From assembly GCA_029262055.1 (NCBI GenBank), contig JAJDAD010000092.1, positions 186,001 through 250,000 of the forward strand: DNA of 64,000 bases, written 5' to 3'. The translations under genes were made by a program, and so were the position numbers. Shown in pieces: positions 1 to 64,000 of the stretch. Each line of letters opens with the position of its first letter. The first letter of the stretch is position 1. This DNA comes from Candidatus Zhuqueibacterota bacterium. GTDB taxonomy: Bacteria > Zhuqueibacterota > Zhuqueibacteria > Oceanimicrobiales > Oceanimicrobiaceae. The notes under the pieces are model-generated. The model ran no database searches. It saw nothing but the letters and a program-made list of their open reading frames with translations, and was not told the DNA's origin.

Positions 1-419
1 GATCTCAAGTCTCTGTTCTGAACGAAGATACATCTCATCACATTTGGGTTCCGGCTAAATCGGATATCCCAATCTCAATATAGTCACCTCGATCCCGGGT
101 AGCAATGAAATTGTTTCATTTATGCCATCTTTCTATGGAAGCGGACAGGGCATCGCTGGTGTTATAATTTCTTAACATCGCTTGCATGTCCCATGTCCTC
201 CGCGTATCATGCACCATGATGTGAAGACCGGCTTCCGACTTCCGAGTGACTCCAGTTGCAGACTTATTCCTCCTATTGTACGTGTGAGAGACAGTAGCTG
301 TATCGATGTACTGCATTCCCTCAGGCACCTGAGTAGTAGACTGAAACACTACTGAAATATACCCGGAGACCGCGAGCATCATCCCTTTAGGCGTTTGGTG
401 GACTTCATTTGGCTTACTT
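1..419. other. Window edge and region upstream of the histidine kinase
   Basis: No convincing complete gene is visible here. The frame of the downstream kinase stays open back to a TGA at 342-344 and would encode a hydrophobic stretch (PLGVWWTSFGLLLFAGG) that looks like a membrane helix, but no ATG or GTG lies in that extension. Other plus-strand frames contain stops. A minus-strand frame of 125 codons (116-493) overlaps the kinase and resembles no family I know. The region is less GC-rich than its neighbours and may be the decayed 5' part of the kinase gene. Confidence 0.4.
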
Positions 420-3400
420 TTGTTTGCGGGAGGCGCCATCGTGCGTCTTCTTGTCACAAGCAGTCGTCTGCGGACGGACAAAGATAGGTACAAAAGATTA
501 GTCGAAGAAAGTCTGTGTGGCCTCTATAAAGCTTCGCCCGAAGCAGGGCTCATTTTCGCAAATTCAGCTTTTTTGAACATGTTTGGTTTTGACTCGCTGC
601 AGGAGGCCCAGCAGAGCGACCTCAAAGAATTACATCCTGATACCAAACTCTGGACCCGCCAACTGCGTCGGCAAATCAAGATCCCCGCGACAGAAATAGA
701 ATGCTCCAGGAAGGGCGGTGAGACGTTTTGGGGACTATCCCGTGTTGTGGGGGAGTTTGACGGCCGGGGAGAACTGACTGAGATCAATGGCGCGGTCCTT
801 GACATCAGCGCGTGCAAACAGGCAGAGTTATCGCTGTCCAGGGCTCAAGAGCGTTACCAACAAGCTGTGCTCGGGGCCAATCTTGGCGTGTGCTGCTATG
901 ACCCAGAAACGCAGCGCTCCGTCCTGTCACCCGGCTTTATGAAGCAGTTTGGCTATGACCTGCAGGACCCCGAAGAAAGTTACAATCTTTATTGCTCACT
1001 CGTGCATGACGACGACAAGTCAGTAGTGACTGCGGTAATGCAGGCACACTTGCACGAGGGGAAGCCTTACGGTCTGGAGTATCGCGTTCGCACCCGGTCT
1101 AACGAATTGCGCTGGGTTCGGTCCTGGGGGCAAGTGTCCAATGGTCATGCCGGTCTACCGGAGGAGGTGACCGCCTTCATTCAGGATATTACCCCTACTA
1201 AGCAAACGGCGCGGGTTTTACAGGAGAGTGAGGAAAAGTTTCGCCAGCTGGTAGAAAACACGGGTGAGGTTTTCTGGATTGTCAGTCCTGACTGGGAGAG
1301 CGTCTTTTACATCAGTCCACTCTACGAGGAAATATGGGGCCGGTCGACTCAGAGCCTGCTGGCAACGCCACTATCCTGGATCGAGGCTGTGCACCCCGAT
1401 GACCGTGCGCCTGTGGCTGAGCAGATCAAAGCCCTTGGCCAAGGAGACCATGCTGCATCCGTCCTACCCGAATACCGGGTGGTTCAGCCGGACGGAACCG
1501 AACGGTGGGTCTGCGCGCGTGCATTTCCGATACGCAACAAGACCGGGGAGGTGGTCCGCATCGTGGGGACTGCCGAAGATATCACGGAGCGCAAGGAGAT
1601 AGAACACGCTTTACAGAAAGAAACGGAGCGCGCCCAGCTCTACCTCGACAATGCCGGCGAAATCCTGCTTGTAATCAACGCAGATGGGACTGTCAGCCTG
1701 ATCAATAGCCTCGGCTGCAAGTTGTTAGGCCGCCGCGAAACTGACATCGTCGGCTGTGATTGGTTCGAGCAGTTTATTCCGGAATCAAGCAGAGCGGGAG
1801 CACGAATCGCATTTGCGAAACTCGTGTCGGGCGCAACCAGGTCCGTAGAGCGTACCGAGAATCCGATTCTGACCAAGGGCGGGCAGGAGCGAGTCTTTGT
1901 TTGGCATAACCGGGTCTTGCGCGACGACGATGGCAAGGTTACCGCCGCTCTAAGCTCCGGTGTGGATGTGACCGGTAGGAAAGTCGCGGAAGCAAAGCTG
2001 CAACGACGGCTCAAAATGGAAGAGATGGTAGCCGGAATATCAAGGAACCTTGCGGGCTGCGGCTTGAAGGAATCGGACGCGCGCGTCACCTCAGCCCTGC
2101 AGACGCTGGCCCAATCTACCGGGGCGGTCCGGGGTTCACTTTTCGTTTTTTCGGAGAATCTGAACAGGGTAACCAACACACACGAGTGGTGTTCAGAGCA
2201 ATGTGACTCGCAAATCCCGTTGCTCCAGGATGTTCCCACAGAAACATTTGGCTACTATGGAAAATTGCTGCGGAACTTCGAGGAAGTTGCCATAGGCAGT
2301 CCGGATGACCTGCCGGCAGATGCGGTTGGTGAAAGAGCATGGTGTGAAGTGCATGGCTTCCGGCCCCTGCTCTTCGTCCCCATGATTTCAGCTAATGTCC
2401 TTTACGGCGCTGTCGGCTTTTATGGTAAAGTGGGCGAGGAACGGCACTGGTCGGCAGAGTTCTCTGGATTGCTGACCCTTGTCGGTAACACACTTGTGAA
2501 TGTACTGGAGAGGCTGCGGAGCGAAAGGTATTTAACAGACAGTGAAAAAAAGTATCGTAGCTTGTTCGAGCATGCCAACGATTCCGTGTTCGTCATCGAC
2601 CCGGCATCGCACGCTTTTCTGGATGCCAATGAGAAAGCCCATGAAAGGCTCGGATACACTCGTAATGAACTGCTGCAAATGACTGTTGCTGATCTTAGTG
2701 CGCCCGAACTATCTGAGAAAATCCCGCACAATATTCAGGAACTTAAGGCCAAAGGGGGCCATGTTTTTGAGCATCTGCATCGGCGCAAAGATGGCACCAA
2801 TGTACCAGTTGAAATTAGCGCGCGCATTGTGCCTTTTGGCGGCCGGGAGATCTTTCTGGCATTTGTCCGCGATATCTCGGATCGCAAGAAAGCCGAGCAA
2901 AGGCTGGAGGAAGGGCGGGAGCGAATCCGGGCTATCGTGGATAACGTCGCCGACGCTCTCATCACCATTAATACCCGTGGCCTGGTGCAAACTTATAATC
3001 CGGCGGCGGAGAAGATCTTTGGTTACCAAAGCACGGAAATCATTGGTGGAGATGTTGGCGTTCTTATGCCTGCGCGCTACAGAGCGAAGCATTCCACATA
3101 CCTACAACAAGCCATCAGCTCCGGCCCCAAAAAAGTGTTCAGCTTTCGCCGTGAAGAAGAGGGGAGACGCAAAGACGGCACAGTCTTCCCAATTCGTCTT
3201 GCCGTGAGTGAAGTCAGAATGGCGGACAGCACGTTGTTCATCGCCATTGTTCGGGACATCACAAAGGAGAGGGCGGCAAAGGAGGCTCTGCAGGAATCGG
3301 AGAGGCGTCACCGGACATTGTTTGAAACCATGGTTCAGGGTGTCGTCTACCACGACGGCGATGGGCGAATCATTTCCGCGAACCCTGCGGCAGAAGCAAT

Positions 3401-4310
3401 ACTCGGCCTGGCACTGCCGCAACTGATGGGAAGAGATTCATTGGATCCACACTGGCAGGCCATTCATGAAGATGGCTCGCACTTCCCGGGAGAAACGCAT
3501 CCGGCTATGGTTGCTTTGCGGACGGGCAAGGAAGTCCGGAACGTCTTGATGGGCCTATTCAACTCCTCCGAAAAGAAGCATCGCTGGGTCAAAGTGAACG
3601 CCCATCCCCAGTTAGAGCCGGGGCAAAAGACGCCATTTCGGGTTTGTACGACGTTTGAAGATGTGACAGGGCTCAAAGAAGTTGAAATCGAACTGCAGTC
3701 ATCGCTGCGACATAAAAAACTGTTACTGAAGGAGATACATCACCGCGTCAAGAACAATTTGCAGGTGGTGTCGAGCTTGCTCAACTTACAAGCGAATAGC
3801 ATCGACGGTATCACCACGAAGGAGGCCCTCCAGGAGAGTCGCGCCCGGGTGCAGTCCATGGCACTCCTGCATGAGAAGCTCTACCAATCCCAGGACCTCG
3901 CAACTGTCGATTTCGAAAACTATTTGAACTGTCTGATCTCTGCTTCCGCGGCGTCGCAAGTCGATACGACAAGAGACATTTCCATGAGTGTCGATGCCAA
4001 AGATATAACGCTTGACATGGACCGGTCAATCCTCTGTGGTCTGCTCGTCAGTGAACTTGTATCCAACTCTTTAAAACACGCCTTCAAGGGTCGCAGCAGA
4101 GGGAAGATCGCGGTTACGGTTACAAAGGACGCCGGCAAGCAACGCCACGTTCTGTGTGTGCAGGACGATGGTACCGGGCTACCTGAGCAAATTCATGTGG
4201 AAGCAGCGAGCACACTGGGGCTCAGGCTTGTCGCCATGTTTGCAAGACAACTTGGTGCCGAGCTGGTGATCATTCGCAAATCCGGAACCGGATTCTGCGT
4301 GACTTTTTGA
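420..4310 (+). CDS. Multi-PAS/GAF sensor histidine kinase, HisKA_2 type
   Basis: A 1296-residue sensor kinase that should autophosphorylate on histidine and pass the phosphate to a response regulator, probably the one encoded 27 bases downstream. Reading by eye gives four PAS domains (about residues 20-540), a GAF domain (about 540-700), three more PAS domains (about 710-1080), then a HisKA_2-type dimerisation domain with KEIHHRVKNNLQ (phospho-acceptor H1107 or H1108) and an ATPase domain with the N-box ELVSNSLKHAF, a DDGTGLP box and a terminal GTGF. This class usually signals through regulators with output domains. No membrane helix lies inside the called frame, but an in-frame hydrophobic stretch lies just upstream of the TTG start. 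GTG at 441 is an alternative start; the true 5' end is uncertain. Confidence 0.9.
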   Translation: MFAGGAIVRLLVTSSRLRTDKDRYKRLVEESLCGLYKASPEAGLIFANSAFLNMFGFDSLQEAQQSDLKELHPDTKLWTRQLRRQIKIPATEIECSRKGGETFWGLSRVVGEFDGRGELTEINGAVLDISACKQAELSLSRAQERYQQAVLGANLGVCCYDPETQRSVLSPGFMKQFGYDLQDPEESYNLYCSLVHDDDKSVVTAVMQAHLHEGKPYGLEYRVRTRSNELRWVRSWGQVSNGHAGLPEEVTAFIQDITPTKQTARVLQESEEKFRQLVENTGEVFWIVSPDWESVFYISPLYEEIWGRSTQSLLATPLSWIEAVHPDDRAPVAEQIKALGQGDHAASVLPEYRVVQPDGTERWVCARAFPIRNKTGEVVRIVGTAEDITERKEIEHALQKETERAQLYLDNAGEILLVINADGTVSLINSLGCKLLGRRETDIVGCDWFEQFIPESSRAGARIAFAKLVSGATRSVERTENPILTKGGQERVFVWHNRVLRDDDGKVTAALSSGVDVTGRKVAEAKLQRRLKMEEMVAGISRNLAGCGLKESDARVTSALQTLAQSTGAVRGSLFVFSENLNRVTNTHEWCSEQCDSQIPLLQDVPTETFGYYGKLLRNFEEVAIGSPDDLPADAVGERAWCEVHGFRPLLFVPMISANVLYGAVGFYGKVGEERHWSAEFSGLLTLVGNTLVNVLERLRSERYLTDSEKKYRSLFEHANDSVFVIDPASHAFLDANEKAHERLGYTRNELLQMTVADLSAPELSEKIPHNIQELKAKGGHVFEHLHRRKDGTNVPVEISARIVPFGGREIFLAFVRDISDRKKAEQRLEEGRERIRAIVDNVADALITINTRGLVQTYNPAAEKIFGYQSTEIIGGDVGVLMPARYRAKHSTYLQQAISSGPKKVFSFRREEEGRRKDGTVFPIRLAVSEVRMADSTLFIAIVRDITKERAAKEALQESERRHRTLFETMVQGVVYHDGDGRIISANPAAEAILGLALPQLMGRDSLDPHWQAIHEDGSHFPGETHPAMVALRTGKEVRNVLMGLFNSSEKKHRWVKVNAHPQLEPGQKTPFRVCTTFEDVTGLKEVEIELQSSLRHKKLLLKEIHHRVKNNLQVVSSLLNLQANSIDGITTKEALQESRARVQSMALLHEKLYQSQDLATVDFENYLNCLISASAASQVDTTRDISMSVDAKDITLDMDRSILCGLLVSELVSNSLKHAFKGRSRGKIAVTVTKDAGKQRHVLCVQDDGTGLPEQIHVEAASTLGLRLVAMFARQLGAELVIIRKSGTGFCVTF

Positions 4311-4337
4311 CCAATTCCAATCGTGCGAGTGGAGAAA

Positions 4338-5426
4338 ATGAAAACGGGACAAAAACAAATATTGATTGTTGAAGACGAAGTCGTAGTGGCGGAAGATATT
4401 GCTTCTTCGTTGAGAGGAAATGGTTATTCCGTTTCAGCGATTGCGCACAACGGAGCGGACGCCATTGATCTAGCCACGAAGCTGGAGCCTGATCTGGTGC
4501 TCATGGACATCAAGATCAACGGAGATATGGATGGTATTGCCACCGCTGCCCGGATCCGTTCCCTGACCGAGATACCCATCATCTATCTAACCGCACATTC
4601 TGACCGCGCCACCGTAAACCGGGCCAAAACAACTTTGCCTTCCAACTATCTGGTAAAACCTCTGCGTGAGGACCAGCTGTTTACAATGGTAGAAATCGCT
4701 TTTTCCAGAGAAGAGGCTGCACACAACACCGGGGGCACTGCTGTAAAAAGAGAGAATGCAACGAGCAGTTCTCATCGAACCAGGATATTTATCGTTGAGA
4801 GGCAGCCTGTCGCAAGGCAAGGACTTTCACAACTCATTGCTGCCGAGGATGACCTGCTCGTGTGCGGCGAAGCTGACATGGCCACACAGGCCGTAGATGC
4901 TATCTCGGTGATGAAGCCTGATTTGATCCTAGCGGAGAGTCTGGATGGCGGGAAGAGACTCCTCGATCTGGTGCGCGACATTAGAGAGCGTGCACCGGAC
5001 ATTCTTGTGATGGTCTATTCCGGCATCACGGACCCCCTGTGCGCGGAACGGGTGCTGCAGGCCGGCGCCTCGGGTTTTGTTCTGAAAAGCGAATCACCGG
5101 TCAGAGTATTGGAGGCGATCCGTAGCGTTTTGCACGGCTCCATTTATGTGAGTCGTGAGATCGAGCCAAGGGTGCTGCACGGTCTGTTGAAGGCTCCTGC
5201 AGGCGATGACGGCTCCGTGCACAACAGTTTGACGGAGCGCGAGCGACAGGTATTTGATTTGATTGGCCGGGGAATAAGGCCGGCTGAAATGGCCGGGAAA
5301 CTCCACCTGAGTATCAAGACAATTGAGACCTACCAGGCACACATCAAGCGAAAACTGCGTCTGAAGAATGCAAATGAACTACTGCAATACGCGATCAAGT
5401 GGAACCAGCTAAACAACGCCGCTTGA
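4338..5426 (+). CDS. Response regulator with two receiver domains and LuxR-type HTH
   Basis: Likely DNA-binding partner of the upstream kinase. ATG 4338 is preferred over GTG 4323 because GGAG lies six bases upstream and the receiver starts straight after it. Receiver 1 (about residues 5-120) is canonical: IVEDE acidic pair, phospho-acceptor D57 in LVLMDIK, T in YLTAH and K in VKPL. Receiver 2 (about 145-270) is degenerate: the acidic pair reads VERQP, and the phospho-acceptor position holds E200 (PDLILAES), while the Ser (VYSG) and Lys (VLKSES) remain. The C-terminus carries a LuxR/NarL helix-turn-helix with LTERERQVFDLIGRG and KTIETYQAHIKRKL. Phosphorylation of domain 1 probably controls DNA binding, with domain 2 in a fixed state; this is inference. 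Confidence 0.9.
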   Translation: MKTGQKQILIVEDEVVVAEDIASSLRGNGYSVSAIAHNGADAIDLATKLEPDLVLMDIKINGDMDGIATAARIRSLTEIPIIYLTAHSDRATVNRAKTTLPSNYLVKPLREDQLFTMVEIAFSREEAAHNTGGTAVKRENATSSSHRTRIFIVERQPVARQGLSQLIAAEDDLLVCGEADMATQAVDAISVMKPDLILAESLDGGKRLLDLVRDIRERAPDILVMVYSGITDPLCAERVLQAGASGFVLKSESPVRVLEAIRSVLHGSIYVSREIEPRVLHGLLKAPAGDDGSVHNSLTERERQVFDLIGRGIRPAEMAGKLHLSIKTIETYQAHIKRKLRLKNANELLQYAIKWNQLNNAA

Positions 5427-5732
5427 ACCACAGCTCTTAAACGCCCGTAACAATCCGCCAAATCTTCGGGGATTCCAGCAATCTGAACGCAATCGGTTCG
5501 TGTGTAGAGTCCTGAGCAAGACCTCCTCCCTTTCCTTGTTACTGGAACTCCGGGAAAACCCTGATGAGTCCTAAGGGATATTGGATGAAATTCTCATTGA
5601 TAACCCTGATTCATAGTTCGCTGCATCCGGTCGACAATTAAGATGAACCGCGAACGAAAGCAATTCGAGAATAGATGATCGTTAGGAAACGGTCGCTGAC
5701 CAGTCACGCAATCGCACCTGGTAGAGGTCGCA
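5427..5732. other. Intergenic region, no gene seen
   Basis: About 306 bases between two regulator genes. It contains no ORF of note. A CTGATGA...GAAA arrangement at 5561-5590 superficially resembles a hammerhead core, but its stems are poor. A GAGG at 5724-5727 serves as the ribosome binding site of the next gene. No convincing sigma-70 promoter was found. Confidence 0.5.
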
Positions 5733-6245
5733 ATGAATACGAAAAATATCCGAAAGAACATGGCTGAGCCGGTCACAGTGAAGTGTGAAAGCGCAGCTGC
5801 CCCGAGTAGCGGCAAAAAGGTACTGATCGTCGAGGATGACCAGCTCAGCCAGAGGGTTTCGCAGGCCATCCTGGAAAAAGCAGGCTATGATGTCTTCCTG
5901 ACAACAGGCGGCATGGAGGCGATAAATGCTGCACTCACGCAAGACTTCGATCTGATCCTGATGGATATCTACATGCCTGGCATGGATGGCCTGGAGACCA
6001 CCAGACTCCTGCGTGCTCTCGAGGCGTCGGAACAAAAACCTCGAGTGCCTATCGTCGCTCTGACAGCCCATGCTATCATCGGTTGCCGGGAGGATTGTCT
6101 GCGTAACGACATGGACGACTATCTGACTAAACCAACTACAAAAGCGCAACTTCTAAGAGTGGTTGCACGCTGGGTTGAGTCTGCAACGGAAAATTCATTC
6201 ATTAAGAGTACTTCGCCGCCGGAGAAGGTTCCAGCCTTCGAGTAG
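5733..6245 (+). CDS. Single-domain response regulator (receiver only)
   Basis: A 170-residue protein with a variable N-terminal tail (about 27 residues) followed by one receiver domain: VLIVEDDQ acidic pair, LILMDIYMPGMDG with the phospho-acceptor Asp, ALTAH and DDYLTKP with the conserved Lys. There is no output domain; about 25 residues follow the receiver. The MPGMDGLETTRLLR segment and the DMDDYLTKP ending are typical of receivers cut out of hybrid kinases, so it probably relays phosphate or binds a protein target. It lies close to the PAS kinase and double-receiver regulator and may belong to the same pathway (inference). ATG 5733 has GAGG at a normal distance. Confidence 0.88.
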   Translation: MNTKNIRKNMAEPVTVKCESAAAPSSGKKVLIVEDDQLSQRVSQAILEKAGYDVFLTTGGMEAINAALTQDFDLILMDIYMPGMDGLETTRLLRALEASEQKPRVPIVALTAHAIIGCREDCLRNDMDDYLTKPTTKAQLLRVVARWVESATENSFIKSTSPPEKVPAFE

Positions 6246-6312
6246 TCGAGACGATTGGCGCAGGCCTCACCGGTTAGCCGGCGGGCAAAGAAGAGGCCTG
6301 CGCCACCTCGAC
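6245..6312 (+). terminator. Long stem-loop after the receiver gene
   Basis: A perfect 12-base-pair stem (6257-6268 with 6293-6304, GGCGCAGGCCTC and its complement) sits inside a further 6-pair stem (6245-6250 with 6307-6312). The loop contains CCGG-TTAG-CCGG. It starts at the last base of the preceding stop codon. The downstream T content (CATTTTG) is weak for an intrinsic terminator, but transcription termination or 3'-end protection of the receiver mRNA is the simplest explanation. Confidence 0.5.
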
Positions 6313-6398
6313 GCATTTTGTTCCTCCTGAAGTCCGTTCCCCCCTTCTCTTCCACAATCTGCAGCAGAACACCACAAAAAATATCCCATCAGTAAAGA

Positions 6399-6427
6399 TT
6401 GACTTTAGGTCTCTTTCTTTTTATATT
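6399..6427 (+). promoter_or_regulatory. Candidate sigma-70 promoter of valS
   Basis: TTGACT at 6399-6404 and TATATT at 6422-6427 are separated by 17 bases and lie about 44 bases upstream of the valS start. Both hexamers are close to consensus. The stretch TTGACTTTAGGT and a downstream GTCCCTTTAAC (6451-6461) recur in similar form upstream of scpA. Confidence 0.55.
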
Positions 6428-6470
6428 TTCAGGTTTTGTCAAGAACTATTGTCCCTTTAACGGAGCGGTG

Positions 6471-9155
6471 ATGCAACAGGACTTACCCAAAGTTTACGAC
6501 TCACAAAATGTGGAAGAGCGGATTTATCAGACGTGGCTTGAAAAGAAGTATTTTAAGGCGTCGGTCAATGCCGAACGGCAGCCGTACACTATTGTGATCC
6601 CACCGCCCAATGTGACGGATGTGCTGCACATGGGACACGCTTACAATAATACTATTCAGGATATTCTGATCAGGTTTCGGCGCATGCAGGGGCGGGAGTC
6701 CCTCTGGCTGCCGGGAACCGATCATGCCGGCATTGCCACTCAAAATGTGGTAGAGCGGCATTTGCGCAAGGAAGAGGACATGAGCCGGCACGACATCGGA
6801 CGGGAGAGATTCGTCGAGCTGGCCTGGGCCTGGAAGCAGGACCGGGGCGACAAAATCATCGAGCAACTTAAAAAGATGGGTTTCTCGTGTGACTGGGACC
6901 GGCTCAGCTTCACCTTGAGTCCGGAGCTTAGCAACGCGGTTTTGGAGGTCTTCGTACGCCTCTTCAACAAGGGACTGATCTATAAGGGCAGGTACATCAT
7001 CAACTGGTGCCCACGCTGCCAGACCGCTCTGGCCGATGAAGAAGTCGAGCACGAGGAGCGCCAGGGCAACCTCTGGTACATCAAGTATCCGGTCAAAGAC
7101 AGCAAACATTTTATCGTAGTCGCAACCACGCGCCCGGAAACCATGCTGGGCGATGTTGCGGTGGCGGTCCATCCGGAGGATCCACGCTACAAAGAACTGA
7201 TCGGTCGGACTGCCGTTCTTCCGGTTGTCGGCCGTGAGCTACAAATCGTGGCTGATGAGTTGGTGGACAAAGAGTTTGGAACCGGCGCCGTGAAAATTAC
7301 ACCCGCGCACGATCCTAACGACTTCGACATGGGGCAGCGCCACAACCTCACTCCGGTCAACGTCATGAATGAAGACGCCACCATGAATGATGTGGTGCCG
7401 CAATTCGCCGGCATGGACAGGCTCAAAGCTCGCAAGCATCTGTTGAAGCAATTGAAGGAGGGGGGTTTCCTCGAAAAGGTCGAGGACCACACTCACGCCG
7501 TCGGCCACTGCTATCGCTGCAACACGATTGTTGAACCCTACCTGTCAGCGCAATGGTTTGTGAAAATGAAGCCCCTGGCGGAACCGGCCCTGGCAGCGGT
7601 GCGGGATGGCAAACTAAAACTGCACCCGGCCCGCTGGCGGAAAGTGTTCATCCACTGGCTGGAGAATATTCACGACTGGTGCATCAGCCGTCAGATTTGG
7701 TGGGGCCACCGGATTCCGGTTTATACTTGCGCCAACTGTGACTCCTTGGTTGCCGCCATCGAGAGCCCGGCCAATTGTGAGAATTGTGGCTCAAGCGAGT
7801 TGGTGCAGGAAACAGATGTCCTGGACACCTGGTTTTCGTCACAACTGTGGCCTTTCGCAACACTGGGTTGGCCGGAAGAAACCGAGGATTTGAAGTACTT
7901 CTACCCCACGGACACGCTGGTTACCGGACCCGACATTATTTTCTTCTGGGTTTCCCGCATGGTCATGATGGGACTTGAATTCATGGGGGACATCCCGTTT
8001 AACGACGTCTATTTCAACGGCATTATCCGGGACAAGCAGGGCCACAAAATGAGCAAGTCGCGCGGCAATGGCATCGACCCGTTGATTATGGTCGAGCGCT
8101 ACAGCGCGGATGCCGTGCGTTATTCTCTGCTCGAACTTTCCGCCGAAGGGCAGGACATCAACCTGTCTGAAAACGATTTTGAAATCGGGCGTAACTTCTC
8201 AAATAAAGTCTGGAACGCGTTTCGTTTTCTTTGGATAAGCCTTGAGCAACAAGATATCCAAAACGCGACAGCAGAGTACATCGGGCAGGCCTCGACGGCG
8301 GGAAGCTTGGATCTGGCTGACCGTTGGCTCCTCAGCCGTCTGCAAAAGACCATCAAGAAAGTTACTCGCAGCCTTGAGCAGTTTAAGTTGCACGAATGCA
8401 TCGAAGCCATCTACGGATTTTTCTGGGGAGAATACTGCGACTGGTACCTGGAGTTGATCAAACCCCGCCTCTATAGCAACGACGACGATACCGGTAAGCG
8501 CGCTACCCTGGCCACAGCAACGTTCGCCATGAAAAAGATCCTGCAACTGCTGCACCCGATTGTGCCCTTCATTACCGAAGAGTTGTGGCAAAAAATCCGC
8601 AACGATTCCGATGCCGAAAGCGTCGTGACTTCGGCCTGGCCCACTGAGGTTCGATCGCTTATCAACAACAAAGCCGAGACAGATATGGGATTGATCAAAG
8701 ACATGATCGGCGCGATCCGTAACATCCGCGGCGAGATGAATGTGGCCCCCAATAAGGCTGCGACCGTCCTGATCACTGAAGGGACAACCAATGGGGCGGG
8801 ACCGGACATTATTCTCTCGAATTCCGCTTACTTTAAGCATCTCGCCAAAGTAGATAAGCTCGAGTTTGCCAGCAAGTCCGAGAAGCCGGCAAAGGCGGCA
8901 AGCTCCATTGTAAACAAGATGGAGCTGTTCATGCCCCTGGAGGGCCTGATCGACTTTGAGGTTGAGAAAGTCCGTCTCCAGAAGGAAGTCGATCGTATCG
9001 AGAAGCAATTGGAGGGACTGAACCGGAAACTGCAAAGCCATGACTTCATCAATAAAGCCCCGAAAGAGATTGTGGCCCGCGAGCGTAAAAAGAAGGACGA
9101 CTTTCAGTCAAACTTGAACAAACTCAGGAGAAACCTGGAGAGTTTGGGAGCATGA
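6471..9155 (+). CDS. valS: Valine--tRNA ligase
   Basis: Cytoplasmic class I aminoacyl-tRNA synthetase that charges tRNA-Val. ATG 6471 is chosen because GGAG lies at 6462-6465 and the protein then begins in the usual way; this gives 894 residues, normal for ValS. Visible marks are PPPNVTDVLHMGH (HIGH motif; the family usually has Gly where this has Asp before VLHMGH), the editing domain with TTRPETMLGDVAVAVHP and TPAHDPNDF, the WCISRQIWWGH segment, KMSKSRGN (KMSKS motif) and a C-terminal coiled coil rich in K, E and R after about residue 820. The DUF4139 gene overlaps its last four bases, so the two are probably co-transcribed. Confidence 0.97.
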   Translation: MQQDLPKVYDSQNVEERIYQTWLEKKYFKASVNAERQPYTIVIPPPNVTDVLHMGHAYNNTIQDILIRFRRMQGRESLWLPGTDHAGIATQNVVERHLRKEEDMSRHDIGRERFVELAWAWKQDRGDKIIEQLKKMGFSCDWDRLSFTLSPELSNAVLEVFVRLFNKGLIYKGRYIINWCPRCQTALADEEVEHEERQGNLWYIKYPVKDSKHFIVVATTRPETMLGDVAVAVHPEDPRYKELIGRTAVLPVVGRELQIVADELVDKEFGTGAVKITPAHDPNDFDMGQRHNLTPVNVMNEDATMNDVVPQFAGMDRLKARKHLLKQLKEGGFLEKVEDHTHAVGHCYRCNTIVEPYLSAQWFVKMKPLAEPALAAVRDGKLKLHPARWRKVFIHWLENIHDWCISRQIWWGHRIPVYTCANCDSLVAAIESPANCENCGSSELVQETDVLDTWFSSQLWPFATLGWPEETEDLKYFYPTDTLVTGPDIIFFWVSRMVMMGLEFMGDIPFNDVYFNGIIRDKQGHKMSKSRGNGIDPLIMVERYSADAVRYSLLELSAEGQDINLSENDFEIGRNFSNKVWNAFRFLWISLEQQDIQNATAEYIGQASTAGSLDLADRWLLSRLQKTIKKVTRSLEQFKLHECIEAIYGFFWGEYCDWYLELIKPRLYSNDDDTGKRATLATATFAMKKILQLLHPIVPFITEELWQKIRNDSDAESVVTSAWPTEVRSLINNKAETDMGLIKDMIGAIRNIRGEMNVAPNKAATVLITEGTTNGAGPDIILSNSAYFKHLAKVDKLEFASKSEKPAKAASSIVNKMELFMPLEGLIDFEVEKVRLQKEVDRIEKQLEGLNRKLQSHDFINKAPKEIVARERKKKDDFQSNLNKLRRNLESLGA

Positions 9156-10540
9156 CCATGCACGAAATAATGTCCGCGCTGTTGCCGGCGCGGCTGCTGT
9201 CCCGGGCCTTTTTTCTGGCGACCTGCTTGAGCACTGCGGGTTTCACTCAGGCGCAACAGACGGCGGTTACGGTCTATAATGACAACCTGGCGCTGGTCCG
9301 GGAAGTCCGCACCTTTTCACTCAAAAAAGGGGAGTCGGAAGTCCGTTATCGTGACGTCGCTGCTCAGATCGACCCGACTTCAGTGTTCTTCGCATCTCTG
9401 ACGGCGCCGGAGAAGGTGACCATCCTGGAGCAGAACTACGAATACGATCTGGTCAATTCCGCCAAGATTCTGCACAAATACATCGACCGCAGCATCACTT
9501 TGCAGTTAGCCGGGGAAACCAGCTATTCCGGCAAGCTTCTCAGTGCGGTCGGCGGTGATGTGATTTTACAAACAGATGACGGCTTAAAGGTCATAAGCCG
9601 CAAATCAGTGGAGAACCTGTCTTTTCCGAGCCTGCCGGAAGGGTTTGTTACGCGGCCCACACTGGTTTGGAAGCTCGATTGTAGCCAACCGGGTAGTCAC
9701 GCAACTGAGATTGGCTATCTGACCACCGGCATAAATTGGCATGCGGAATACATCGGTGTCAGCAATCACGATGATTCGCGATTGGAACTGAGCGCATGGG
9801 TTTCTATCGAAAATAACTCCGGCGCCGCCTATCACGATGCGAAACTCAAGCTGGTTGCGGGAGATGTGCATCGCGCCCGTCTGGAGGTTCGGCGCAAGGT
9901 ATTCCAGCCACAGGTGATGGAAATGGCAACGCGGCCCGATGCCATGCAAGAGAAAGCCTTTTTTGAATATCACCTGTACACTCTGCAGCGTCCTGCCACT
10001 CTGGCCAACAGCCAGATCAAGCAAATCTCGCTGTTCAGTCCCGCCCATGTGGCGTTGCGCAAAAAGTATCTGTTCCGCGGAGATACGGGAACGGGAAAGG
10101 TGCGGGTTAGCCTGGCATTTGAAAACAGCAAGAAAGACGACTTAGGCCTGCCATTGCCGCAAGGCAAGATCCGGCTCTACAAACGGGATGACGACAAGTC
10201 GCTGGTGTTTATCGGTGAGGATTTTGTCAAGCACACACCGAAAGACGAAGAGGTCCGGGTGTCTGCCGGCAACGCATTTGATATCGTCGGTGAGCGCCGG
10301 CAAACCGAGCGCAGGTCGATCGGCAAGAGTTCCTGGGAAGAATCGTGGGAGATCAAGCTGCGCAATCACAAGGAAGAAGCAATCCAGGTCGTGATTGAAG
10401 AGGGGTTGAATACCGGCTGGGAAATTCTGCGCAATTCGCACGACTATAACCGCAAGGATGCGCAGACAATCGAGTTTCCGGTGTCAGTTGCCAAAGATGC
10501 TGAGACAGTTGTGACTTATACGGTGAGGTACAGCAGGTAG
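9152..10540 (+). CDS. DUF4139 domain-containing exported protein
   Basis: A 462-residue protein overlapping the valS stop as ATGA. The N-terminus has a signal peptide (hydrophobic LLSRAFFLATCLSTAG, cleavage likely after TQAQ). The mature protein begins with TAVTVYNDNLALVRE, the usual opening of DUF4139 proteins, and continues with the beta-rich domain (WKLDCSQPG, GINWHAEYIG, WVSIENNSGAAYHDAKLKLVAGD). Relatives are described as mucoidy-inhibitor-A-like, but their biochemical role is not known. An alternative ATG at 9158 would give a slightly shorter signal peptide. A role in the periplasm or cell envelope is inferred from the signal only. Confidence 0.85.
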   Translation: MTMHEIMSALLPARLLSRAFFLATCLSTAGFTQAQQTAVTVYNDNLALVREVRTFSLKKGESEVRYRDVAAQIDPTSVFFASLTAPEKVTILEQNYEYDLVNSAKILHKYIDRSITLQLAGETSYSGKLLSAVGGDVILQTDDGLKVISRKSVENLSFPSLPEGFVTRPTLVWKLDCSQPGSHATEIGYLTTGINWHAEYIGVSNHDDSRLELSAWVSIENNSGAAYHDAKLKLVAGDVHRARLEVRRKVFQPQVMEMATRPDAMQEKAFFEYHLYTLQRPATLANSQIKQISLFSPAHVALRKKYLFRGDTGTGKVRVSLAFENSKKDDLGLPLPQGKIRLYKRDDDKSLVFIGEDFVKHTPKDEEVRVSAGNAFDIVGERRQTERRSIGKSSWEESWEIKLRNHKEEAIQVVIEEGLNTGWEILRNSHDYNRKDAQTIEFPVSVAKDAETVVTYTVRYSR

Positions 10541-10588
10541 CCAGGGTCAGAACTGCCTCGGTCAAACAACCACCAATTCAAACAGACA

Positions 10589-12670
10589 TTGCTGAACACA
10601 TCCGTCCAGTTCCTCAAAGGGATTGGTGAAAAAAGAGCTGAGAGCTTAAAGGAGGTAGGGGTCCGCACGGTTCTCGATCTTCTGTACTATTTTCCCCGCC
10701 GTTACCTGGATCGTAGCCACATTACCAGGATCAAAGATTTGCGTGAAGATCTCACCACAACTATTGTGGGGCAGGTGCGACTTTGCGGAATCGCCGGGGG
10801 CAGGAAGAAGCGCTTCGTGCTTTCGTTGCAAGACGATACCGGGGTGCTGAACTGCGTTTGGTTCAACCGGGTGCAGTATTGGTCCAGGATTTTTACGCGG
10901 GGAGAAACATTGGCGGTCAGCGGCAAAGTCAGCCATTTCGGCAATTACCAGATTGTACACCCTGATTTCGATCGGCTCAGCGACAATGGGGATTCGAACT
11001 TTCAGAACACGGGACGGATTATTCCGCTCTATCCGTCGAGTGACACGTTGAGCAGGGTCGGACTCGACAGCCGGGGATTTCGCCGGGTGCAGCGAGAGGC
11101 GCTGGCCGGCTCTGTGCAGGAGCTGCAGGAAACGCTACCCGAGAGCCTGCGCAAAAGACAGGAACTGGTAGACCTGCGCACGGCAATTTCCAGCATTCAT
11201 TTTCCGGAGAGCAAAATGGATCTGGTTGCGGCCCGTACGCGTCTCAAGTTCGATGAGCTGTTCTATCTGGAGCTCATGCTCGCGTACCGCAAGCGCAGCG
11301 TCGAAGGTGCAAACAAGGGAATCGAGTTCCGCAAAGTCGGTGCTCGCACGCGCGACCTGATCGCCTCTTTGCCGTACGAGTTGACGAGCGCGCAGAAGAA
11401 GGTCCTGCACGAAATCCGCGCCGACATGAAACAAGAGTCACCGATGAATCGCTTGCTGCAAGGTGACGTCGGCTCTGGCAAGACTGTGGTGGCGCTGGTC
11501 ACGATGTTGATGGCCATCGAGAATGGCTTTCAGTCCGCGCTGATGGCCCCGACTGAGATTTTGGCCGAACAGCACTACCTGACCATGACAGAGATGCTGC
11601 AAGGACTCAATGTTGCTGTCGTTCTGCTGGTGGGCAGTCAAAAGAAAGCGGAACGTGAGGCAGTCCTGGAATCGATCCGTAGCGGGCAGGCAGACGTCGT
11701 GGTTGGCACGCACGCGCTTATTCAGGGTAAAGTCGATTACAAAAATCTCGGCCTCACGGTCATTGACGAGCAGCACCGCTTCGGTGTGATGCAGCGGGCA
11801 GCATTGATCGAGAAAGGACGAACCCCCGACGTACTGGTCATGACTGCGACGCCGATCCCGAGAACGCTGTCTATGACGTTGTATGGTGATCTGGATGTCT
11901 CGATCATTGATGAGCTGCCGCCCGGACGCAAGCCGATCAAGACTTACTGGCGCAGCGACAAAAAACGAAATGAAATCTACAGATTCGTCAGAGAGCAGGT
12001 AGAACAGGGCGAGCAGGCATACATTATTTTTCCGCTGATTGAAGAATCCGAAAAGATAGACCTGCAGGCGGCCGTGGAAAATTTTGAAACTATGCGGCAA
12101 GATGTCTTCGCACGCCGCACGGTCGGCCTTTTGCATGGCAGGATGAAAAGCGATGAAAAAGAAACCGTCATGCGTGAGTTCAAAAATGGAAACATTGATG
12201 TTCTGGTGAGTACAACTGTCATTGAGGTTGGGGTTAACGTGCCCAACGCTACTGTTATGGTTATCGAAAACGCAGAGCGCTTTGGCCTGCCGCAGTTGCA
12301 TCAGCTTCGTGGCAGAGTGGGGCGTGGACAACAGGAATCGTACTGTTTTCTGGTTGCGCATTATCCGATATCTGCTGAAGGGAAAGTCAGGCTTGATACG
12401 TTGACCACGACCAACGATGGCTTCAAGATCGCCGAGGTCGACCTGAAGCTGCGCGGGCCGGGCGAGTTTTTTGGTACGAAGCAAAGCGGTCTGCCGGAGC
12501 TCAAGATCGCCGACATTGTTAAAGACACGGAATTGCTGATTCGGGCGCGCGAGGAAGCATTCGCGCTCGCGAGTCAGGACAAGCAGATTTTAGATTTTGA
12601 AAACACCACGGTCCGAACCCATTTCTTTAAAAAATATCGTGACAAATTCGAACTTGCTAAGGTGGGGTAG
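10589..12670 (+). CDS. recG: ATP-dependent DNA helicase RecG
   Basis: Replication-fork-reversal and Holliday-junction helicase of 693 residues, the usual RecG length. It starts with LNTSVQFLKGIGEKRAESL, the N-terminal wedge-domain helix-hairpin region, then an OB fold (about residues 50-150). Helicase motifs are GDVGSGKT (Walker A), APTEILAEQHY, VGTHALIQ, VIDEQHRFGV (the DEQH box typical of RecG), MTATPIPRTL, VSTTVIEVGVNVPNA and QLRGRVGRG. TTG 10589 is the only good start: the frame is open upstream to the previous stop but has no ATG or GTG. No clear ribosome binding site is visible. Confidence 0.96.
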   Translation: MLNTSVQFLKGIGEKRAESLKEVGVRTVLDLLYYFPRRYLDRSHITRIKDLREDLTTTIVGQVRLCGIAGGRKKRFVLSLQDDTGVLNCVWFNRVQYWSRIFTRGETLAVSGKVSHFGNYQIVHPDFDRLSDNGDSNFQNTGRIIPLYPSSDTLSRVGLDSRGFRRVQREALAGSVQELQETLPESLRKRQELVDLRTAISSIHFPESKMDLVAARTRLKFDELFYLELMLAYRKRSVEGANKGIEFRKVGARTRDLIASLPYELTSAQKKVLHEIRADMKQESPMNRLLQGDVGSGKTVVALVTMLMAIENGFQSALMAPTEILAEQHYLTMTEMLQGLNVAVVLLVGSQKKAEREAVLESIRSGQADVVVGTHALIQGKVDYKNLGLTVIDEQHRFGVMQRAALIEKGRTPDVLVMTATPIPRTLSMTLYGDLDVSIIDELPPGRKPIKTYWRSDKKRNEIYRFVREQVEQGEQAYIIFPLIEESEKIDLQAAVENFETMRQDVFARRTVGLLHGRMKSDEKETVMREFKNGNIDVLVSTTVIEVGVNVPNATVMVIENAERFGLPQLHQLRGRVGRGQQESYCFLVAHYPISAEGKVRLDTLTTTNDGFKIAEVDLKLRGPGEFFGTKQSGLPELKIADIVKDTELLIRAREEAFALASQDKQILDFENTTVRTHFFKKYRDKFELAKVG

Positions 12671-12711
12671 TTCCGGCCCGGGCATAGACACAGGAGGTTG
12701 AACCTTTTTTG

Positions 12712-15450
12712 ATGGCACACAAACAGATTAATAAAATCAACGCAGCCGCGGTTTTTCTGATTTCTTTTGTGGTGTATTGTCTGACGGTGGCGCCGACCAC
12801 GTCATATTGGGATTGTGGCGAGTTTATTACCTGCTCATATATCATGGGCGTGCCGCATCCTCCCGGAACACCCCTCTTTGTTCTGTTAGGCCGGATTTTT
12901 TCTATCATCCCCTTTGTGGCGGACATTGGCTTGCGTGTCAATATGATGTCCGTGATCGTAAGCGCGCTCAGCGTCATGTTTTCCTACTTGATTATCGTTC
13001 GTCTGCTGCGGGTCTGGATGGGCGTGCCTGAGACCGGCGAAGAGAAGGTGAAGGTATATAGCGGCGGCATCATCGGCGCGCTCGGCTTTGCGTTTACGGA
13101 TTCATTTTGGTTCAATGCGGTCGAAGCTGAAGTCTATGCCATGTCCATGTTTTTCACCGCTATCGTCGTGTGGTTGATCCTGGTCTGGCGCGAACATGCG
13201 GACGATAAACTGGGTGACCACATTCTGCTGCTGATCGCGTATCTGATCGGCCTTGCCACCGGCATCCACCTGTTGAACATTCTGGCAATTCCGTCGCTTT
13301 TCCTGGTGGTTTACTTTCGCAAGGGAAAACTGGAATGGGGCACGTTCTTCATTTGGAGCGTGGTTGCGGGACTGACCTTTGCGCTGATTTACCCGGGACT
13401 TGTGAAAGGCATTCCGTGGGTGATGAAGGAATTTTCGTTCACTGTGCTGGGTTTGATTTTTCTTGCCACCTGCGGTGTGACATACTATATGATTCAAAAA
13501 AACCGGCGAATCGTAAGCCTTCTGCTCATGGGCATCGTGCTGGTGACGATTGGCTATTCGATGTATGGGGCACTCTACATTCGTTCCGGCCTCAAGCCCG
13601 CCATCAACGAGAACCATCCCGATACCCCCACAAAATTCGTCAGCTACCTGAATCGCGAACAGTATGGCGACATTCCCCTCACAGAACGGCGCGCGCCGAT
13701 GTGGGAATATCAAATCAAGAAGATGTATGTCCGTTATTTTGGGTGGCAGTTTATCGGGCACGGCACTACCCTGGGACCGGACAATTATGTGGTTGAAACG
13801 CTTTCCGGGCGCGGTCTTTATGCGTTGCCTTTTCTGGTGGGTTTGATCGGCATGATCTATCATTTCAGGCGTGACTGGAAGGGTTCGTCGGTTATCTTGG
13901 CGCTTTTCGTGATGACGGGTATCGCCATCACGATTTATCTCAACCAGGAGGACCCGCAACCGAGAGAGCGAGACTATGCCTACGTCGGCTCCTTCTTCGC
14001 CTTTGCCATTTGGATTGGGCTCGGGGCTACTGCCATTGTTGAGAAAGTCCTACAGATTGCGCAAGATAGCCAGGCCGTACGTAAAGCCGGCGGTGTTTTG
14101 ACCATCGCCATCCTGCTGCTGGCAATCCCGATCAACTTGCTGAGTTTCAATTACGAGAGCCACAACCGTTCCGGAAATTATGTGGCGTTCGACTATTCCT
14201 ACAACATATTGCAGAGCTGCGAACAGGATGCGATCATTTTTACCAATGGAGACAACGATACATTTCCCCTCTGGTTTCTGCAGTATGTTTACAAAATCAG
14301 GCAGGACGTACGCGTGGTCAATCTAAGTCTGCTGAACACAGATTGGTACATCAAACAGCTCCGGGACGAGGAGCCGAAAGTGCCGATTTCTTTCTCCGAT
14401 GAGCAGATCGATGCTCTGCAGGCGATTCTGTGGGAAAAGCCGCGACCCATCAAGATCGATATTCCGCGCGCAACGACTCTGAGCGTTCTACAGTCCTCAA
14501 AAGACAACTCTGGCTTAAAACCGGAAGATATCCCGGAGCAACCGGCTCTGTCCTTTGAACTGACCAACAGCAAAGAGATCTCCGGCCATCCGGTGCTCCT
14601 GGTACAGGACAGGATGGTCATGCACATCATTGCCGCCAACAAGTTCAAAAAGCCGGTTTATTTTGCCGTAACTGTCGCCGGTTCCAATATGCTGAATCTG
14701 GATAATCGCAGGAATACCAGAGGCGGCAAGAACTATCTGCGGATGGATGGCCTGGCATTCAGAGTGATGCCGTACCCCGGGCCGCCGAGCTTCATGGCCT
14801 ATGACAAGATTGAAGAAAACCTGTTCGAGAAGTTCCAGTACCGCAATCTGAATAACCCGGACGTCTTTTACAATCGTAACATCAAAGGCCTGCTGCAGAA
14901 TTATCGGTCCGCGTTCATCAGGCTTACCAATTACTACCAAACCCAAAAGAATGATGAGAAGGCCCTGGCCGTCCTCGACCGAATGGAAGAAGTGATGCCC
15001 GAAGCGGTCATCCCCATGCGAGATTACCGGCTGTCTTTAAATTTCGGTCGAATCTACGCCGACGCCGGTCGTCCCGAGGAGCTCCGCAAGCGCCTGGAGA
15101 ATGTCCTGACAGAGCATCCTCTGCGGCCGGTTGAGAAGGTGTTCCTTGCGGAGTATTATCGCCAGGAGCTGCACGACGACGCCAAAGCCGAATCACTGGT
15201 GGTCTCGGTGAAGAACAGCACACCGAATGTGCCGCAATCATACGGCTGGCTGGTAAGTCATTACTCGCGGACGAAAGAGTATGGCAAGGCGAGCAAGGTT
15301 CTGTCCGAGTGGCTCGCAATCAACCCTGAAGACAAGAACGCTCGCAAACAGTTGACCGACCTTGAAGCCCTGGCAAATCTCGCAGGCGACAATGCAGGTG
15401 GGGATGAAGCCGGCAATGGTCCGTCCTCGCGGGAAAACTCAACACCGTAG
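12712..15450 (+). CDS. DUF2723 family multi-spanning membrane protein with TPR-like C-terminus
   Basis: A 912-residue protein with about ten hydrophobic helices in the first 500 residues, the DUF2723 signature near the N-terminus (YWDCGEFITCSYIMGVPHPPG), and a soluble C-terminal half ending in helical TPR-like repeats (about 710-880). DUF2723 proteins resemble GT-C glycosyltransferases such as protein O-mannosyltransferases, and the acidic motif WDCGEF fits a catalytic or sugar-phosphate-lipid binding role, though activity has not been shown for most members. A full AGGAGG lies at 12692-12697; ATG 12712 is preferred over TTG 12709. It precedes a glycosyltransferase gene by only a few bases, which supports a glycan role. 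Confidence 0.85.
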   Translation: MAHKQINKINAAAVFLISFVVYCLTVAPTTSYWDCGEFITCSYIMGVPHPPGTPLFVLLGRIFSIIPFVADIGLRVNMMSVIVSALSVMFSYLIIVRLLRVWMGVPETGEEKVKVYSGGIIGALGFAFTDSFWFNAVEAEVYAMSMFFTAIVVWLILVWREHADDKLGDHILLLIAYLIGLATGIHLLNILAIPSLFLVVYFRKGKLEWGTFFIWSVVAGLTFALIYPGLVKGIPWVMKEFSFTVLGLIFLATCGVTYYMIQKNRRIVSLLLMGIVLVTIGYSMYGALYIRSGLKPAINENHPDTPTKFVSYLNREQYGDIPLTERRAPMWEYQIKKMYVRYFGWQFIGHGTTLGPDNYVVETLSGRGLYALPFLVGLIGMIYHFRRDWKGSSVILALFVMTGIAITIYLNQEDPQPRERDYAYVGSFFAFAIWIGLGATAIVEKVLQIAQDSQAVRKAGGVLTIAILLLAIPINLLSFNYESHNRSGNYVAFDYSYNILQSCEQDAIIFTNGDNDTFPLWFLQYVYKIRQDVRVVNLSLLNTDWYIKQLRDEEPKVPISFSDEQIDALQAILWEKPRPIKIDIPRATTLSVLQSSKDNSGLKPEDIPEQPALSFELTNSKEISGHPVLLVQDRMVMHIIAANKFKKPVYFAVTVAGSNMLNLDNRRNTRGGKNYLRMDGLAFRVMPYPGPPSFMAYDKIEENLFEKFQYRNLNNPDVFYNRNIKGLLQNYRSAFIRLTNYYQTQKNDEKALAVLDRMEEVMPEAVIPMRDYRLSLNFGRIYADAGRPEELRKRLENVLTEHPLRPVEKVFLAEYYRQELHDDAKAESLVVSVKNSTPNVPQSYGWLVSHYSRTKEYGKASKVLSEWLAINPEDKNARKQLTDLEALANLAGDNAGGDEAGNGPSSRENSTP

Positions 15451-15452
15451 AG

Positions 15453-16511
15453 TTGGTTAGCGTAGTGCAACCACTTGTATCTATTGTCATCCCGCACTAC
15501 AATGGTAAAGGCATTTTGTACAAATGCCTGGCGTGTATCGCAGCGACGAAGTATGAAAACCTGGAGACCATCGTCGTTGACAATGCTTCTACCGACAGCA
15601 GTCTGGCGTCGATGGCGACGGACTTCCCCCAGGTCAAGGTTGTTTACAGCAACACGAATTCAGGCTATGCCGGTGGCTGCAATACCGGCTTTGAACATGC
15701 GGCCGGTGAGCTCATTCTGTTCCTTAACAATGATACGGAATTCGCCCCGGACTGGCTGGACAAACTGGTTGCTGCGATAGGCAAAGACGAACGCATCGCC
15801 GCTTGCCAGCCCAAGCTGCTCGCGCTCGCCAACCAGGATACATTTGACTATTCCGGTGCGGCCGGCGGTTTGCTCGACAAGTACGGTTTTCCGTTTGCAC
15901 GTGGCCGGATTTTTTTTACGCTTGAAAAGGACACGCAACAGTACGATCAATCTGCGGATATCTTCTGGGCTTCCGGTACGGCGACTCTGGTTCGACGCAC
16001 AGCGCTCGAGGCCGCCGGCAATTTCGATGAAGATTTCTTTGCCCACATGGAAGAGATCGATTTGAATTGGCGCTTCCATCTGCACGGTTTCAGGGTTGTA
16101 GCCGTGCCGCAATCGGTTGTTCTTCACAATTCCGGGTCAACGCTGAGGCCCGATTCATTTAAGAAAATGTACTTGAACCATCGCAATAGTCTCTCCATGC
16201 TCCTGAAAAACTACCAACTGCGCACACTGGTTTGGGCAGTGCCGGTGCGTTTGTCGCTGGAAGGCGTCGCTGTTTTTTATTCCTTACTGAAACTGGACTT
16301 CGTTCGGGTCGCAGCCATATTTGCTGCCTTCTTTTCCGTGATTCTTCGCTGTGGCAGTCTTGTGGCGAAACGCCGAAAAGTGCAAAGCTGCCGCAAGGTT
16401 GCCGATTCGCAGGTTTTTCGAAAAATGCTTGACGGTAGCATCGTCTGGCTTTATTTTGTACGCAGAGTGCGCAGGACTCAGGATCTTGGTGCACAGGCCG
16501 TACTTGCCTGA
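15453..16511 (+). CDS. Family 2 glycosyltransferase (rhamnosyltransferase-like)
   Basis: Cytoplasmic-face GT-A enzyme of 352 residues. It shows VSIVIPHYNG, VVDNASTDSSL, NSGYAGGCNTGF and LFLNNDTEF (the DxD-like NDT), then WASGTATLVRR and DEDFFAHMEEIDLNWR, which follow the pattern of WbbL/RgpF-type rhamnosyltransferases. A hydrophobic stretch near residues 255-295 may tether it to the membrane. Start is TTG 15453 or GTG 15465; both leave the domain intact. It sits between the DUF2723 gene and a methyltransferase that starts at the next base after its stop, so these form a tight transcription unit, probably for a cell-surface glycan. Confidence 0.88.
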   Translation: MVSVVQPLVSIVIPHYNGKGILYKCLACIAATKYENLETIVVDNASTDSSLASMATDFPQVKVVYSNTNSGYAGGCNTGFEHAAGELILFLNNDTEFAPDWLDKLVAAIGKDERIAACQPKLLALANQDTFDYSGAAGGLLDKYGFPFARGRIFFTLEKDTQQYDQSADIFWASGTATLVRRTALEAAGNFDEDFFAHMEEIDLNWRFHLHGFRVVAVPQSVVLHNSGSTLRPDSFKKMYLNHRNSLSMLLKNYQLRTLVWAVPVRLSLEGVAVFYSLLKLDFVRVAAIFAAFFSVILRCGSLVAKRRKVQSCRKVADSQVFRKMLDGSIVWLYFVRRVRRTQDLGAQAVLA

Positions 16512-17471
16512 TTGGACCGTCTGGCTACCTTGGAACCTGATTTTGAGACAACCCCCTGTCCTGTTTGCGGAAGCGACGACCATGCGCCGTTGTACAAGGC
16601 GCCGGATCGCTTTGCGTTGACACGAGGCGACTACTTGTCGCTGGTTCAATGCCGGGAGTGCGCGCTCGGGTTTCTCAACCCGCGGCCGACACCGGAGAAG
16701 ATTGCGGACTATTACCAGAGTGCCGGGTATCAGCCTTTTTTGTCCGCGAAGAGGAGGAAGAGCGCGTGGGATCAGTTGTACAGTCTGGCGCGCACGGCGG
16801 CTGTCCGGCGCAAACGAACCAAAATTGAGAAGGTCAAGCCGACGGGAAACTTGCTTGATGTAGGGTGCGGCACAGGCGAGTTTTCGCATGAAATGCAGTC
16901 ACACGACTGGACGGTTGCCGGGGTTGAAAAAGACCCGCGAGCTGCGCAATTTGCCCGGGAAAAATATGATCTGTCAGTCACGGTGGGCGACCTGGGCGAT
17001 ATTGGTGAGCAGCAGGCTGCCTTCGATGTGGTGACTTTCTGGCATGTTCTCGAGCATCTTTTCGATCCCGTTGGCGTGCTCAAACAAGTTGAAAATGTGC
17101 TCAAGCCCGATGGATTTGCATTGATCGCTGCGCCCGACTTTGCCAGCTTTGATTCCGGCTTCTACGGGAGCAATTGGGTCGCCCTGGATGCTCCGCGCCA
17201 TTTGCTGCATTTTAATCCGCAAAGTATGCAGCACCTTTGTCGTGCGGCCGGCCTGACCGTGCTGGGACACTACCAAATGGTGCTGGACGCATTCTACAAT
17301 TGTCTTATGAGCGAAATGTTGATTTCCGCCCGTAGCGGCGCCAACAGCGCGTTGCAGCTCTACCGGTTCGTACGTGGTGCGGCCATAGCTTCTGCGTCCG
17401 TGCTATTGGCGTCGAGATTGGGCACAAAAAAACTCGGCTCGTCAGTTCTATACATTATCCGAAAGGCCTAG
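16512..17471 (+). CDS. SAM-dependent methyltransferase with N-terminal zinc-ribbon-like segment
   Basis: A 319-residue class I methyltransferase. The first 60 residues have CPVCGSDDH and CREC, a four-Cys arrangement likely to bind zinc and common in methyltransferases of glycan clusters. The SAM site is LLDVGCGTGEF, followed by VAGVEKDPRAAQFA, DVVTFWHVLEHLFDP and PDGFALIAAPDF. The TTG start directly follows the TGA of the glycosyltransferase with no gap, implying translational coupling. Substrate cannot be told; a sugar or lipid-linked sugar is likely from context. Confidence 0.87.
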   Translation: MDRLATLEPDFETTPCPVCGSDDHAPLYKAPDRFALTRGDYLSLVQCRECALGFLNPRPTPEKIADYYQSAGYQPFLSAKRRKSAWDQLYSLARTAAVRRKRTKIEKVKPTGNLLDVGCGTGEFSHEMQSHDWTVAGVEKDPRAAQFAREKYDLSVTVGDLGDIGEQQAAFDVVTFWHVLEHLFDPVGVLKQVENVLKPDGFALIAAPDFASFDSGFYGSNWVALDAPRHLLHFNPQSMQHLCRAAGLTVLGHYQMVLDAFYNCLMSEMLISARSGANSALQLYRFVRGAAIASASVLLASRLGTKKLGSSVLYIIRKA

Positions 17472-17475
17472 TGGT

Positions 17476-18528
17476 ATGAAAACATTGCATTTGCTTACGG
17501 CCGTGTGTCTGGCTGTGGCGCTGATCCTCCTGCCGGGTTGTCTGGGCAAACCTGAGAGCTACGGCGAGGGTACAGCGCTCTTTGTCGTGGCTGATTCATT
17601 GCTTTGGAATGAAACCGAGGAATCACTGCGCCAGACCTTTGAGCGGGTCATTCCGACGCCGAAACCCGAAAGGCTCTTTGAAGTGATTTGGGTTCCACCA
17701 GAGAAGCTCAACGAATTTGCAACTCGTACCAATCTGGCCATTTTGGGTGTTCTGCCATCCGATGGCAAGATCAGCCGCAAAGTCACAAATATGCTGTCGG
17801 CCGCTGTCAAAGAAAAGGTAGTTGCAGGTTCCGCTTATGTTTTTCCGAAAGAAGATCCGTGGGCCAAGAACCAATTGATGCTCGTGCTGGCATCCAACAC
17901 AGCGGCGGAGCTCAATCAAAAGCTCACTGAAAATAAGGAATACCTTTACAATCTCCTTGAGGAACGACTGCTGCACAAGACGAGCGCGCAGATGTTTGTG
18001 CAGCACGAGCAAAAGGACTTGAGCGCGGAAATTCTGGGAAAATACGGCTGGACGGTCAGAATCCAGCACGATTACTTTGAAGATATCGACCGTCCGCAAA
18101 ACGGTTTTTACCGGTTAAGAAGGAGCCTGCCCGGCCGGGAGCGCTGGCTGTCCGTCCATTGGCTGGATGACCCGGATCCGTCGATAATTACGGAAGACTG
18201 GATTTTGCAGACCAGGGACAAGATCGCTGGCAAGTTTTCCGGCTCCGACCTGATATTCCGGGACGCACAGTATCTCAGTTTTGAGGAAGTTGAGTTTGCG
18301 GGCCGGCCCGCAACCAGGGTGCAAGGATTATGGGAAAATGAGGAGGAGCAGGCGGGCGGACCGTTTCGCAACTACACCTTTTTTGATGAGGATACCGGGC
18401 GTATTTATATGGTTGACATTGCAGTCTTCTTCCCTGCGGGCAAAAAAGAGCCGTTCCTGAGACAACTCGACGTCATGGCCCAGACGTTTCGTACAACACA
18501 GGACTTGCAGAAAAAGGACAAGAGTTAA
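17476..18528 (+). CDS. DUF4837 family lipoprotein
   Basis: A 350-residue protein with a lipoprotein signal (LILLPGC, lipidated Cys at about residue 22) and the DUF4837 pattern YGEGTALFVVADSLLWNET in the first mature residues, followed by FEVIWVPPEKL, RNQLMLVLAS-like segments and a second half with RLRRSLPGRERWLSVHW. The family is common in Bacteroidota and relatives and has no known function. The gene begins five bases after the methyltransferase stop and ends four bases before purE, so it is part of one long operon. Localisation to a membrane facing the periplasm is inferred from the lipobox. Confidence 0.85.
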   Translation: MKTLHLLTAVCLAVALILLPGCLGKPESYGEGTALFVVADSLLWNETEESLRQTFERVIPTPKPERLFEVIWVPPEKLNEFATRTNLAILGVLPSDGKISRKVTNMLSAAVKEKVVAGSAYVFPKEDPWAKNQLMLVLASNTAAELNQKLTENKEYLYNLLEERLLHKTSAQMFVQHEQKDLSAEILGKYGWTVRIQHDYFEDIDRPQNGFYRLRRSLPGRERWLSVHWLDDPDPSIITEDWILQTRDKIAGKFSGSDLIFRDAQYLSFEEVEFAGRPATRVQGLWENEEEQAGGPFRNYTFFDEDTGRIYMVDIAVFFPAGKKEPFLRQLDVMAQTFRTTQDLQKKDKS

Positions 18529-18531
18529 ATT

Positions 18532-19002
18532 ATGGTTGAAAAGAATACGCCAGTTGCCATTGTGATGGGCAGTAAGTCCGATGCCGCCACCATGGAGAAG
18601 TGCGAGCAGTATTTGGATTATTTCGGGATAGGGTACCAGACGTTTATCCTGTCCGCGCACCGGACTCCGGATGCGACCGCTGAGTTTGCCCGCACAGCCG
18701 CAGCCAACGGATTCAAGGTCTTGATTGGTGCAGCAGGTATGGCCGCCCATCTGTCCGGAGTACTGGCCGCCCACACGACGCTGCCGGTCATCGGCGTGCC
18801 CATGGCTAACTCAGCTCTGAGCGGAGTCGATGCTTTGTATGCGACCGTGCAGATGCCCGCCGGCGTCCCTGTCGCCACACTTGCGGTTGGCTCGGCCGGC
18901 GCAGCCAATGCCGCGATCCTGGCCGCTCAAATTCTGGCGCTCTCCGAGCCTGACTTGTCCGCCAGGCTGCAGGAGTTTAAACAAGCGGAATGCCGCATCT
19001 GA
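18532..19002 (+). CDS. purE: N5-carboxyaminoimidazole ribonucleotide mutase
   Basis: De novo purine biosynthesis enzyme of 156 residues converting N5-CAIR to CAIR, normally an octamer in the cytoplasm. Visible motifs: IVMGSKSDAATM (substrate phosphate binding), SAHRTPD with the catalytic His, GAAGMAAHLSGVLAAHTTLPVIGVP and MPAGVPVATLAVG. Length and motifs match class I PurE. No purK is in the window. The next gene is a purine permease, so biosynthesis and uptake are adjacent. Confidence 0.96.
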   Translation: MVEKNTPVAIVMGSKSDAATMEKCEQYLDYFGIGYQTFILSAHRTPDATAEFARTAAANGFKVLIGAAGMAAHLSGVLAAHTTLPVIGVPMANSALSGVDALYATVQMPAGVPVATLAVGSAGAANAAILAAQILALSEPDLSARLQEFKQAECRI

Positions 19003-19021
19003 ATTCCCGAGGAACGCCACG

Positions 19022-20335
19022 GTGATAACGAGGGTCACGGAGTTTTTCGAGTTTGACAAGCATGGGACAACCCTTCGGCAGGAAGTGGTCGCGGGCATAA
19101 CTACATTCCTGACGATGTCCTACATCATCGTTGTGAATCCGAAGATCCTCGAAGCGGCAGGCATTCCGTTTGACGCTTCGCTGGTGGCTACGATCTTGAC
19201 GGCCGCGTTCGGGACCCTCCTGATGGCCTTTTACGCAAAGCGGCCGTTTGCCATCGCGCCTTACATGGGCGAAAATGCCTTTATCGCCTATACGGTGGTT
19301 GTGGTTCTCGGCTACTCCTGGCAGGCTGCATTGGCGGCCATTTTTGTGAGCGGCGTCTTGTTTGTTTTGCTCACGGCCCTCAAGCTGCGCAAGTGGCTGG
19401 TCGAATCCGTCCCGCAATCGTTGCGCCACAGTTTTTCGGTCGGCATCGGTCTCTTCCTGACATTTATCGGGCTTAACTCCACTGGCATTGTTTCACTCGG
19501 GACCGCGGACGCACCAGTCAGAATCGGGGCGGTAACCAGTCCACAGGTGCTGCTCGCCATCGCCGGTTTCTTTCTGATTAGCTTTCTGATGATTCGCAAA
19601 ATCGCGGGCGGCATACTGCTGGGCATCCTGACCATCACCTTTGCGTCATTCGCGCTTGGACTGTCGCCGCCGCCGGAGAGATTAATCAGCCTGCCGCCTG
19701 CCCTATCACCGACATTGCTGAAACTCGACTTAGGGAGCATCACAGATGTTGGGTTTTTTGCCGTAATCCTGACAGTCTTTGTCATGGCTTTTGTCGACAC
19801 CATGGGGACCCTGATCGGGGTTTCCTCCAGAGCCGGCTTTCTGGATGACGACGGCAACTTGCCCGAAATCGAAAAACCGATGATGGCAGATGCGCTTGCG
19901 ACCACATTTGCCGGGCTGGTGGGCACTACCACCGCCGGGGCTTATATCGAATCGGCTGCCGGCATCGCCGCCGGCGGGAGAACGGGCTTCACTGCGGTCG
20001 TCGTTGCGCTGTTGTTTCTTTTGTCACTTTTCTTCGCGCCATTCATGACCGCGGTGCCGCCGCAAGCTTACGGCCCGGCTCTGATAGTTGTGGGTTTTTT
20101 GATGCTCTCATCCATCCGCCGGATCGACTTTGAGGATTATACCGAGTTTTTTCCGGCAGTTACAGTGATCGCCCTGATGAGTTTTACATTCAACATCGGC
20201 GTTGGCATAACCGCGGGCTTCGTGCTCTATCCGATATTCAAGGTTGTCGCTGGCCGCTCCGATGAAGTGAATTCCGGCCTGTGGGTCATGAGTGCATTAT
20301 CTCTTCTATTTTATATTTTTTATCCATATTCTTAA
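19022..20335 (+). CDS. AzgA/PbuG-type purine permease (NCS2 superfamily)
   Basis: Inner-membrane transporter of 437 residues with about 12 to 14 hydrophobic helices. GTG 19022 is the preferred start: GAGG lies at 19009-19012 and the protein then begins FFEFDKHGTTLRQEVVAGITTFLTMSYI, as in AzgA/PbuG guanine-hypoxanthine or adenine permeases. Other family marks are NPKIL, PYMGENAFIAYTVV, FVDTMGTLIGVSSRAG, TTTAGAYIESAAGIAAGGRTG. The frame upstream of 19022 overlaps purE and is not real. Linked to purE by 19 bases. Confidence 0.92.
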   Translation: MITRVTEFFEFDKHGTTLRQEVVAGITTFLTMSYIIVVNPKILEAAGIPFDASLVATILTAAFGTLLMAFYAKRPFAIAPYMGENAFIAYTVVVVLGYSWQAALAAIFVSGVLFVLLTALKLRKWLVESVPQSLRHSFSVGIGLFLTFIGLNSTGIVSLGTADAPVRIGAVTSPQVLLAIAGFFLISFLMIRKIAGGILLGILTITFASFALGLSPPPERLISLPPALSPTLLKLDLGSITDVGFFAVILTVFVMAFVDTMGTLIGVSSRAGFLDDDGNLPEIEKPMMADALATTFAGLVGTTTAGAYIESAAGIAAGGRTGFTAVVVALLFLLSLFFAPFMTAVPPQAYGPALIVVGFLMLSSIRRIDFEDYTEFFPAVTVIALMSFTFNIGVGITAGFVLYPIFKVVAGRSDEVNSGLWVMSALSLLFYIFYPYS

Positions 20336-20347
20336 CCTGGACAGTTC

Positions 20348-20500
20348 ATGAAGCTGCGCATTGAGCACAAATCCAACGATTCATGTGATTCAGGAGGAGT
20401 CCTTTTCGAGCAGGGCCGGTTGGCTGCAACAGGCCCTGACCGAACCCGAAAGGATCCGTGCATGATGACGGGGAAGCAATTCATGACAAGTGCAGGTTGA
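20348..20500 (+). pseudogene. Small ORF related to the one at 58086-58208, frameshifted
   Basis: Starting at ATG 20348, 50 codons are open. Its first 22 codons match the small ORF at 58208-58086 closely: both read LRI-(E/D)-HKSND then C, SGG and FEQ. About ten base changes fall mostly at first and third codon positions. After FEQ this copy has a seven-base net insertion and the similarity continues in another frame, where LQQA and PE line up with the other copy. A 7-pair hairpin (20411-20417 with 20432-20438) overlaps the insertion. It lies 12 bases after the permease stop and 83 bases before the sugar kinase. It could instead be a repeated RNA or DNA element. Confidence 0.4.
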
Positions 20501-20582
20501 ATGAGTGGTCTCTAGTTCAGAACGATCAGCATTTTAGTAACGGAAAATCACAATCAACTTTGCAACGATATAAACGATATAA

Positions 20583-21506
20583 ATGAACATTGGTGTTGTC
20601 GGCACATTCATCCGCGATCGAATTCTACCCTGGAGACGGCCCGAAACAGCCAGCATTGGCGGTCTGTTCTTTACGACTTCGTATCTGGCAAAGTTTGCTG
20701 AGCCAGGGACCACCATTTTGCCAGTTGCCTGCCTGGGCGAGGACTTCGCAGATGAAGTCAGGACGGCGCTGGCTGTTTATCCCAATGTCGATCTTTCTGC
20801 CACGACTATTTTGCCGCGACCGAATACCCAGGTGACGCTAACGTACAGCGGTCCCGTCGATCGCGAGGAAGTGACCACAACGCCGATGCCCCCTCTGCAG
20901 GCATCGGCCCTGGAACCGTTGCTTGATGCGGATGCCGTTGTCGTCAATCTGATTACGGGTTACGACGTCGAATTAGACGCGTTGCAGGCGTTTCGCAAGC
21001 GCGCGCGCGGATTGCTCTATCTCGACTTTCATTCGCGTGCGCTGGCCATCGACCGCAACGGCAAACGTTTCCACCGGCAACCCGGTGACTGGCAGGAATG
21101 GGTAAGGCAGGCAGATGTCTTGCAGCTAAATGAAATGGAAGCCGCCACGTTGTCCGGCCTGGCGCCGGAAGACCGAAAGGGATTCGAAGTATTCGCGCAG
21201 CGCATTCTTGATTTGGGCCCCTCGGTCTGTCACATTACGCTCGGCGAACATGGATCTTTGTGGTGTCGCCGCTCACAGGGACAAGTAGAGGTTCATAAAA
21301 TAGCGCAGACAGCCGTCGACGAGGTTGTGGACACGACCGGTTGCGGAGACGCATTTGAAGCCGCCTACATCGCAAGTGTGTTGGCCGGCGCCACCGAAGT
21401 CGATGCAACCCGGTTCGCGCACAAAGCCGCTGCCTTCAATTGTTCATTTGCGGGCAGTACCGGTATTTTCACCGAAAGTGGCAAAATCCGGGCCCACGCA
21501 CACTAA
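20583..21506 (+). CDS. PfkB-family carbohydrate kinase
   Basis: A 307-residue ribokinase-fold kinase. It has IGGLFFTTSYLAKF near the N-terminus, LNEMEAATLSG in the middle and the PfkB signature 2 DTTGCGDAF with the catalytic Asp near residue 257 (the family usually reads GAGD). The N-terminal GG substrate motif is present. The substrate cannot be told; ribokinase, fructokinase and nucleoside kinases share this fold. The gene stands about 20 bases upstream of rfbD. The start ATG follows an AT-rich repeat (two copies of ACGATATAAA) with no clear ribosome binding site. Confidence 0.88.
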   Translation: MNIGVVGTFIRDRILPWRRPETASIGGLFFTTSYLAKFAEPGTTILPVACLGEDFADEVRTALAVYPNVDLSATTILPRPNTQVTLTYSGPVDREEVTTTPMPPLQASALEPLLDADAVVVNLITGYDVELDALQAFRKRARGLLYLDFHSRALAIDRNGKRFHRQPGDWQEWVRQADVLQLNEMEAATLSGLAPEDRKGFEVFAQRILDLGPSVCHITLGEHGSLWCRRSQGQVEVHKIAQTAVDEVVDTTGCGDAFEAAYIASVLAGATEVDATRFAHKAAAFNCSFAGSTGIFTESGKIRAHAH

Positions 21507-21523
21507 ACGGAAGCTCTGACAAC

Positions 21524-22456
21524 TTGAAACTGCTAAAGAAAAAAGCACTCATTACCGGCTCAAACGGGCTGCTCGGCCAGAAACTGGTGCAGGCGTTTCT
21601 GCCGGAGTACGATGTTTACGGGGTTGGCACCAAACCTGAAGCACTTTTGCATCTGAAAGGTTATTCCTACTCCAGGTGCGATATCAGTAAACAGCGTGAA
21701 ATTGTTGATTTGGTCAAATCTATCGGTCCCGATATCATCGTTAATTCGGCGGCCTACACGGATGTCGACGGCAGCGAAGTCAACCGGGACGCCTGTTGGC
21801 AGGTGAATTGTGTCGGGGTTAAGAACCTTGGTGTGGCCGCGAAAAGAGTCGACGCGTTTCTCGTACACATCTCCACCGACTACGTTTTCGATGGCCGGTC
21901 GGGTAACTATGCTGAGGACTCTAAGCCAAACCCGCTCGGATATTACGGCAGGTCAAAGCTGGCGGGAGAGAACGAGCTGATTCTGACTGGAGCTGAGAGT
22001 GCCATTGCCAGGACCATGGTGCTCTACGGCATGGGAAGTGGGTTAGGTCCTAATTTTGCAACCTGGCTGATCGACAAGCTAAGCCGTGGTGAGGCGGTCA
22101 ACATTGTCGATGATCAGTTCGGCCACCCGACTCTGGTGGACGACCTCGCCCAGGGAGTCAAGCGCATTGCCAAGCTACGGAAGCAGGGAGTTTTTCACGT
22201 GACTGGCCGCGAGTGTGATAGCCGCTATGGTTTTGCCGTGACATTGGCGGAGGTCTTTGGGTTTGACGCCTCTCTGATCAATCGCATACAGACCAGGGAC
22301 CTGAATCAGAAGGCGCCGCGACCGCTTAACTCGAGTTTTGATCTAAGCAAATTGCGAAACGAAATAGGCATCGAACTTGGCGGCATTAAGGAAGGCTTGA
22401 AAAAGCTCAAAAAGCAACTGCAGTCTGCCAGCCCGGGCAGGGGAGCAAAATCATAA
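21524..22456 (+). CDS. rfbD: dTDP-4-dehydrorhamnose reductase
   Basis: Extended SDR enzyme of 310 residues that makes the last step of dTDP-L-rhamnose synthesis. It shows the NAD(P) motif GSNGLLGQ, VNSAAYTDVDGSEV, STDYVFDG and the YYGRSKLAGE catalytic Tyr/Lys. TTG 21524 is the preferred start, with GGAAG at 21509-21513, since upstream codons overlap the previous gene and add nothing conserved. The stop TAA shares one base with the start of the next gene. No rfbA, rfbB or rfbC is in the window. It supplies rhamnose for the surface glycans suggested by the nearby glycosyltransferases. Confidence 0.9.
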   Translation: MKLLKKKALITGSNGLLGQKLVQAFLPEYDVYGVGTKPEALLHLKGYSYSRCDISKQREIVDLVKSIGPDIIVNSAAYTDVDGSEVNRDACWQVNCVGVKNLGVAAKRVDAFLVHISTDYVFDGRSGNYAEDSKPNPLGYYGRSKLAGENELILTGAESAIARTMVLYGMGSGLGPNFATWLIDKLSRGEAVNIVDDQFGHPTLVDDLAQGVKRIAKLRKQGVFHVTGRECDSRYGFAVTLAEVFGFDASLINRIQTRDLNQKAPRPLNSSFDLSKLRNEIGIELGGIKEGLKKLKKQLQSASPGRGAKS

Positions 22457-23181
22457 TGGAAAAAGTTGTCATCATCATTCCCACTTACAATGAGATCGAA
22501 AACATAGAAAGTTTGCTGGCAAAGATAATCGCTCTGAATCTGCCGAATCTAACGGTCTTGATCGTCGATGACAACTCGCCGGACGGCACTGGTGACTGGG
22601 TCGAAAGCCGTACGAAAGAGGACATGCGAATAAAGCTGCTGCGCCGCCCGCGCAAACTTGGCCTCGGCAAGGCTTATGTGGCTGGGTTCAAGTATGCCCT
22701 CGAAAATGGCTATGACCTTGTTTTTGAAATGGACGGTGACCACTCGCACAGCCCGGGCGAGGTCCCCGGCATGCTGGAAAAGGCCAAGACCCACGATCTG
22801 GTCATCGGTTCGCGCTACCTGACCGGGGTCAATGTCATCAATTGGCCGTTTTCACGCTTGTTGATTAGCCTTGGGGCAAATCTTTACACCAGACTGATCA
22901 CCCGGCTACCGGTGCAGGACTGTACGAGCGGGTTCAAGTGCTTCCGGCGCTCCGTGCTGGAGGGGCTCAACCTGGATAATATTTCCAGTGACGGCTACTC
23001 ATTTCAGATCGAGATGACTTACAAGGCCTGGCGGCGTGATTTCCGCATCATCGAACATCCGATTATTTTCGTTGACCGCGCAAAGGGCACTTCAAAGCTC
23101 AATATCAGAGTGATGTGGGAAGCGGTTTGGGTGGTTTGGAAACTGCGCTTGCTGAGTTTGATACACCAACTCAAGTCATGA
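22456..23181 (+). CDS. Polyprenol monophosphomannose synthase-like glycosyltransferase
   Basis: Family 2 glycosyltransferase of 241 residues. The motifs IIIPTYNEIENI, VDDNSPDGTG, FEMDGDHSHSP, GSRYLTGV and TSGFKCFRR are those of dolichol-phosphate mannose synthase and bacterial Ppm1. It lacks the C-terminal membrane domain of larger members, as many bacterial forms do. A polyprenyl-phosphate sugar made here could feed the DUF2723 GT-C-like protein at 12.7 kb (inference). Start overlaps the rfbD stop by one base and its own stop overlaps the next start as ATGA. Confidence 0.9.
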   Translation: MEKVVIIIPTYNEIENIESLLAKIIALNLPNLTVLIVDDNSPDGTGDWVESRTKEDMRIKLLRRPRKLGLGKAYVAGFKYALENGYDLVFEMDGDHSHSPGEVPGMLEKAKTHDLVIGSRYLTGVNVINWPFSRLLISLGANLYTRLITRLPVQDCTSGFKCFRRSVLEGLNLDNISSDGYSFQIEMTYKAWRRDFRIIEHPIIFVDRAKGTSKLNIRVMWEAVWVVWKLRLLSLIHQLKS

Positions 23182-25316
23182 TTGAAACATCAAAAAGTGC
23201 AGGCTTTGTTGGCGTCGCGGCCAACACCAGCGAGTCGAAAGACAAAACGCTCGAGCTCTCGGTCGTTATCGTCAACTATAACGTCAAGGAGTTTCTCGAG
23301 CAGACGCTGGTGTCCGTGACCAAAGCGCTTGATACAATCCCCTCCAACATCATTGTTGTGGACAATGCTTCTGTCGACGGCAGCCAACAGCTTATCCGGG
23401 AGCGTTTTCCGGACGTGACGCTGGTGGCGAACCCCGAAAACGCAGGCTTTGCAAAAGCGTCCAATCAGGGAATCCGGATGTCGCAAGCCCGGTTTGTCGC
23501 GCTGCTGAATCCTGACACCATTGTTGAGGAAAGCACGTTTTCCCGGATGCTCGAGTTTTTTCACGACAACCCCAGGGCCGGCATGGCAGGTTGCAAAATC
23601 CTCAATCCCGACGGCACCTTGCAGCTTGCGTGCCGCAGAAGCTTTCCGACCCCGTGGGTCGCATTCACCAAGCTGAGCGGATTGAGCTTCCTCTTTGCGA
23701 AAAGCAAGATGTTCGGGAGGTACAACCTCACCTATCTTGATCCCGATGAAACTCATGCGGTCGATGCGATTTCTGGTTCGTTTATGATGGTGCGCAGCTC
23801 GACTTTAGAACAGGTTGGCCTTTTGGATGAGTCTTTTTTTCTCTACGGCGAAGATCTTGACTGGTGCTACCGCATGGGCAAGAACGGGTGGGATGTAATG
23901 TATTTTCCCGGTACGCAGATTATCCACTTTAAAGGGGAAAGCTCGAAGAAGGCACGATTCGATAACCTGCGGACGTTTTATCACTCGATGGACCTGTTCG
24001 CCCGCAAACATTTCAAGAAAAACTACTACCGTGTCCCGTACCGCTTGCTTTGGGCGGGCATTTGGTTGCGCGCGGGTTTGTCTCTTTTGTGGAATCTCGT
24101 GACACATTCCGCAGCGGCCGTGGCTGATTTTGTTCTGCTCAGCGTGAGCTTGGTGATGGGCGTTTTTCTCAGGTTTGGCAGCATGTCTGAACTACCCGCA
24201 TTCAAAGTCGTAATTCCGGCATATTCGCTTATCTGGCTCCTGACGCTGTTTGTTTCAGGAAGCTACGACCGTCGCAAATACTCTTTCTGGACTGCGGCAA
24301 GCGCGATAACGTTTGGATTTTTCATCAATGCCAGTCTGACATTTTTTTTCAAGCAGTATGCTTTCTCCCGCGCTGTCGTGCTGTATAGCTTTGTGCTGGC
24401 GCTGTTGCTTGTGTCCGGGTGGCGCGTTCTGGTCAAACTTCTCCCCAGATTTGGCAACGGACGGTTCAAAGGCACTTTAGGGCGGACCTTGCTGGCGCGC
24501 AGCACGTTGATTGTTGGCGATCTGGAGTCCGGCGGCCGGCTCATCAAAAAGCTGAATTCCAAAGTCGACAGCGGCTACGACATCGCGGGGTTGGTTAGTC
24601 TCAACGGTGAAAATGCCGGAGAGTTGATCAATGGCGTCTACGTGCTGGGCGGCTTGGATCGTCTCAACACCATTATCAGAGAGAGCCACGCGCAGGAGGT
24701 TATTTTTTCAACGCACGGGCTAACGTATGACCAGATTCTACGGATCATCGCCAGCTCTAATAGTCAACGCGTGAACTTTAAGTTGATTCCAACCAACATG
24801 GAAGTTATTATCGGCAAGGCTTCTATAGATCGCATCGACGACATGCCGCTCCTTGAGATCGACTATAAGTTGCACCGCAGAGGGTACCGATTTGTCAAGC
24901 GTTTGTTTGATGTAGCGGTTGCCGGGGCGTATATCGGCGCCACTTTCCCGATTTATGTTGTGAAGAAGTACGTTTTCCGGGCTGTTCTGGAAGACAGGTT
25001 TTTTTTCAGAGACGGGCGGGAGGTGACTCTGCAGGCTTTCACCTCCGGCAGGTCGAACTTTTGGGACAAGCTGCCGTACTTAGTGGCCGTTCTGCAGGGA
25101 CACCTCAGTTTGGTCGGCAGTGAAATCAATTGGGACAAACTCGCCTCGACTGAAAACTCCGTGGAACTTAAACCGGGTTTGACGGGTATTGTGCAGGTGA
25201 ACCGGGCCAAAGAACTTAGTGATGACGATAAGCAGAAGTACCAGATTTATTACCTGAAAAACTACTCGCCTCTTCTCGACATCGAGATTTTGGTGCGAGC
25301 AATATTCAAAGTATGA
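23178..25316 (+). CDS. Glycosyltransferase family 2 fused to a degenerate phosphoglycosyl transferase
   Basis: A 712-residue fusion. Residues about 27-290 are a rhamnosyltransferase-type GT2 domain ([55 protein letters not shown]). A membrane region (about 300-430) and a Rossmann-type domain (about 450-560) follow, as in WbaP/WcaJ-type enzymes, and then a C-terminal sugar-transferase domain ending [15 protein letters not shown]. In that domain the catalytic Asp-Glu dyad reads D630-K631 (WDKLPYL), the KFRSM basic loop is missing, and SLVGPRP is SLVGSEI, so it is probably inactive as a phosphoglycosyl transferase. ATG 23178 overlaps the preceding stop. The GT2 half looks functional. Confidence 0.85.
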
Positions 25317-25323
25317 GAGTGCC

Positions 25324-26280
25324 ATGAGTGAATACACGCTTGAATTTGAAAAACCCATAGTTGAGCTTGAGAGAAAAATCCGTGAGATGAGGGAGTATTC
25401 ACAAAGTGAAAACGTCGAGATCGCAGATGAACTTAAGACTCTCGAACAAAAAGCAGAAAAGTTGCGCAAGGACATATATTCCAAGCTGACGCGCTGGCAG
25501 CGTTTGCAGGTGGCCCGGCATCCGCAGAGACCCTATTCCCGCGACTACATCGAGCGGATTGCAGATTCGTTTGTTGAGATGCACGGCGACCGCGCGTTTG
25601 GCGACGACCCGGCGATCATCGCCGGCATCGGCAAAGTGGGTGACCGCAAGGTTGCCATCATCGGGCACCAGAAGGGACGCACTACCAAACAGAAACTGCA
25701 CAGAAACTTCGGCATGCCGCATCCAGAGGGTTACCGCAAAGCATTGCGCGTCATGAAGCTTGCGGAAAAATTCAAGCGCCCCATAATCTGTCTTCTCGAC
25801 ACGCCGGGTGCCTTCCCCGGCATCGGCGCGGAAGAGCGCGGGCAGGCCGAAGCCATAGCCCGCAATCTCTTTGAGATGACACGCTTGCGGGTGCCGATTG
25901 TCGTGATCGTGATAGGAGAAGGCGCCTCGGGTGGCGCGCTCGGGATCGGCATCGGCGACCGGGTGTTGATGATGGAAAATACCTGGTACTCGGTGATCTC
26001 GCCCGAAGGTTGTGCCGCCATTCTTTGGCGCGACAGCACCAAAGCCGAACAGGCTGCGGAAGCGATGAAGGTAACTGCACATGATTTGCTTGAACTGGGT
26101 GTGGTGGACAAGGCCATTACCGAGCCATTGGGAGGCGCTCACCACAATTATGACGAATCCGCCCGCGTGCTGAAAGAACACATCATCGCCGAACTGGATG
26201 AACTACAGACGCTCGAACCGGAGCAGTTGGTTGAAGCACGGATGGAGAAGTACGACGCAATGGGGTTCTTCAACGAATGA
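25324..26280 (+). CDS. accA: Acetyl-CoA carboxylase carboxyltransferase subunit alpha
   Basis: A 318-residue cytoplasmic subunit which with AccD transfers carboxyl from biotin-BCCP to acetyl-CoA for fatty acid synthesis. It begins [18 protein letters not shown] as in AccA, and carries [66 protein letters not shown] and [15 protein letters not shown]. Full length. It starts seven bases after the glycosyltransferase fusion. No accD is in the window. A short stem-loop follows its stop. Confidence 0.97.
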
Positions 26281-26296
26281 AACGGTCTCCCGTTTC
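26279..26296 (+). terminator. Stem-loop at the accA stop codon
   Basis: A 7-pair stem (26279-26285 with 26290-26296, GAAACGG and its complement) with a four-base TCTC loop overlaps the accA stop. No T tract follows at once, so it could be a factor-dependent end or an mRNA-stabilising hairpin. Confidence 0.35.
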
Positions 26297-26343
26297 CAGC
26301 TTAACTTCAATAAAACCCGCAAGAACTGCCTTCTAAAAAGGAC

Positions 26344-26372
26344 TTGACTATTTAGGTTTTTTGTCTTACCTT
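26344..26372 (+). promoter_or_regulatory. Candidate promoter upstream of scpA
   Basis: TTGACT at 26344-26349 and TACCTT at 26367-26372 are 17 bases apart. The -10 element is weak. The stretch TTGACTATTTAGGT and a later GTCCCATTAAC (26403-26413) closely resemble the valS upstream region. A second TTGACA at 26415 has no good -10 partner. Confidence 0.35.
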
Positions 26373-26476
26373 TTTCTGATCTATTGGCTTCTCAGGATTA
26401 GTGTCCCATTAACTTTGACAATATGTGGTTTATTAGACTTTTGTACGACAATCCGGTCTCACTAAGCACTAAAGGG

Positions 26477-26507
26477 AAGCCCGTTTGTTTGGATATGGGC
26501 TTTTTTT
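26477..26507 (+). terminator. Terminator-like hairpin abutting the scpA start codon
   Basis: AAGCCC (26477-26482) pairs with GGGCTT (26497-26502), with a 14-base loop and a run of seven T at 26501-26507. The next base is the A of the scpA ATG. This has the form of an intrinsic terminator but lies where the ribosome binding site should be, so it may act as an attenuator or end upstream transcription. Confidence 0.5.
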
Positions 26508-27230
26508 ATGTCATATAGAATTCAACTACAAAACTTTGAAGGGCCGCTCGATCTGCTTCTCTTTCTGATTCGGAAGAACGAGGTGGATATCTACGACATC
26601 CCGGTGGCGAAGATTACCGGGCAGTACATGCAGTATCTGGAAGCGATTGAGCTGCTGGACCTGGATAACGCCAGCGAATATATTCTGATGGCGGCCACGC
26701 TCATTCGCATCAAGGCCCAGCTACTTCTGCCCAAGCCGGTTTTGGAAGACGATGAGGAAGCCGAGGATCCGAGACAGGAGTTAATCCAGCGCTTGCTGGA
26801 ATATCAGCGCTTCAAAGAAGTCGCATCCGGGCTTGGTGATCTGGAGTCGGAGAGCAGGGATTATTTCAAACTAAAGAACCTGGTGGTCGAGGATGAAGAG
26901 CCGTTGCCCGAAGACGAGCAATGGCTGGGCAAGGAGGACGTGACTCTGTACGATCTGATGTCCGTTTTTGTCGACGTTTTGAAACGGGTGCCGCCGGTTA
27001 CGGAGCACACCGTCGAGAGCATCCCGGTCACAATCGACGACCAATCAAAGTATGTTTTAGATCTGCTCGACCTTAAGGAAAGCGTTCTTTTCAGAGAGCT
27101 CCTTGGGCAAATCAAAGAAAGGATTGTTCTGATTGTTACCTTCATTGCAATCCTCGAACTGGTGAGAAGAAATCGCGTTGCTGTCGATCAAACCAACCCT
27201 TTCTCTGAGATTTGGATTCGAAAAAGTTGA
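26508..27230 (+). CDS. scpA: Segregation and condensation protein A
   Basis: Kleisin subunit of the bacterial SMC-ScpA-ScpB condensin, acting on the nucleoid. The 240-residue protein opens YRIQLQNFEGPLDLLLFLI, the nearly invariant ScpA N-terminus, and has ASEYILMAATLIRIKAQLLLP and a winged-helix C-terminus with RERIVLIVTFIAILEL-like residues before NPFSEI. The start is therefore firm although no ribosome binding site precedes it: seven T bases of a terminator-like hairpin occupy that place. Its stop overlaps the scpB start (TGATG). An smc gene is not in the window. Confidence 0.95.
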   Translation: MSYRIQLQNFEGPLDLLLFLIRKNEVDIYDIPVAKITGQYMQYLEAIELLDLDNASEYILMAATLIRIKAQLLLPKPVLEDDEEAEDPRQELIQRLLEYQRFKEVASGLGDLESESRDYFKLKNLVVEDEEPLPEDEQWLGKEDVTLYDLMSVFVDVLKRVPPVTEHTVESIPVTIDDQSKYVLDLLDLKESVLFRELLGQIKERIVLIVTFIAILELVRRNRVAVDQTNPFSEIWIRKS

Positions 27231-27913
27231 TGGAAGATGCCTACAAAAAACAAATTGTTGAAGGCCTTGTTTTTGCAAGCGACACGCCAATCTCTGAGCA
27301 GAAGATAGCTGCCCTCGTCGAGGAAATTACGCCGGCACAGGTCAGAAAAGTCGTTGGGCAGTTAAACGAGGAATACACAAAGAGCAAGCGTTCCTTCCAG
27401 ATCGCAAGGGTGGCAAGTGGTTTTCAAATCAAGACGCGAAAAGATCTTTCACCCTGGGTTAAGAAGTTGTTTAAGGGACGCATTCGCGCCCGGCTTAGTC
27501 AGGCAGGCCTGGAATCGCTTGCCATCATCGTATTTAAGCAACCGATAGGTCGGGTCGACATCGATGCAATTCGTGGTGTCAATTCCGGCGGTGTGATCAA
27601 GACCCTCCTCGAAAGGAACCTGGTCAGCATAGCAGGCCGGTCAGCGGGTCCCGGGAAACCAATTCTCTACGGTACAACCAAAGAGTTCCTGAACTACCTT
27701 GGCGTCGACGAAATAAAGGATCTGCCGAAGCCTAAGGAGATCGAGGAAATTATGGGTAAACTCGACAGCTCAGAAGCAGTTGCCGACAACATCCTGGACG
27801 CACTTACCGCCGGCGACGAACTGGAAGCGGAAGTAGAGGTGGTAGAAACTGAGCCAGACAATAGCGCAACAAGCTTAGACGACCACAATGACGGAAACGG
27901 TAAGACTGAATAA
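27230..27913 (+). CDS. scpB: Segregation and condensation protein B
   Basis: Partner of ScpA in the SMC complex. The 227-residue protein begins QIVEGLVFASDTPISEQKI, and contains the winged-helix hallmark SQAGLESLAIIVFKQPIGRVDIDAIRGVNSGGVI and GRSAGPGKPILYGTT. The last 40 residues are acidic and low-complexity, common in ScpB tails. ATG 27230 shares a base with the scpA stop. The downstream pseudouridine synthase starts 26 bases before the scpB stop. Confidence 0.95.
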   Translation: MEDAYKKQIVEGLVFASDTPISEQKIAALVEEITPAQVRKVVGQLNEEYTKSKRSFQIARVASGFQIKTRKDLSPWVKKLFKGRIRARLSQAGLESLAIIVFKQPIGRVDIDAIRGVNSGGVIKTLLERNLVSIAGRSAGPGKPILYGTTKEFLNYLGVDEIKDLPKPKEIEEIMGKLDSSEAVADNILDALTAGDELEAEVEVVETEPDNSATSLDDHNDGNGKTE

Positions 27914-28616
27914 ATACCTGGCCGGTTGTGGTGTTGCCGCCAGAAGGAAATGTGACGAACTGATTTCGGCAGGCAGGGTCATGGTCAACGGTACAGTCGA
28001 GACACGCCTGGGCAGCAGAGTGACCAGTGCAGACCGGGTGTACCTTAACAACACGTTGGTCGTTCCGGAAATAAAAGACCGGTACATTCTTTTGAATAAG
28101 CCCTGTGGTTTTGTGACAACCGCCGCCGATGAAAAACAACGCAAGACCGTGTTCGACCTTGTGAGTGTCAAAGGACGGCTGTTTCCTGTTGGGCGCCTCG
28201 ATCGTGACACCAGTGGTCTGCTGTTGTTGACCAATGATGGCGACCTGGCGCACCGGATCACACACCCACGGTACGAGATAAGGAAATGCTACGAGGTCAC
28301 TCTAGGCCGGGCCTTGACCGAAGATGGCCGGTTGGCGTTGCAAGCGGGCGTCGCGCTGGAAGAAGGCATTACATCGCCGTGCCGTATTTCATGGCCGAAT
28401 GAGCGGCACAAAGAAATACTGAGAATGACCATGCATCAGGGGTGGAACCGGCAAATACGCCGGATGTTTTCCGTTCTGGGTTACGAGGTAAAGCGTTTGC
28501 GCAGAGCGCAAATCGGGTCGCTCAGCTTGACGGGCCTGCCGTCGGGCAAATGGCGCGACCTGTCGAATGACGAAGTTGTTCATCTGAAGAAAGAAGTTTA
28601 TGGAAATCAAAGATAA
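27888..28616 (+). CDS. RsuA/RluB-family rRNA pseudouridine synthase
   Basis: A 242-residue enzyme that isomerises a uridine in rRNA. An N-terminal S4 RNA-binding domain (VRLNKYLAGCGVAARRKCDELI, VMVNG) precedes the catalytic domain with LLNKPCGFVTT, VGRLDRDTSGLLLLTNDG (catalytic Asp in RLDRDTSG) and the terminal RQIRRMF with QIGSLSL. Position after scpAB and before cmk-rpsA is typical of RluB-type genes, but RsuA, RluE and RluF are close relatives, so the target nucleotide is not assigned. Confidence 0.93.
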   Translation: MTETVRLNKYLAGCGVAARRKCDELISAGRVMVNGTVETRLGSRVTSADRVYLNNTLVVPEIKDRYILLNKPCGFVTTAADEKQRKTVFDLVSVKGRLFPVGRLDRDTSGLLLLTNDGDLAHRITHPRYEIRKCYEVTLGRALTEDGRLALQAGVALEEGITSPCRISWPNERHKEILRMTMHQGWNRQIRRMFSVLGYEVKRLRRAQIGSLSLTGLPSGKWRDLSNDEVVHLKKEVYGNQR

Positions 28617-30309
28617 GCGTGTGATGATCTTGGGCGGCTGGGGCCTGGTTGGTATGGCCATTTGCCGCCAGATGCTTGACGAAGGTCCCAGGGAGTTAAT
28701 CATTCTCTCGTTGCACGAACAAGATGCGCGTGACGCTTGCGCTGAACTTAAGAGGACGCACAAAACCGATACCCTGCTCACCCCGTTCTGGGGGAATGTT
28801 TTTGTTCGTGATTCAATGCAGAGTCTGAGCCGCGTAGAAATCCTTGAAAACGAGCAATATCGCAATTGGCTGATAGAGGATACCCTGGAACCCCTGAGTG
28901 AATCACTTCTTGCCGGTTCGCATCTCTTTCAGACAATTGACCGGTTCAAGCCTGACATCGTTGTTGATTGCATAAACTCGGCCACTGCGGTTGCCTACCA
29001 GGATGTTTTTACCGGCTATTATAACCTCAAGTCCGAATTGAAAAAATCCAAACACGACGAAAGCTGCAGCACCGGGCTGGTATCCGAGGTCGAGAAGTTG
29101 CTCTGCACATTGTACATCCCACAGCTCATCCGGCACGTTCAGATTCTGTATGAAGCCATGCGGCGCTCGAAAACCAGATTTTATGTTAAGATCGGAACCA
29201 GCGGCACAGGCGGAATGGGACTGAATATTCCGTATACACACTCGGAGGAAAAGCCATCGCGGCAATTGCTTAGCAAGTCGACGGTGGCAGGTGCGCATAG
29301 CCTGCTCCTGTTCCTCATGGCCCGCACTCCGGATGCGCCGATTACCAAAGAGATTAAACCGACAGCAGCTATTGCCTGGAAAAAAATTGCCCACGGCCCG
29401 ATCCGCAAAGGCGGTAAGACTGTCGGGCTGTATGACTGCCCGCCTGAAAATGCCTTCAAGCTTAAGGGTACCATTGATATCAGGCAGAACGGGACTCCGG
29501 TAAAGCTCGGAGACCAGGTCCTTGAATCCGTTTATGTCGACACCGGAGAGAACGGCATTTTTTCTTACGGTGAGTTTTCGGCGATTTCCTCTTCCGGGCA
29601 GATGGAGCTCGTGACCCCGGAGGAGATTGCCAAGAATGTGGTTTATGAAATAAAAGGCGGCAATACCGGGCACGATATCATAAACGCGTTGGACAATGCC
29701 ACCATGGGACCGACTTACCGCGCCGGCCTCATGCGTCAGGCCGCTCTGTCAAAGATGGAAAGGTTGATGCAGGAGCATGAGTGTGACAGCGTCGCTTTTG
29801 AGTTGCTGGGCCCACCGCGCCTGAGCAAACTGTTGTTCGAGGCACATCTGCTCAAGAGAGTCTGCGGCAGCATGCCGAATGTTCTGGAGGTTTCCGCCGA
29901 CCAATTGTCAAAGCGGGTCGAGGCTCTCGTCGGCACAGACGCGCAGTTGCGTGCGTCCGTGCTCTCAATCGGTATACCGATCCTGTTGCGCGACGGTGTC
30001 CGGCTGCTGCGTGGGCCAAACATGAAAATTCCGCCTTTTCGTGGTGAATATGAGTTTGAAGTTAACGCGGAAGCGGTGGACAATTGGGCGAAGGACGGAT
30101 GGGTTGACTTACGACAAAAGAACATGGAGGCCTGGCAGGAGCGAATCAAGCTCATCAGGTCAGAAATTCAAGAGATTCCTGAACATGATACGAGTTCCCG
30201 CTACGACCGGGACAGGTATTATTGGTTGGACGATGACGAGCTCAATATCGGGAAGATCGTAGGCTGGCTCTTTGCTAACGAAGAGCACGGCTTGCGCATG
30301 AAAGCCTAA
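28600..30309 (+). CDS. Large NAD(P)-binding Rossmann-fold protein of unknown function
   Basis: A 569-residue protein. The N-terminus has VMILGGWGLVGMAICRQML, a GxxGxxG nucleotide-binding motif of the SDR or epimerase kind, then IVVDCINSATAVAYQ and RFYVKIGTSGTGGMGLNIPYTH, which fits the middle part of an extended SDR with substrate-binding inserts. The catalytic YxxxK is not obvious. The second half (about 350-560) contains no domain I recognise. It overlaps the pseudouridine synthase by 17 bases and ends four bases before cmk, so it is embedded in a core operon. A dehydrogenase or epimerase role is plausible but not shown. Confidence 0.75.
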   Translation: MEIKDKRVMILGGWGLVGMAICRQMLDEGPRELIILSLHEQDARDACAELKRTHKTDTLLTPFWGNVFVRDSMQSLSRVEILENEQYRNWLIEDTLEPLSESLLAGSHLFQTIDRFKPDIVVDCINSATAVAYQDVFTGYYNLKSELKKSKHDESCSTGLVSEVEKLLCTLYIPQLIRHVQILYEAMRRSKTRFYVKIGTSGTGGMGLNIPYTHSEEKPSRQLLSKSTVAGAHSLLLFLMARTPDAPITKEIKPTAAIAWKKIAHGPIRKGGKTVGLYDCPPENAFKLKGTIDIRQNGTPVKLGDQVLESVYVDTGENGIFSYGEFSAISSSGQMELVTPEEIAKNVVYEIKGGNTGHDIINALDNATMGPTYRAGLMRQAALSKMERLMQEHECDSVAFELLGPPRLSKLLFEAHLLKRVCGSMPNVLEVSADQLSKRVEALVGTDAQLRASVLSIGIPILLRDGVRLLRGPNMKIPPFRGEYEFEVNAEAVDNWAKDGWVDLRQKNMEAWQERIKLIRSEIQEIPEHDTSSRYDRDRYYWLDDDELNIGKIVGWLFANEEHGLRMKA

Positions 30310-30312
30310 GAG

Positions 30313-31011
30313 ATGGATTTGCACGATAATTTTGTCATAGCTATCGACGGCCCTGCCGGTTCGGGAAAAAGTACTGTCGCCAAAATGGTTGCGGCTCGGC
30401 TTGGCGCTCTTTATCTTGATTCGGGCGCTCTTTATCGTGCGGTCACGCTGCTGGTTTTGCGACACAAGCTTGCGCCTGGTCGGGATACGGATCCAATCGT
30501 CGAGCTTCTTAAATCGAGCACGATTGAATTGAACAACTCCGACAAAGGAACGTTCATCTTTCTTGATGGCGAAGACGTTACTTCCGAAATTCGTTCACAG
30601 GAAGTGACGGCACTTGTATCGGAGGTCTCCGAAAACCTGGCAATTCGCGAAGTCGTAACCGGACGCCTGCACGATCTGGCACAATTTCGATCGGTCGTCA
30701 TGGATGGCCGTGACATCGGAACCGTGGTTTTTCCCGCCGCGGATCTGAAGATTTTTCTGACGGCCTCCCTGGCGGAGCGTGCCCGCCGCCGTCACCTGGA
30801 ATTACAGCAATGCGGGACTGTTATCGAGTTCACCGCACTGCAGGAAGAAATTTCAAGGCGAGATAAATATGATTCTGAACGCAAGGTTGCACCCTTGAAA
30901 AGAGCCGAAGATGCTATTCTACTGGACACTTCCAATCTGAATAGTATTCAGGTTTCCGACAGAATCGTTGATATATTTGCAAAGCTTAGTATGGATTTGA
31001 CCACTAATTAA
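30313..31011 (+). CDS. cmk: Cytidylate kinase
   Basis: A 232-residue P-loop kinase that phosphorylates CMP and dCMP. It has VIAIDGPAGSGKSTVAK (Walker A), YLDSGALYRAVT (substrate recognition), RSVVMDGRDIGTVVFP and the lid region SLAERARRRH, ending with RRDKYDSERKVAPLKRAEDAI. Order cmk-rpsA is widely conserved. The start is close behind the Rossmann protein. Confidence 0.96.
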   Translation: MDLHDNFVIAIDGPAGSGKSTVAKMVAARLGALYLDSGALYRAVTLLVLRHKLAPGRDTDPIVELLKSSTIELNNSDKGTFIFLDGEDVTSEIRSQEVTALVSEVSENLAIREVVTGRLHDLAQFRSVVMDGRDIGTVVFPAADLKIFLTASLAERARRRHLELQQCGTVIEFTALQEEISRRDKYDSERKVAPLKRAEDAILLDTSNLNSIQVSDRIVDIFAKLSMDLTTN

Positions 31012-31033
31012 CACTCAAAGGAGGTAATTTTCT

Positions 31034-33154
31034 ATGTCTGAGAACATGGATGAAATCAAAGGAAGCGCTAGCGCTTCAGATGAATCGAAAGGAGGTGATA
31101 AGATTATAACAAGCGATGTGACCTCTAACGGCGATTCCGCACCCGTGCAGTCCACGGCTCCCAAATGGGAAGAAAAGACCATATCCATCGACGATTTGGA
31201 AGATGAGGAAGAATATTCCGAATCGGAGTACAGCGAGTTGTTGGGTCTCTATGAGGAAACTCTGACCGACTTTGTTGAAGGGGAACTGGTTGTTGGAAAA
31301 ATTTTGGCTGTCAATGACAAAGATGTGGCTGTTGATATCGGTTTCAAGTCCGAAGGCGTTATCCCTATCGATGAGTTCGGTAGACCTGAGTCGATCAATG
31401 TTGGCGACGATATCGAGGTTTTCCTGGATAATGTGGAAGACAGCGACGGACAGTTGGTTCTGTCAAAACGTAAAGCTGACTTTATGCGGACCTGGGGTCG
31501 GGTCATCGACTCCTACAATCAGGATGAGACCCTTACCGGCGTTTGCAGCCGTCGTATAAAGGGTGGTATGGTTGTGGATTTACAGGGCGTTGATGCGTTC
31601 CTGCCGGGTTCACAAATAGATGTTCGGCCAGTGCGCGATTTCGATGCGTTGATCGGACAAGAGATGGAATTCAAAATCGTCAAGGTCAATGAGGTACGCA
31701 AGAATATCGTGGTTTCACACCGGGTTCTGATAGAAGAGGGCATGCGGGATCAGCGTGAAAAGATTCTCAGCAACCTGGAAAAAGGCCAGATTCTCGAAGG
31801 CATTGTCAAGAACATTACCGACTTTGGTGTGTTCATCGACCTCGGTGGCGTCGACGGTTTATTACACATAAACGATTTGTCCTGGGGTCGGGTCAACCAT
31901 CCCTCGGAGGTCGTTTCACTGGATGAGAAGATCAAGATTCAGATTCTGGATTTTAACGATGAGAAGAATAGAATCTCGCTTGGCCTGAAACAACTGCTGC
32001 CGCATCCTTGGGACAACGTCAAGGACAAATATACAGAAGGCGACGTGATCAAGGGCAAGGTCGTCAATATTTCGGACTACGGCTCCTTTATCGAGTTGGA
32101 AAAGGGAGTAGAAGGTTTGATCCATATCTCCGAAATGTCCTGGACCCAACACATTAAGCACCCGTCAAAGATTCTTTCTCTCGGCGAGATAATCGAGACC
32201 AAGGTTCTTAATATCGATCACGAGGGGCGCAAGATTTCTCTGGGTCTCAAGCAACTGGAGCCCGATCCCTGGGAAGGCATTGAAGCAAAATACCCGGTGG
32301 GCACGAGCCAAAGCGGCACCGTGCGCAATCTTACTAATTTTGGCGCTTTCGTCGAATTGGAAGAGGGTGTGGATGGTCTGATCCACATCTCGGACTTGTC
32401 GTGGACCAAGAAGATTCGGCACCCAGGAGAGGTTCTGAAAAAGGGCGATGAAGTCAATGTCGCGGTTCTGAACATCGATCCGGGCAACCGCCGGATTTCG
32501 CTTGGGTACAAGCAAATCATGGATAATCCCTGGGACACGTTCGAATCACAATATGGCGTAGACGCCAAAACCAAGGGTAAAGTTGTTCGCATGATCGAAA
32601 AAGGTGTGATCATCGAACTTCCGGAAGAGGTGGATGGCTTTGTGCCGATGTCCCAATTGGCAAAGGAAGGCATGCGTAAGCCGTCTGATGGTTACCAGGT
32701 TGGCGACGAGCTCGATCTTGTGGTCATTGAGTTCAACAAGGAGAACAAGAAGATCATCCTTTCGGAAAAGCGGGCCGTCGGTGCGAAGGCTGACGCCACT
32801 CCGGCCGACGAAGAGGCGATCGCGGCCTTTGAAGAAGAGGTCGGTACCTCGGCGAAGAAACAAAAGCCTGCTAAGAAACCTGCGGCAAAAGCGGAAAAGG
32901 CAGAAGCCACGGGCACTGCTCAGGAGGCCGTCGATGAACCTGCCGGCGACTCTGCGGAGGGTGAAGCAGCCCCGGAAGCCGCACAGGATCAGGAGGCTGC
33001 CGCAGCCGCAGCCCCAGCCGAAGCCGAAGCAGTAGAGGCAGAGCCGGCAGAAGCGGCAGAAGCGGAAGCAGCGCAGACGGATGATTCGGAAGATAAGTCT
33101 GATGACACCGCCGCTGACGCAGAAAGCAAGGCAAAGGACGAAGACAAGGCCTAG
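31034..33154 (+). CDS. rpsA: 30S ribosomal protein S1
   Basis: RNA-binding ribosomal protein of 706 residues that helps mRNA loading on the 30S subunit. Six S1 repeats are visible, at about residues 78-145, 160-235, 245-320, 330-407, 417-493 and 503-580, with typical FGVFIDLGGVDGLLHI, YGSFIELEKGVEGLIHIS and FGAFVELEEGVDGLIHIS cores. An acidic, Ala/Glu-rich, low-complexity tail of about 100 residues follows, with an initial Lys-rich part. AAAGGAGG at 31017-31024 is an excellent ribosome binding site nine bases before the ATG. A second, even fuller Shine-Dalgarno match (AAAGGAGGTGA) lies inside the gene at 31088-31098. Confidence 0.97.
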   Translation: MSENMDEIKGSASASDESKGGDKIITSDVTSNGDSAPVQSTAPKWEEKTISIDDLEDEEEYSESEYSELLGLYEETLTDFVEGELVVGKILAVNDKDVAVDIGFKSEGVIPIDEFGRPESINVGDDIEVFLDNVEDSDGQLVLSKRKADFMRTWGRVIDSYNQDETLTGVCSRRIKGGMVVDLQGVDAFLPGSQIDVRPVRDFDALIGQEMEFKIVKVNEVRKNIVVSHRVLIEEGMRDQREKILSNLEKGQILEGIVKNITDFGVFIDLGGVDGLLHINDLSWGRVNHPSEVVSLDEKIKIQILDFNDEKNRISLGLKQLLPHPWDNVKDKYTEGDVIKGKVVNISDYGSFIELEKGVEGLIHISEMSWTQHIKHPSKILSLGEIIETKVLNIDHEGRKISLGLKQLEPDPWEGIEAKYPVGTSQSGTVRNLTNFGAFVELEEGVDGLIHISDLSWTKKIRHPGEVLKKGDEVNVAVLNIDPGNRRISLGYKQIMDNPWDTFESQYGVDAKTKGKVVRMIEKGVIIELPEEVDGFVPMSQLAKEGMRKPSDGYQVGDELDLVVIEFNKENKKIILSEKRAVGAKADATPADEEAIAAFEEEVGTSAKKQKPAKKPAAKAEKAEATGTAQEAVDEPAGDSAEGEAAPEAAQDQEAAAAAAPAEAEAVEAEPAEAAEAEAAQTDDSEDKSDDTAADAESKAKDEDKA

Positions 33155-33221
33155 GGCTGCGCTGGAATGGCCTCATAGAAACAAGACGCTGACACAGTTC
33201 ACTTAAAACTGAGGGAAAACA

Positions 33222-33551
33222 ATGTGGGCACTTAAATGGTTTTTGGCTGTAATTATGATCTTGGTCATCCTGGGTTTTGCTCTGCAAAACAGCAGCCAGA
33301 CCGTCGACGTTGTCTTTTTGTCCAGTGCGTGGCAGGCTCAAAGTGTCCAACTTTGGCTTGTGATTTATGCGTCATTTGGACTCGGCGTCTTGTTTTGGCT
33401 GGCCGTCTCGATTTTTCAGGTACTGGAATTAAAGACGACTATCCGAAAGCTCAAGAAAGAAAGTCGGGGAGTCCAGAGTGAGCTTGAGAGCCTGCGGAAT
33501 CTCTCCATCGGAGAAGATGACGCCGGATATCAATTGAAAGAAGAAGCCTAA
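33222..33551 (+). CDS. LapA domain (DUF1049) membrane protein
   Basis: A 109-residue inner-membrane protein with two hydrophobic helices (about residues 3-20 and 42-65), a QNSSQTVDVVFL segment between them as is usual for LapA, and a coiled-coil cytoplasmic tail (ELKTTIRKLKKESRGVQSELESL). In E. coli LapA partners LapB in controlling LpxC and lipopolysaccharide supply. It lies six bases before a LapB-like gene, which supports the call. Confidence 0.85.
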   Translation: MWALKWFLAVIMILVILGFALQNSSQTVDVVFLSSAWQAQSVQLWLVIYASFGLGVLFWLAVSIFQVLELKTTIRKLKKESRGVQSELESLRNLSIGEDDAGYQLKEEA

Positions 33552-33557
33552 TCCAAG

Positions 33558-34664
33558 ATGGAAGCCACTGTTGTTCTACTGTTCGTAATTCTGAGCGCCG
33601 CAATTGCGGTGGTTGCTATTTTGCTCTCCAGAAGAAACACTGGTGACACCGGAGATGAAGCGACCTCCCACTATACGGACGGGCTGAACCACCTGCTTGC
33701 GGGCCGCAAGAGCGAAGCTCTGGAAAAGTTCAGAGCCACCGTCAAACAGGATAGCACCAACGTCGATGCCTACATCAAGGTCGGCGATGTCTTGCGCGAA
33801 CTGGGTCAACCGGAGCGAGCGATCACGGTACATAAGCACCTCACCGTTCGCACCGGCCTGAGCCCGAAGCAGAGACAGCAGATTCTGCAGTGCCTGGCTA
33901 CCGATTATCAGGTGGCAAAGCAATTCGATAACGCTTTGAGTGTCCTTGACCAGGTGCTGCATGACGACCGTGCAGCGGACTGGGCCAGAGAGATGAAACT
34001 GGGCATCCTGGAGGCGCAGGAGGAGTGGGAACTGGCATTCCAGGTGTGTACTGAACTTGGCCGGCGCAACGGCCGTCCCCGCAAGGCCAGGCTTGCACTG
34101 TACAAAGTACATGAAGGAATCAAGTGCCAGTCTGCGGAGCAGGTAAAGGACGCCAGGCTTCGGTTCCGCGAGTCCATCAAGATCGACCCGGAGGGTCCGC
34201 CCGGTTATATCTACCTGGCCGATTCCTACAAATCTGAAGGCAGCACCGGCGAAGCGCTCAAGACTCTGAAGGAATTTGTCAAGAAGGTGCCCGACCAGTC
34301 TTTCCTCGCGCTGGATAGAATCAAGCACCTGATGTATGAGGGTGGCATCTACAGTGAGATTTCAGGTTTCTATGAGCAGCTTCTCAGGCAACATCCGGAA
34401 AATCTGTCTCTCCGGCTGGCATTGGCTGAGAACTACGAAAAGAAGGGCGACTATCAGCGCGCCATCGATGGTTGCCAGGAGGTCTTACAGAAGGACCCCG
34501 GAAACAAAGAGGCCCGGAAGGCCTTGATTCGTCTCTATCACAATGCCGGAGATGATGATGAGGCTCTGCGAATTGCCCTTGAGTTGATCGATGAGTCCGT
34601 TCGGGAAAAGGAAAAAATGGAGTTTGACCTGCAAGCCTACTGGGAAACAACGCAACAAGGTTAA
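33558..34664 (+). CDS. LapB-like TPR protein lacking the rubredoxin domain
   Basis: A 368-residue protein with an N-terminal membrane helix (VVLLFVILSAAIAVVAILL) and TPR repeats covering about residues 35-350, including YTDGLNHLLAGRKSEALEKF, the usual first LapB repeat. E. coli LapB ends in a rubredoxin-like four-Cys zinc or iron site; this one ends YWETTQQG and contains no CxxC pair. Pairing with LapA directly upstream supports a role in lipopolysaccharide biosynthesis control, but the missing metal domain means its mechanism may differ. Confidence 0.8.
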   Translation: MEATVVLLFVILSAAIAVVAILLSRRNTGDTGDEATSHYTDGLNHLLAGRKSEALEKFRATVKQDSTNVDAYIKVGDVLRELGQPERAITVHKHLTVRTGLSPKQRQQILQCLATDYQVAKQFDNALSVLDQVLHDDRAADWAREMKLGILEAQEEWELAFQVCTELGRRNGRPRKARLALYKVHEGIKCQSAEQVKDARLRFRESIKIDPEGPPGYIYLADSYKSEGSTGEALKTLKEFVKKVPDQSFLALDRIKHLMYEGGIYSEISGFYEQLLRQHPENLSLRLALAENYEKKGDYQRAIDGCQEVLQKDPGNKEARKALIRLYHNAGDDDEALRIALELIDESVREKEKMEFDLQAYWETTQQG

Positions 34665-34680
34665 GCCTGAATCTGACCAG

Positions 34681-34702
34681 GCGTTAGGCGCTCCGCCTAC
34701 GC
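34681..34702 (+). repeat. Intergenic stem-loop
   Basis: TAGGCG (34685-34690) pairs with CGCCTA (34694-34699) over a CTC loop, and three more pairs form across a one-base bulge (34681-34683 with 34700-34702). No T tract follows, so it is not a classical terminator. It lies 17 bases after the LapB-like gene. Confidence 0.4.
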
Positions 34703-34762
34703 GCTACGCAAGTCAACTCGTATACCCTTTTCGTGAGTGGTGCGATTTGGCTTTTTCATTAT

Positions 34763-35557
34763 ATGAGTAAATTTACTTTCACAATTGCTTTTCTGCTGAT
34801 TTCGTTCGGCACACTGTTTTGCCAAAACACGGCATTTGATCTGGAAAAGATCCTGCGGAATGGCTCCCCGGAACACTTTAAGCGGAAAGTCCAGGATTAC
34901 GTACGCTTGCATCCGGGCACGCCGGAGGCGCTTTATTTACAGGCAATGGCGTCCCAGGATGGGCGGGAATCTATAGAGCTTTATACTCGGATCATCAAAG
35001 AGTTTCCCGAGTCTCAGCTTGCCGAAAAGGCCATGTATCGTAACGCTCACTACTATTTTTCCCGTGGCCTGTACGTGGCAGCCCGGCGCGAATTTTTGAA
35101 GCTGATAGAAAAACACCCGAACTCGCAACTGGCCACTGACGCACTGTATTTTTCGGCCGCGTGTCTTTGTGCGTCGCGAAAGCTGGATGCGTGCAAGAAT
35201 GAGCTGGAGAATTTCGTTAAGAGATATCGTAAGTCGGACCTGACCCGGTTGGCGCGCGAGGATTTGCGCGAACTGTCCACGGATTCAACGGTGCCGGCAA
35301 GTAGAAGTTCAGGCTCCCCGACAACAGGAAAGTACACTCTGCAAGTCGGCGCTTTCCAGGTCGCAAACAACGCTCTGAACCTGAGGGATTACTTCTCCAG
35401 GATGGGACTTCAGGCAGAGATCCGAGAAAAGAAAACCCCGAACAGCAAGATGTATCTCGTTTGGGTGGGCTCGTTCGAGAGCGAGGCGTCGGCGCGGTTG
35501 GCCGGTGACAATCTCAAGCGCGACCACGGCAAACCCTACCGTATCGTATCACGCTAA
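34763..35557 (+). CDS. Exported TPR and SPOR-domain protein
   Basis: A 264-residue protein. The start ATG 34763 gives a clean signal peptide (KFTFTIAFLLISFGTLFCQ); GTG-type starts further upstream add nothing conserved. TPR-like repeats of the BamD/YbgF kind span about residues 25-165 (EKILRNGSPEHF, KEFPESQLAEKAMY, EKHPNSQLATDALY). A Ser-rich linker leads to a C-terminal SPOR domain (YTLQVGAFQVANNALNL...YLVWVGSFESEASA), which binds denuded peptidoglycan at division sites. It probably works in the periplasm in envelope assembly or cell division. Confidence 0.87.
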   Translation: MSKFTFTIAFLLISFGTLFCQNTAFDLEKILRNGSPEHFKRKVQDYVRLHPGTPEALYLQAMASQDGRESIELYTRIIKEFPESQLAEKAMYRNAHYYFSRGLYVAARREFLKLIEKHPNSQLATDALYFSAACLCASRKLDACKNELENFVKRYRKSDLTRLAREDLRELSTDSTVPASRSSGSPTTGKYTLQVGAFQVANNALNLRDYFSRMGLQAEIREKKTPNSKMYLVWVGSFESEASARLAGDNLKRDHGKPYRIVSR

Positions 35558-35575
35558 GCCTGGAAAAGAGCAGCC

Positions 35576-36808
35576 ATGCTGACACCTGTGCAAGAAGCGA
35601 TTGAGATTTCCCTGAGCCAGGCACCACCTGCGAAAGAGAGTGAAGAAGTGGCGCTGCCGCAGGCCGGTGGGCGCGTGCTCGCTGAAGACGTATTCTCTGA
35701 CCTCGATATGCCTCCGTTTGACAAGTCGGCGATGGATGGTTACGCGTTGCGGGCGGATGATCTCGACTCATCTCGGGCAGTGCTCGACGTTGTCGCTACA
35801 ATCCCGGCCGGCAGCTATCCCGACATCTCAATTGCAAGCGGACAGGCAGCGAAGATCATGACGGGTGCACCTGTGCCCGCCGGTGCTGACAGCGTTCAGA
35901 TGGTTGAGAAGACCGCAGCGCTGCCCGGAGACAAAGTAAGGATCGATGAGCCGGTTCCGCCTGGAAAGCACATTGCCAGGCAGGGAGAGGTTTTGCGCAG
36001 CGGTGAAAAAGCGCTCGACCGGGGAACCTACATCACCTCCGCGGTCATTGGGTTGCTTGCTACGGTCGGCAAAGACCGGGTGCGTGTCTTTCGGGCGCCC
36101 ACCGTCAGCATCTTGGTAACTGGCGATGAACTGGTCGAAGTACATGAAAAGCCCGCATTGGGCCAGATTAGAAACAGCAACGGACATGCGCTCCGCAATC
36201 AGGTTGCAGGGTTGGGAGCCACTCCCAAAATGCTTGGGGTTGTCACTGACACGGTTGAGGATTTGCGCAGCAAGATTCGGGAGGGCCTCGAGGGTGACGT
36301 CCTCTTGATTACCGGCGGTGTTTCCATGGGCGAATTCGACTTCGTTGAAGCTGTTCTCGATGAGCTGGGAGTCAGGTTTTTTTTTACAAAAGTAAATATC
36401 AAACCCGGCAAACCCACGGTCTTCGGTAAGAGCGAAAAGACGCTGGTGTTTGGCCTGCCTGGAAATCCTGTTTCGACCAGCACCGTTTTCGAGGTAATGG
36501 TAAGGCCGGTTTTGCGCAAGATGATGGGACTCGGCACTTTGCATAATCCGGTCGTGCAAGGCATCCTGCAAGCTGATTTTGTAAGTAAAACGAACCGCGA
36601 AAGCTATCAACCGGCCCTGACTTCCTTCGACGGTCAGTGCTTCCGCACGAGGCCGGTTTCCTCGCGTGGGTCTGCGGATGTGCAGGCCTTCGCACAGAGC
36701 AATTCCCTCCTGGTTGCGCCACCGGACGTTTACGAATTGGCCGCCGGACAGTCCGTTAGCGTGATGCTCGAGCCCTCATTCTGGCAGGGGGGGCACTCCG
36801 TCTTGTGA
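35576..36808 (+). CDS. moeA: Molybdopterin molybdenumtransferase
   Basis: A 410-residue enzyme inserting molybdate into adenylylated molybdopterin. Motifs are AGGRVLAEDV, MPPFDKSAMDGYAL, GQAAKIMTGAPVPAGADSVQMVE, PPGKHIARQGE, LVTGDELVEV, GQIRNSNGHAL, ITGGVSMGEFDFVE, INIKPGKP-like KVNIKPGKPTVFG and GLPGNPVSTSTVFE. Full length. No other molybdenum cofactor genes are in the window. The amidase start overlaps its last four bases (GTGA). Confidence 0.96.
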   Translation: MLTPVQEAIEISLSQAPPAKESEEVALPQAGGRVLAEDVFSDLDMPPFDKSAMDGYALRADDLDSSRAVLDVVATIPAGSYPDISIASGQAAKIMTGAPVPAGADSVQMVEKTAALPGDKVRIDEPVPPGKHIARQGEVLRSGEKALDRGTYITSAVIGLLATVGKDRVRVFRAPTVSILVTGDELVEVHEKPALGQIRNSNGHALRNQVAGLGATPKMLGVVTDTVEDLRSKIREGLEGDVLLITGGVSMGEFDFVEAVLDELGVRFFFTKVNIKPGKPTVFGKSEKTLVFGLPGNPVSTSTVFEVMVRPVLRKMMGLGTLHNPVVQGILQADFVSKTNRESYQPALTSFDGQCFRTRPVSSRGSADVQAFAQSNSLLVAPPDVYELAAGQSVSVMLEPSFWQGGHSVL

Positions 36809-38652
36809 CATCGTATTGTACTTGCCTCACCAAACGACGATCCGGACTCCTGCAATCCGTCCAGGACAGTTTGATTATCTCTTGTTTCGTTTTACTCTTT
36901 GCCTGGAACAGCCCCGCCCTGGCCCAGACTGCGATTGATATTGTTTACCCCAAGGAAGGTGACCTCGTCACCGCAACCGATTCAACGTTCATTTTTGGCT
37001 CGGTCACGGGCACCAATGTGCGTCTGCTGGTCCAGGGCACACCGGTGCGGGTTCATCCCGCCGGCACTTTTCTGGCCTATGTCCCTGTTTCCCGCGGCGA
37101 GTTTACTTTCGAACTGACGGCGATCACGGGGAGTGATTCGGTAACAGCGGTACGAAACGTGCTTATTCCACCTTGGCCGGCCCCGATAGCCGCCGACAGT
37201 TTAGTCATAGACACAACATCTCTGCAGCCCCGGCACGACCTGGAGGTAATGACCGGTGATCTGGTGAACGTTGCTTTCAGGGGCACGCCGGGCATGAGTG
37301 CGGCATTTTCAATTCCCGGCTTGTTGGAGAGCACCCCGATGGTTGAACTCAATCCGTCGTCCGAAGCCTATTGGGGCGAAGCCGTTTTCGGTTTGGGGCG
37401 GACCTATCTTGCCCCGGCCCGGACAGGCTTTTACCAGGGCGTGTTTCCGGTTTCAGACCTTGCTGCGGGCACTGGCCGGGTGATGTTTGAGTTGAGCGAC
37501 GCCGATGGCTCGCAGCGCACCGCAACCGCGCCCGGCAAGCTCAGCGCCGGCGACAACAGTGTTCCGAGAGTGGCCCGGTTGCTTGGCAAAACCAACGTTA
37601 CGCGTACCGCACCTGGCCTGGCTTACGACCTTTTTCTGCCCCGGGGAGTTAAACTGGCCATTACTGGCAAAAATGGGGACTACTACCGGGCACGACTGAG
37701 CGACACTGCTGTCACCTGGATTCAGTCCCGGCTACTGGAGTTTTTGCCGGTTGGCACACCCATGCCGGTCGGCAAAGTCTCTGTAGTACGTACGCAGAAT
37801 CGGGGGAGCTCAACGGCCATCCGAATACACCTGCAGGAAAAACTCCCGTTCCGAGTTGAACAGTTGCCGGATCCGGCACAGTTACTGGTTACGATTTTTG
37901 GGGCCACTTCTGACACCGATTGGATAAAGTATGATTTTTCCGATGATTTCATTAAACAGGTAAGCTGGTCCCAGCCGGCAAGGGGTGTCTACCAACTCAC
38001 GGTCGCAATTGACGGCAAGCAACAGTGGGGCTTCAGTCCGTACTATGACGGTAACGTGCTTGTCGTTGATGTAAGAAAACCTCCGGCGGAATTGCGACTG
38101 AAGGGCCTGGTGGTTTGCGTAGATCCCGGACACGGGCCGGCCGACGGGGCTGTCGGACCGAGCAGGATGTTGGAGCGGGACGCCACACTGCGACTGGCGC
38201 TAGTCCTGAAAGAAAAGTTAGAAAAAAAAGGCGCCACGGTCTTCCTGACCCGCAAGGAGCAGCATGGGGCCGGCCTTTTGGTGCGGACAGATATGGCGCG
38301 TTATCTTGAGGCGGATCTTTTTCTCAGCCTGCACTTCAACGCGTTGCCTGATGGTGTCAATCCGTTCATGAGTCGGGGAACAAGCACCTACTATTATCAT
38401 CCGCAAAGCCGCCCGCTTGCTGCCGCTATCCAACGGCAAATGCTAAAGAAACTTAAGTTGTCAAACTTCGGTTTATACTATGACAACCTGGCCGTTTGTC
38501 GAATCACTCAGATGCCTTCGGTTTTGATTGAACCGGCTTTCATGATGCACCCGGAGGAAGAGGCTTTAATCGGCACCGAAAAGTTTCAAAAGGAAACCGC
38601 CGCTGCCATTGTGAAAGGCGTCGAAGAATTCCTCAAATCGGCCAAAGAATAA
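36805..38652 (+). CDS. Exported N-acetylmuramoyl-L-alanine amidase
   Basis: A 615-residue periplasmic peptidoglycan hydrolase. A signal peptide is present (SLIISCFVLLFAWNSPALAQ) after a basic stretch. Residues about 45-430 are beta-rich and not recognised beyond a likely SH3-like part near 265-315. The C-terminal 190 residues are an Amidase_3 domain with the zinc ligands and catalytic residues in VDPGHG, MLERDATL, LSLHFNAL and LIEPAFMM. It cleaves stem peptides from MurNAc, probably in cell separation together with SPOR proteins such as the one just upstream. GTG 36805 overlaps the moeA stop. Confidence 0.92.
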   Translation: MTSYCTCLTKRRSGLLQSVQDSLIISCFVLLFAWNSPALAQTAIDIVYPKEGDLVTATDSTFIFGSVTGTNVRLLVQGTPVRVHPAGTFLAYVPVSRGEFTFELTAITGSDSVTAVRNVLIPPWPAPIAADSLVIDTTSLQPRHDLEVMTGDLVNVAFRGTPGMSAAFSIPGLLESTPMVELNPSSEAYWGEAVFGLGRTYLAPARTGFYQGVFPVSDLAAGTGRVMFELSDADGSQRTATAPGKLSAGDNSVPRVARLLGKTNVTRTAPGLAYDLFLPRGVKLAITGKNGDYYRARLSDTAVTWIQSRLLEFLPVGTPMPVGKVSVVRTQNRGSSTAIRIHLQEKLPFRVEQLPDPAQLLVTIFGATSDTDWIKYDFSDDFIKQVSWSQPARGVYQLTVAIDGKQQWGFSPYYDGNVLVVDVRKPPAELRLKGLVVCVDPGHGPADGAVGPSRMLERDATLRLALVLKEKLEKKGATVFLTRKEQHGAGLLVRTDMARYLEADLFLSLHFNALPDGVNPFMSRGTSTYYYHPQSRPLAAAIQRQMLKKLKLSNFGLYYDNLAVCRITQMPSVLIEPAFMMHPEEEALIGTEKFQKETAAAIVKGVEEFLKSAKE

Positions 38653-38689
38653 TTGGTCAATACGTGGACCCCAGTCCGGAGGGAGTAAA

Positions 38690-39121
38690 ATGCTCGAAGC
38701 TTGCCTGAATACCCGAAGCTTGCTGGTTGCAGGTGCTTTTGTTTTTATGAGCTGCAGCAATTACAATGGCAACGTCGACTCCGGAAAGCCAGCCGGCAAG
38801 AGTGATTCTCAGTCCATTTATGTAGACACGGTTGAACCCACCAGACCGTCATTTACAGCAGAACAGCTCAGCTTAAGGATCAAAGGCAATCTGCCTTCGC
38901 CTGCCTACAAGTTTGATAGATTCGAAGTCAAGGTCAAAGGTCGTGAAATTGCCATCAGGCCACTGGCAACGATAGATACCTCCGTGATGGCTGCTCAGGT
39001 TCTGGTTCCTTTCGAGCAAGTCTGCGAGGTTGAAAACGTAAAGCCGGGTAGTTATGAAGTGAAGGTCTACGGCCGGGGAGGAAATGTCGTTTCGATAGAA
39101 AATATCAAGGTCGAGGACTAG
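38690..39121 (+). CDS. Small lipoprotein, function unknown
   Basis: A 143-residue protein with a lipoprotein signal (LLVAGAFVFMSC, Cys near residue 22) and a low-complexity linker rich in N, G, S and K. The remainder is probably one beta-sandwich domain. GGAGGGAG precedes the ATG at a good distance. No family was recognised. It follows the amidase by 37 bases and may share its transcript. Confidence 0.7.
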   Translation: MLEACLNTRSLLVAGAFVFMSCSNYNGNVDSGKPAGKSDSQSIYVDTVEPTRPSFTAEQLSLRIKGNLPSPAYKFDRFEVKVKGREIAIRPLATIDTSVMAAQVLVPFEQVCEVENVKPGSYEVKVYGRGGNVVSIENIKVED

Positions 39122-39172
39122 GTTTTCCCCTCAGTCTCTTTTCGCTCTAACAAAACTGGATTAGTGGCAGCT

Positions 39173-40114
39173 ATGGCAGGCACAGGATTCATCTACCACC
39201 CCGACTACTTGCGCCACAACACGGGTAGTGGACACCCGGAACGCAGTGAGCGTTTGCAGGCATTGGTACGCCATCTTGCGGGTACGGACTTCTATTCCGA
39301 ACTTGCGCACATCACCCCCGAACCTGCTGCGGATGAACTGATCCGCACGGTACACCCGCAATCCTACCTGGATTTCGTACAAAATTCATGCGAAACCAGA
39401 CTTCAATATTTGGACTCCGATACTGTCGTGTGTGAGCATTCTTACCGCAGTGCGCTTCTCGCGGTGGGAGGCGTCGTTACCGCGTGTCGGGCAGTCATGG
39501 CAGGGAAGGTTGCCAATGCTTTTTGCGTTGTCAGGCCTCCGGGACATCACGCCGAGCCTGAACGGGCGATGGGCTTTTGTCTGATAAATAATGTCGCCGT
39601 CGCCGCCCGGTACCTGCAACGCCAGGCCGGTATCCAGCGCGTTTGCATTATCGACTGGGACGTGCATCATGGCAACGGTACCCAGGCGGTCTTCTACAAC
39701 GACCCTTCAGTGTTGTATATCAGCCTGCATCAGCATCCGCTCTACCCGGGCACGGGTGCGACAGATGAGCGAGGGCTGGATGAAGGGACAGGATACAACC
39801 GCAATTTTCCACTTCCTGCGGGGACGGGAGATGATGAGTACATTCGTATCTTAGAGTCGCAGATTAGCCGGGGTGTTGCTGAATTCAAGCCTGATTTTCT
39901 CCTGCTGTCTGCAGGATTTGATGCACACCACCAAGATCCGCTTGCAAAGATGCTTGTCACTGAAGCTGGGTTCTCGGAAATGACCCGGCTGGTTAAGGAG
40001 ATGGCAGCAGAACATTGCGGCGGGCGTCTGGTGTCTGCCCTGGAAGGAGGGTACCATCTGGAGGCCTTGTCGGCCAGTGTTGAAAATCATTTGCGCGTAC
40101 TGCTTGACTTTTAG
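39173..40114 (+). CDS. Histone deacetylase-family (class II, AcuC-like) amidohydrolase
   Basis: A 313-residue zinc-dependent deacylase. Motifs are HNTGSGHPERSERL, RPPGHHAEPERAMGFCLINNVAVAA (the active-site His pair), IDWDVHHGNGTQ (zinc ligands Asp and His), LHQHPLYPGTGA and SAGFDAHHQDPLAKM (third zinc ligand). Bacterial members act on acetylpolyamines or acetylated proteins; the substrate is not evident. ATG 39173 is preferred; GTG 39164 is an in-frame alternative. Confidence 0.93.
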   Translation: MAGTGFIYHPDYLRHNTGSGHPERSERLQALVRHLAGTDFYSELAHITPEPAADELIRTVHPQSYLDFVQNSCETRLQYLDSDTVVCEHSYRSALLAVGGVVTACRAVMAGKVANAFCVVRPPGHHAEPERAMGFCLINNVAVAARYLQRQAGIQRVCIIDWDVHHGNGTQAVFYNDPSVLYISLHQHPLYPGTGATDERGLDEGTGYNRNFPLPAGTGDDEYIRILESQISRGVAEFKPDFLLLSAGFDAHHQDPLAKMLVTEAGFSEMTRLVKEMAAEHCGGRLVSALEGGYHLEALSASVENHLRVLLDF

Positions 40115-40194
40115 ACAGAAAAATCGGACCTTTGGATAACTGTTCTCGGTCTTTGATTTTTTTGACAATTAAGAACGAATGATGGGGACTTGAC

Positions 40195-40881
40195 ATGATC
40201 GAATTCGCCGCCGATACCGGGCTGAAGCCGGGCGATTCGCATCGATACCTGCAACAACGCAAAAAGATGATTAAGGAACAGATCATCTCGCGTGGTGTGC
40301 GCAGTTCACGTGTCCTGAAGGCCATCGAGAGTGTGCCTCGACACAGGTTTGTCGACGAAGGCAGCGAAGGCAATGCGTATGATGACACACCCCTGCCAAT
40401 CGGAGAAAGCCAGACCATATCGCAACCGTTCATCGTGGCTTATATGACCGCCGCCCTGGATTTGCGCGGCGGCGAAAAAGTCCTTGAAGTCGGTACCGGT
40501 TCCGGCTACCAGGCCGCTGTCCTCGCTGAATTGGTCAACGAGGTTTATAGCATCGAAATCAATGAAAATCTGATTATTGAAGTGGCTCTTCGGCTCAAGA
40601 AAATGGGCATCGGGAATATCGATCTTCGTTTTGGTGATGGCTACCAGGGGTGGCAGGAAGAGGCTCCTTTTGACTGCATTGTGGTAACTGCTGCGCCTGA
40701 TCATATTCCGCCGTCACTGGTAGAGCAGCTTCGGGTAGGAGGCCGGATGGTCATTCCTGTCGGCGATAGTGAACAGGAGCTGGTCTTGGTCACCAAGCGC
40801 CAGGATGGTACCTACCATCGCGAGTCACGGATCCCGGTTAGATTTGTTCCCATGCTTCGACAAACCGAGCGCAACAACTGA
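40195..40881 (+). CDS. pcm: Protein-L-isoaspartate O-methyltransferase
   Basis: A 228-residue repair methyltransferase acting on damaged aspartyl residues. It has RGVRSSRVLKAIESVPRHRFV, the PLPIGESQTISQPFIVAYM segment characteristic of PCMT, and the SAM site VLEVGTGSGYQAAVLAEL, followed by IVVTAAPDHIPPSLVEQL and GGRMVIPVG. Length is normal. GGGGA precedes the start. The RpiB-like gene begins five bases after the stop. Confidence 0.96.
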   Translation: MIEFAADTGLKPGDSHRYLQQRKKMIKEQIISRGVRSSRVLKAIESVPRHRFVDEGSEGNAYDDTPLPIGESQTISQPFIVAYMTAALDLRGGEKVLEVGTGSGYQAAVLAELVNEVYSIEINENLIIEVALRLKKMGIGNIDLRFGDGYQGWQEEAPFDCIVVTAAPDHIPPSLVEQLRVGGRMVIPVGDSEQELVLVTKRQDGTYHRESRIPVRFVPMLRQTERNN

Positions 40882-40885
40882 GCGG

Positions 40886-41527
40886 ATGAGAAAGCTCATC
40901 ACGGAACAGGACGTTCTCGATTCATGGAAAAAGCGTAGAACCAAACTATACTTAGACCCTGAGGGGATCGTTACCCCGGCCGCTCAGGAAGCTGCAAAGT
41001 CCCACCAGATTGCCATCATATGGCAGACACCGTCCAATCCAGGTACGAGTAAACCTCAGCCCAAGTCAAAAATCGCCAAAGTGATTGTCGGATGCGACCA
41101 CGGCGGTTTCGACCTCAAACAGACTGTAGTGGAGAATCTGTCTGAATTGGGTTATGAAGTTGAGGACGTCGGGACGTTTTCAACCGAAGCGGTGGATTAC
41201 CCTGATTATGCGCACTTGGTTGCGCAGAAAGTAGCACAGAACCTCACATTTGCGGGAATTATTATCGATGGTGCTGGAGTCGGTTCCGCCATCACGGCCA
41301 ATAAGGTGCCGGGCGTCAGGGCTGCTGCCTGTTATGACACTTACACGGCGCACAACAGCCGCGAGCACAACTATGCGAATGTGCTGACACTCGGCAGCCG
41401 GGTTATTGGCGTCGATACGGCAAAGCAGATAATTAAGGAATGGCTGTCCACTGACTATGGCGCTGACCGGCACGGCCGTCGGGTTGACAAGATCACCCTG
41501 ATCGAAAAGAGGTACAGCAACAAATAG
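40886..41527 (+). CDS. RpiB/LacAB-family sugar-phosphate isomerase-like protein with N-terminal extension
   Basis: A 213-residue protein. Residues about 66-205 are an RpiB domain (VIVGCDHGGFDLKQ, DYPDYAHLVAQKV, ITANKVPGVRAAACYD, SREHNYANVLTLGSRVIG). The usual catalytic Cys of the ICGTG loop is replaced by D128 (IIDGAGVGS), so activity on ribose 5-phosphate is uncertain. The first 55 residues (LITEQDVLDSWKKRRTKLYL, IVTPAAQEAA) resemble an N-terminal motif seen in some proteins linked to bacterial microcompartments; none of those shell genes are here. ATG 40886 is chosen because the longer frame overlaps pcm. Confidence 0.85.
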   Translation: MRKLITEQDVLDSWKKRRTKLYLDPEGIVTPAAQEAAKSHQIAIIWQTPSNPGTSKPQPKSKIAKVIVGCDHGGFDLKQTVVENLSELGYEVEDVGTFSTEAVDYPDYAHLVAQKVAQNLTFAGIIIDGAGVGSAITANKVPGVRAAACYDTYTAHNSREHNYANVLTLGSRVIGVDTAKQIIKEWLSTDYGADRHGRRVDKITLIEKRYSNK

Positions 41528-41605
41528 CAGTGCAACCTGCAGCCGTTTTTTTCGTTACTGACTGCAGAAGCTAGAGACAACGCATTTTCAGAAAGGGAGC
41601 GGCTT

Positions 41606-42505
41606 ATGTCAGACCCTGAGAATAAAGGGGCCGAAAAAGCATCGGAGAGTACCGGTGACGGTAAAACAAATCGTGTCTACAGATCATCTTCTGATCGAGT
41701 CATCTCAGGTGTGTGTGGCGGTCTTGCCAGTTATCTGAATATCGATGCAATTATTATTCGTGTAGTCTGGGCCTCCGCGGTGCTGTTTGGTGGCGTGGGA
41801 TTGCTGGCCTACATTCTGGCCTGGATCATTATCCCAGAAAACAATCACTCTGAACCGAAAGAGTCCCCGAAGGAGCCGGGAAGGTCCGGCCTGGTTTGGG
41901 GCGTCATCCTGGTCGCCGTCGGTACTGTGTTTTTGGTAAGACAATTCGACTGGTTTCATTTCTACCCGTTCCAATACTGCTGGCAGTGGTACCCAAGCTT
42001 TTGGAATCTCAGATTGGACCTTGTCTTGCCTCTGCTGCTTATTCTGGTAGGCGGCTACTACGTATATAATGTCCTTAAGAAGGAAGGCGATAGCAGTCAA
42101 GAGGTTGCCTCTCAAAGTGGAGAAAAAACAATGGATAGCAATAAAAGACTAACGCGCTCAACTAAGGACAGGATGATCTCCGGTGTTTGCGGTGGCCTAG
42201 CCTCATACTTCAAGGTGGACCCATCGCTGGTACGGATTGGCTTCGCCCTCCTGACCCTGGCTTCCGGTGGGTTTGCGGGAATCGTGGCTTATATTATCAT
42301 GATGGTGGTGGTTCCTGAAGAAGCGGGTGAAGATGCTTCCGGGAGCGCCACGCAGGCGGCTGCAACACCCGAAACAACTACCGCAGCGGCAGCAAAACCG
42401 CCCGCAGCCACAACACAAAAAGCAGCCCCGAAAAAGAAGACAAGCACCCGGAAGACAACCACCCGGAAAACAACCGCGCGGAAAACGCCGCCGAAACAGA
42501 CCTGA
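41606..42505 (+). CDS. Membrane protein with two PspC domains and a Lys/Thr-rich tail
   Basis: A 299-residue inner-membrane protein. Two PspC domains are clear: RVYRSSSDRVISGVCGGLASYL (about 22-78) and RLTRSTKDRMISGVCGGLASYF (about 178-240). Between them lie two hydrophobic helices of LiaI/DUF5668 type (GVILVAVGTVFLVRQ, LVLPLLLILVGGYYVY). The C-terminal 55 residues are low-complexity Ala/Pro/Thr and then strongly basic (repeats like RKTT), which could contact phospholipid or nucleic acid. PspC proteins sense envelope stress. AAGGGAG precedes the ATG. The next gene encodes a related LiaI-type protein. Confidence 0.87.
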   Translation: MSDPENKGAEKASESTGDGKTNRVYRSSSDRVISGVCGGLASYLNIDAIIIRVVWASAVLFGGVGLLAYILAWIIIPENNHSEPKESPKEPGRSGLVWGVILVAVGTVFLVRQFDWFHFYPFQYCWQWYPSFWNLRLDLVLPLLLILVGGYYVYNVLKKEGDSSQEVASQSGEKTMDSNKRLTRSTKDRMISGVCGGLASYFKVDPSLVRIGFALLTLASGGFAGIVAYIIMMVVVPEEAGEDASGSATQAAATPETTTAAAAKPPAATTQKAAPKKKTSTRKTTTRKTTARKTPPKQT

Positions 42506-42513
42506 GGAGCAGT

Positions 42514-43029
42514 ATGGAGGAGAGCCGCAAATCTTTCTTGCCCGGCATCGCTCTGATCGCTGTCGGTACCATTCTGCTGCTGCAGCGCATGGACCTGATC
42601 AGTTTCCGGTGGCGCGATCTTTACCCCTTGCTTATGTTGGCCATAAGCGGCACGCTTTACGCAATGGCCTACTTCAAAGATGACAAGAAGTCGTCGTTTC
42701 CTGCCGGGATTCTTCTGGTGCTCGGTGTCTTCTTTTTTTTAAGAAACTACGATCTCTTTTCCTTCGATTTTTATTTCTACTACCCAGGCGAATTTTGGCC
42801 GATCTTTTTGCTTGCAATTGGATTTGGTTACATCAGCAGGTTCTTGTTCGACAGGAGCGCTGTGAACCTCCTGGTGCCGGCCGCTATCTGGTTCGGCTTG
42901 GGGGTTCTGTTCATGCTTGGCCATGCGGGCTTTCTTCATCGCATCCGTTTGCGAACGTATTGGCCGCTGATTTTGATTGCGGTCGGAGCCGGTCTAGTTA
43001 TCAGCAATCTGCGTGGGAAAAGAGCATGA
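42514..43029 (+). CDS. LiaI/LiaF-like (DUF5668) membrane protein
   Basis: A 171-residue integral membrane protein with about six short hydrophobic helices in paired repeats: GIALIAVGTILLLQRMD, YPLLMLAISGTLYAM, GILLVLGVFFFLRNYD, FWPIFLLAIGFGYI, then two more. The pattern GhhLIhhGhhhLL is typical of the LiaI-LiaF-like transmembrane region. It starts eight bases after the PspC gene, with GAGGAG as ribosome binding site, so both are likely part of one envelope-stress unit. Confidence 0.8.
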   Translation: MEESRKSFLPGIALIAVGTILLLQRMDLISFRWRDLYPLLMLAISGTLYAMAYFKDDKKSSFPAGILLVLGVFFFLRNYDLFSFDFYFYYPGEFWPIFLLAIGFGYISRFLFDRSAVNLLVPAAIWFGLGVLFMLGHAGFLHRIRLRTYWPLILIAVGAGLVISNLRGKRA

Positions 43030-43325
43030 GTTTCCCTGATTTCAACGTTGTTTTCTCCATTTTATAGAATTACCAGTGCCCTATTTCGAGTCAATGTTTT
43101 TCCCCTGCAATTTGCCTTGAACTTTAACCCATCCGTAACTACCTTATAAATTCGGAATCAGGACGCATCCTGACAAACCAAGTCGTGTTCAGTTCGGCTG
43201 GAACGGCAGTTTTGTTTGCGTCTCACCGTAGAACTGCAGCGCCGGGCTGCTAGTGCGTTGTGCCAGGTTATTGAGTTAGCAGTCAGATTGGTTAGAGGAT
43301 TTTTCGATTACAACGGAGCACATTT
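43030..43325. other. Intergenic region, nothing recognised
   Basis: About 296 bases between the LiaI-like gene and the dehydrogenase. It holds no ORF, no strong hairpin and no well-spaced sigma-70 promoter; a TATAAA at about 43144 has no -35 partner at normal distance. The promoter of the dehydrogenase-aroB pair should lie here. Confidence 0.4.
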
Positions 43326-44282
43326 TTGCAGGGGATTTATCTCGAAAACGGCACCACACAACTGAAAGATCTTCCTACGCCGGCTCCCAAAGCCGACGAA
43401 GCTCTGGTGAGAGTTTCGATGGCAGGGGTCTGCAACACGGATCTGGAACTCATGAAAGGGTACATGGGATTCGAGGGCGTATTGGGCCATGAATTTGTAG
43501 GCGTAGTTGACCAGTGCAGCAAGGGTGACTGGCGCGGCAAGCGTGTGTGCGGAGAGATAAATTTTGGCTGCGGGACATGCGGCTTTTGTGCGCGTGGCCT
43601 GGAACGGCATTGCCCAAACCGGACCGTGTTAGGCATTCTGAACCAGAATGGCGCTTTCGCCGAGTCCGTGGTGATTCCGTGCGCCAACCTCATATCGGTA
43701 CCAGATACGATCTCCGACTCTGCCGCAGTTTTTGTGGAGCCACTTGCTGCTGCATTTGAGATTCTCGAACAAGTGCAGATTCAACCCAAGGATCGGGTCG
43801 CGGTTGTGGGCGACGGCAAACTCGGCTTGCTCATCTGCCAGGTTCTTCTGCTCACCGGTTGTGAATTAACCTTGACTGGAAAACACGAATCGAAGCTGGC
43901 CATTGCGCGATCGTGGGGTCTTGAAGCGCGCAACAAAGATGAAGTCACAGAGGGCGAGTTTGATCTGGTGGTAGAAGCTTCCGGGTCTGCCGCCGGCTTT
44001 GCCACGGCTTTGGAGTTGCTGCGACCCCGGGGCACGCTTGTGTTAAAGAGCACCTACGCCGGCAAGCTGGAACTGGATGCAGCCCCTATCGTGATCAACG
44101 AGATCACGGTCATTGGCTCGCGCTGCGGACTGTTTGCGCCCGCGACTAGGGCACTGGCCCGCAACCAGGTCAGGGTGGATGAGCTGGTCGATGCGGTGTT
44201 TCCATTTGAACAGGCCGCTGAGGCACTGGCACGGGCCGCACTCCCCGGAACCCTAAAAGTCCTGTTGCAAGTCAATGGTTAA
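43326..44282 (+). CDS. Zinc-binding medium-chain alcohol dehydrogenase-type oxidoreductase
   Basis: A 318-residue MDR enzyme. Catalytic zinc residues are AGVCNTDLEL and GHEFVGVV; the structural zinc site is CGTCGFCARGLERHC. The cofactor-binding part carries VAVVGDGKLGLLICQ and LVVEASGSAAGF. It is shorter than typical ADHs (about 340) but no motif is missing. Substrate unknown; the combination resembles L-threonine or sorbitol dehydrogenase relatives. The TTG start is the only reasonable one. It overlaps aroB by eight bases, so the two are coupled. Confidence 0.88.
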   Translation: MQGIYLENGTTQLKDLPTPAPKADEALVRVSMAGVCNTDLELMKGYMGFEGVLGHEFVGVVDQCSKGDWRGKRVCGEINFGCGTCGFCARGLERHCPNRTVLGILNQNGAFAESVVIPCANLISVPDTISDSAAVFVEPLAAAFEILEQVQIQPKDRVAVVGDGKLGLLICQVLLLTGCELTLTGKHESKLAIARSWGLEARNKDEVTEGEFDLVVEASGSAAGFATALELLRPRGTLVLKSTYAGKLELDAAPIVINEITVIGSRCGLFAPATRALARNQVRVDELVDAVFPFEQAAEALARAALPGTLKVLLQVNG

Positions 44283-45366
44283 CGTAAAAGTCGACTTGGG
44301 AAAAAACTCCTACCCTATTTTTATTGGCGAAGGGACGCTGGCAAAGATCGGGGAAATGTTGGAGCTCTATGGCTTCACACATGAAATAATCATCATTTCA
44401 GACGCAACCGTAGCGGAGCTTTATTCGGAACAACTGTCCCACGGTTTAAAGCGGCATTGCACGGTTTTGGGTATGCTGACTGTCCCTGCCGGAGAGCCGT
44501 CCAAGTCGATGGCTGTGGTTGAACGCCTCGTCACTGAAATGCTGGAAATGAAAGCCACGCGGGCTGCGGTTGTGCTTGCGCTTGGCGGCGGAGTTTTGGG
44601 CGACATTGTCGGCTTTACCGCTGCCATTTACAAGCGCGGTATTCCCTACATTCAAATCCCGACGACGTTGTTGGCGCAGGTGGATTCAAGCATTGGCGGT
44701 AAAACCGGGGTCAACCACCCGTTAGGCAAAAATCAAATCGGGGCGATTCACCAACCGAAGCTAGTTTGGACCGACCTGGCCTTTCTCAAATCTCTGCCCC
44801 GGCGCGAGATTATCTGCGGCATGGGTGAAATCGTAAAATATGCCATTCTTGGCGACCCCCGTTTATTCGATCTTTTGGAAGCAGAATTAGACGCCGTCCT
44901 GGCGCTCGATCCTGATTTACTCACAGGCATCGTAGAAAAGTGCAGCCGCATGAAGGCGGACATCGTCTCCAAAGACGAGCGTGAAAACGGCCTGCGCAGG
45001 GTCCTGAATTTGGGCCATACCGTCGGCCACGGATTCGAAGGCGCCCTGGGCTACGGTAAGATTTCGCATGGCGAGGCGGTTCTGCTCGGCACATTGGCTG
45101 AGGCCAAGATCGCCCGTGACATCGGCCTGCTTGCTGCCGGTGACTTCGGTCGCATCGAGAAACTGGTGTCTCGATTTGGCCTGCAGGCTGCGCTCAAAGA
45201 TGTAGATTCAGACAAAGTGCTGGAGTTGATGGGTAGCGACAAAAAGGCCGTGGCGGGCAAATCCAGGTTTGCCTTACCGAAAGAGATCGGCGAAGTTGAA
45301 ATAGTGGAGGACGTGCCTCTTACCAAAATCCGTAGCGGCATCGAGTTCGTATCCGGAAAAGGATAG
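44275..45366 (+). CDS. aroB: 3-dehydroquinate synthase
   Basis: Second enzyme of the shikimate pathway, 363 residues. Motifs: VPAGEPSKSM, LGGGVLGDIVGFTAAIYKRG, IPTTLLAQVDSSIGGKTGVN (NAD and active site), LPRREIICGMGEIVKYA, the zinc ligands in NLGHTVGHGFE and HGEAVLLG, and DKKAVAGKSRFALP. Full length. It overlaps the upstream dehydrogenase gene. A hairpin with a short T run lies about 160 bases downstream. Confidence 0.96.
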   Translation: MVNVKVDLGKNSYPIFIGEGTLAKIGEMLELYGFTHEIIIISDATVAELYSEQLSHGLKRHCTVLGMLTVPAGEPSKSMAVVERLVTEMLEMKATRAAVVLALGGGVLGDIVGFTAAIYKRGIPYIQIPTTLLAQVDSSIGGKTGVNHPLGKNQIGAIHQPKLVWTDLAFLKSLPRREIICGMGEIVKYAILGDPRLFDLLEAELDAVLALDPDLLTGIVEKCSRMKADIVSKDERENGLRRVLNLGHTVGHGFEGALGYGKISHGEAVLLGTLAEAKIARDIGLLAAGDFGRIEKLVSRFGLQAALKDVDSDKVLELMGSDKKAVAGKSRFALPKEIGEVEIVEDVPLTKIRSGIEFVSGKG

Positions 45367-45750
45367 GGACGCAAACCTGCCCGCAGCCACCGGGTTGAAA
45401 TATTCTCAGTCGAAGACTGTTCAGAATTATTGACAGAGTTGGCCCGTCGACTACTGTTCCCGCGTTTTGCTTGCCATTCGATAGAGCTTTCTTTTCGCCA
45501 GCTACTTGTTTTGCCAAAAAACGCGGTATAAACATTGGGGCGTTTATGCCTTTTCGGAGGAGTGACGATATTCAATAAATGAGGGGTCTACACCTGCTTG
45601 CAAGGAACGACCTCATTCGTTTCGGAGTTAAGAAGAGTGTGGGGCCTCAGAATAGACTTTGAAAGCCATCGTGCGATTTCAATTGTAGCAGCACAGATTA
45701 AGGTGGTCGCATAACCGAAGTAACTAATTGCAAACTGGAATGAGTGCGCC
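45367..45750. other. Intergenic region with hairpins
   Basis: About 384 bases with no convincing gene. Features seen are a small CAGTC-GAA-GACTG hairpin near 45408-45420, the terminator-like hairpin at 45525-45554, and a GGAGGAG followed by a six-codon frame at about 45555-45582 that is too short to call. The TTG start of the next gene has no good ribosome binding site. Confidence 0.4.
45525..45554 (+). terminator. Possible intrinsic terminator downstream of aroB
   Basis: GGTATAAAC (45525-45533) pairs with GTTTATGCC (45542-45550), nine pairs including one G-T, with an eight-base loop, followed by TTTT at 45551-45554. The stem is AT-rich in its middle, so strength is moderate. Confidence 0.4.
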
Positions 45751-47697
45751 TTGACTTCTCGGGTTCTGCCGGCTTTATTTCTACTTTCACTAACTGCAGC
45801 GGCATTTGGACAGGGGTTCTACAAAGGGTACACCGCGGCCCCGAAGGGCAGTGAGGACTGCAATCCTTGCGTAGAAAATGTCACACACTCCGTAAACACA
45901 CTCAGAGACCACGGCGAAACACTTGGGTTCAATTGGGGCGACGACTATCCGACGATTACCGGTTCGGGAACCAAACGCCACTGGCAGGGCGTACAGCGTT
46001 TCGCGCCCATCGCCGCCACCGGCCTCGTGCTGCCGTACGTGGTGGTGTCCTCTTCACATGGCCGGCAATCTTTTCCTTTCTTACCTGAGCAGGCTGCGCA
46101 CTTTGCTGTCGTCGAGTTTGCGTCCCGGGATACCGACGGGCTGCGCATGCGCTCAAACCGCCTCGTACGCGGTCAATTGACGCGGAATGTTGCCCCCAAT
46201 CCCTTGGATCGGATTATCAGATCTGTTGACCTGACTGATGGGGTGACCTCCGGGTACTGGCATGCCGGTGGCATTCAAGCTATCGGCAAGTATCTTCTGA
46301 TCGGTGCGCACAGCAGCAATGAATTGGAGCCGGATGCCCTTATTTCGCTTTGGGATATGTCCAACCCAGCTGCGCCTGTGCCGGTATGGCGTGAAAAGTT
46401 CTTTCAGAACTTCGTCAATTCGATGGGCGTGATCAAACTTGAGGATGGCAAGTTCCTGATCATGCGGGCTACAGCCGACGCCCGCGAACTGGATTTTTGG
46501 ATCAGTCCGGCCCTGGACGATGTTTCCGGTTTCCTGCAGGGTGAGCAGGACAGCGGGTTTTGGGATCGTTGGTATTTTGATGAGCTGGATCGCAATGGCA
46601 TCGACACCAACTGGCTTTTTGATTGCGATTACATTCTTTACGACGACGGCGACAAAGGCTACCAGAACACCAACCTGGTCACTGATTGCGAGACCGGTGA
46701 AATTTACCTGATCGGAACGCACGGCCGTTGCCCGGGCCCGTTTCGGCTGGGAAGTGATTTTGTAGATGCCTATCGCATCGATATCCCAAAGTCGAGGCCC
46801 AGTGATCCTTTTGCCCCGGGTGAGGGGGTATTCATCACAAAAACCGCCAAGCGAAAGATGCGCCCCTCTGCAAACTCCGGCAACGTTGAAGGCGACTTTC
46901 AGGCTGCGGGCGGAATTTATCCCGGCCCGGACAACAAGCTTTATGTCTACGCCACCGAGCAGGGCAGGGATGGCCCGGGCGGTTCGGTGAAGATGATTGA
47001 ATTTGGACCTGAGGAAGCGCGTTCAGTGGTGACCACACTGGAGCATGCCTGGGCCGAGCTTTACGAGCATCCCGCTTTCAGCGGCAGGTCGATCATCCTG
47101 GACTATACGGACCGTGCGTTGCGGGATTACGATGATTTTGCCAACATAGAGGAGTTTGCGGCGGGTGTCGACACGGGCGTCGCTCTGGCATCGTCGATCA
47201 TCTATGCATTGCCGGTGGGCACGAAATTGCGCCTCTTTGCGGGCCATAACCAAAGCGGCCCGCATTTTGACTTGCAGGGCACGGGTCGCGCCGAGAGAAT
47301 CCCCGACCTGACCGAGCACGAGCTGAGCGATGGCCGGAGCGCTGACGACAATTTCAGGTCAGGCGCTTGGGATGCCGTTCTGACCTCCTCGGAGCACCGC
47401 AGTGAGACGCGCCCGCCGCTCAGATTCGCTTTGTACCAGAACTACCCAAACCCGTTCAATCCGACAACCACGATTCGTTACGCTCTCGCGATTGACACAA
47501 AAGTGGTTATTGAAATCAGTAATGTGCTTGGACAGAGGGTCAGGTCCCTGGTGGCTGAGAATCAAAGTAAAGGCATGAAATCCGTCATTTGGGACGGTAA
47601 AGATGACTTCGGACAGCTTGTCCCTTCCGGAGTTTACGTTCTCAGATTGGAAGCGGCGGATTTCGTAAAGTATAGGAAGCTGACCCTCCTCAAGTAA
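45751..47697 (+). CDS. Secreted protein with beta/gamma-crystallin-like segment and C-terminal sorting domain
   Basis: A 648-residue exported protein. Signal peptide VLPALFLLSLTAAAFGQ. Residues about 75-420 form an unrecognised domain with YWHAGGIQAIGKYLLIGAH and a tentative beta-propeller look (LVTDCETGEIYLIGTHG, GGIYPGPDNKLYVYATEQG). Residues about 432-520 (ELYEHPAFSGRSIIL, ASSIIYALPVGTKLRLFAGH) resemble a beta/gamma-crystallin fold. The last 85 residues are a FlgD-like sorting domain (ALYQNYPNPFNPTTTIRY, SGVYVLRLEA, LTLLK) used for secretion and surface attachment in FCB bacteria. Start is TTG 45751. Function unknown. Confidence 0.78.
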   Translation: MTSRVLPALFLLSLTAAAFGQGFYKGYTAAPKGSEDCNPCVENVTHSVNTLRDHGETLGFNWGDDYPTITGSGTKRHWQGVQRFAPIAATGLVLPYVVVSSSHGRQSFPFLPEQAAHFAVVEFASRDTDGLRMRSNRLVRGQLTRNVAPNPLDRIIRSVDLTDGVTSGYWHAGGIQAIGKYLLIGAHSSNELEPDALISLWDMSNPAAPVPVWREKFFQNFVNSMGVIKLEDGKFLIMRATADARELDFWISPALDDVSGFLQGEQDSGFWDRWYFDELDRNGIDTNWLFDCDYILYDDGDKGYQNTNLVTDCETGEIYLIGTHGRCPGPFRLGSDFVDAYRIDIPKSRPSDPFAPGEGVFITKTAKRKMRPSANSGNVEGDFQAAGGIYPGPDNKLYVYATEQGRDGPGGSVKMIEFGPEEARSVVTTLEHAWAELYEHPAFSGRSIILDYTDRALRDYDDFANIEEFAAGVDTGVALASSIIYALPVGTKLRLFAGHNQSGPHFDLQGTGRAERIPDLTEHELSDGRSADDNFRSGAWDAVLTSSEHRSETRPPLRFALYQNYPNPFNPTTTIRYALAIDTKVVIEISNVLGQRVRSLVAENQSKGMKSVIWDGKDDFGQLVPSGVYVLRLEAADFVKYRKLTLLK

Positions 47698-47937
47698 CTT
47701 CTTCCTTGGCAAAAGGCTGCCGGTTGCAAAAAATCCAACATTCATGGCACTGCAACAGGAGATTCCCGTGCAATAGCTAATCTTGCACGCCCGCAGCAGC
47801 TCTTCCGGGCACTCTCGCAACTTCGGTGCAACTTGACAGTCGTTACCCCGTAGGTGACTAATCAGGTAGCATTTCTGCTACAATTATCGTAGATTCCCAC
47901 TCTTTCAAACTCTTTTGACCAGATTCTGGAGGCAAAT

Positions 47938-50196
47938 GTGACTGTCAAACAGGTTGCAGCCAACATCCTGTGCTGTTTTCTTGCGACAACCGTGCCGGCC
48001 ACCTTCTTGCTCGCCAGTGATGACGATTCCGGTAAGACCAGTCCGGTAGTGCCTGCTTTACGAATTGTAAATGCGACTCAGACGGAAACACCTCCGGAGA
48101 TAGATGGCCAGGTCCTGGATGAAGCTACCTGGCAGCAGGCGGAAGCCACGACCTCTTTTTGGCAAACAACCCCTAATGAAGGAGAGGCGGCCAGCCAAAA
48201 AACCGAAGTGAAGATCCTCTACTCCAGCACAGCTCTTTACATTGGCGTGTTCTGCTACGACCAAAATCCGGAAGAGATTGTGGTTGCCGACAGCAGGCGG
48301 GATTCCCCTTTGGATGAGACAGATTCGTTTCAAATTATCCTGGACACATTTCACGACAAACAAAACGGTTTCCTGTTTGCGACCAATCCCGCGGGAATCG
48401 AGTACGACGCGCAGATTACCAATGAAGGTGAAGGCAGGTTCGGCGGCAGCTCAGGTGAGTTTAACCTGAACTGGGATGCATCCTGGCGCGTCGAGACCCA
48501 GATTCTCGAAAATGGCTGGACCGCAGAGTTCGAGATTCCGTTCAGGACGATTCGCTTCAACAGCGGCGAGAGCCAGACCTGGGGCGTCAATTTTCAACGC
48601 AACATTCGCCGGCGCAACGAGCGGTCTTTTTGGGCGCCGTTGCCGCGCCAGTTCAATATTCAAAAGATCTCTCTGGCGGGTGAATTAAGGGGACTGCGCG
48701 ACATCCGGCAGAACAACCTGAAAGTCGTGCCCTATTCTTTGGGCGACGTAACGCGCGATTTTGGCAGCGGTTCGGATTCTGAGATAGATGGTGACATTGG
48801 TGCGGACCTCAAGTACAGTGTAACGCCAAGCCTGACGCTGGACGCAACTTATAACACGGATTTTGCTCAAGTTGAAGTCGATGACCAGCAGATCAACCTG
48901 GATCGCTTTAGTTTGTTCTTTCCGGAGAAGCGACCGTTTTTTCTTGAAAATGCCGGTTTCTTTCAGGTCGGCACCCCGCAGTCGGTGGAACTGTTTTTTA
49001 GCCGGAGAATCGGAATTTCTGAAGACGGCGTTGAGGTGCCAATCGTTGGCGGAGGCCGCCTTTCAGGCAAGACCGCCGGACTCAATTTAGGTTTTCTGAA
49101 CATGCAGACCGAGGCAGTTGACTTCATCGATTCCGCCGAAGACGACACCGTTCAAATTCAAAAAAATAACTTTGCGGTCGCACGCGTCGCCAAAGAATTT
49201 CCGAACCGGTCTGCAGTGGGGGCCCTGTTCGTCAATCGCCAGGGTTTCGGCAAGTTCTCTACCGACAACGACTACAACCGCACCCTGGCAGTGGACGGTA
49301 GATGGGGGATAGGAAGATTTGGCCAACTGTCCGGCTATGCCGCACACACGTTTTCTCCCGATCTCGATGGCGATGAGAATGCGTTTCGGCTGCGCGGTGA
49401 GTATAATTCAGAATCGTGGCTTCTCAATCTTTCGTACTCCCAGGTCGGCGAGGATTTTAACCCCGAAGTCGGTTTTCTGAATAGAGACGGATTTCGCCGG
49501 CTCCAGGGCGTCGTCTTTTACAATTACCGCCCGAAAGATTTTCTCGGGTTCCTGGAGTTGCGGCCTCATGTTTCGTACAATTCTTTCTGGAATTTCGATG
49601 GCTTTCAGGAAACCGGGCGTTGGCATATCGATAATCACTGGGAGTGGAAAAGCGGATACGAGATTCACACCGGCATTAACATTACGCGGCAGGGCGTGAC
49701 CGAGGAATTCGATATTTTCCCGGATATCTTTGTTCAGCCAGGCACTTACGACCATGTGGAAGCCCAGTTAAGCTTTTTTACAAATCAGGGCGCCTGGTGG
49801 AGTTTTCGAACTTCTGCGACAATCGGCGGATTTTTTGGTGGTGATCGTGTTTCGCTTAGTCCTTCAATTCGGTTTCGCATTGGCGATGCTTTCAACGCTC
49901 AATTGAACTGGGACCGCAACGACATCAATTTACCTGTAGGGGATTTTGTGACTAATCTGGCACGGCTGCGTTTGTCTTATTCCTTTACGCCCCGTGTCTT
50001 TGTCCAAGGCTTGATGCAGTACAATGATCGCGACGATATCTGGTCCACGAATTTTCGCCTCGGCTGGCTGAGTGCTGCCAACACAGGTTTGTTCATGGTC
50101 TACCGCGAAACCCAGGAAGAGCTTGACGGCGTTTTTGAGACGCAATTCCGTAGTTTTACTGTTAAGTACAGCAAGCTTTTTGACCTGCTTAATTAG
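47938..50196 (+). CDS. CBM9-like and DUF5916 outer-membrane protein
   Basis: A 752-residue exported protein. A signal region (NILCCFLATTVPATFLLAS) leads to a carbohydrate-binding family 9-like domain (about 45-240: PPEIDGQVLDEATWQQA, ALYIGVFCYDQNP, DSFQIILDTFHDKQNGFLFATNPAG, WTAEFEIPFRTIRF) and then the DUF5916 region, likely a beta barrel (RFSLFFPEKRPFFLENAGFFQ, then alternating amphipathic strands to RSFTVKYSKLFDLLN). GTG 47938 is the start, with GGAGG at 47928-47932. A possible -10 TACAAT is at 47879-47884. Such proteins are thought to sit in the outer membrane; substrate unknown. Confidence 0.87.
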   Translation: MTVKQVAANILCCFLATTVPATFLLASDDDSGKTSPVVPALRIVNATQTETPPEIDGQVLDEATWQQAEATTSFWQTTPNEGEAASQKTEVKILYSSTALYIGVFCYDQNPEEIVVADSRRDSPLDETDSFQIILDTFHDKQNGFLFATNPAGIEYDAQITNEGEGRFGGSSGEFNLNWDASWRVETQILENGWTAEFEIPFRTIRFNSGESQTWGVNFQRNIRRRNERSFWAPLPRQFNIQKISLAGELRGLRDIRQNNLKVVPYSLGDVTRDFGSGSDSEIDGDIGADLKYSVTPSLTLDATYNTDFAQVEVDDQQINLDRFSLFFPEKRPFFLENAGFFQVGTPQSVELFFSRRIGISEDGVEVPIVGGGRLSGKTAGLNLGFLNMQTEAVDFIDSAEDDTVQIQKNNFAVARVAKEFPNRSAVGALFVNRQGFGKFSTDNDYNRTLAVDGRWGIGRFGQLSGYAAHTFSPDLDGDENAFRLRGEYNSESWLLNLSYSQVGEDFNPEVGFLNRDGFRRLQGVVFYNYRPKDFLGFLELRPHVSYNSFWNFDGFQETGRWHIDNHWEWKSGYEIHTGINITRQGVTEEFDIFPDIFVQPGTYDHVEAQLSFFTNQGAWWSFRTSATIGGFFGGDRVSLSPSIRFRIGDAFNAQLNWDRNDINLPVGDFVTNLARLRLSYSFTPRVFVQGLMQYNDRDDIWSTNFRLGWLSAANTGLFMVYRETQEELDGVFETQFRSFTVKYSKLFDLLN

Positions 50197-50270
50197 AAGT
50201 ACTGACTCACCAACTTCCAGGTCTAATCTGAAAACCGGCGGTTCTTAGCCCTGTTGTTGGACGCGGAATT

Positions 50271-51338
50271 ATGTGCCGAGCTTTCATAAGGACAAAATTG
50301 CGAAAACTCATTGCTATTCTCTCCGTCATTGTCAGTGTCATTCTGTTTGCCACTGCATGCTTGTTTCTTTGGGGTGGCTCCGGATCTCTGACGGCGCTTG
50401 AAATAAACTGGGTCGAGTCTCAGGAGCAGAACCAAGCACAGCCTGGCGACACGTTGACCATCATGACTTACAATCTCGGCTATCTGAGCGGGATGGCAAA
50501 CAACCTGCCGGTTCGCAAAAGCGAGGCGTTTTTTGCGAACAACCTGAGTACGGTCGTGGAGTTGCTGCGGGAGGTCAGGCCGGACTTAGTCGGTTTCCAG
50601 GAGATCGATCTGGGTTCGAAGCGATCTCATTTCGTCGACCAGGTTCACTCGATTTCTCAGCAGACAGATTTGGCAAATATCGCGTTTGCCGCCAACTGGG
50701 ACAAAAAGTATGTTCCGTACCCGTTTGGAACGCCACAAACCCATTTTGGCCGGATCCTGTCAGGACAGGCAGTGATGAGCCGGCATACGATTTTAGCCAC
50801 CGAACGCCACGTGCTTTCTCCCCGAACTTGGCCGCTGTACTACCGGCCATTCTATATTGACCGCGTTGCGCAAGTCTCTATCATCGACCTGGGTCGCGAA
50901 GTTGCACTGATCAACGTGCACCTGGAACATGAGCTAAGATCGCTGCGGGAGAAACAGGCCCGCGAGGTACTGCAGTTGGTCAGGACTTACCGGGAGCGTT
51001 ATCCCGTGCTTCTAATTGGTGATTTTAATCATATCCCGCCGGCCCACGTTGTTCCGGAGGACCGCGGCGCGCAGGAAGAAACGATCCGGTTGTTTTCCTC
51101 CGTCGACGACTTGCAACCCGCGTTCTCTGATGAAATGCTGGTGAATGACACGCCCCTTTCTTTTACCTACTCAAGCGCGAATCCAGAGCAAAAGATCGAT
51201 TACATTTTCTATGACACACGCTATTTCGAAGCGGTGGAAGCCTTTGTTCCGGACAAAGCAACCGGGGCGTCTGACCACTTGCCGGTGGTCATGCGCTTCG
51301 TCTGGCGGCAAAATATGGACACGCGGTCAGGTGGGTAG
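50271..51338 (+). CDS. Membrane-anchored endonuclease/exonuclease/phosphatase-family protein
   Basis: A 355-residue protein with one N-terminal membrane helix (LIAILSVIVSVILFATACLFLW) and an EEP domain: MTYNLGYL, VGFQEIDLGSKRS (metal-binding Glu), INVHLEHE, LLIGDFNHIPP, KIDYIFYD and GASDHLPVVM (catalytic Asp-His). Relatives include DNases, sphingomyelinases and phosphoinositide phosphatases; the membrane anchor suggests action outside the cytoplasm, perhaps on phospholipid or extracellular DNA. Confidence 0.88.
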   Translation: MCRAFIRTKLRKLIAILSVIVSVILFATACLFLWGGSGSLTALEINWVESQEQNQAQPGDTLTIMTYNLGYLSGMANNLPVRKSEAFFANNLSTVVELLREVRPDLVGFQEIDLGSKRSHFVDQVHSISQQTDLANIAFAANWDKKYVPYPFGTPQTHFGRILSGQAVMSRHTILATERHVLSPRTWPLYYRPFYIDRVAQVSIIDLGREVALINVHLEHELRSLREKQAREVLQLVRTYRERYPVLLIGDFNHIPPAHVVPEDRGAQEETIRLFSSVDDLQPAFSDEMLVNDTPLSFTYSSANPEQKIDYIFYDTRYFEAVEAFVPDKATGASDHLPVVMRFVWRQNMDTRSGG

Positions 51339-51416
51339 CTCGAACCGCTGTCCGGCGCAGCACCGCCTGTTTTGAGAAATCCAATCAATACCCAAAACAT
51401 AATCAGGAGTATCTGA

Positions 51417-51926
51417 ATGAGTGTAATAGACTTCGGCAAAATGCCTGACACAAGTCGTGTTTGGATTTTCGCCGCGCAGCGGCCCCTCGACAGTGGGGAA
51501 GTAAACCTGCTCGAAGAGAACATGGCAGCATTCCTGCAGGACTGGACCGCGCATAGGAGAAATCTCACCGCCGCCTGGCAGTTGTTCTGCGGGCAGTTTA
51601 TAGTTGTTGCGGTTGATGAGAACCGGACCGGGGCTTCGGGATGTTCAATCGACACGCTGGTCCGAAATCTCCGCCACCTTGAGACCTCTCTCGATTGCCT
51701 AATAGTGGGAACAGCAGCCAGCGTGTTTTACCGCGACGCTACTGATGAAATACGTTGTGTGGACCGTCCCGCGTTTAAGCGACTGGTCACTGAGGGCAAA
51801 GTTACGGCTGAGACGACGGTGTTTAACACGACGGTAGAAACTATAGGTGATGTCCGAGGGGGGAAATGGGAATTGCCGATGCGTGACTCGTGGCATTGGG
51901 CAGCCTTTACACCGGCATCAGCCTGA
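51417..51926 (+). CDS. Conserved hypothetical protein of FCB type
   Basis: A 169-residue cytoplasmic protein opening IDFGKMPDTSRVWIFAAQRPL and carrying a central ASGCSIDTLVRNLRHLE. This resembles a Bacteroidota family of unknown function that databases sometimes mislabel as an ABC transporter ATPase; there is no Walker motif. AGGAG precedes the ATG. A strong bidirectional terminator follows. Confidence 0.75.
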   Translation: MSVIDFGKMPDTSRVWIFAAQRPLDSGEVNLLEENMAAFLQDWTAHRRNLTAAWQLFCGQFIVVAVDENRTGASGCSIDTLVRNLRHLETSLDCLIVGTAASVFYRDATDEIRCVDRPAFKRLVTEGKVTAETTVFNTTVETIGDVRGGKWELPMRDSWHWAAFTPASA

Positions 51927-51949
51927 GCGACCTGAGTGCTCAATGAGAA

Positions 51950-51980
51950 AAGAGCCGGCTTGGACAAACCGGCTCTTCTT
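51950..51980. terminator. Bidirectional intrinsic terminator
   Basis: AAGAGCCGG (51950-51958) pairs perfectly with CCGGCTCTT (51969-51977) over a ten-base loop. T residues follow on the plus strand, and on the minus strand the stem is followed by TTTTCTCATT. It lies between the hypothetical gene (plus) and a small minus-strand gene, serving both. Confidence 0.75.
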
Positions 51981-51987
51981 CACATAC

Positions 51988-52116
51988 CTAGTGGCCGACC
52001 CAGCTCGCGCGGGAGGCTCTGCGCCATTCCTGCCGGGTGGACTCGCTGCGCCACAGGTGGACCGCGTAAGCCACCCCGAGAAGGCAACAAAATGTAAAAA
52101 CAACTATGGTAACCAT
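51988..52116 (-). CDS. Small single-span membrane protein (42 aa)
   Basis: A short minus-strand gene. ATG at 52116 has GGAG seven bases upstream (52124-52127). The product has one hydrophobic helix (VTIVVFTFCCLLGVAYAV) followed by a basic tail with W-R-S-E and two Trp residues. It ends ten bases before a hairpin with a good T tract on its own strand. The ribosome binding site, helix and terminator together favour a real gene; no family was recognised. A longer minus-strand frame exists but its start lacks a ribosome binding site. Confidence 0.55.
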   Translation of the reverse strand: MVTIVVFTFCCLLGVAYAVHLWRSESTRQEWRRASRASWVGH

Positions 52117-52278
52117 TGTTCTGCTCCGTTCGATAAGTGTGATGTTGCAATTAGTCTTAGTAACGAAGGACACCTCTAAAAGTTGCTGGCAAGATCAAAA
52201 ACATAGATTTACTTAAAAGGTGCAGAATCAACTACTTATAAGCAGACACTCCTGTTAACTTTTTGTAAAAACTGGCCC

Positions 52279-52307
52279 TTGAAATTAAGAGAATGATTTT
52301 CTATTTT
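52279..52307 (+). promoter_or_regulatory. Candidate sigma-70 promoter of the DUF427 gene
   Basis: TTGAAA (52279-52284) and TATTTT (52302-52307) are exactly 17 bases apart, 41 bases before the DUF427 start codon, in an AT-rich stretch. Confidence 0.55.
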
Positions 52308-52347
52308 CAGACACTGAAATCAATGCATTGAACATTGAGGAAAAGAA

Positions 52348-52632
52348 ATGGCGAAAGCAATTTGGAACGGCAAGATTCTGGCGGAGAGCGACCAGTGCGA
52401 AGTGGTTGAAGGCAATCAGTATTTCCCCCCCGATTCGCTGCAAGGCGATTATTTTGAGGATAGTCAGACTGTAACGGAGTGCGCGTGGAAGGGAACGGCG
52501 AACTACTATCATCTCAGGGTAGACGGTCAGGTGAACGTGGACGCGGCCTGGTGCTACCGGAACCCAAAGGAGGCGGCCAGCAATATCAAAGACTACGTCG
52601 CGTTCTGGCGTGGAGTTGAAGTGGTCGATTGA
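52348..52632 (+). CDS. DUF427 domain-containing protein
   Basis: A 94-residue protein covering one DUF427 domain: KAIWNGKILAESDQCEVVEGNQYFP at the start, SLQGDYF, ECAWKGTANYYHLRVDG and AAWCYRNPKEAASNIKDYVAF. This is the usual length and order of motifs. The biochemical role of the family is unknown. GAGG lies eight bases before ATG. A hydrolase gene follows by 28 bases. Confidence 0.92.
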   Translation: MAKAIWNGKILAESDQCEVVEGNQYFPPDSLQGDYFEDSQTVTECAWKGTANYYHLRVDGQVNVDAAWCYRNPKEAASNIKDYVAFWRGVEVVD

Positions 52633-52660
52633 CCGGACTGCTGTTGTCTAATACGCATTG

Positions 52661-53317
52661 ATGGATGTCAAAGAACAATCAGTCACGGTCAGTCGGACGG
52701 CCAGGTACTATCAGCTCGGTCAGGTGACGGAAGAAACCCGGCAGATTTGGTTTGTCTGTCACGGATACGGATATCTGGCCCGACAGTTTATCGCCAAGTT
52801 TGAGACTTTGTGCGATGCCGCCACCGTCATCGTTGCACCGGAGGGCCTGTCACGGTTTTATCTGAGCGGCTTTGCCGGACGGGTCGGAGCATGCTGGATG
52901 ACAAAAGATGGACGCGAAGATGAGATTGACGATTACGTCAGATACCTCGACCAGGTGTATGACAATGTCCTGGGCCGGGAGCCCCGTGAGAATCTAAAGG
53001 TCATAGTCCTGGGGTTTTCCCAGGGTGCTGCGGCCGGAGCGCGATGGGTCGCCTTTGGCAAATCGGCAGTACACCGGCTGATACTCTGGGCCGGGCTCGT
53101 GCCGCCGGAGTTCAGCACCAAACAGAGCTTTAGAAAACTGGCAGCACGTGGTCTCACACTTGTGGCTGGCAGAGAAGATGAACTGGCCACGCCAGATAGA
53201 ATTACCCAGCATCTCGACGTTCTCAAAAGTTGCCACGTACCTTTCACCTTTCTTCAGTTTGACGGCGGCCACGAATTGGACACAAATCTCCTGGTAGAAC
53301 TTCAGAGCAAACTATAG
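52661..53317 (+). CDS. Alpha/beta hydrolase (phospholipase/carboxylesterase type)
   Basis: A 218-residue serine hydrolase with the nucleophile motif VLGFSQGAAAGARW, an acid in VAGREDELATP and the catalytic His in FDGGHELD. The order and spacing fit the small carboxylesterase/acyl-protein thioesterase group. HGYGYLA near residue 27 provides the oxyanion region. No signal peptide, so cytoplasmic. ATG 52661 is chosen over TTG 52658. Confidence 0.9.
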   Translation: MDVKEQSVTVSRTARYYQLGQVTEETRQIWFVCHGYGYLARQFIAKFETLCDAATVIVAPEGLSRFYLSGFAGRVGACWMTKDGREDEIDDYVRYLDQVYDNVLGREPRENLKVIVLGFSQGAAAGARWVAFGKSAVHRLILWAGLVPPEFSTKQSFRKLAARGLTLVAGREDELATPDRITQHLDVLKSCHVPFTFLQFDGGHELDTNLLVELQSKL

Positions 53318-53410
53318 ATCACAAAAACAGGGGAATAGAAGCAGGCCTCAAGTATAGATCTAAGTACGGAGGATTTTCCTTCAATTCCTGAAAACAGGGA
53401 AGTTTGTCTC

Positions 53411-54340
53411 ATGACCCAAAAGAAATCTGTGCCCATCGCCTTATCCATTCTTCTGGCTCCTGCTTTGCTCTCGCCAGTTTTTTCACAGTCCAAGTGGGAA
53501 GAGACGTTCGATACGACTGAAATACCGGAAGGGTGGCGCACCATCAATAACGATGGCAGCCCCTCGAGCGCGGAAACGTCCGGAACCTTCGATTATGTCG
53601 AACTTGTGGAGTTTGTTGACGACAACGGTGCCGTCGTCGATCAGGTCGGGCCGCAGACGGGAGCGCGGTTCTGGTTTAGCGATTTTGAGAATGCCAATGC
53701 GAGCGGTTTGATCGATGAGTGGCTGATCAGTCCGAAAATCGCGGGCATTGCATCTGGCGATTTTCTGTCGTTTTACGCCGGTGCACCGGATGGCGAGTTC
53801 GATGACTCTCTGCGCGTTTTTGTCTCTACCGCCGACAGCAGTCTCGCCAGCTTCACGAACCAGATCGACTATTTCAAGGTCGCGGGTGCAACGGACGATT
53901 ACGCGGAGTATACTTTCGATCTGTCCGCTTTCGCTGGTCTGGATATTTTTGTCGCGGTCAACTACCACATTGTTGACGGCGGCCCCAACGGCAACCACTC
54001 CGATTCAGTCTGGCTGGACCATTTTTCCGTGAGCAGCACCGTCACGGGAGTAAGCGGGCCGTCGAGCCGGATCGACCGGTTTGCATTGCAGCAGAACTAT
54101 CCCAATCCTTTTAACCCCAGCACGGAGATTGTTTTCCAGTTAGGGTTTCAGACTGAAGTTACTTTGGTCATTTACAATCTCCTGGGACAGGAGGTTGCGG
54201 TTTTGCTGGATGAGAAGCCGTTTGTGGCCGGAGCCCACTCTGTGTCTTTTGAGCCCACTAATCTGGCGGCCGGGGTCTACTACTACAGGTTGACGGCCGG
54301 AGATTTTACGGATTTAAAAAGAATGACTTTGTTGAAGTAA
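53411..54340 (+). CDS. Secreted choice-of-anchor-J-like protein with C-terminal sorting domain (copy 1)
   Basis: A 309-residue exported protein: signal peptide (ALSILLAPALLSPVFSQ), one jelly-roll domain of cleaved-adhesin or choice-of-anchor-J type (WEETFDTTEIPEGWRTIN, DEWLISPKIAGIASGDFLSFYAG, VWLDHFSV), and a FlgD-like sorting domain (ALQQNYPNPFNPSTEIVF, AAGVYYYRLTAG, MTLLK). Such proteins are displayed on the surface or released. The next gene is a paralogue 35 bases away, which suggests tandem duplication. Confidence 0.85.
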   Translation: MTQKKSVPIALSILLAPALLSPVFSQSKWEETFDTTEIPEGWRTINNDGSPSSAETSGTFDYVELVEFVDDNGAVVDQVGPQTGARFWFSDFENANASGLIDEWLISPKIAGIASGDFLSFYAGAPDGEFDDSLRVFVSTADSSLASFTNQIDYFKVAGATDDYAEYTFDLSAFAGLDIFVAVNYHIVDGGPNGNHSDSVWLDHFSVSSTVTGVSGPSSRIDRFALQQNYPNPFNPSTEIVFQLGFQTEVTLVIYNLLGQEVAVLLDEKPFVAGAHSVSFEPTNLAAGVYYYRLTAGDFTDLKRMTLLK

Positions 54341-54375
54341 TGACTAACCTGGATCAAAATTATTAGGATTCTAAC

Positions 54376-55314
54376 ATGAAGAAAAATATGAAAAGCCCTC
54401 TGTTGGTTATGACAATGGTCCTCTTGCTTGCCGGCAATATCTGGTCCGGAAGCAAGCAAGGTCTGCTTCTACAGGAGTCTTTTGAGGGGGATACCTTTCC
54501 TCCGGCAGGGTGGAGCAAACTCACTGAACTCGGCGGTACGGGTTGGGCGCAAGCTGCCGTGGATTCTTCTCTGGCCGGCTTGATCGGACTGGGGACAGTT
54601 GATACACCCGCCGGCGGTGGTAATGCCGTCGCATACGCTTCATGGGTGACAGGCGATGCAGACCAGAATGCCAACACCACGCAGGCAACCGAGCAGTGGC
54701 TCATTACGCCGCAAATTGCCGGTGTGCAAGCCGGTGATTCACTCAGGTTCTCGATGAAGTTCTTTTCGCAGTTTTTCGACAATCTCGATATCGTCGTGAG
54801 TACCACAAATGCCGACAGTATCGCGTCTTTTGACACGACGTTGCTGCGGATTGTCTTTGACCCGGCTAATCCGCTCAATGACTGGCAGAGGTTCAGCGTT
54901 GACTTGAGCAGCTTTGCCGGTCAAGCTATCTTTATCGGCTTTCGGGAGCATGTGCCCTCAACGGTAAACTCCGGCGATGCCGTGCTTATCGATTTAGTCG
55001 AAGTCGGCTCGCTGGTCACTTCTGTAGACGACCAGACCAGTCAGCCGACGCAGTTTTCTCTCAACCAAAACTTTCCTAATCCGTTTAATCCCAGCACCAA
55101 TATTAGTTTCACGCTGTCGCAGCGTGCCGAAGTCAGTCTGAAGGTCTATAACGTCATTGGGCAGTCTGTGGCGGTGCTGATCGAGCGGCAAATACTGGAG
55201 GCGGGAGCAAGAACGATTCAGTTCAACGCAACTGCTTTGCCCACCGGCGTTTACTACTACAAACTTGAGGCGGGTAATGCTGTTGCGGTGAAACGGATGA
55301 CGCTTGTGCGTTAG
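54376..55314 (+). CDS. Secreted choice-of-anchor-J-like protein with C-terminal sorting domain (copy 2)
   Basis: A 312-residue paralogue of the preceding gene with the same layout: signal peptide (LLVMTMVLLLAGNIWSG), jelly-roll domain (QESFEGDTFPPAGWSKL, EQWLITPQIAGVQAGDSLRFSMK, VLIDLVEV) and sorting domain (SLNQNFPNPFNPSTNISF, TGVYYYKLEAG, MTLVR). The domains are similar but clearly diverged, so the duplication is not recent. It converges with the subtilase-like gene. Confidence 0.85.
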   Translation: MKKNMKSPLLVMTMVLLLAGNIWSGSKQGLLLQESFEGDTFPPAGWSKLTELGGTGWAQAAVDSSLAGLIGLGTVDTPAGGGNAVAYASWVTGDADQNANTTQATEQWLITPQIAGVQAGDSLRFSMKFFSQFFDNLDIVVSTTNADSIASFDTTLLRIVFDPANPLNDWQRFSVDLSSFAGQAIFIGFREHVPSTVNSGDAVLIDLVEVGSLVTSVDDQTSQPTQFSLNQNFPNPFNPSTNISFTLSQRAEVSLKVYNVIGQSVAVLIERQILEAGARTIQFNATALPTGVYYYKLEAGNAVAVKRMTLVR

Positions 55315-55326
55315 TTTCGGAGTCGG

Positions 55327-55363
55327 GCCCTCATCGCCATGCACATAGTTGGGCAATGAGGGC
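55327..55363. terminator. Bidirectional stem-loop between convergent genes
   Basis: GCCCTCAT (55327-55334) pairs with ATGAGGGC (55356-55363), extended by three more pairs after one mismatch. It stands between the plus-strand secreted protein and the minus-strand subtilase gene. T tracts are weak on both sides. Confidence 0.55.
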
Positions 55364-55402
55364 TGGACTTCTTGTCACCGGTACCGTGCCGGATATGGTC
55401 CC

Positions 55403-57481
55403 TTATCTCAGAAGCAGCATTTTGTTGGCTAATCTGGCGTTGCCAACCGTGAGCCGGTAGAGGTAGATCCCGCTTGCGACCGGGCCGCCGTCGTCGTCCC
55501 TGCCGTCCCAGGTCACTTGGTTTCCCCCAATCTGTACTCTTTCGCTGACCAAAGTCCTGATGCGCTGACCGAGCGTGTTGAATATTTCCAGCTCAACCAT
55601 CGCATCCGAATCTGCCTGCGAGATGGCATACACAATTGTGGTCGAGGGATTGAACGGGTTGGGGAAATTTAGACCCAAAGAGAAGTTGACCGGCGTTTGC
55701 CCATCCGGCCTGACACTGGTTATGATAAAGTCGAATGCCTCTTGCGCATTTGCCACACCCGCACCATAGGTGAAGTCATGGCCAGGTGTGCCGCGGTCGT
55801 CTGCGGAGGTTAGCAGGGCGTTTTTTATTTGTGCCGGCGTAAGACTCGGGTGTCCCTCCAACAGCAGTGCCGCAATCGCAGCTATGTGTGGCGCGGCGGC
55901 CGATGTCCCCAGGAACCTGGTACCGGAAGCCGTTGCAATCCCAAACCCACCAGCTCCTGTAATTCTGACCGCGTCTGCGGCTGTTATGTCAGGCTTGGAT
56001 CGCGACTCGGCCGGGAAAAACAGACGGACCGGTCCGAGCGAACTAAAACCCTCAATAGTGTCGAATCCGGGATCGAGAACGCTGATTGCCGCAACAGCGA
56101 TAGACCCTTGTGCAGATTGTTGTCCGGGAATGACGCTGCCGTCACGCACATTGAACTCCTGGACCTGAAACCCATCGCCGGTATAATGCATTTCCAGTAG
56201 GTTTGTTGACGCACTCAAGTTCTGGACAACCACATTCACATTAACGGGTACGGTGCCGGTGTTTTCATATCTTGCCACTTCGATGGCGAACTGTCCGGCG
56301 CCGCCGTCCTGTACATCGTTGCTCAGGGCCAGTATCTGAGTCATTGCCGCATTCATAATGATAAGATCGTAATCGTTGCTCGGATTGAAATATGGCTCGT
56401 TCCACTGCAGCACCACTGTCAGCGTCGTGCCGTCATCGACCTGCATCCTCTGACCGACATCGCTGGCACCTGATGCCGCACGGCCGAAGTCATGCACTGC
56501 TCGCGACGTTCCCTCAATGGTCAGGCTGCCCGCAACGTAGTCCCGCTCATAGTGCACACGTGCCTGATTGCCGACCGCGGTAACATAGGTGACGCCCTGA
56601 GCCACAACCTGATCCACTTTTGTTGCGAGCGCGCCATCCTGAAAAAAGGGTTCACCGAGAAATCCGAGGTCGTCCACAATGACATCGCACCCTTCTCCGC
56701 CGAATGCATCGTTGGCCAGGTAGTCGATGGCATCGAGCATCTCCACGCTCGTCTCCGGTCCGGAGAAAGCCAGATCTGCTCCGGGCGCCAGGTCGTGCAC
56801 GATTTCAAGCATGGCCGTGGCTTCGTCGCCGGAACCCTGCAGGCTGGGATCGATATCGATGGCCGAGGGTAAATCAGCGGTGCTCTGCGCTTGCGAACGA
56901 CTGTCGACGCCGTTGGAAATGACGCCCACTCTGATCCCCGACCCGTCTCTGGAATTACCAATTCTGACCAGGTTAGCTTTCAACAGGGCGTCGCCTTCGG
57001 TGTTGACTGAGCCGCTCATGTTTATGGCGTAGTCTGGCGGGCGAATATGCAGCACCGCGTCAAGCGTGGCGACTTCTTGCAGACGGGTCAATGGAACCCA
57101 GGCCTGGACAAGCCCGGCTTCAGCATTTACAATCTCCAGCTCAACGTTCCGGTCCAGCAATCTTTTAATTGTGGATTGCCCGGTTTCGGAAAGGTAGATA
57201 TAGGTCTGCACCTTGCCGTCGGTGTCAATCCCTCTCGATGAGGCAAGAGTGCCGCTTCTTTTTAGGGCATCACCGGTCAAACCGGTCGACTCGTCTGTTA
57301 AGGCGCGTAAATCGGCGCTTATCTTATGATTGACTTGCGCCGGCCGGGTTGTTTCGTGCAAAATGATTTTTTCGGACTGAGCCTGGGACAGGGCAGTCCC
57401 GGCCGGGAAAAGTGCAAGCAGGTGAAAAATGGCGGCGTAAATTAGACAGCTGCTGGGTCGGGTGGATTGAGTCTGTGACAT
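55403..57481 (-). CDS. Subtilase/sedolisin-like secreted protein with altered catalytic residues
   Basis: A 692-residue exported protein: signal peptide (IFHLLALFPAGTALSQAQ), a prodomain-like segment (about 84-156, ending VQAWV and RPPDYA), an S8/S53-type domain (about 180-570) and a sorting domain (NFPNPFNPSTTIVY, SGIYLYRLTVG, MLLLR). The nucleophile GTSAAAPH is intact (S527). The first motif reads VGVISNGVD with N190 where relatives have Asp, and the usual HGT motif is replaced by GDEATAMLEIVHDLAPGA (E220), which resembles the Glu region of sedolisins. It may be a weak or inactive protease, or use a non-classical triad. An orphan homologue of its prodomain is encoded upstream. Confidence 0.82.
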   Translation of the reverse strand: MSQTQSTRPSSCLIYAAIFHLLALFPAGTALSQAQSEKIILHETTRPAQVNHKISADLRALTDESTGLTGDALKRSGTLASSRGIDTDGKVQTYIYLSETGQSTIKRLLDRNVELEIVNAEAGLVQAWVPLTRLQEVATLDAVLHIRPPDYAINMSGSVNTEGDALLKANLVRIGNSRDGSGIRVGVISNGVDSRSQAQSTADLPSAIDIDPSLQGSGDEATAMLEIVHDLAPGADLAFSGPETSVEMLDAIDYLANDAFGGEGCDVIVDDLGFLGEPFFQDGALATKVDQVVAQGVTYVTAVGNQARVHYERDYVAGSLTIEGTSRAVHDFGRAASGASDVGQRMQVDDGTTLTVVLQWNEPYFNPSNDYDLIIMNAAMTQILALSNDVQDGGAGQFAIEVARYENTGTVPVNVNVVVQNLSASTNLLEMHYTGDGFQVQEFNVRDGSVIPGQQSAQGSIAVAAISVLDPGFDTIEGFSSLGPVRLFFPAESRSKPDITAADAVRITGAGGFGIATASGTRFLGTSAAAPHIAAIAALLLEGHPSLTPAQIKNALLTSADDRGTPGHDFTYGAGVANAQEAFDFIITSVRPDGQTPVNFSLGLNFPNPFNPSTTIVYAISQADSDAMVELEIFNTLGQRIRTLVSERVQIGGNQVTWDGRDDDGGPVASGIYLYRLTVGNARLANKMLLLR

Positions 57482-57542
57482 GGTTGATCCTTTTCCGGGT
57501 TACTGGTTGAGTCCGTTCTTTAAGATACCACGAAGATAGGCG

Positions 57543-57564
57543 GTCTATTTCAAGGAAAATAGAC
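57543..57564. repeat. Stem-loop upstream of the subtilase-like gene
   Basis: GTCTATTT (57543-57550) and AAATAGAC (57557-57564) form a perfect 8-pair stem with a six-base loop, 62 bases upstream of the subtilase start and 32 bases after the orphan prodomain stop. It could be an operator, a processing site or a weak terminator. Confidence 0.4.
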
Positions 57565-57595
57565 GAAGTCGTAATTGCTCCAATTCTTATGCCAA

Positions 57596-58060
57596 TCAAC
57601 GCCTAAGGGTTTTGGCGTAATCGGGGGAAGAAATTCTCAGGACGGTTGCCCACTGTTCCAATGCTGCTATGGCCTGGTATCGCACCCAAGCCTGCACCAC
57701 TTTCATCTGCTTATCTTCTGTTTCTATTCTGACACCACGGTTCCGTAATTCCACCAGCGTCTCCGCCGTGACTTGCTCCAGATGGATGTAACACTGTATT
57801 TGACCCGCGTCATTGACCTTCACCTGAGATGTGGAAAAAGTACTGAGCGGTTTGCGGCGGCCTTGCGGCGACTTTTGATATTTCTCCAACTGAGCAACCA
57901 CAAGCTGAATGGCATCTGTGACCTTTGCGCTGGTTTGCGGGCGCAGCTTGGCATTTTGCCGGACGTTGGCCTCATCATCTGAAGCGCAATTCAGGCAGAC
58001 GGAGAGCATGAGGCAGGTAATCAAAGTGGACGTTAAAGGTCGGATTGCAGGTGTCATCAT
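57596..58060 (-). CDS. Stand-alone prodomain-like exported protein
   Basis: A 154-residue protein with an N-terminal hydrophobic export signal (LTSTLITCLMLSVCLNC); Cys residues there could allow lipidation but no perfect lipobox is present. Its C-terminal half (about 78-154) is clearly related to the N-terminal region of the adjacent subtilase-like protein: GQIQCYIHL matches GKVQTYIYL, then RNRGVRIE matches LDRNVELE, VVQAWV matches LVQAWV, and ISSPDYA matches RPPDYA. In subtilases such segments act as propeptide chaperones and inhibitors, so this may be a free inhibitor or folding factor for the neighbour. The gap between them is 114 bases, same strand. Confidence 0.75.
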   Translation of the reverse strand: MMTPAIRPLTSTLITCLMLSVCLNCASDDEANVRQNAKLRPQTSAKVTDAIQLVVAQLEKYQKSPQGRRKPLSTFSTSQVKVNDAGQIQCYIHLEQVTAETLVELRNRGVRIETEDKQMKVVQAWVRYQAIAALEQWATVLRISSPDYAKTLRR

Positions 58061-58085
58061 CTGAATTGCCGGTTTTTAACCCGCA

Positions 58086-58208
58086 CTATTCACCCATCAT
58101 TCCGAAGAATTCTTCCGGGTGGAGCCGTGCCTGCTGCAGACTCTGTTCGAAAAAGATTCCTCCTGAATGACAATAATCGTTAGATTTGTGATCAATGCGC
58201 AGCTCCAA
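58086..58208 (-). CDS. Small ORF (40 codons) with a relative at 20348
   Basis: Starting at TTG 58208, the frame encodes 40 residues: LRIDHKSND, CHSGG, IFFEQ, LQQA and a terminal PEEFFGMMGE. The first 22 codons match the ATG-started frame at 20348 with changes biased away from second codon positions, which suggests protein selection. It ends 25 bases before the prodomain gene on the same strand. Weak points: no ribosome binding site before the TTG, and the other copy is frameshifted. A SGG in the middle could be a leader cleavage site of the double-glycine kind, but that is speculation. The GAAGAATTCTTC palindrome at 58104-58115 arises from its codons. Confidence 0.4.
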   Translation of the reverse strand: MELRIDHKSNDYCHSGGIFFEQSLQQARLHPEEFFGMMGE

Positions 58209-58283
58209 TGAGTTATTTACTAACAGTTCTCACTTCGTGAATAGCATTTAGTTGTCAGATTCTACAGAAGTTAAGCAAATCCA

Positions 58284-58430
58284 CTCCCGGGAGGGGACAG
58301 ATTCAAACTCGTAGAGAGTTTGAATCAGCGGTGGGTGCGTGACCAGCGGCAGAGCAGACGTACCCACCCCGGTTCAAAACGTTGAACGCGATTTGAACCT
58401 GCCCCTCCGCGCGTTGCGCGTTTGGAGGGG
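58284..58430. ncRNA. Highly structured intergenic element
   Basis: Four strong helices are packed in about 150 bases: 58301-58310 with 58316-58325 (10 pairs, five-base loop); 58330-58340 with 58358-58368 (11 pairs, one G-T); 58371-58378 with 58392-58399 (8 pairs); and 58402-58408 with 58424-58430 (7 pairs, extended by an inner GCGC-GTT-GCGC). The segment CCCCTCC at 58402-58408 can instead pair with GGAGGGG at 58290-58296, closing the first three helices into a multi-branch structure. A palindrome CTCCCGGGAG begins it. It lies between divergent genes and holds no ORF worth calling. Structured RNA, switch or small mobile repeat are all possible. Confidence 0.5.
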
Positions 58431-58684
58431 ATTCAGATACAAAAAACAGTTTCCTCAGAAGGAGGAAGCCAAGTGAGAAATGTTGGTTATTCAGGCTAAG
58501 TGCAAAGTCAGAAATTAGCAAAAAAATCATAAAACTCAATGATCTAAGTGGAGCTTGCAAAAAAGACATATTTGGGGGAAGTCTAACCTGTTTTCTGTTG
58601 CATCTTCCTGGCTCAGATCTATATTCAGGTAAATCTCAGGCCTGGGAGAGTAGCCTGACAAAGAACTGCCTGGCAGAATTGCGG

Positions 58685-60295
58685 ATGTTTGCAGAAATCA
58701 AGCCTCACTTTCTTCCGAGATGGCCGGAGACTATCGTAAAGGTCGTTGCGCTGACTGCGTTTTTGGTTGGCCCGCCCCGGTCCGTGTGGGCGCAAGTCAC
58801 TGCGCCCGGAAAAATCATTGCCTCCATCAGAGTCGTCCGCGAAGATGTTTTCCCCAAAATAGATCGTAAGCCTGAGTTTCTTTATCGGTGGGCGAATGAA
58901 CTGCATATCGTCACCAAAGAGCAGGTGATCAAGTCTGACCTGCTCTTTGAGGAAGGAGATCCCTTCGATCTTGAACTGGTTCGTGAGAGTGAACGCCGTT
59001 TGCGCCGGCTGCCCTATATCGGCCAGGCCGAGATCACCGTAGCCCCTGCAACCGGCGACTCCGTCGATGTGACCGTGACCACGCGCGATCAGTGGACGAC
59101 TTTGGTTTCGAGTATTTTCACGCGTGGCGGTGGCAGGACTGTATTTGGCGGAGCGCTGGAAGAGTTTAACCTGCTCGGCCACGGCAAGCAGGTATTTCTG
59201 GAAGGCAGGCATGAACCGGAGGGGACGACCTGGACCTTGCGGTACGACGACCCGCAGCTCTTCGGCTCGCGCTGGACAAATAGGGAAGCTTTTGTCACAG
59301 GGCCTTTCATCAAGAGTGCATTCGCGACCATCGTTCGCCCCTTCTTTTCACCTGATACAAAATGGGCCGGCGGCGCATCCGTTTCCGCGAGCGACGTCAC
59401 CGTACGCGAGTTCGACCGGGGATTGGAGATCAATCGCTTCGTAAGTGAGTCCAGGGGCGTGCAGCTTTTTGTCAATCGCGCCTTCGGAGAGCGCTATCGC
59501 AAGCGCCGGCTACGATTGGCTTATTCGTTTCAGGATAGAGACATCTCAGACCTTGGTGACCTGACGAATTCCACGCCATCTGATGAGCTCATTCACCGTT
59601 TGAGCGCCGGGCTGTCTCTGGAAGACTTGGCTTTTGTCGAAGAGACGCAACTCGACAAGTTTGTCAGAGTAGAGGACATCACGCTGGGAAGCCGGTCCTC
59701 GCTGGCCGTGGGCCGCACCGGACTGCCGGTACCGGAGGGCGTGCGGCGATTTGAGTTGTCGGCCAGTCACAGCCGTGTGCTGCATCCGTCACCAGGGCAA
59801 TATTTATCAGTGGGAATCGGCTTTCAGACATTGTTTGAACGTGATACCATTACCAGTTTGCGCCTGCGGTATTACAACAAATCGCTGCCGCGCCAAACCG
59901 TTGCATTTAATGTCGAGTTTGCCTACAATGACAATCCGGAGGTCGCTACACCCTTTATCCTGGGAGGAGATACCGGATTACGAGGATATCCCGCCCGTGA
60001 GTTTTCCGGCAACAAGAAGTTTCTGCTGAATCTGGAAAATCGGTTTTTCCCGCCTATCAACATCCTGACAGTGGCCTTCGGCGGTGTGTTGTTTCTGGAT
60101 GCGGGGACAGTCTGGAAAGAAGGGGAAGCGATTGACTTTTCAGAGCTGAATTTCAGTGCGGGATTTGGCTTGCGTCTGGGGTACACCAAATCACCGGACG
60201 CACGTGTCGGCCGGATCGATTTTGCTTTGCCCCTCGGTAGAGGTAGCGGATTTGGCGTGTTCGTCGGGGTGGGACAGCAGTTTTCTTTGAATTGA
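58685..60295 (+). CDS. Omp85/BamA-like outer membrane protein with one POTRA-like domain
   Basis: A 536-residue protein from ATG 58685, which gives a good signal peptide (IVKVVALTAFLVGPPRSVWAQ); a TTG at 58598 would add 29 unlikely residues. A single POTRA-like domain follows (IIASIRVVREDVFP, FEEGDPFDLELVRESERRLRRLPYI, DVTVTTRDQW), then a 16-strand-type barrel with the Omp85 L6 motif GLRGYPAREF near residue 435 and a terminal phenylalanine-type strand (FGVFVGVGQQFSLN). BamA has five POTRA domains, so this is not BamA itself but a shorter relative likely to insert or export partner proteins. It opens the cassette running to the window end. Confidence 0.87.
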   Translation: MFAEIKPHFLPRWPETIVKVVALTAFLVGPPRSVWAQVTAPGKIIASIRVVREDVFPKIDRKPEFLYRWANELHIVTKEQVIKSDLLFEEGDPFDLELVRESERRLRRLPYIGQAEITVAPATGDSVDVTVTTRDQWTTLVSSIFTRGGGRTVFGGALEEFNLLGHGKQVFLEGRHEPEGTTWTLRYDDPQLFGSRWTNREAFVTGPFIKSAFATIVRPFFSPDTKWAGGASVSASDVTVREFDRGLEINRFVSESRGVQLFVNRAFGERYRKRRLRLAYSFQDRDISDLGDLTNSTPSDELIHRLSAGLSLEDLAFVEETQLDKFVRVEDITLGSRSSLAVGRTGLPVPEGVRRFELSASHSRVLHPSPGQYLSVGIGFQTLFERDTITSLRLRYYNKSLPRQTVAFNVEFAYNDNPEVATPFILGGDTGLRGYPAREFSGNKKFLLNLENRFFPPINILTVAFGGVLFLDAGTVWKEGEAIDFSELNFSAGFGLRLGYTKSPDARVGRIDFALPLGRGSGFGVFVGVGQQFSLN

Positions 60296-60384
60296 TACGG
60301 GGCCCTGGTCCGCGCTACCAGTCCGGATTTGTCCTGACCTGGGCTCCTGAATGAAGAATCGATGTCCTTAATCGTGAGTGTCAA

Positions 60385-61668
60385 ATGCGGCGCCTGGGCC
60401 AAGTACTTCTAATTATCCTCATCAGTTTTAGTCACGTTATTTCCGGTGAAAAGGATCGGTCGGACATACCGGATGAGCAGCGCCCCGTGGAGGAAAGGGA
60501 GCGCGGCGATAGCGTTCCCGAAACGCTCGGCAAGGTGCCTGGCGCGCTGGTCAGTTTTCCGCTGAAGCTTCTGTTCACGGGTGCCAGAAAGACCGCCCGG
60601 GTTTTGGACGACAACGGTGTCGTCCTGCGCGTGACGGACTGGTTGACCAGCGCCGACGGAAAACGTAAGGTCCGTCCCATATTCACGCCTCTTTCCGGCG
60701 GTGGTCTGGCCTTCAAACAAAATGATCTGCTAAAGCCGGGTCTTCGGTTGCGGGCTTCGGCCAGCATCGGCGTGCGCACGCGCCGTGACTTCTTTATCGG
60801 CCTTCGGGATGAAGCCTTGTTCCACCCCAGGCTCGGCTTTGAGGCAAGCGCTTTTCATACACGCAAGCCGGACGAAGATTTTTTCGGGATAGGTAACAAC
60901 TCCTCCGAAGCGAACGAGACGAACTACCTGCACCGGGAAAACAACGTTCGCCTGGGAGTGGTCAGCCGGATCGGGAGACGTTCTCTTTTTTCTATGCTGG
61001 CCACCTATAGCGACGTCAGGATAGGAGAGGGGCGGGATCGCGACAAGCCTTCCCTCGATAGCCTGTTCACATCGCAAACAGTCCCCGGTTTCTTCGGAGC
61101 AGATGTTTTCTCAACCGGGGCAAGCTTCTACCGGGACACGAAAGACACGAACGGACACCCCACGCGTGGCGGGGAAGAGTTCATCGCTTTCGAAGTCGGC
61201 TATGAGCGCGGCGGCAGCGAGTTCGGCTACCACAAAGCTACTGCGGATTTTAGCCGGTACTTCAATCTGTTTTACAAACGTGTGTTGGCGTTGCGGGTGC
61301 GGGCGGAGGTGACCAACTCCATCGGCGACCGGCGGATTCCCTTTTTCAGGATGTCGGAATTGGGCGGACAGGAGTTGTTGCGCGGTTATCGCCCGGTTCG
61401 CTTTCGGGACCGCGACATGGCTCTTGCCGGCGCGGAATATCGCTGGCAAGTGCAGCATTTTGCCATCGCCTACTTGTTTGTTGAAGAAGGCAGAGTGTTT
61501 TCAGATCTAATCGATGAATTCAGCCTGAAGGGCTTCAGATACAGCTATGGCGGTGGCTTGCGATTGATTGGCAAGGACAGAAACCTCATCACGATTATTG
61601 AATGGGCAAAATCGCGCGAGCAACTGCGTTTTATTTTTCGTCTCAATGTCGGTGTGAAAAAGCTATGA
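60385..61668 (+). CDS. Omp85-type barrel protein without POTRA domain
   Basis: A 427-residue exported protein. Signal peptide VLLIILISFSHVISG, an acidic linker (about 20-50), an amphipathic segment (VPGALVSFPLKLLFTGARKT), then a beta barrel with the L6-like motif LLRGYRPVRF near residue 340 and final strand LRFIFRLNVGVKKL. No POTRA is visible. Its N-terminal layout resembles the partial gene at 63463, so the two are probably paralogues. Its stop overlaps the next start (ATGA), so translation with the lipoprotein gene is coupled. Confidence 0.85.
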   Translation: MRRLGQVLLIILISFSHVISGEKDRSDIPDEQRPVEERERGDSVPETLGKVPGALVSFPLKLLFTGARKTARVLDDNGVVLRVTDWLTSADGKRKVRPIFTPLSGGGLAFKQNDLLKPGLRLRASASIGVRTRRDFFIGLRDEALFHPRLGFEASAFHTRKPDEDFFGIGNNSSEANETNYLHRENNVRLGVVSRIGRRSLFSMLATYSDVRIGEGRDRDKPSLDSLFTSQTVPGFFGADVFSTGASFYRDTKDTNGHPTRGGEEFIAFEVGYERGGSEFGYHKATADFSRYFNLFYKRVLALRVRAEVTNSIGDRRIPFFRMSELGGQELLRGYRPVRFRDRDMALAGAEYRWQVQHFAIAYLFVEEGRVFSDLIDEFSLKGFRYSYGGGLRLIGKDRNLITIIEWAKSREQLRFIFRLNVGVKKL

Positions 61669-63398
61669 CACGGCCCAGACAGGTGTCCCGCATATTCTTG
61701 ACATTTCTGAGCGCCTTTTTGGTGGCGGCCATTTGGAGTTGCGCGGCCCCAAAACGATATGTCCACAGACCGCTGATCCAGGAAGAGAACGACCGCCGGT
61801 CCGTGCCGCGACCGGCATCCCGGAAGATCAGTCTTTTTGAGGATGCCGTTGAAAATATCTTTAATCGCGAAATCGATGAGTATGGCAACCTGTCATCGCA
61901 CATTCGTAGACTCGGGAATAATCATAAGGAAGCGAAGAACCGAAACGCGCTCGACGAGGCTCCCAACTCAAGCTGGTTCACGAATCGTCATGCAGTGCAG
62001 GCCATGAGCCGGGAAGAGCTACGGCGGGGGCCCAATCTCGGGTCCGGTCCTGATTTTTCGCGTGAGGTAACGATTGTGGCCGCCAAGTCCGAGGGTGTGT
62101 CGCCAGGCTTCCGAGTGCGCGATGCCATGGGCAACCAATACTTCCTCAAATTCGACATAAAGGGATTTCCTGATCTGAATACTGCGGCGGAGGTCGTGAC
62201 CACAAAGTTCGTGTATGCTGCCGGCTACAACACCCCGGAGAACTACATCGCGTTCCTCGACCCAAAGCGTCTCCGCATCGGCGAGGGCGTCACCGTTCGT
62301 GACAAGTCGGGAAAGCACGTGCCGATGACACAGAGTTTTGTCAAGCAGATTCTGGACCGAATTCAGCCTAATGCAGACGGAACTTACCGGGCGGTGGCGA
62401 GCAAATTTCTTCCCGGCAAGCCTCTAGGCCCATTCCACTTTGCCGGACTCCGAAAGGATGACGATAATGACCGGATCGAACATCAACACCGCCGGGAGCT
62501 GCGCGGTTACAAAGTCATCGCCGCCTGGCTGAATAGCTACGATACCAAGGCCAACAATACGCTGGATATGTACGCAACGGAAGACGACCGCAGCTTTGTG
62601 CGGCACTATTTCATCGACTTTGCAACTTCTTTGGGCAGCAGTGGTAACGGCGCGGCTTCGGCGGCGAGAGGTAAAATGGGATCCTTCGACCTTTGGCATA
62701 GCCTGAAGAAGATCGTCACGCTCGGCCTTTACGTAGAGCCGTGGGAGAAGAAGCCGCGGCTGATCAATCCGTCAGTCGGGTACTTCGATTCCGAGCTGTT
62801 CGACCCCGGCAACTATTCGTTTATCATCCCGAACCCCGCGTTCCAGCGCGCCACCGAGCTGGACGGCTTCTGGGGCGCAAAGATTGTCATGGCCTTTTCC
62901 GACCAGGATATTCGCGATATTGTGACGACCGGGCAGTACGTTAATCAGGATGATGCCGAGTACATCGCCAAAACCCTGATCGAGCGCCGGGACGAAACCG
63001 GCCGGTACTGGTTTGCCAAAGTCAATCCACTGGCTCGATTTGAAATCTCGGCGGACGCCGGGATGCGGCCAGTGCTCCGGTTTGCGGACCTGGCCGTGGC
63101 CGCCGGATTTGAGCAAGCCGAACAGACCCAGTACCGTTCCAAGTGGCTGTTTCAGGATCGGCCCTTGACTGGTGACCGGATGGTCGCTGCTACACCGGAA
63201 ATCATTCCGGACCGTGAGACGCTGCGTCGATTAGAGCAGGCCTTTACCCCTGAAATGGTTGACGAGCGCCGAATACTGACTGTCGTAATTGAGACCCAGC
63301 ACCGTCGCAATGGTCCCTGGAGTAAGGCAGTACGGGTGCACATCTATGTTCCACCTGCAGGCGTCGGCTCTGCGGAGCTGGTTGCAATAGAGCGCTAG
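61665..63398 (+). CDS. Lipoprotein with kinase-like active-site motifs
   Basis: A 577-residue protein from ATG 61665. Lipoprotein signal: FLSAFLVAAIWSC, Cys near residue 26. The central region has the order expected of an atypical protein-kinase fold (HipA, CotH or FAM20 kind): YFLKFD with K162, AAEVV with E176, ASKFLPGKPLGP, WLNSYDTKANNTL with D293, K295 and N297 or N298, and HYFIDFATSLGS with D318. These correspond to the ATP-binding Lys, helix-C Glu, catalytic-loop Asp/Asn and metal-binding Asp. That reading is inference; no family was assigned. A C-terminal part (about 400-577) is unrecognised. The gene overlaps the upstream barrel gene and may act on the cell surface or in the periplasm with it. 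Confidence 0.72.
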   Translation: MTRPRQVSRIFLTFLSAFLVAAIWSCAAPKRYVHRPLIQEENDRRSVPRPASRKISLFEDAVENIFNREIDEYGNLSSHIRRLGNNHKEAKNRNALDEAPNSSWFTNRHAVQAMSREELRRGPNLGSGPDFSREVTIVAAKSEGVSPGFRVRDAMGNQYFLKFDIKGFPDLNTAAEVVTTKFVYAAGYNTPENYIAFLDPKRLRIGEGVTVRDKSGKHVPMTQSFVKQILDRIQPNADGTYRAVASKFLPGKPLGPFHFAGLRKDDDNDRIEHQHRRELRGYKVIAAWLNSYDTKANNTLDMYATEDDRSFVRHYFIDFATSLGSSGNGAASAARGKMGSFDLWHSLKKIVTLGLYVEPWEKKPRLINPSVGYFDSELFDPGNYSFIIPNPAFQRATELDGFWGAKIVMAFSDQDIRDIVTTGQYVNQDDAEYIAKTLIERRDETGRYWFAKVNPLARFEISADAGMRPVLRFADLAVAAGFEQAEQTQYRSKWLFQDRPLTGDRMVAATPEIIPDRETLRRLEQAFTPEMVDERRILTVVIETQHRRNGPWSKAVRVHIYVPPAGVGSAELVAIER

Positions 63399-63462
63399 AA
63401 TTGATATGAGTCAACATTGGTCATTTGAAGTTAACCGCCATAACCTTGAGGTTGAATATCTG

Positions 63463-64000
63463 ATGAGATTGTTCGCCGCGGCACTGCTGTTTTGCTTAAT
63501 CGCATCTGTATCTCCGGTTTACGGCCAGGCGGCATCGCCAGGACAAGGCAAAGAAAACGCGCTTACCACACCCACTGCTTCCGAGATGCAATCCGCAGAG
63601 AAGCCAGAGAGCGCTGCCAAAGAAGAGGAAGAAAACGAAGAGATCTATCCTGACCCGAACAAAATCCCGTATCGCTCACGCAAGAGCGCACTCGTGCATT
63701 TTTTTTCCATCCCAGCGTACGTTTGGCGATTGGCCTGGACTCCTTTGGGGGCAACCGTCATTTGGGTCGAGCAAAATCGCGTGCATGAGAAGGTGAGCAA
63801 CTTCTTCTACCTCAACGACGAGCGGACGGCTTCTCTTTTCCCGTTGGTTAGCGTTGGCGGCAACACCGGAGCAGGAGCCGGACTTAGTTTTTCCCATCGG
63901 AATTTATTCGGAAAGCGGAAACGACTTTCTGCCAGCTTTCTCTACAATTCGTCGGAGAATAACTCGGCAAATATTGCTTATCAGGATTCTTCTCTGTTCG
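63463..64000 (+). CDS. Outer membrane barrel protein, 3' end outside the window
   Basis: An open frame from ATG 63463 to the last base, at least 179 codons, with no stop reached. Signal peptide LFAAALLFCLIASVSPVYGQ, an acidic linker (KEEEENEEIYPDPNKIPYRS), then an amphipathic segment and barrel strands (LFPLVSVGGNTGAGAGLSFSHRNLFGKRKRLSASFLYN). The arrangement mirrors the barrel protein at 60385. ATG 63406 is in frame but adds 19 residues before the signal peptide; GAGG at 63449-63452 supports 63463. It follows the kinase-like lipoprotein gene by 64 bases. Confidence 0.78.
   Translation, partial: MRLFAAALLFCLIASVSPVYGQAASPGQGKENALTTPTASEMQSAEKPESAAKEEEENEEIYPDPNKIPYRSRKSALVHFFSIPAYVWRLAWTPLGATVIWVEQNRVHEKVSNFFYLNDERTASLFPLVSVGGNTGAGAGLSFSHRNLFGKRKRLSASFLYNSSENNSANIAYQDSSLF

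Follow-up and report, generated by a model that had tools for sequence, protein, structure and literature searches.

Stand-alone proteins resembling subtilase propeptides are known in eukaryotes, and protease inhibitors encoded beside their targets are known in bacteria (Spi, potempins). The eukaryotic group, classified in family I9, includes SUB1-ProM of Plasmodium, the yeast proteinase B inhibitor, POIA1, SPI-1 and TgMIC5. SUB1-ProM is encoded beside subtilase genes and inhibits SUB1, and the cleaved propeptide of subtilisin is itself a tightly bound inhibitor (PMC6993865). Among bacteria, Spi is a propeptide analogue encoded beside SpeB, the streptococcal secreted protease which it inhibits, while the inhibitor genes of the staphostatins and of Bacteroides Bfi are adjacent to, and co-transcribed with, those of secreted proteases; two of the three Bfi proteins are predicted lipoproteins (PMC2873492). 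In Tannerella forsythia, the genes of the potempins, which are small lipoprotein inhibitors, stand directly before the genes of the KLIKK secreted proteases (PMC7296668).

Here we describe a pair of genes in a stretch of 64,000 nucleotides from a genome of Candidatus Zhuqueibacterota (the window), in which a small orphan gene directly precedes the gene of a secreted subtilase. Like the SUB1-ProM group, the orphan is a free protein with a subtilisin-propeptide fold, in its case a predicted one. However, that group is eukaryotic, whereas the orphan is bacterial, has no match to Pfam Inhibitor_I9 and is an inhibitor by inference. It also differs from the group in being detectably homologous to its neighbour's own prodomain, and in having relatives that probably arose repeatedly and carry a lipobox in most cases. 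The target of Spi is a C10 cysteine protease, while the presumed target of the orphan is a serine enzyme of the S8 fold; staphostatins and Bfi are lipocalin-like inhibitors of cysteine proteases, and their fold is unrelated to that of the orphan. The KLIKK proteases are cargo of the type IX secretion system (T9SS), and, as with the potempins, the window gene directly precedes that of a protease with a T9SS-type tail. In contrast to the potempins, which are lipoproteins and, to our knowledge, not prodomain copies, the window orphan has no canonical lipobox. Since the window copy has neither the Inhibitor_I9 profile nor the lipobox, we did not file it in the I9 or potempin families. In the open-access literature we found no prokaryotic stand-alone subtilase propeptide inhibitor, nor any description of prokaryotic subtilase prodomains that are free, anchored and repeatedly born. 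This argues only weakly for novelty, as subscription papers lay mostly outside the scope of the search.

The orphan gene and its neighbour

The orphan ORF starts with ATG and encodes a signal sequence, a short linker, the prodomain and little more: after the prodomain core there are four residues and then the stop (tail ...PDYAKTLRR). The coordinates of both genes and of their parts are collected in Table 1.

Table 1. Features of the orphan and the adjacent subtilase (positions in the window)
Feature	Position	Strand	Basis or conservation
Orphan stand-alone prodomain protein, 154 aa	57596..58060	-	ORF, homology to neighbour, AlphaFold2 fold
Orphan N-terminal signal sequence, aa 1-25 (...LSVCLNC/ASDD)	57986..58060	-	Sequence, regex test
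Orphan prodomain core, about aa 43-150	57611..57934	-	Family HMM match, tail comparison
Intergenic gap, 114 nt, orphan stop to subtilase start	57482..57595	.	
Adjacent secreted subtilase, 692 aa, signal peptide and C-terminal sorting tail	55403..57481	-	
Cis prodomain of the subtilase, about aa 50-156	57014..57334	-	
Catalytic domain, with beta-rich insert between Asn and Ser motifs	55712..57013	-	
Ser189-Asn190, site of canonical Asp (D-x-G)	56912..56917	-	
Glu220, position of subtilisin catalytic His	56822..56824	-	75/76 Glu among prodomain-selected relatives
Asn305, oxyanion-hole Asn	56567..56569	-	76/76
Ser527, catalytic Ser of GTSAAAPH	55901..55903	-	69/69 with a residue at the position
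C-terminal T9SS type A sorting domain / FlgD-like Ig fold	55427..55666	-	TIGR04183

Both genes lie on the minus strand, and the orphan comes first. Because they are on the same strand and 114 nt apart, with four in-frame stops between them and no terminator-like site on the coding (minus) strand of the gap, they are two genes, likely of one transcription unit. A read-through or frameshift product of a single gene was ruled out by the same four stops.

An earlier note on this DNA had aligned the C-terminal half of the orphan with the N-terminal region of the subtilase, pointing to shared QAWV, PDYA and Y-I-x-L patterns. BLASTP bore this out: residues 82-149 of the orphan align with residues 85-152 of the subtilase (37%, 26/71 identical, E=2e-11), and QAWV, PDYA and the Q-x-Y-I-x-L strand all lie inside the alignment. 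By profile alignment the similarity to the cis prodomain reaches farther N-terminal than was first seen, covering orphan residues 43-150 or so, from the conserved K-[IVL]-x-x helix up to P-x-Y. Wherever all 13 aligned prodomains share a residue (K, Y, Q, W, V, P, Y), the orphan has it too, and the family prodomain HMM matches its prodomain end to end (i-E 6.6e-19). As a query against the whole 5.7-Mb genome, the orphan gave two matches, to itself (7.3e-98) and to the adjacent subtilase (9.1e-7), and no third gene with a detectable copy of the domain was found across this genome. The orphan had no profile match to Pfam families, Inhibitor_I9 included; for that family (PF05922) neither the orphan nor any of the 13 prodomains gave a match at E<=1. 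No relatives of the orphan were found in viral contigs.

The AlphaFold2 model of the orphan (50 aligned sequences, pLDDT 89.7) has the topology strand-helix-strand-strand-helix-strand. Its top PDB matches are the subtilisin propeptides 3cnq_P (TM 0.81 by target), 1scj_B and 1spb_P, with E-values of 0.02-0.06, and in VIA-align the Z scores were 9.4 with ProN-Tk-SP, 7-8 with subtilisin propeptides and 6.1 with the free propeptide-like inhibitor POIA1. Since these E-values are middling even at their best (0.02), and Z of 7-9 alone could reflect a common arrangement, the identification is carried by the sequence homology to the cis prodomain. The suggestion of the earlier note that the orphan is a free prodomain is well supported, by the predicted fold, by the family profile and by an end at the pro/mature boundary, and the more specific conclusion, that it is a free copy of the adjacent subtilase's own prodomain, is probable.

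The neighbour has a subtilisin fold (PF00082, 67 bits; VIA Z 34-37 to subtilisins). Residue 132 of its model, where the aa number is the model number plus 25, is structurally equivalent to subtilisin residue 1, which places the pro/mature junction between aa 156 and 157, so that the mature enzyme begins at the Gly of the conserved motif G-S-V-x-T-E-G-D. The beta-rich insert occupies about residues 285-415 of the model of window 55700-57406. The TIGR04183 score of the protein is 27.7 bits, against an NCBIfam cut-off of 23; the subtilase of a genome from another KSB1 genus (G004) is likewise above the cut-off, and a SprA translocon homologue is encoded in the window genome. Two small secreted proteins with Por_Secre_tail domains lie beside the subtilase (53411-54340, which has a weak cleaved-adhesin match as well, and 54376-55314), and a close relative, G002, has similar neighbours.

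Distribution, ends and origin of the free copies

How widely is the pairing of free prodomain and subtilase conserved? Our survey comprised 80 named loci and scans of whole genomes. The alignment scan of genome contigs detected 398 subtilase relatives, 80 of which were kept, while a single-protein scan of the contigs found nothing. Within the GTDB family of the window genome, which its named relatives place in candidate division KSB1, a close subtilase is present in three genomes: the window genome, G004 and G002. The free copy lies directly upstream of it in the first two, and both copies are intact, in different genera, at about 26-30% identity. In G002 the subtilase keeps the same synteny, including a divergent gene that resembles the window's Omp85 gene, without a free copy; the free copy is therefore not essential.

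Beyond the window, eight genomes have adjacent free copies: one from the other KSB1 genus, one of Methanoregula and the rest from three bacterial lineages that do not belong to KSB1. A same-strand copy directly upstream of the subtilase was found in G004, in G147 (deposited as Deltaproteobacteria Ww513), in G148 and its phylum-mates G571, G581 and G582 (Rokubacteria/Methylomirabilota), and in G1435, which shares its phylum with the Dadabacteria genome G153. In Methanoregula (G149) the free copy adjoins the subtilase in divergent orientation. Free copies away from a protease were detected in three archaea, G914, G840 and G820, each of which has a subtilase of the family elsewhere in the genome but none nearby; the flanks covered reach out to about 8 kb as far as the contig extends, and for G914 to about 1 kb on one side. 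These three copies end in an apparent C-terminal transmembrane segment. The archaeal stand-alone prodomain ORFs with an apparent anchor are L208:831-1508(+), L209:7801-8472(-) and L210:7674-8315(+).

Altogether, nine of the 12 intact free copies, in nine genomes, adjoin a subtilase gene. The earlier note had held that its idea would fail if orphan homologues lay mainly away from subtilase genes; we saw the opposite, nine adjacent against three archaeal copies that are not. As for SUB1-ProM, then, the free prodomain is a separate, conserved gene adjoining a subtilase gene. The arrangement is nevertheless uncommon, since no further free copies were found in the sampled genomes from the phyla of G147 (395), G151 (251) and G152 (246). 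L118 and the partial frame of L058 were left out of the count of intact copies, and L213 (G1465) was rejected as an orphan, as its frame runs to the contig end and represents a truncated protease.

Some other arrangements were noted in the survey. In G579 a copy at the place of the free prodomain (C159:8459-8632, L156) is interrupted by TAG, an apparent decay. In the archaeal genome G792, a protease ORF of 952 aa carries two prodomains in tandem in cis (L214:4518-7373(-)), possibly an alternative outcome of the same type of duplication, and L068:2740-6779(+) has two family subtilases in tandem.

Tails and junctions were compared by motif counting. Between the Tyr of P-x-Y and the mature Gly, the enzymes of the eight same-strand pairs all have exactly 5 residues, and the eight same-strand bacterial free copies end 3, 4, 6, 6, 7, 8, 8 and 8 residues past that Tyr. 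Measured against the inferred pro/mature junction, 8/8 copies thus end between -2 and +3, and because of this the free copies look like the cleaved product. A lipobox is present in seven of the nine adjacent free copies. The exceptions are G148, which has none, and the window copy, where the Cys is plausibly placed but has Asn at -1 (LNC/A) and so fails both strict and PROSITE-like lipobox patterns. Three closely related free copies show purifying selection, with dN/dS of 0.30-0.47.

In the prodomain trees, the copies of G148 and G1435 are each sister to the prodomain of the adjoining protease (97/88 and 98/91), that of G147 groups within its own lineage, and three Methylomirabilota copies cluster together, near the prodomains of their neighbours. 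The branch of the window copy is long, and the trees assign it no precise source. Given the well-supported branches, the free state must have changed at least five times, and a single-change history appeared in no bootstrap tree, so free copies were probably born more than once. The simplest reading of these trees is that local duplication produced them repeatedly; a possible alternative is one old pair followed by losses and gene conversion.

Proposed function and alternative readings

On balance, the orphan is probably an envelope-tethered free prodomain that inhibits its cognate secreted protease. The basis in hand is homology, predicted fold, boundary, co-localisation, probable repeated origin and anchoring signals in most relatives, from which we infer binding, inhibition and self-protection by the orphan. 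The cis prodomain would fold the enzyme and then be cut off. The orphan would be exported by its Sec-type signal, as a lipoprotein in most relatives, and would stay at the cell envelope. There it could re-occupy the active-site face in the manner of the cleaved cis prodomain, and the orphan's C-terminal tail, which stops at the pro/mature junction, would make it a product-like inhibitor of the protease. Being separate and anchored, the free copy could go on silencing the protease, in or on the cell that makes it, once the cis prodomain is removed, and it would be left behind when the protease leaves the cell. Since similar free copies elsewhere are usually predicted to be membrane-attached, the gene probably makes an inhibitor that guards the producing cell against the protease it secretes.

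The main rival, which we disfavour as unlikely, sees in the free prodomain a chaperone that is tethered to the membrane and helps the exported protease to fold in trans, much like the lipase-specific foldases. The prodomains of subtilisins do aid folding of the catalytic domain (PMC6993865), and the gene of the free copy precedes that of the protease, its product being apparently envelope-anchored in most relatives. However, the cis prodomain is complete and shows no measurable decay in all paired proteases, which would make a foldase in trans redundant, and the close relative G002 manages without the free copy. With the cis prodomain HMM, paired proteases had a median of 70.5 bits and unpaired ones 84.2 (p=0.25, n=8 vs 106); as cis prodomains beside free copies are not significantly weaker, the protease has not passed on the folding job. 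Repeated membrane anchoring together with the retained, undecayed cis prodomain therefore favours an inhibitor or immunity protein over a chaperone in trans.

Could the free prodomain act on something other than its neighbour? Regulation of, for example, other extracellular S8 proteases, or a role as surface scaffold or receptor, would agree with the position of the three archaeal copies, and known propeptides inhibit heterologous subtilisins in some instances (PMC6993865). This seems quite improbable to us, given that most intact copies adjoin a protease, that several are sister to, or grouped with, the prodomain of their own neighbour, and that the window genome is without any other detectable copy of the domain.

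We give equally little credence to a neighbour that is a pseudoprotease, the pair then being a non-proteolytic sensor or complex. The Asp-His-Ser triad is incomplete in the neighbour: compared with L145, a canonical relative within the family (VIDSG...IHGT), Asp32 is replaced by Ser and His64 by Glu, and Ser is kept. In addition, the window protein has Ser189-Asn190 where most of the family has Ser-Asp, so that Asn190 stands in place of the usual Asp. Proteolytic activity is therefore only putative. The closest overall Foldseek matches of the subtilase model are led by Clostridium CspB/CspA/CspC, and CspA and CspC of Clostridioides are pseudoproteases. The 80 genome-contig loci had been chosen with patterns containing the active-site Glu, and for this reason active-site conservation was counted again in 76 relatives chosen by the prodomain only. 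There, Glu220, Ser527 and Asn305 are near-invariant (Table 1), which looks like an active Ser-Glu site and means that there is probably an activity to restrain. The neighbour shares with S53 sedolisins the Glu at the His position and the catalytic Ser (E220, S527). Sedolisins have Asp four residues past this Glu and Asp in the oxyanion hole, whereas in the neighbour E220+4 is Met and the oxyanion residue is Asn305. Catalysis by Ser-Glu-Asp is used by serine-carboxyl proteinases (PMC11593635). Residue conservation thus favours an active Ser-Glu enzyme over a pseudoprotease. Members of the S8-fold family with His replaced by Glu and Asp by Ser occur in many bacterial phyla and in methanogens (family alignment A4).

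Very unlikely, finally, is a by-product of partial tandem duplication of the protease gene, decaying and without selected function: free copies do arise repeatedly beside the protease gene, the G579 copy is interrupted by a stop and the Methanospirillum copy in L118 resembles a recent partial duplicate, but the window and G004 copies are intact in different genera, three related copies are under purifying selection, and random truncation predicts neither ends so close to the junction in 8/8 copies nor a lipobox in most.

We return to the reading of the orphan as an inhibitor and, with more reserve, extend it. Copying a secreted protease's prodomain, with an end at the pro/mature junction, may have given rise to free, envelope-anchored immunity proteins several times over, independently in bacteria and in archaea; the window pair could be an instance of this in an S8-fold Ser-Glu family. 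Cells that secrete proteases must survive their own proteases. If true, this would be a simple, reused route to immunity, in which the prodomain is duplicated, ended at the processing site and given a membrane anchor. It would provide a prokaryotic counterpart of the stand-alone propeptide inhibitors of yeast, fungi, plants and apicomplexans, and would offer natural pairs of protease and inhibitor from a subtilase family that is under-studied and whose Ser-Glu active site is unusual.
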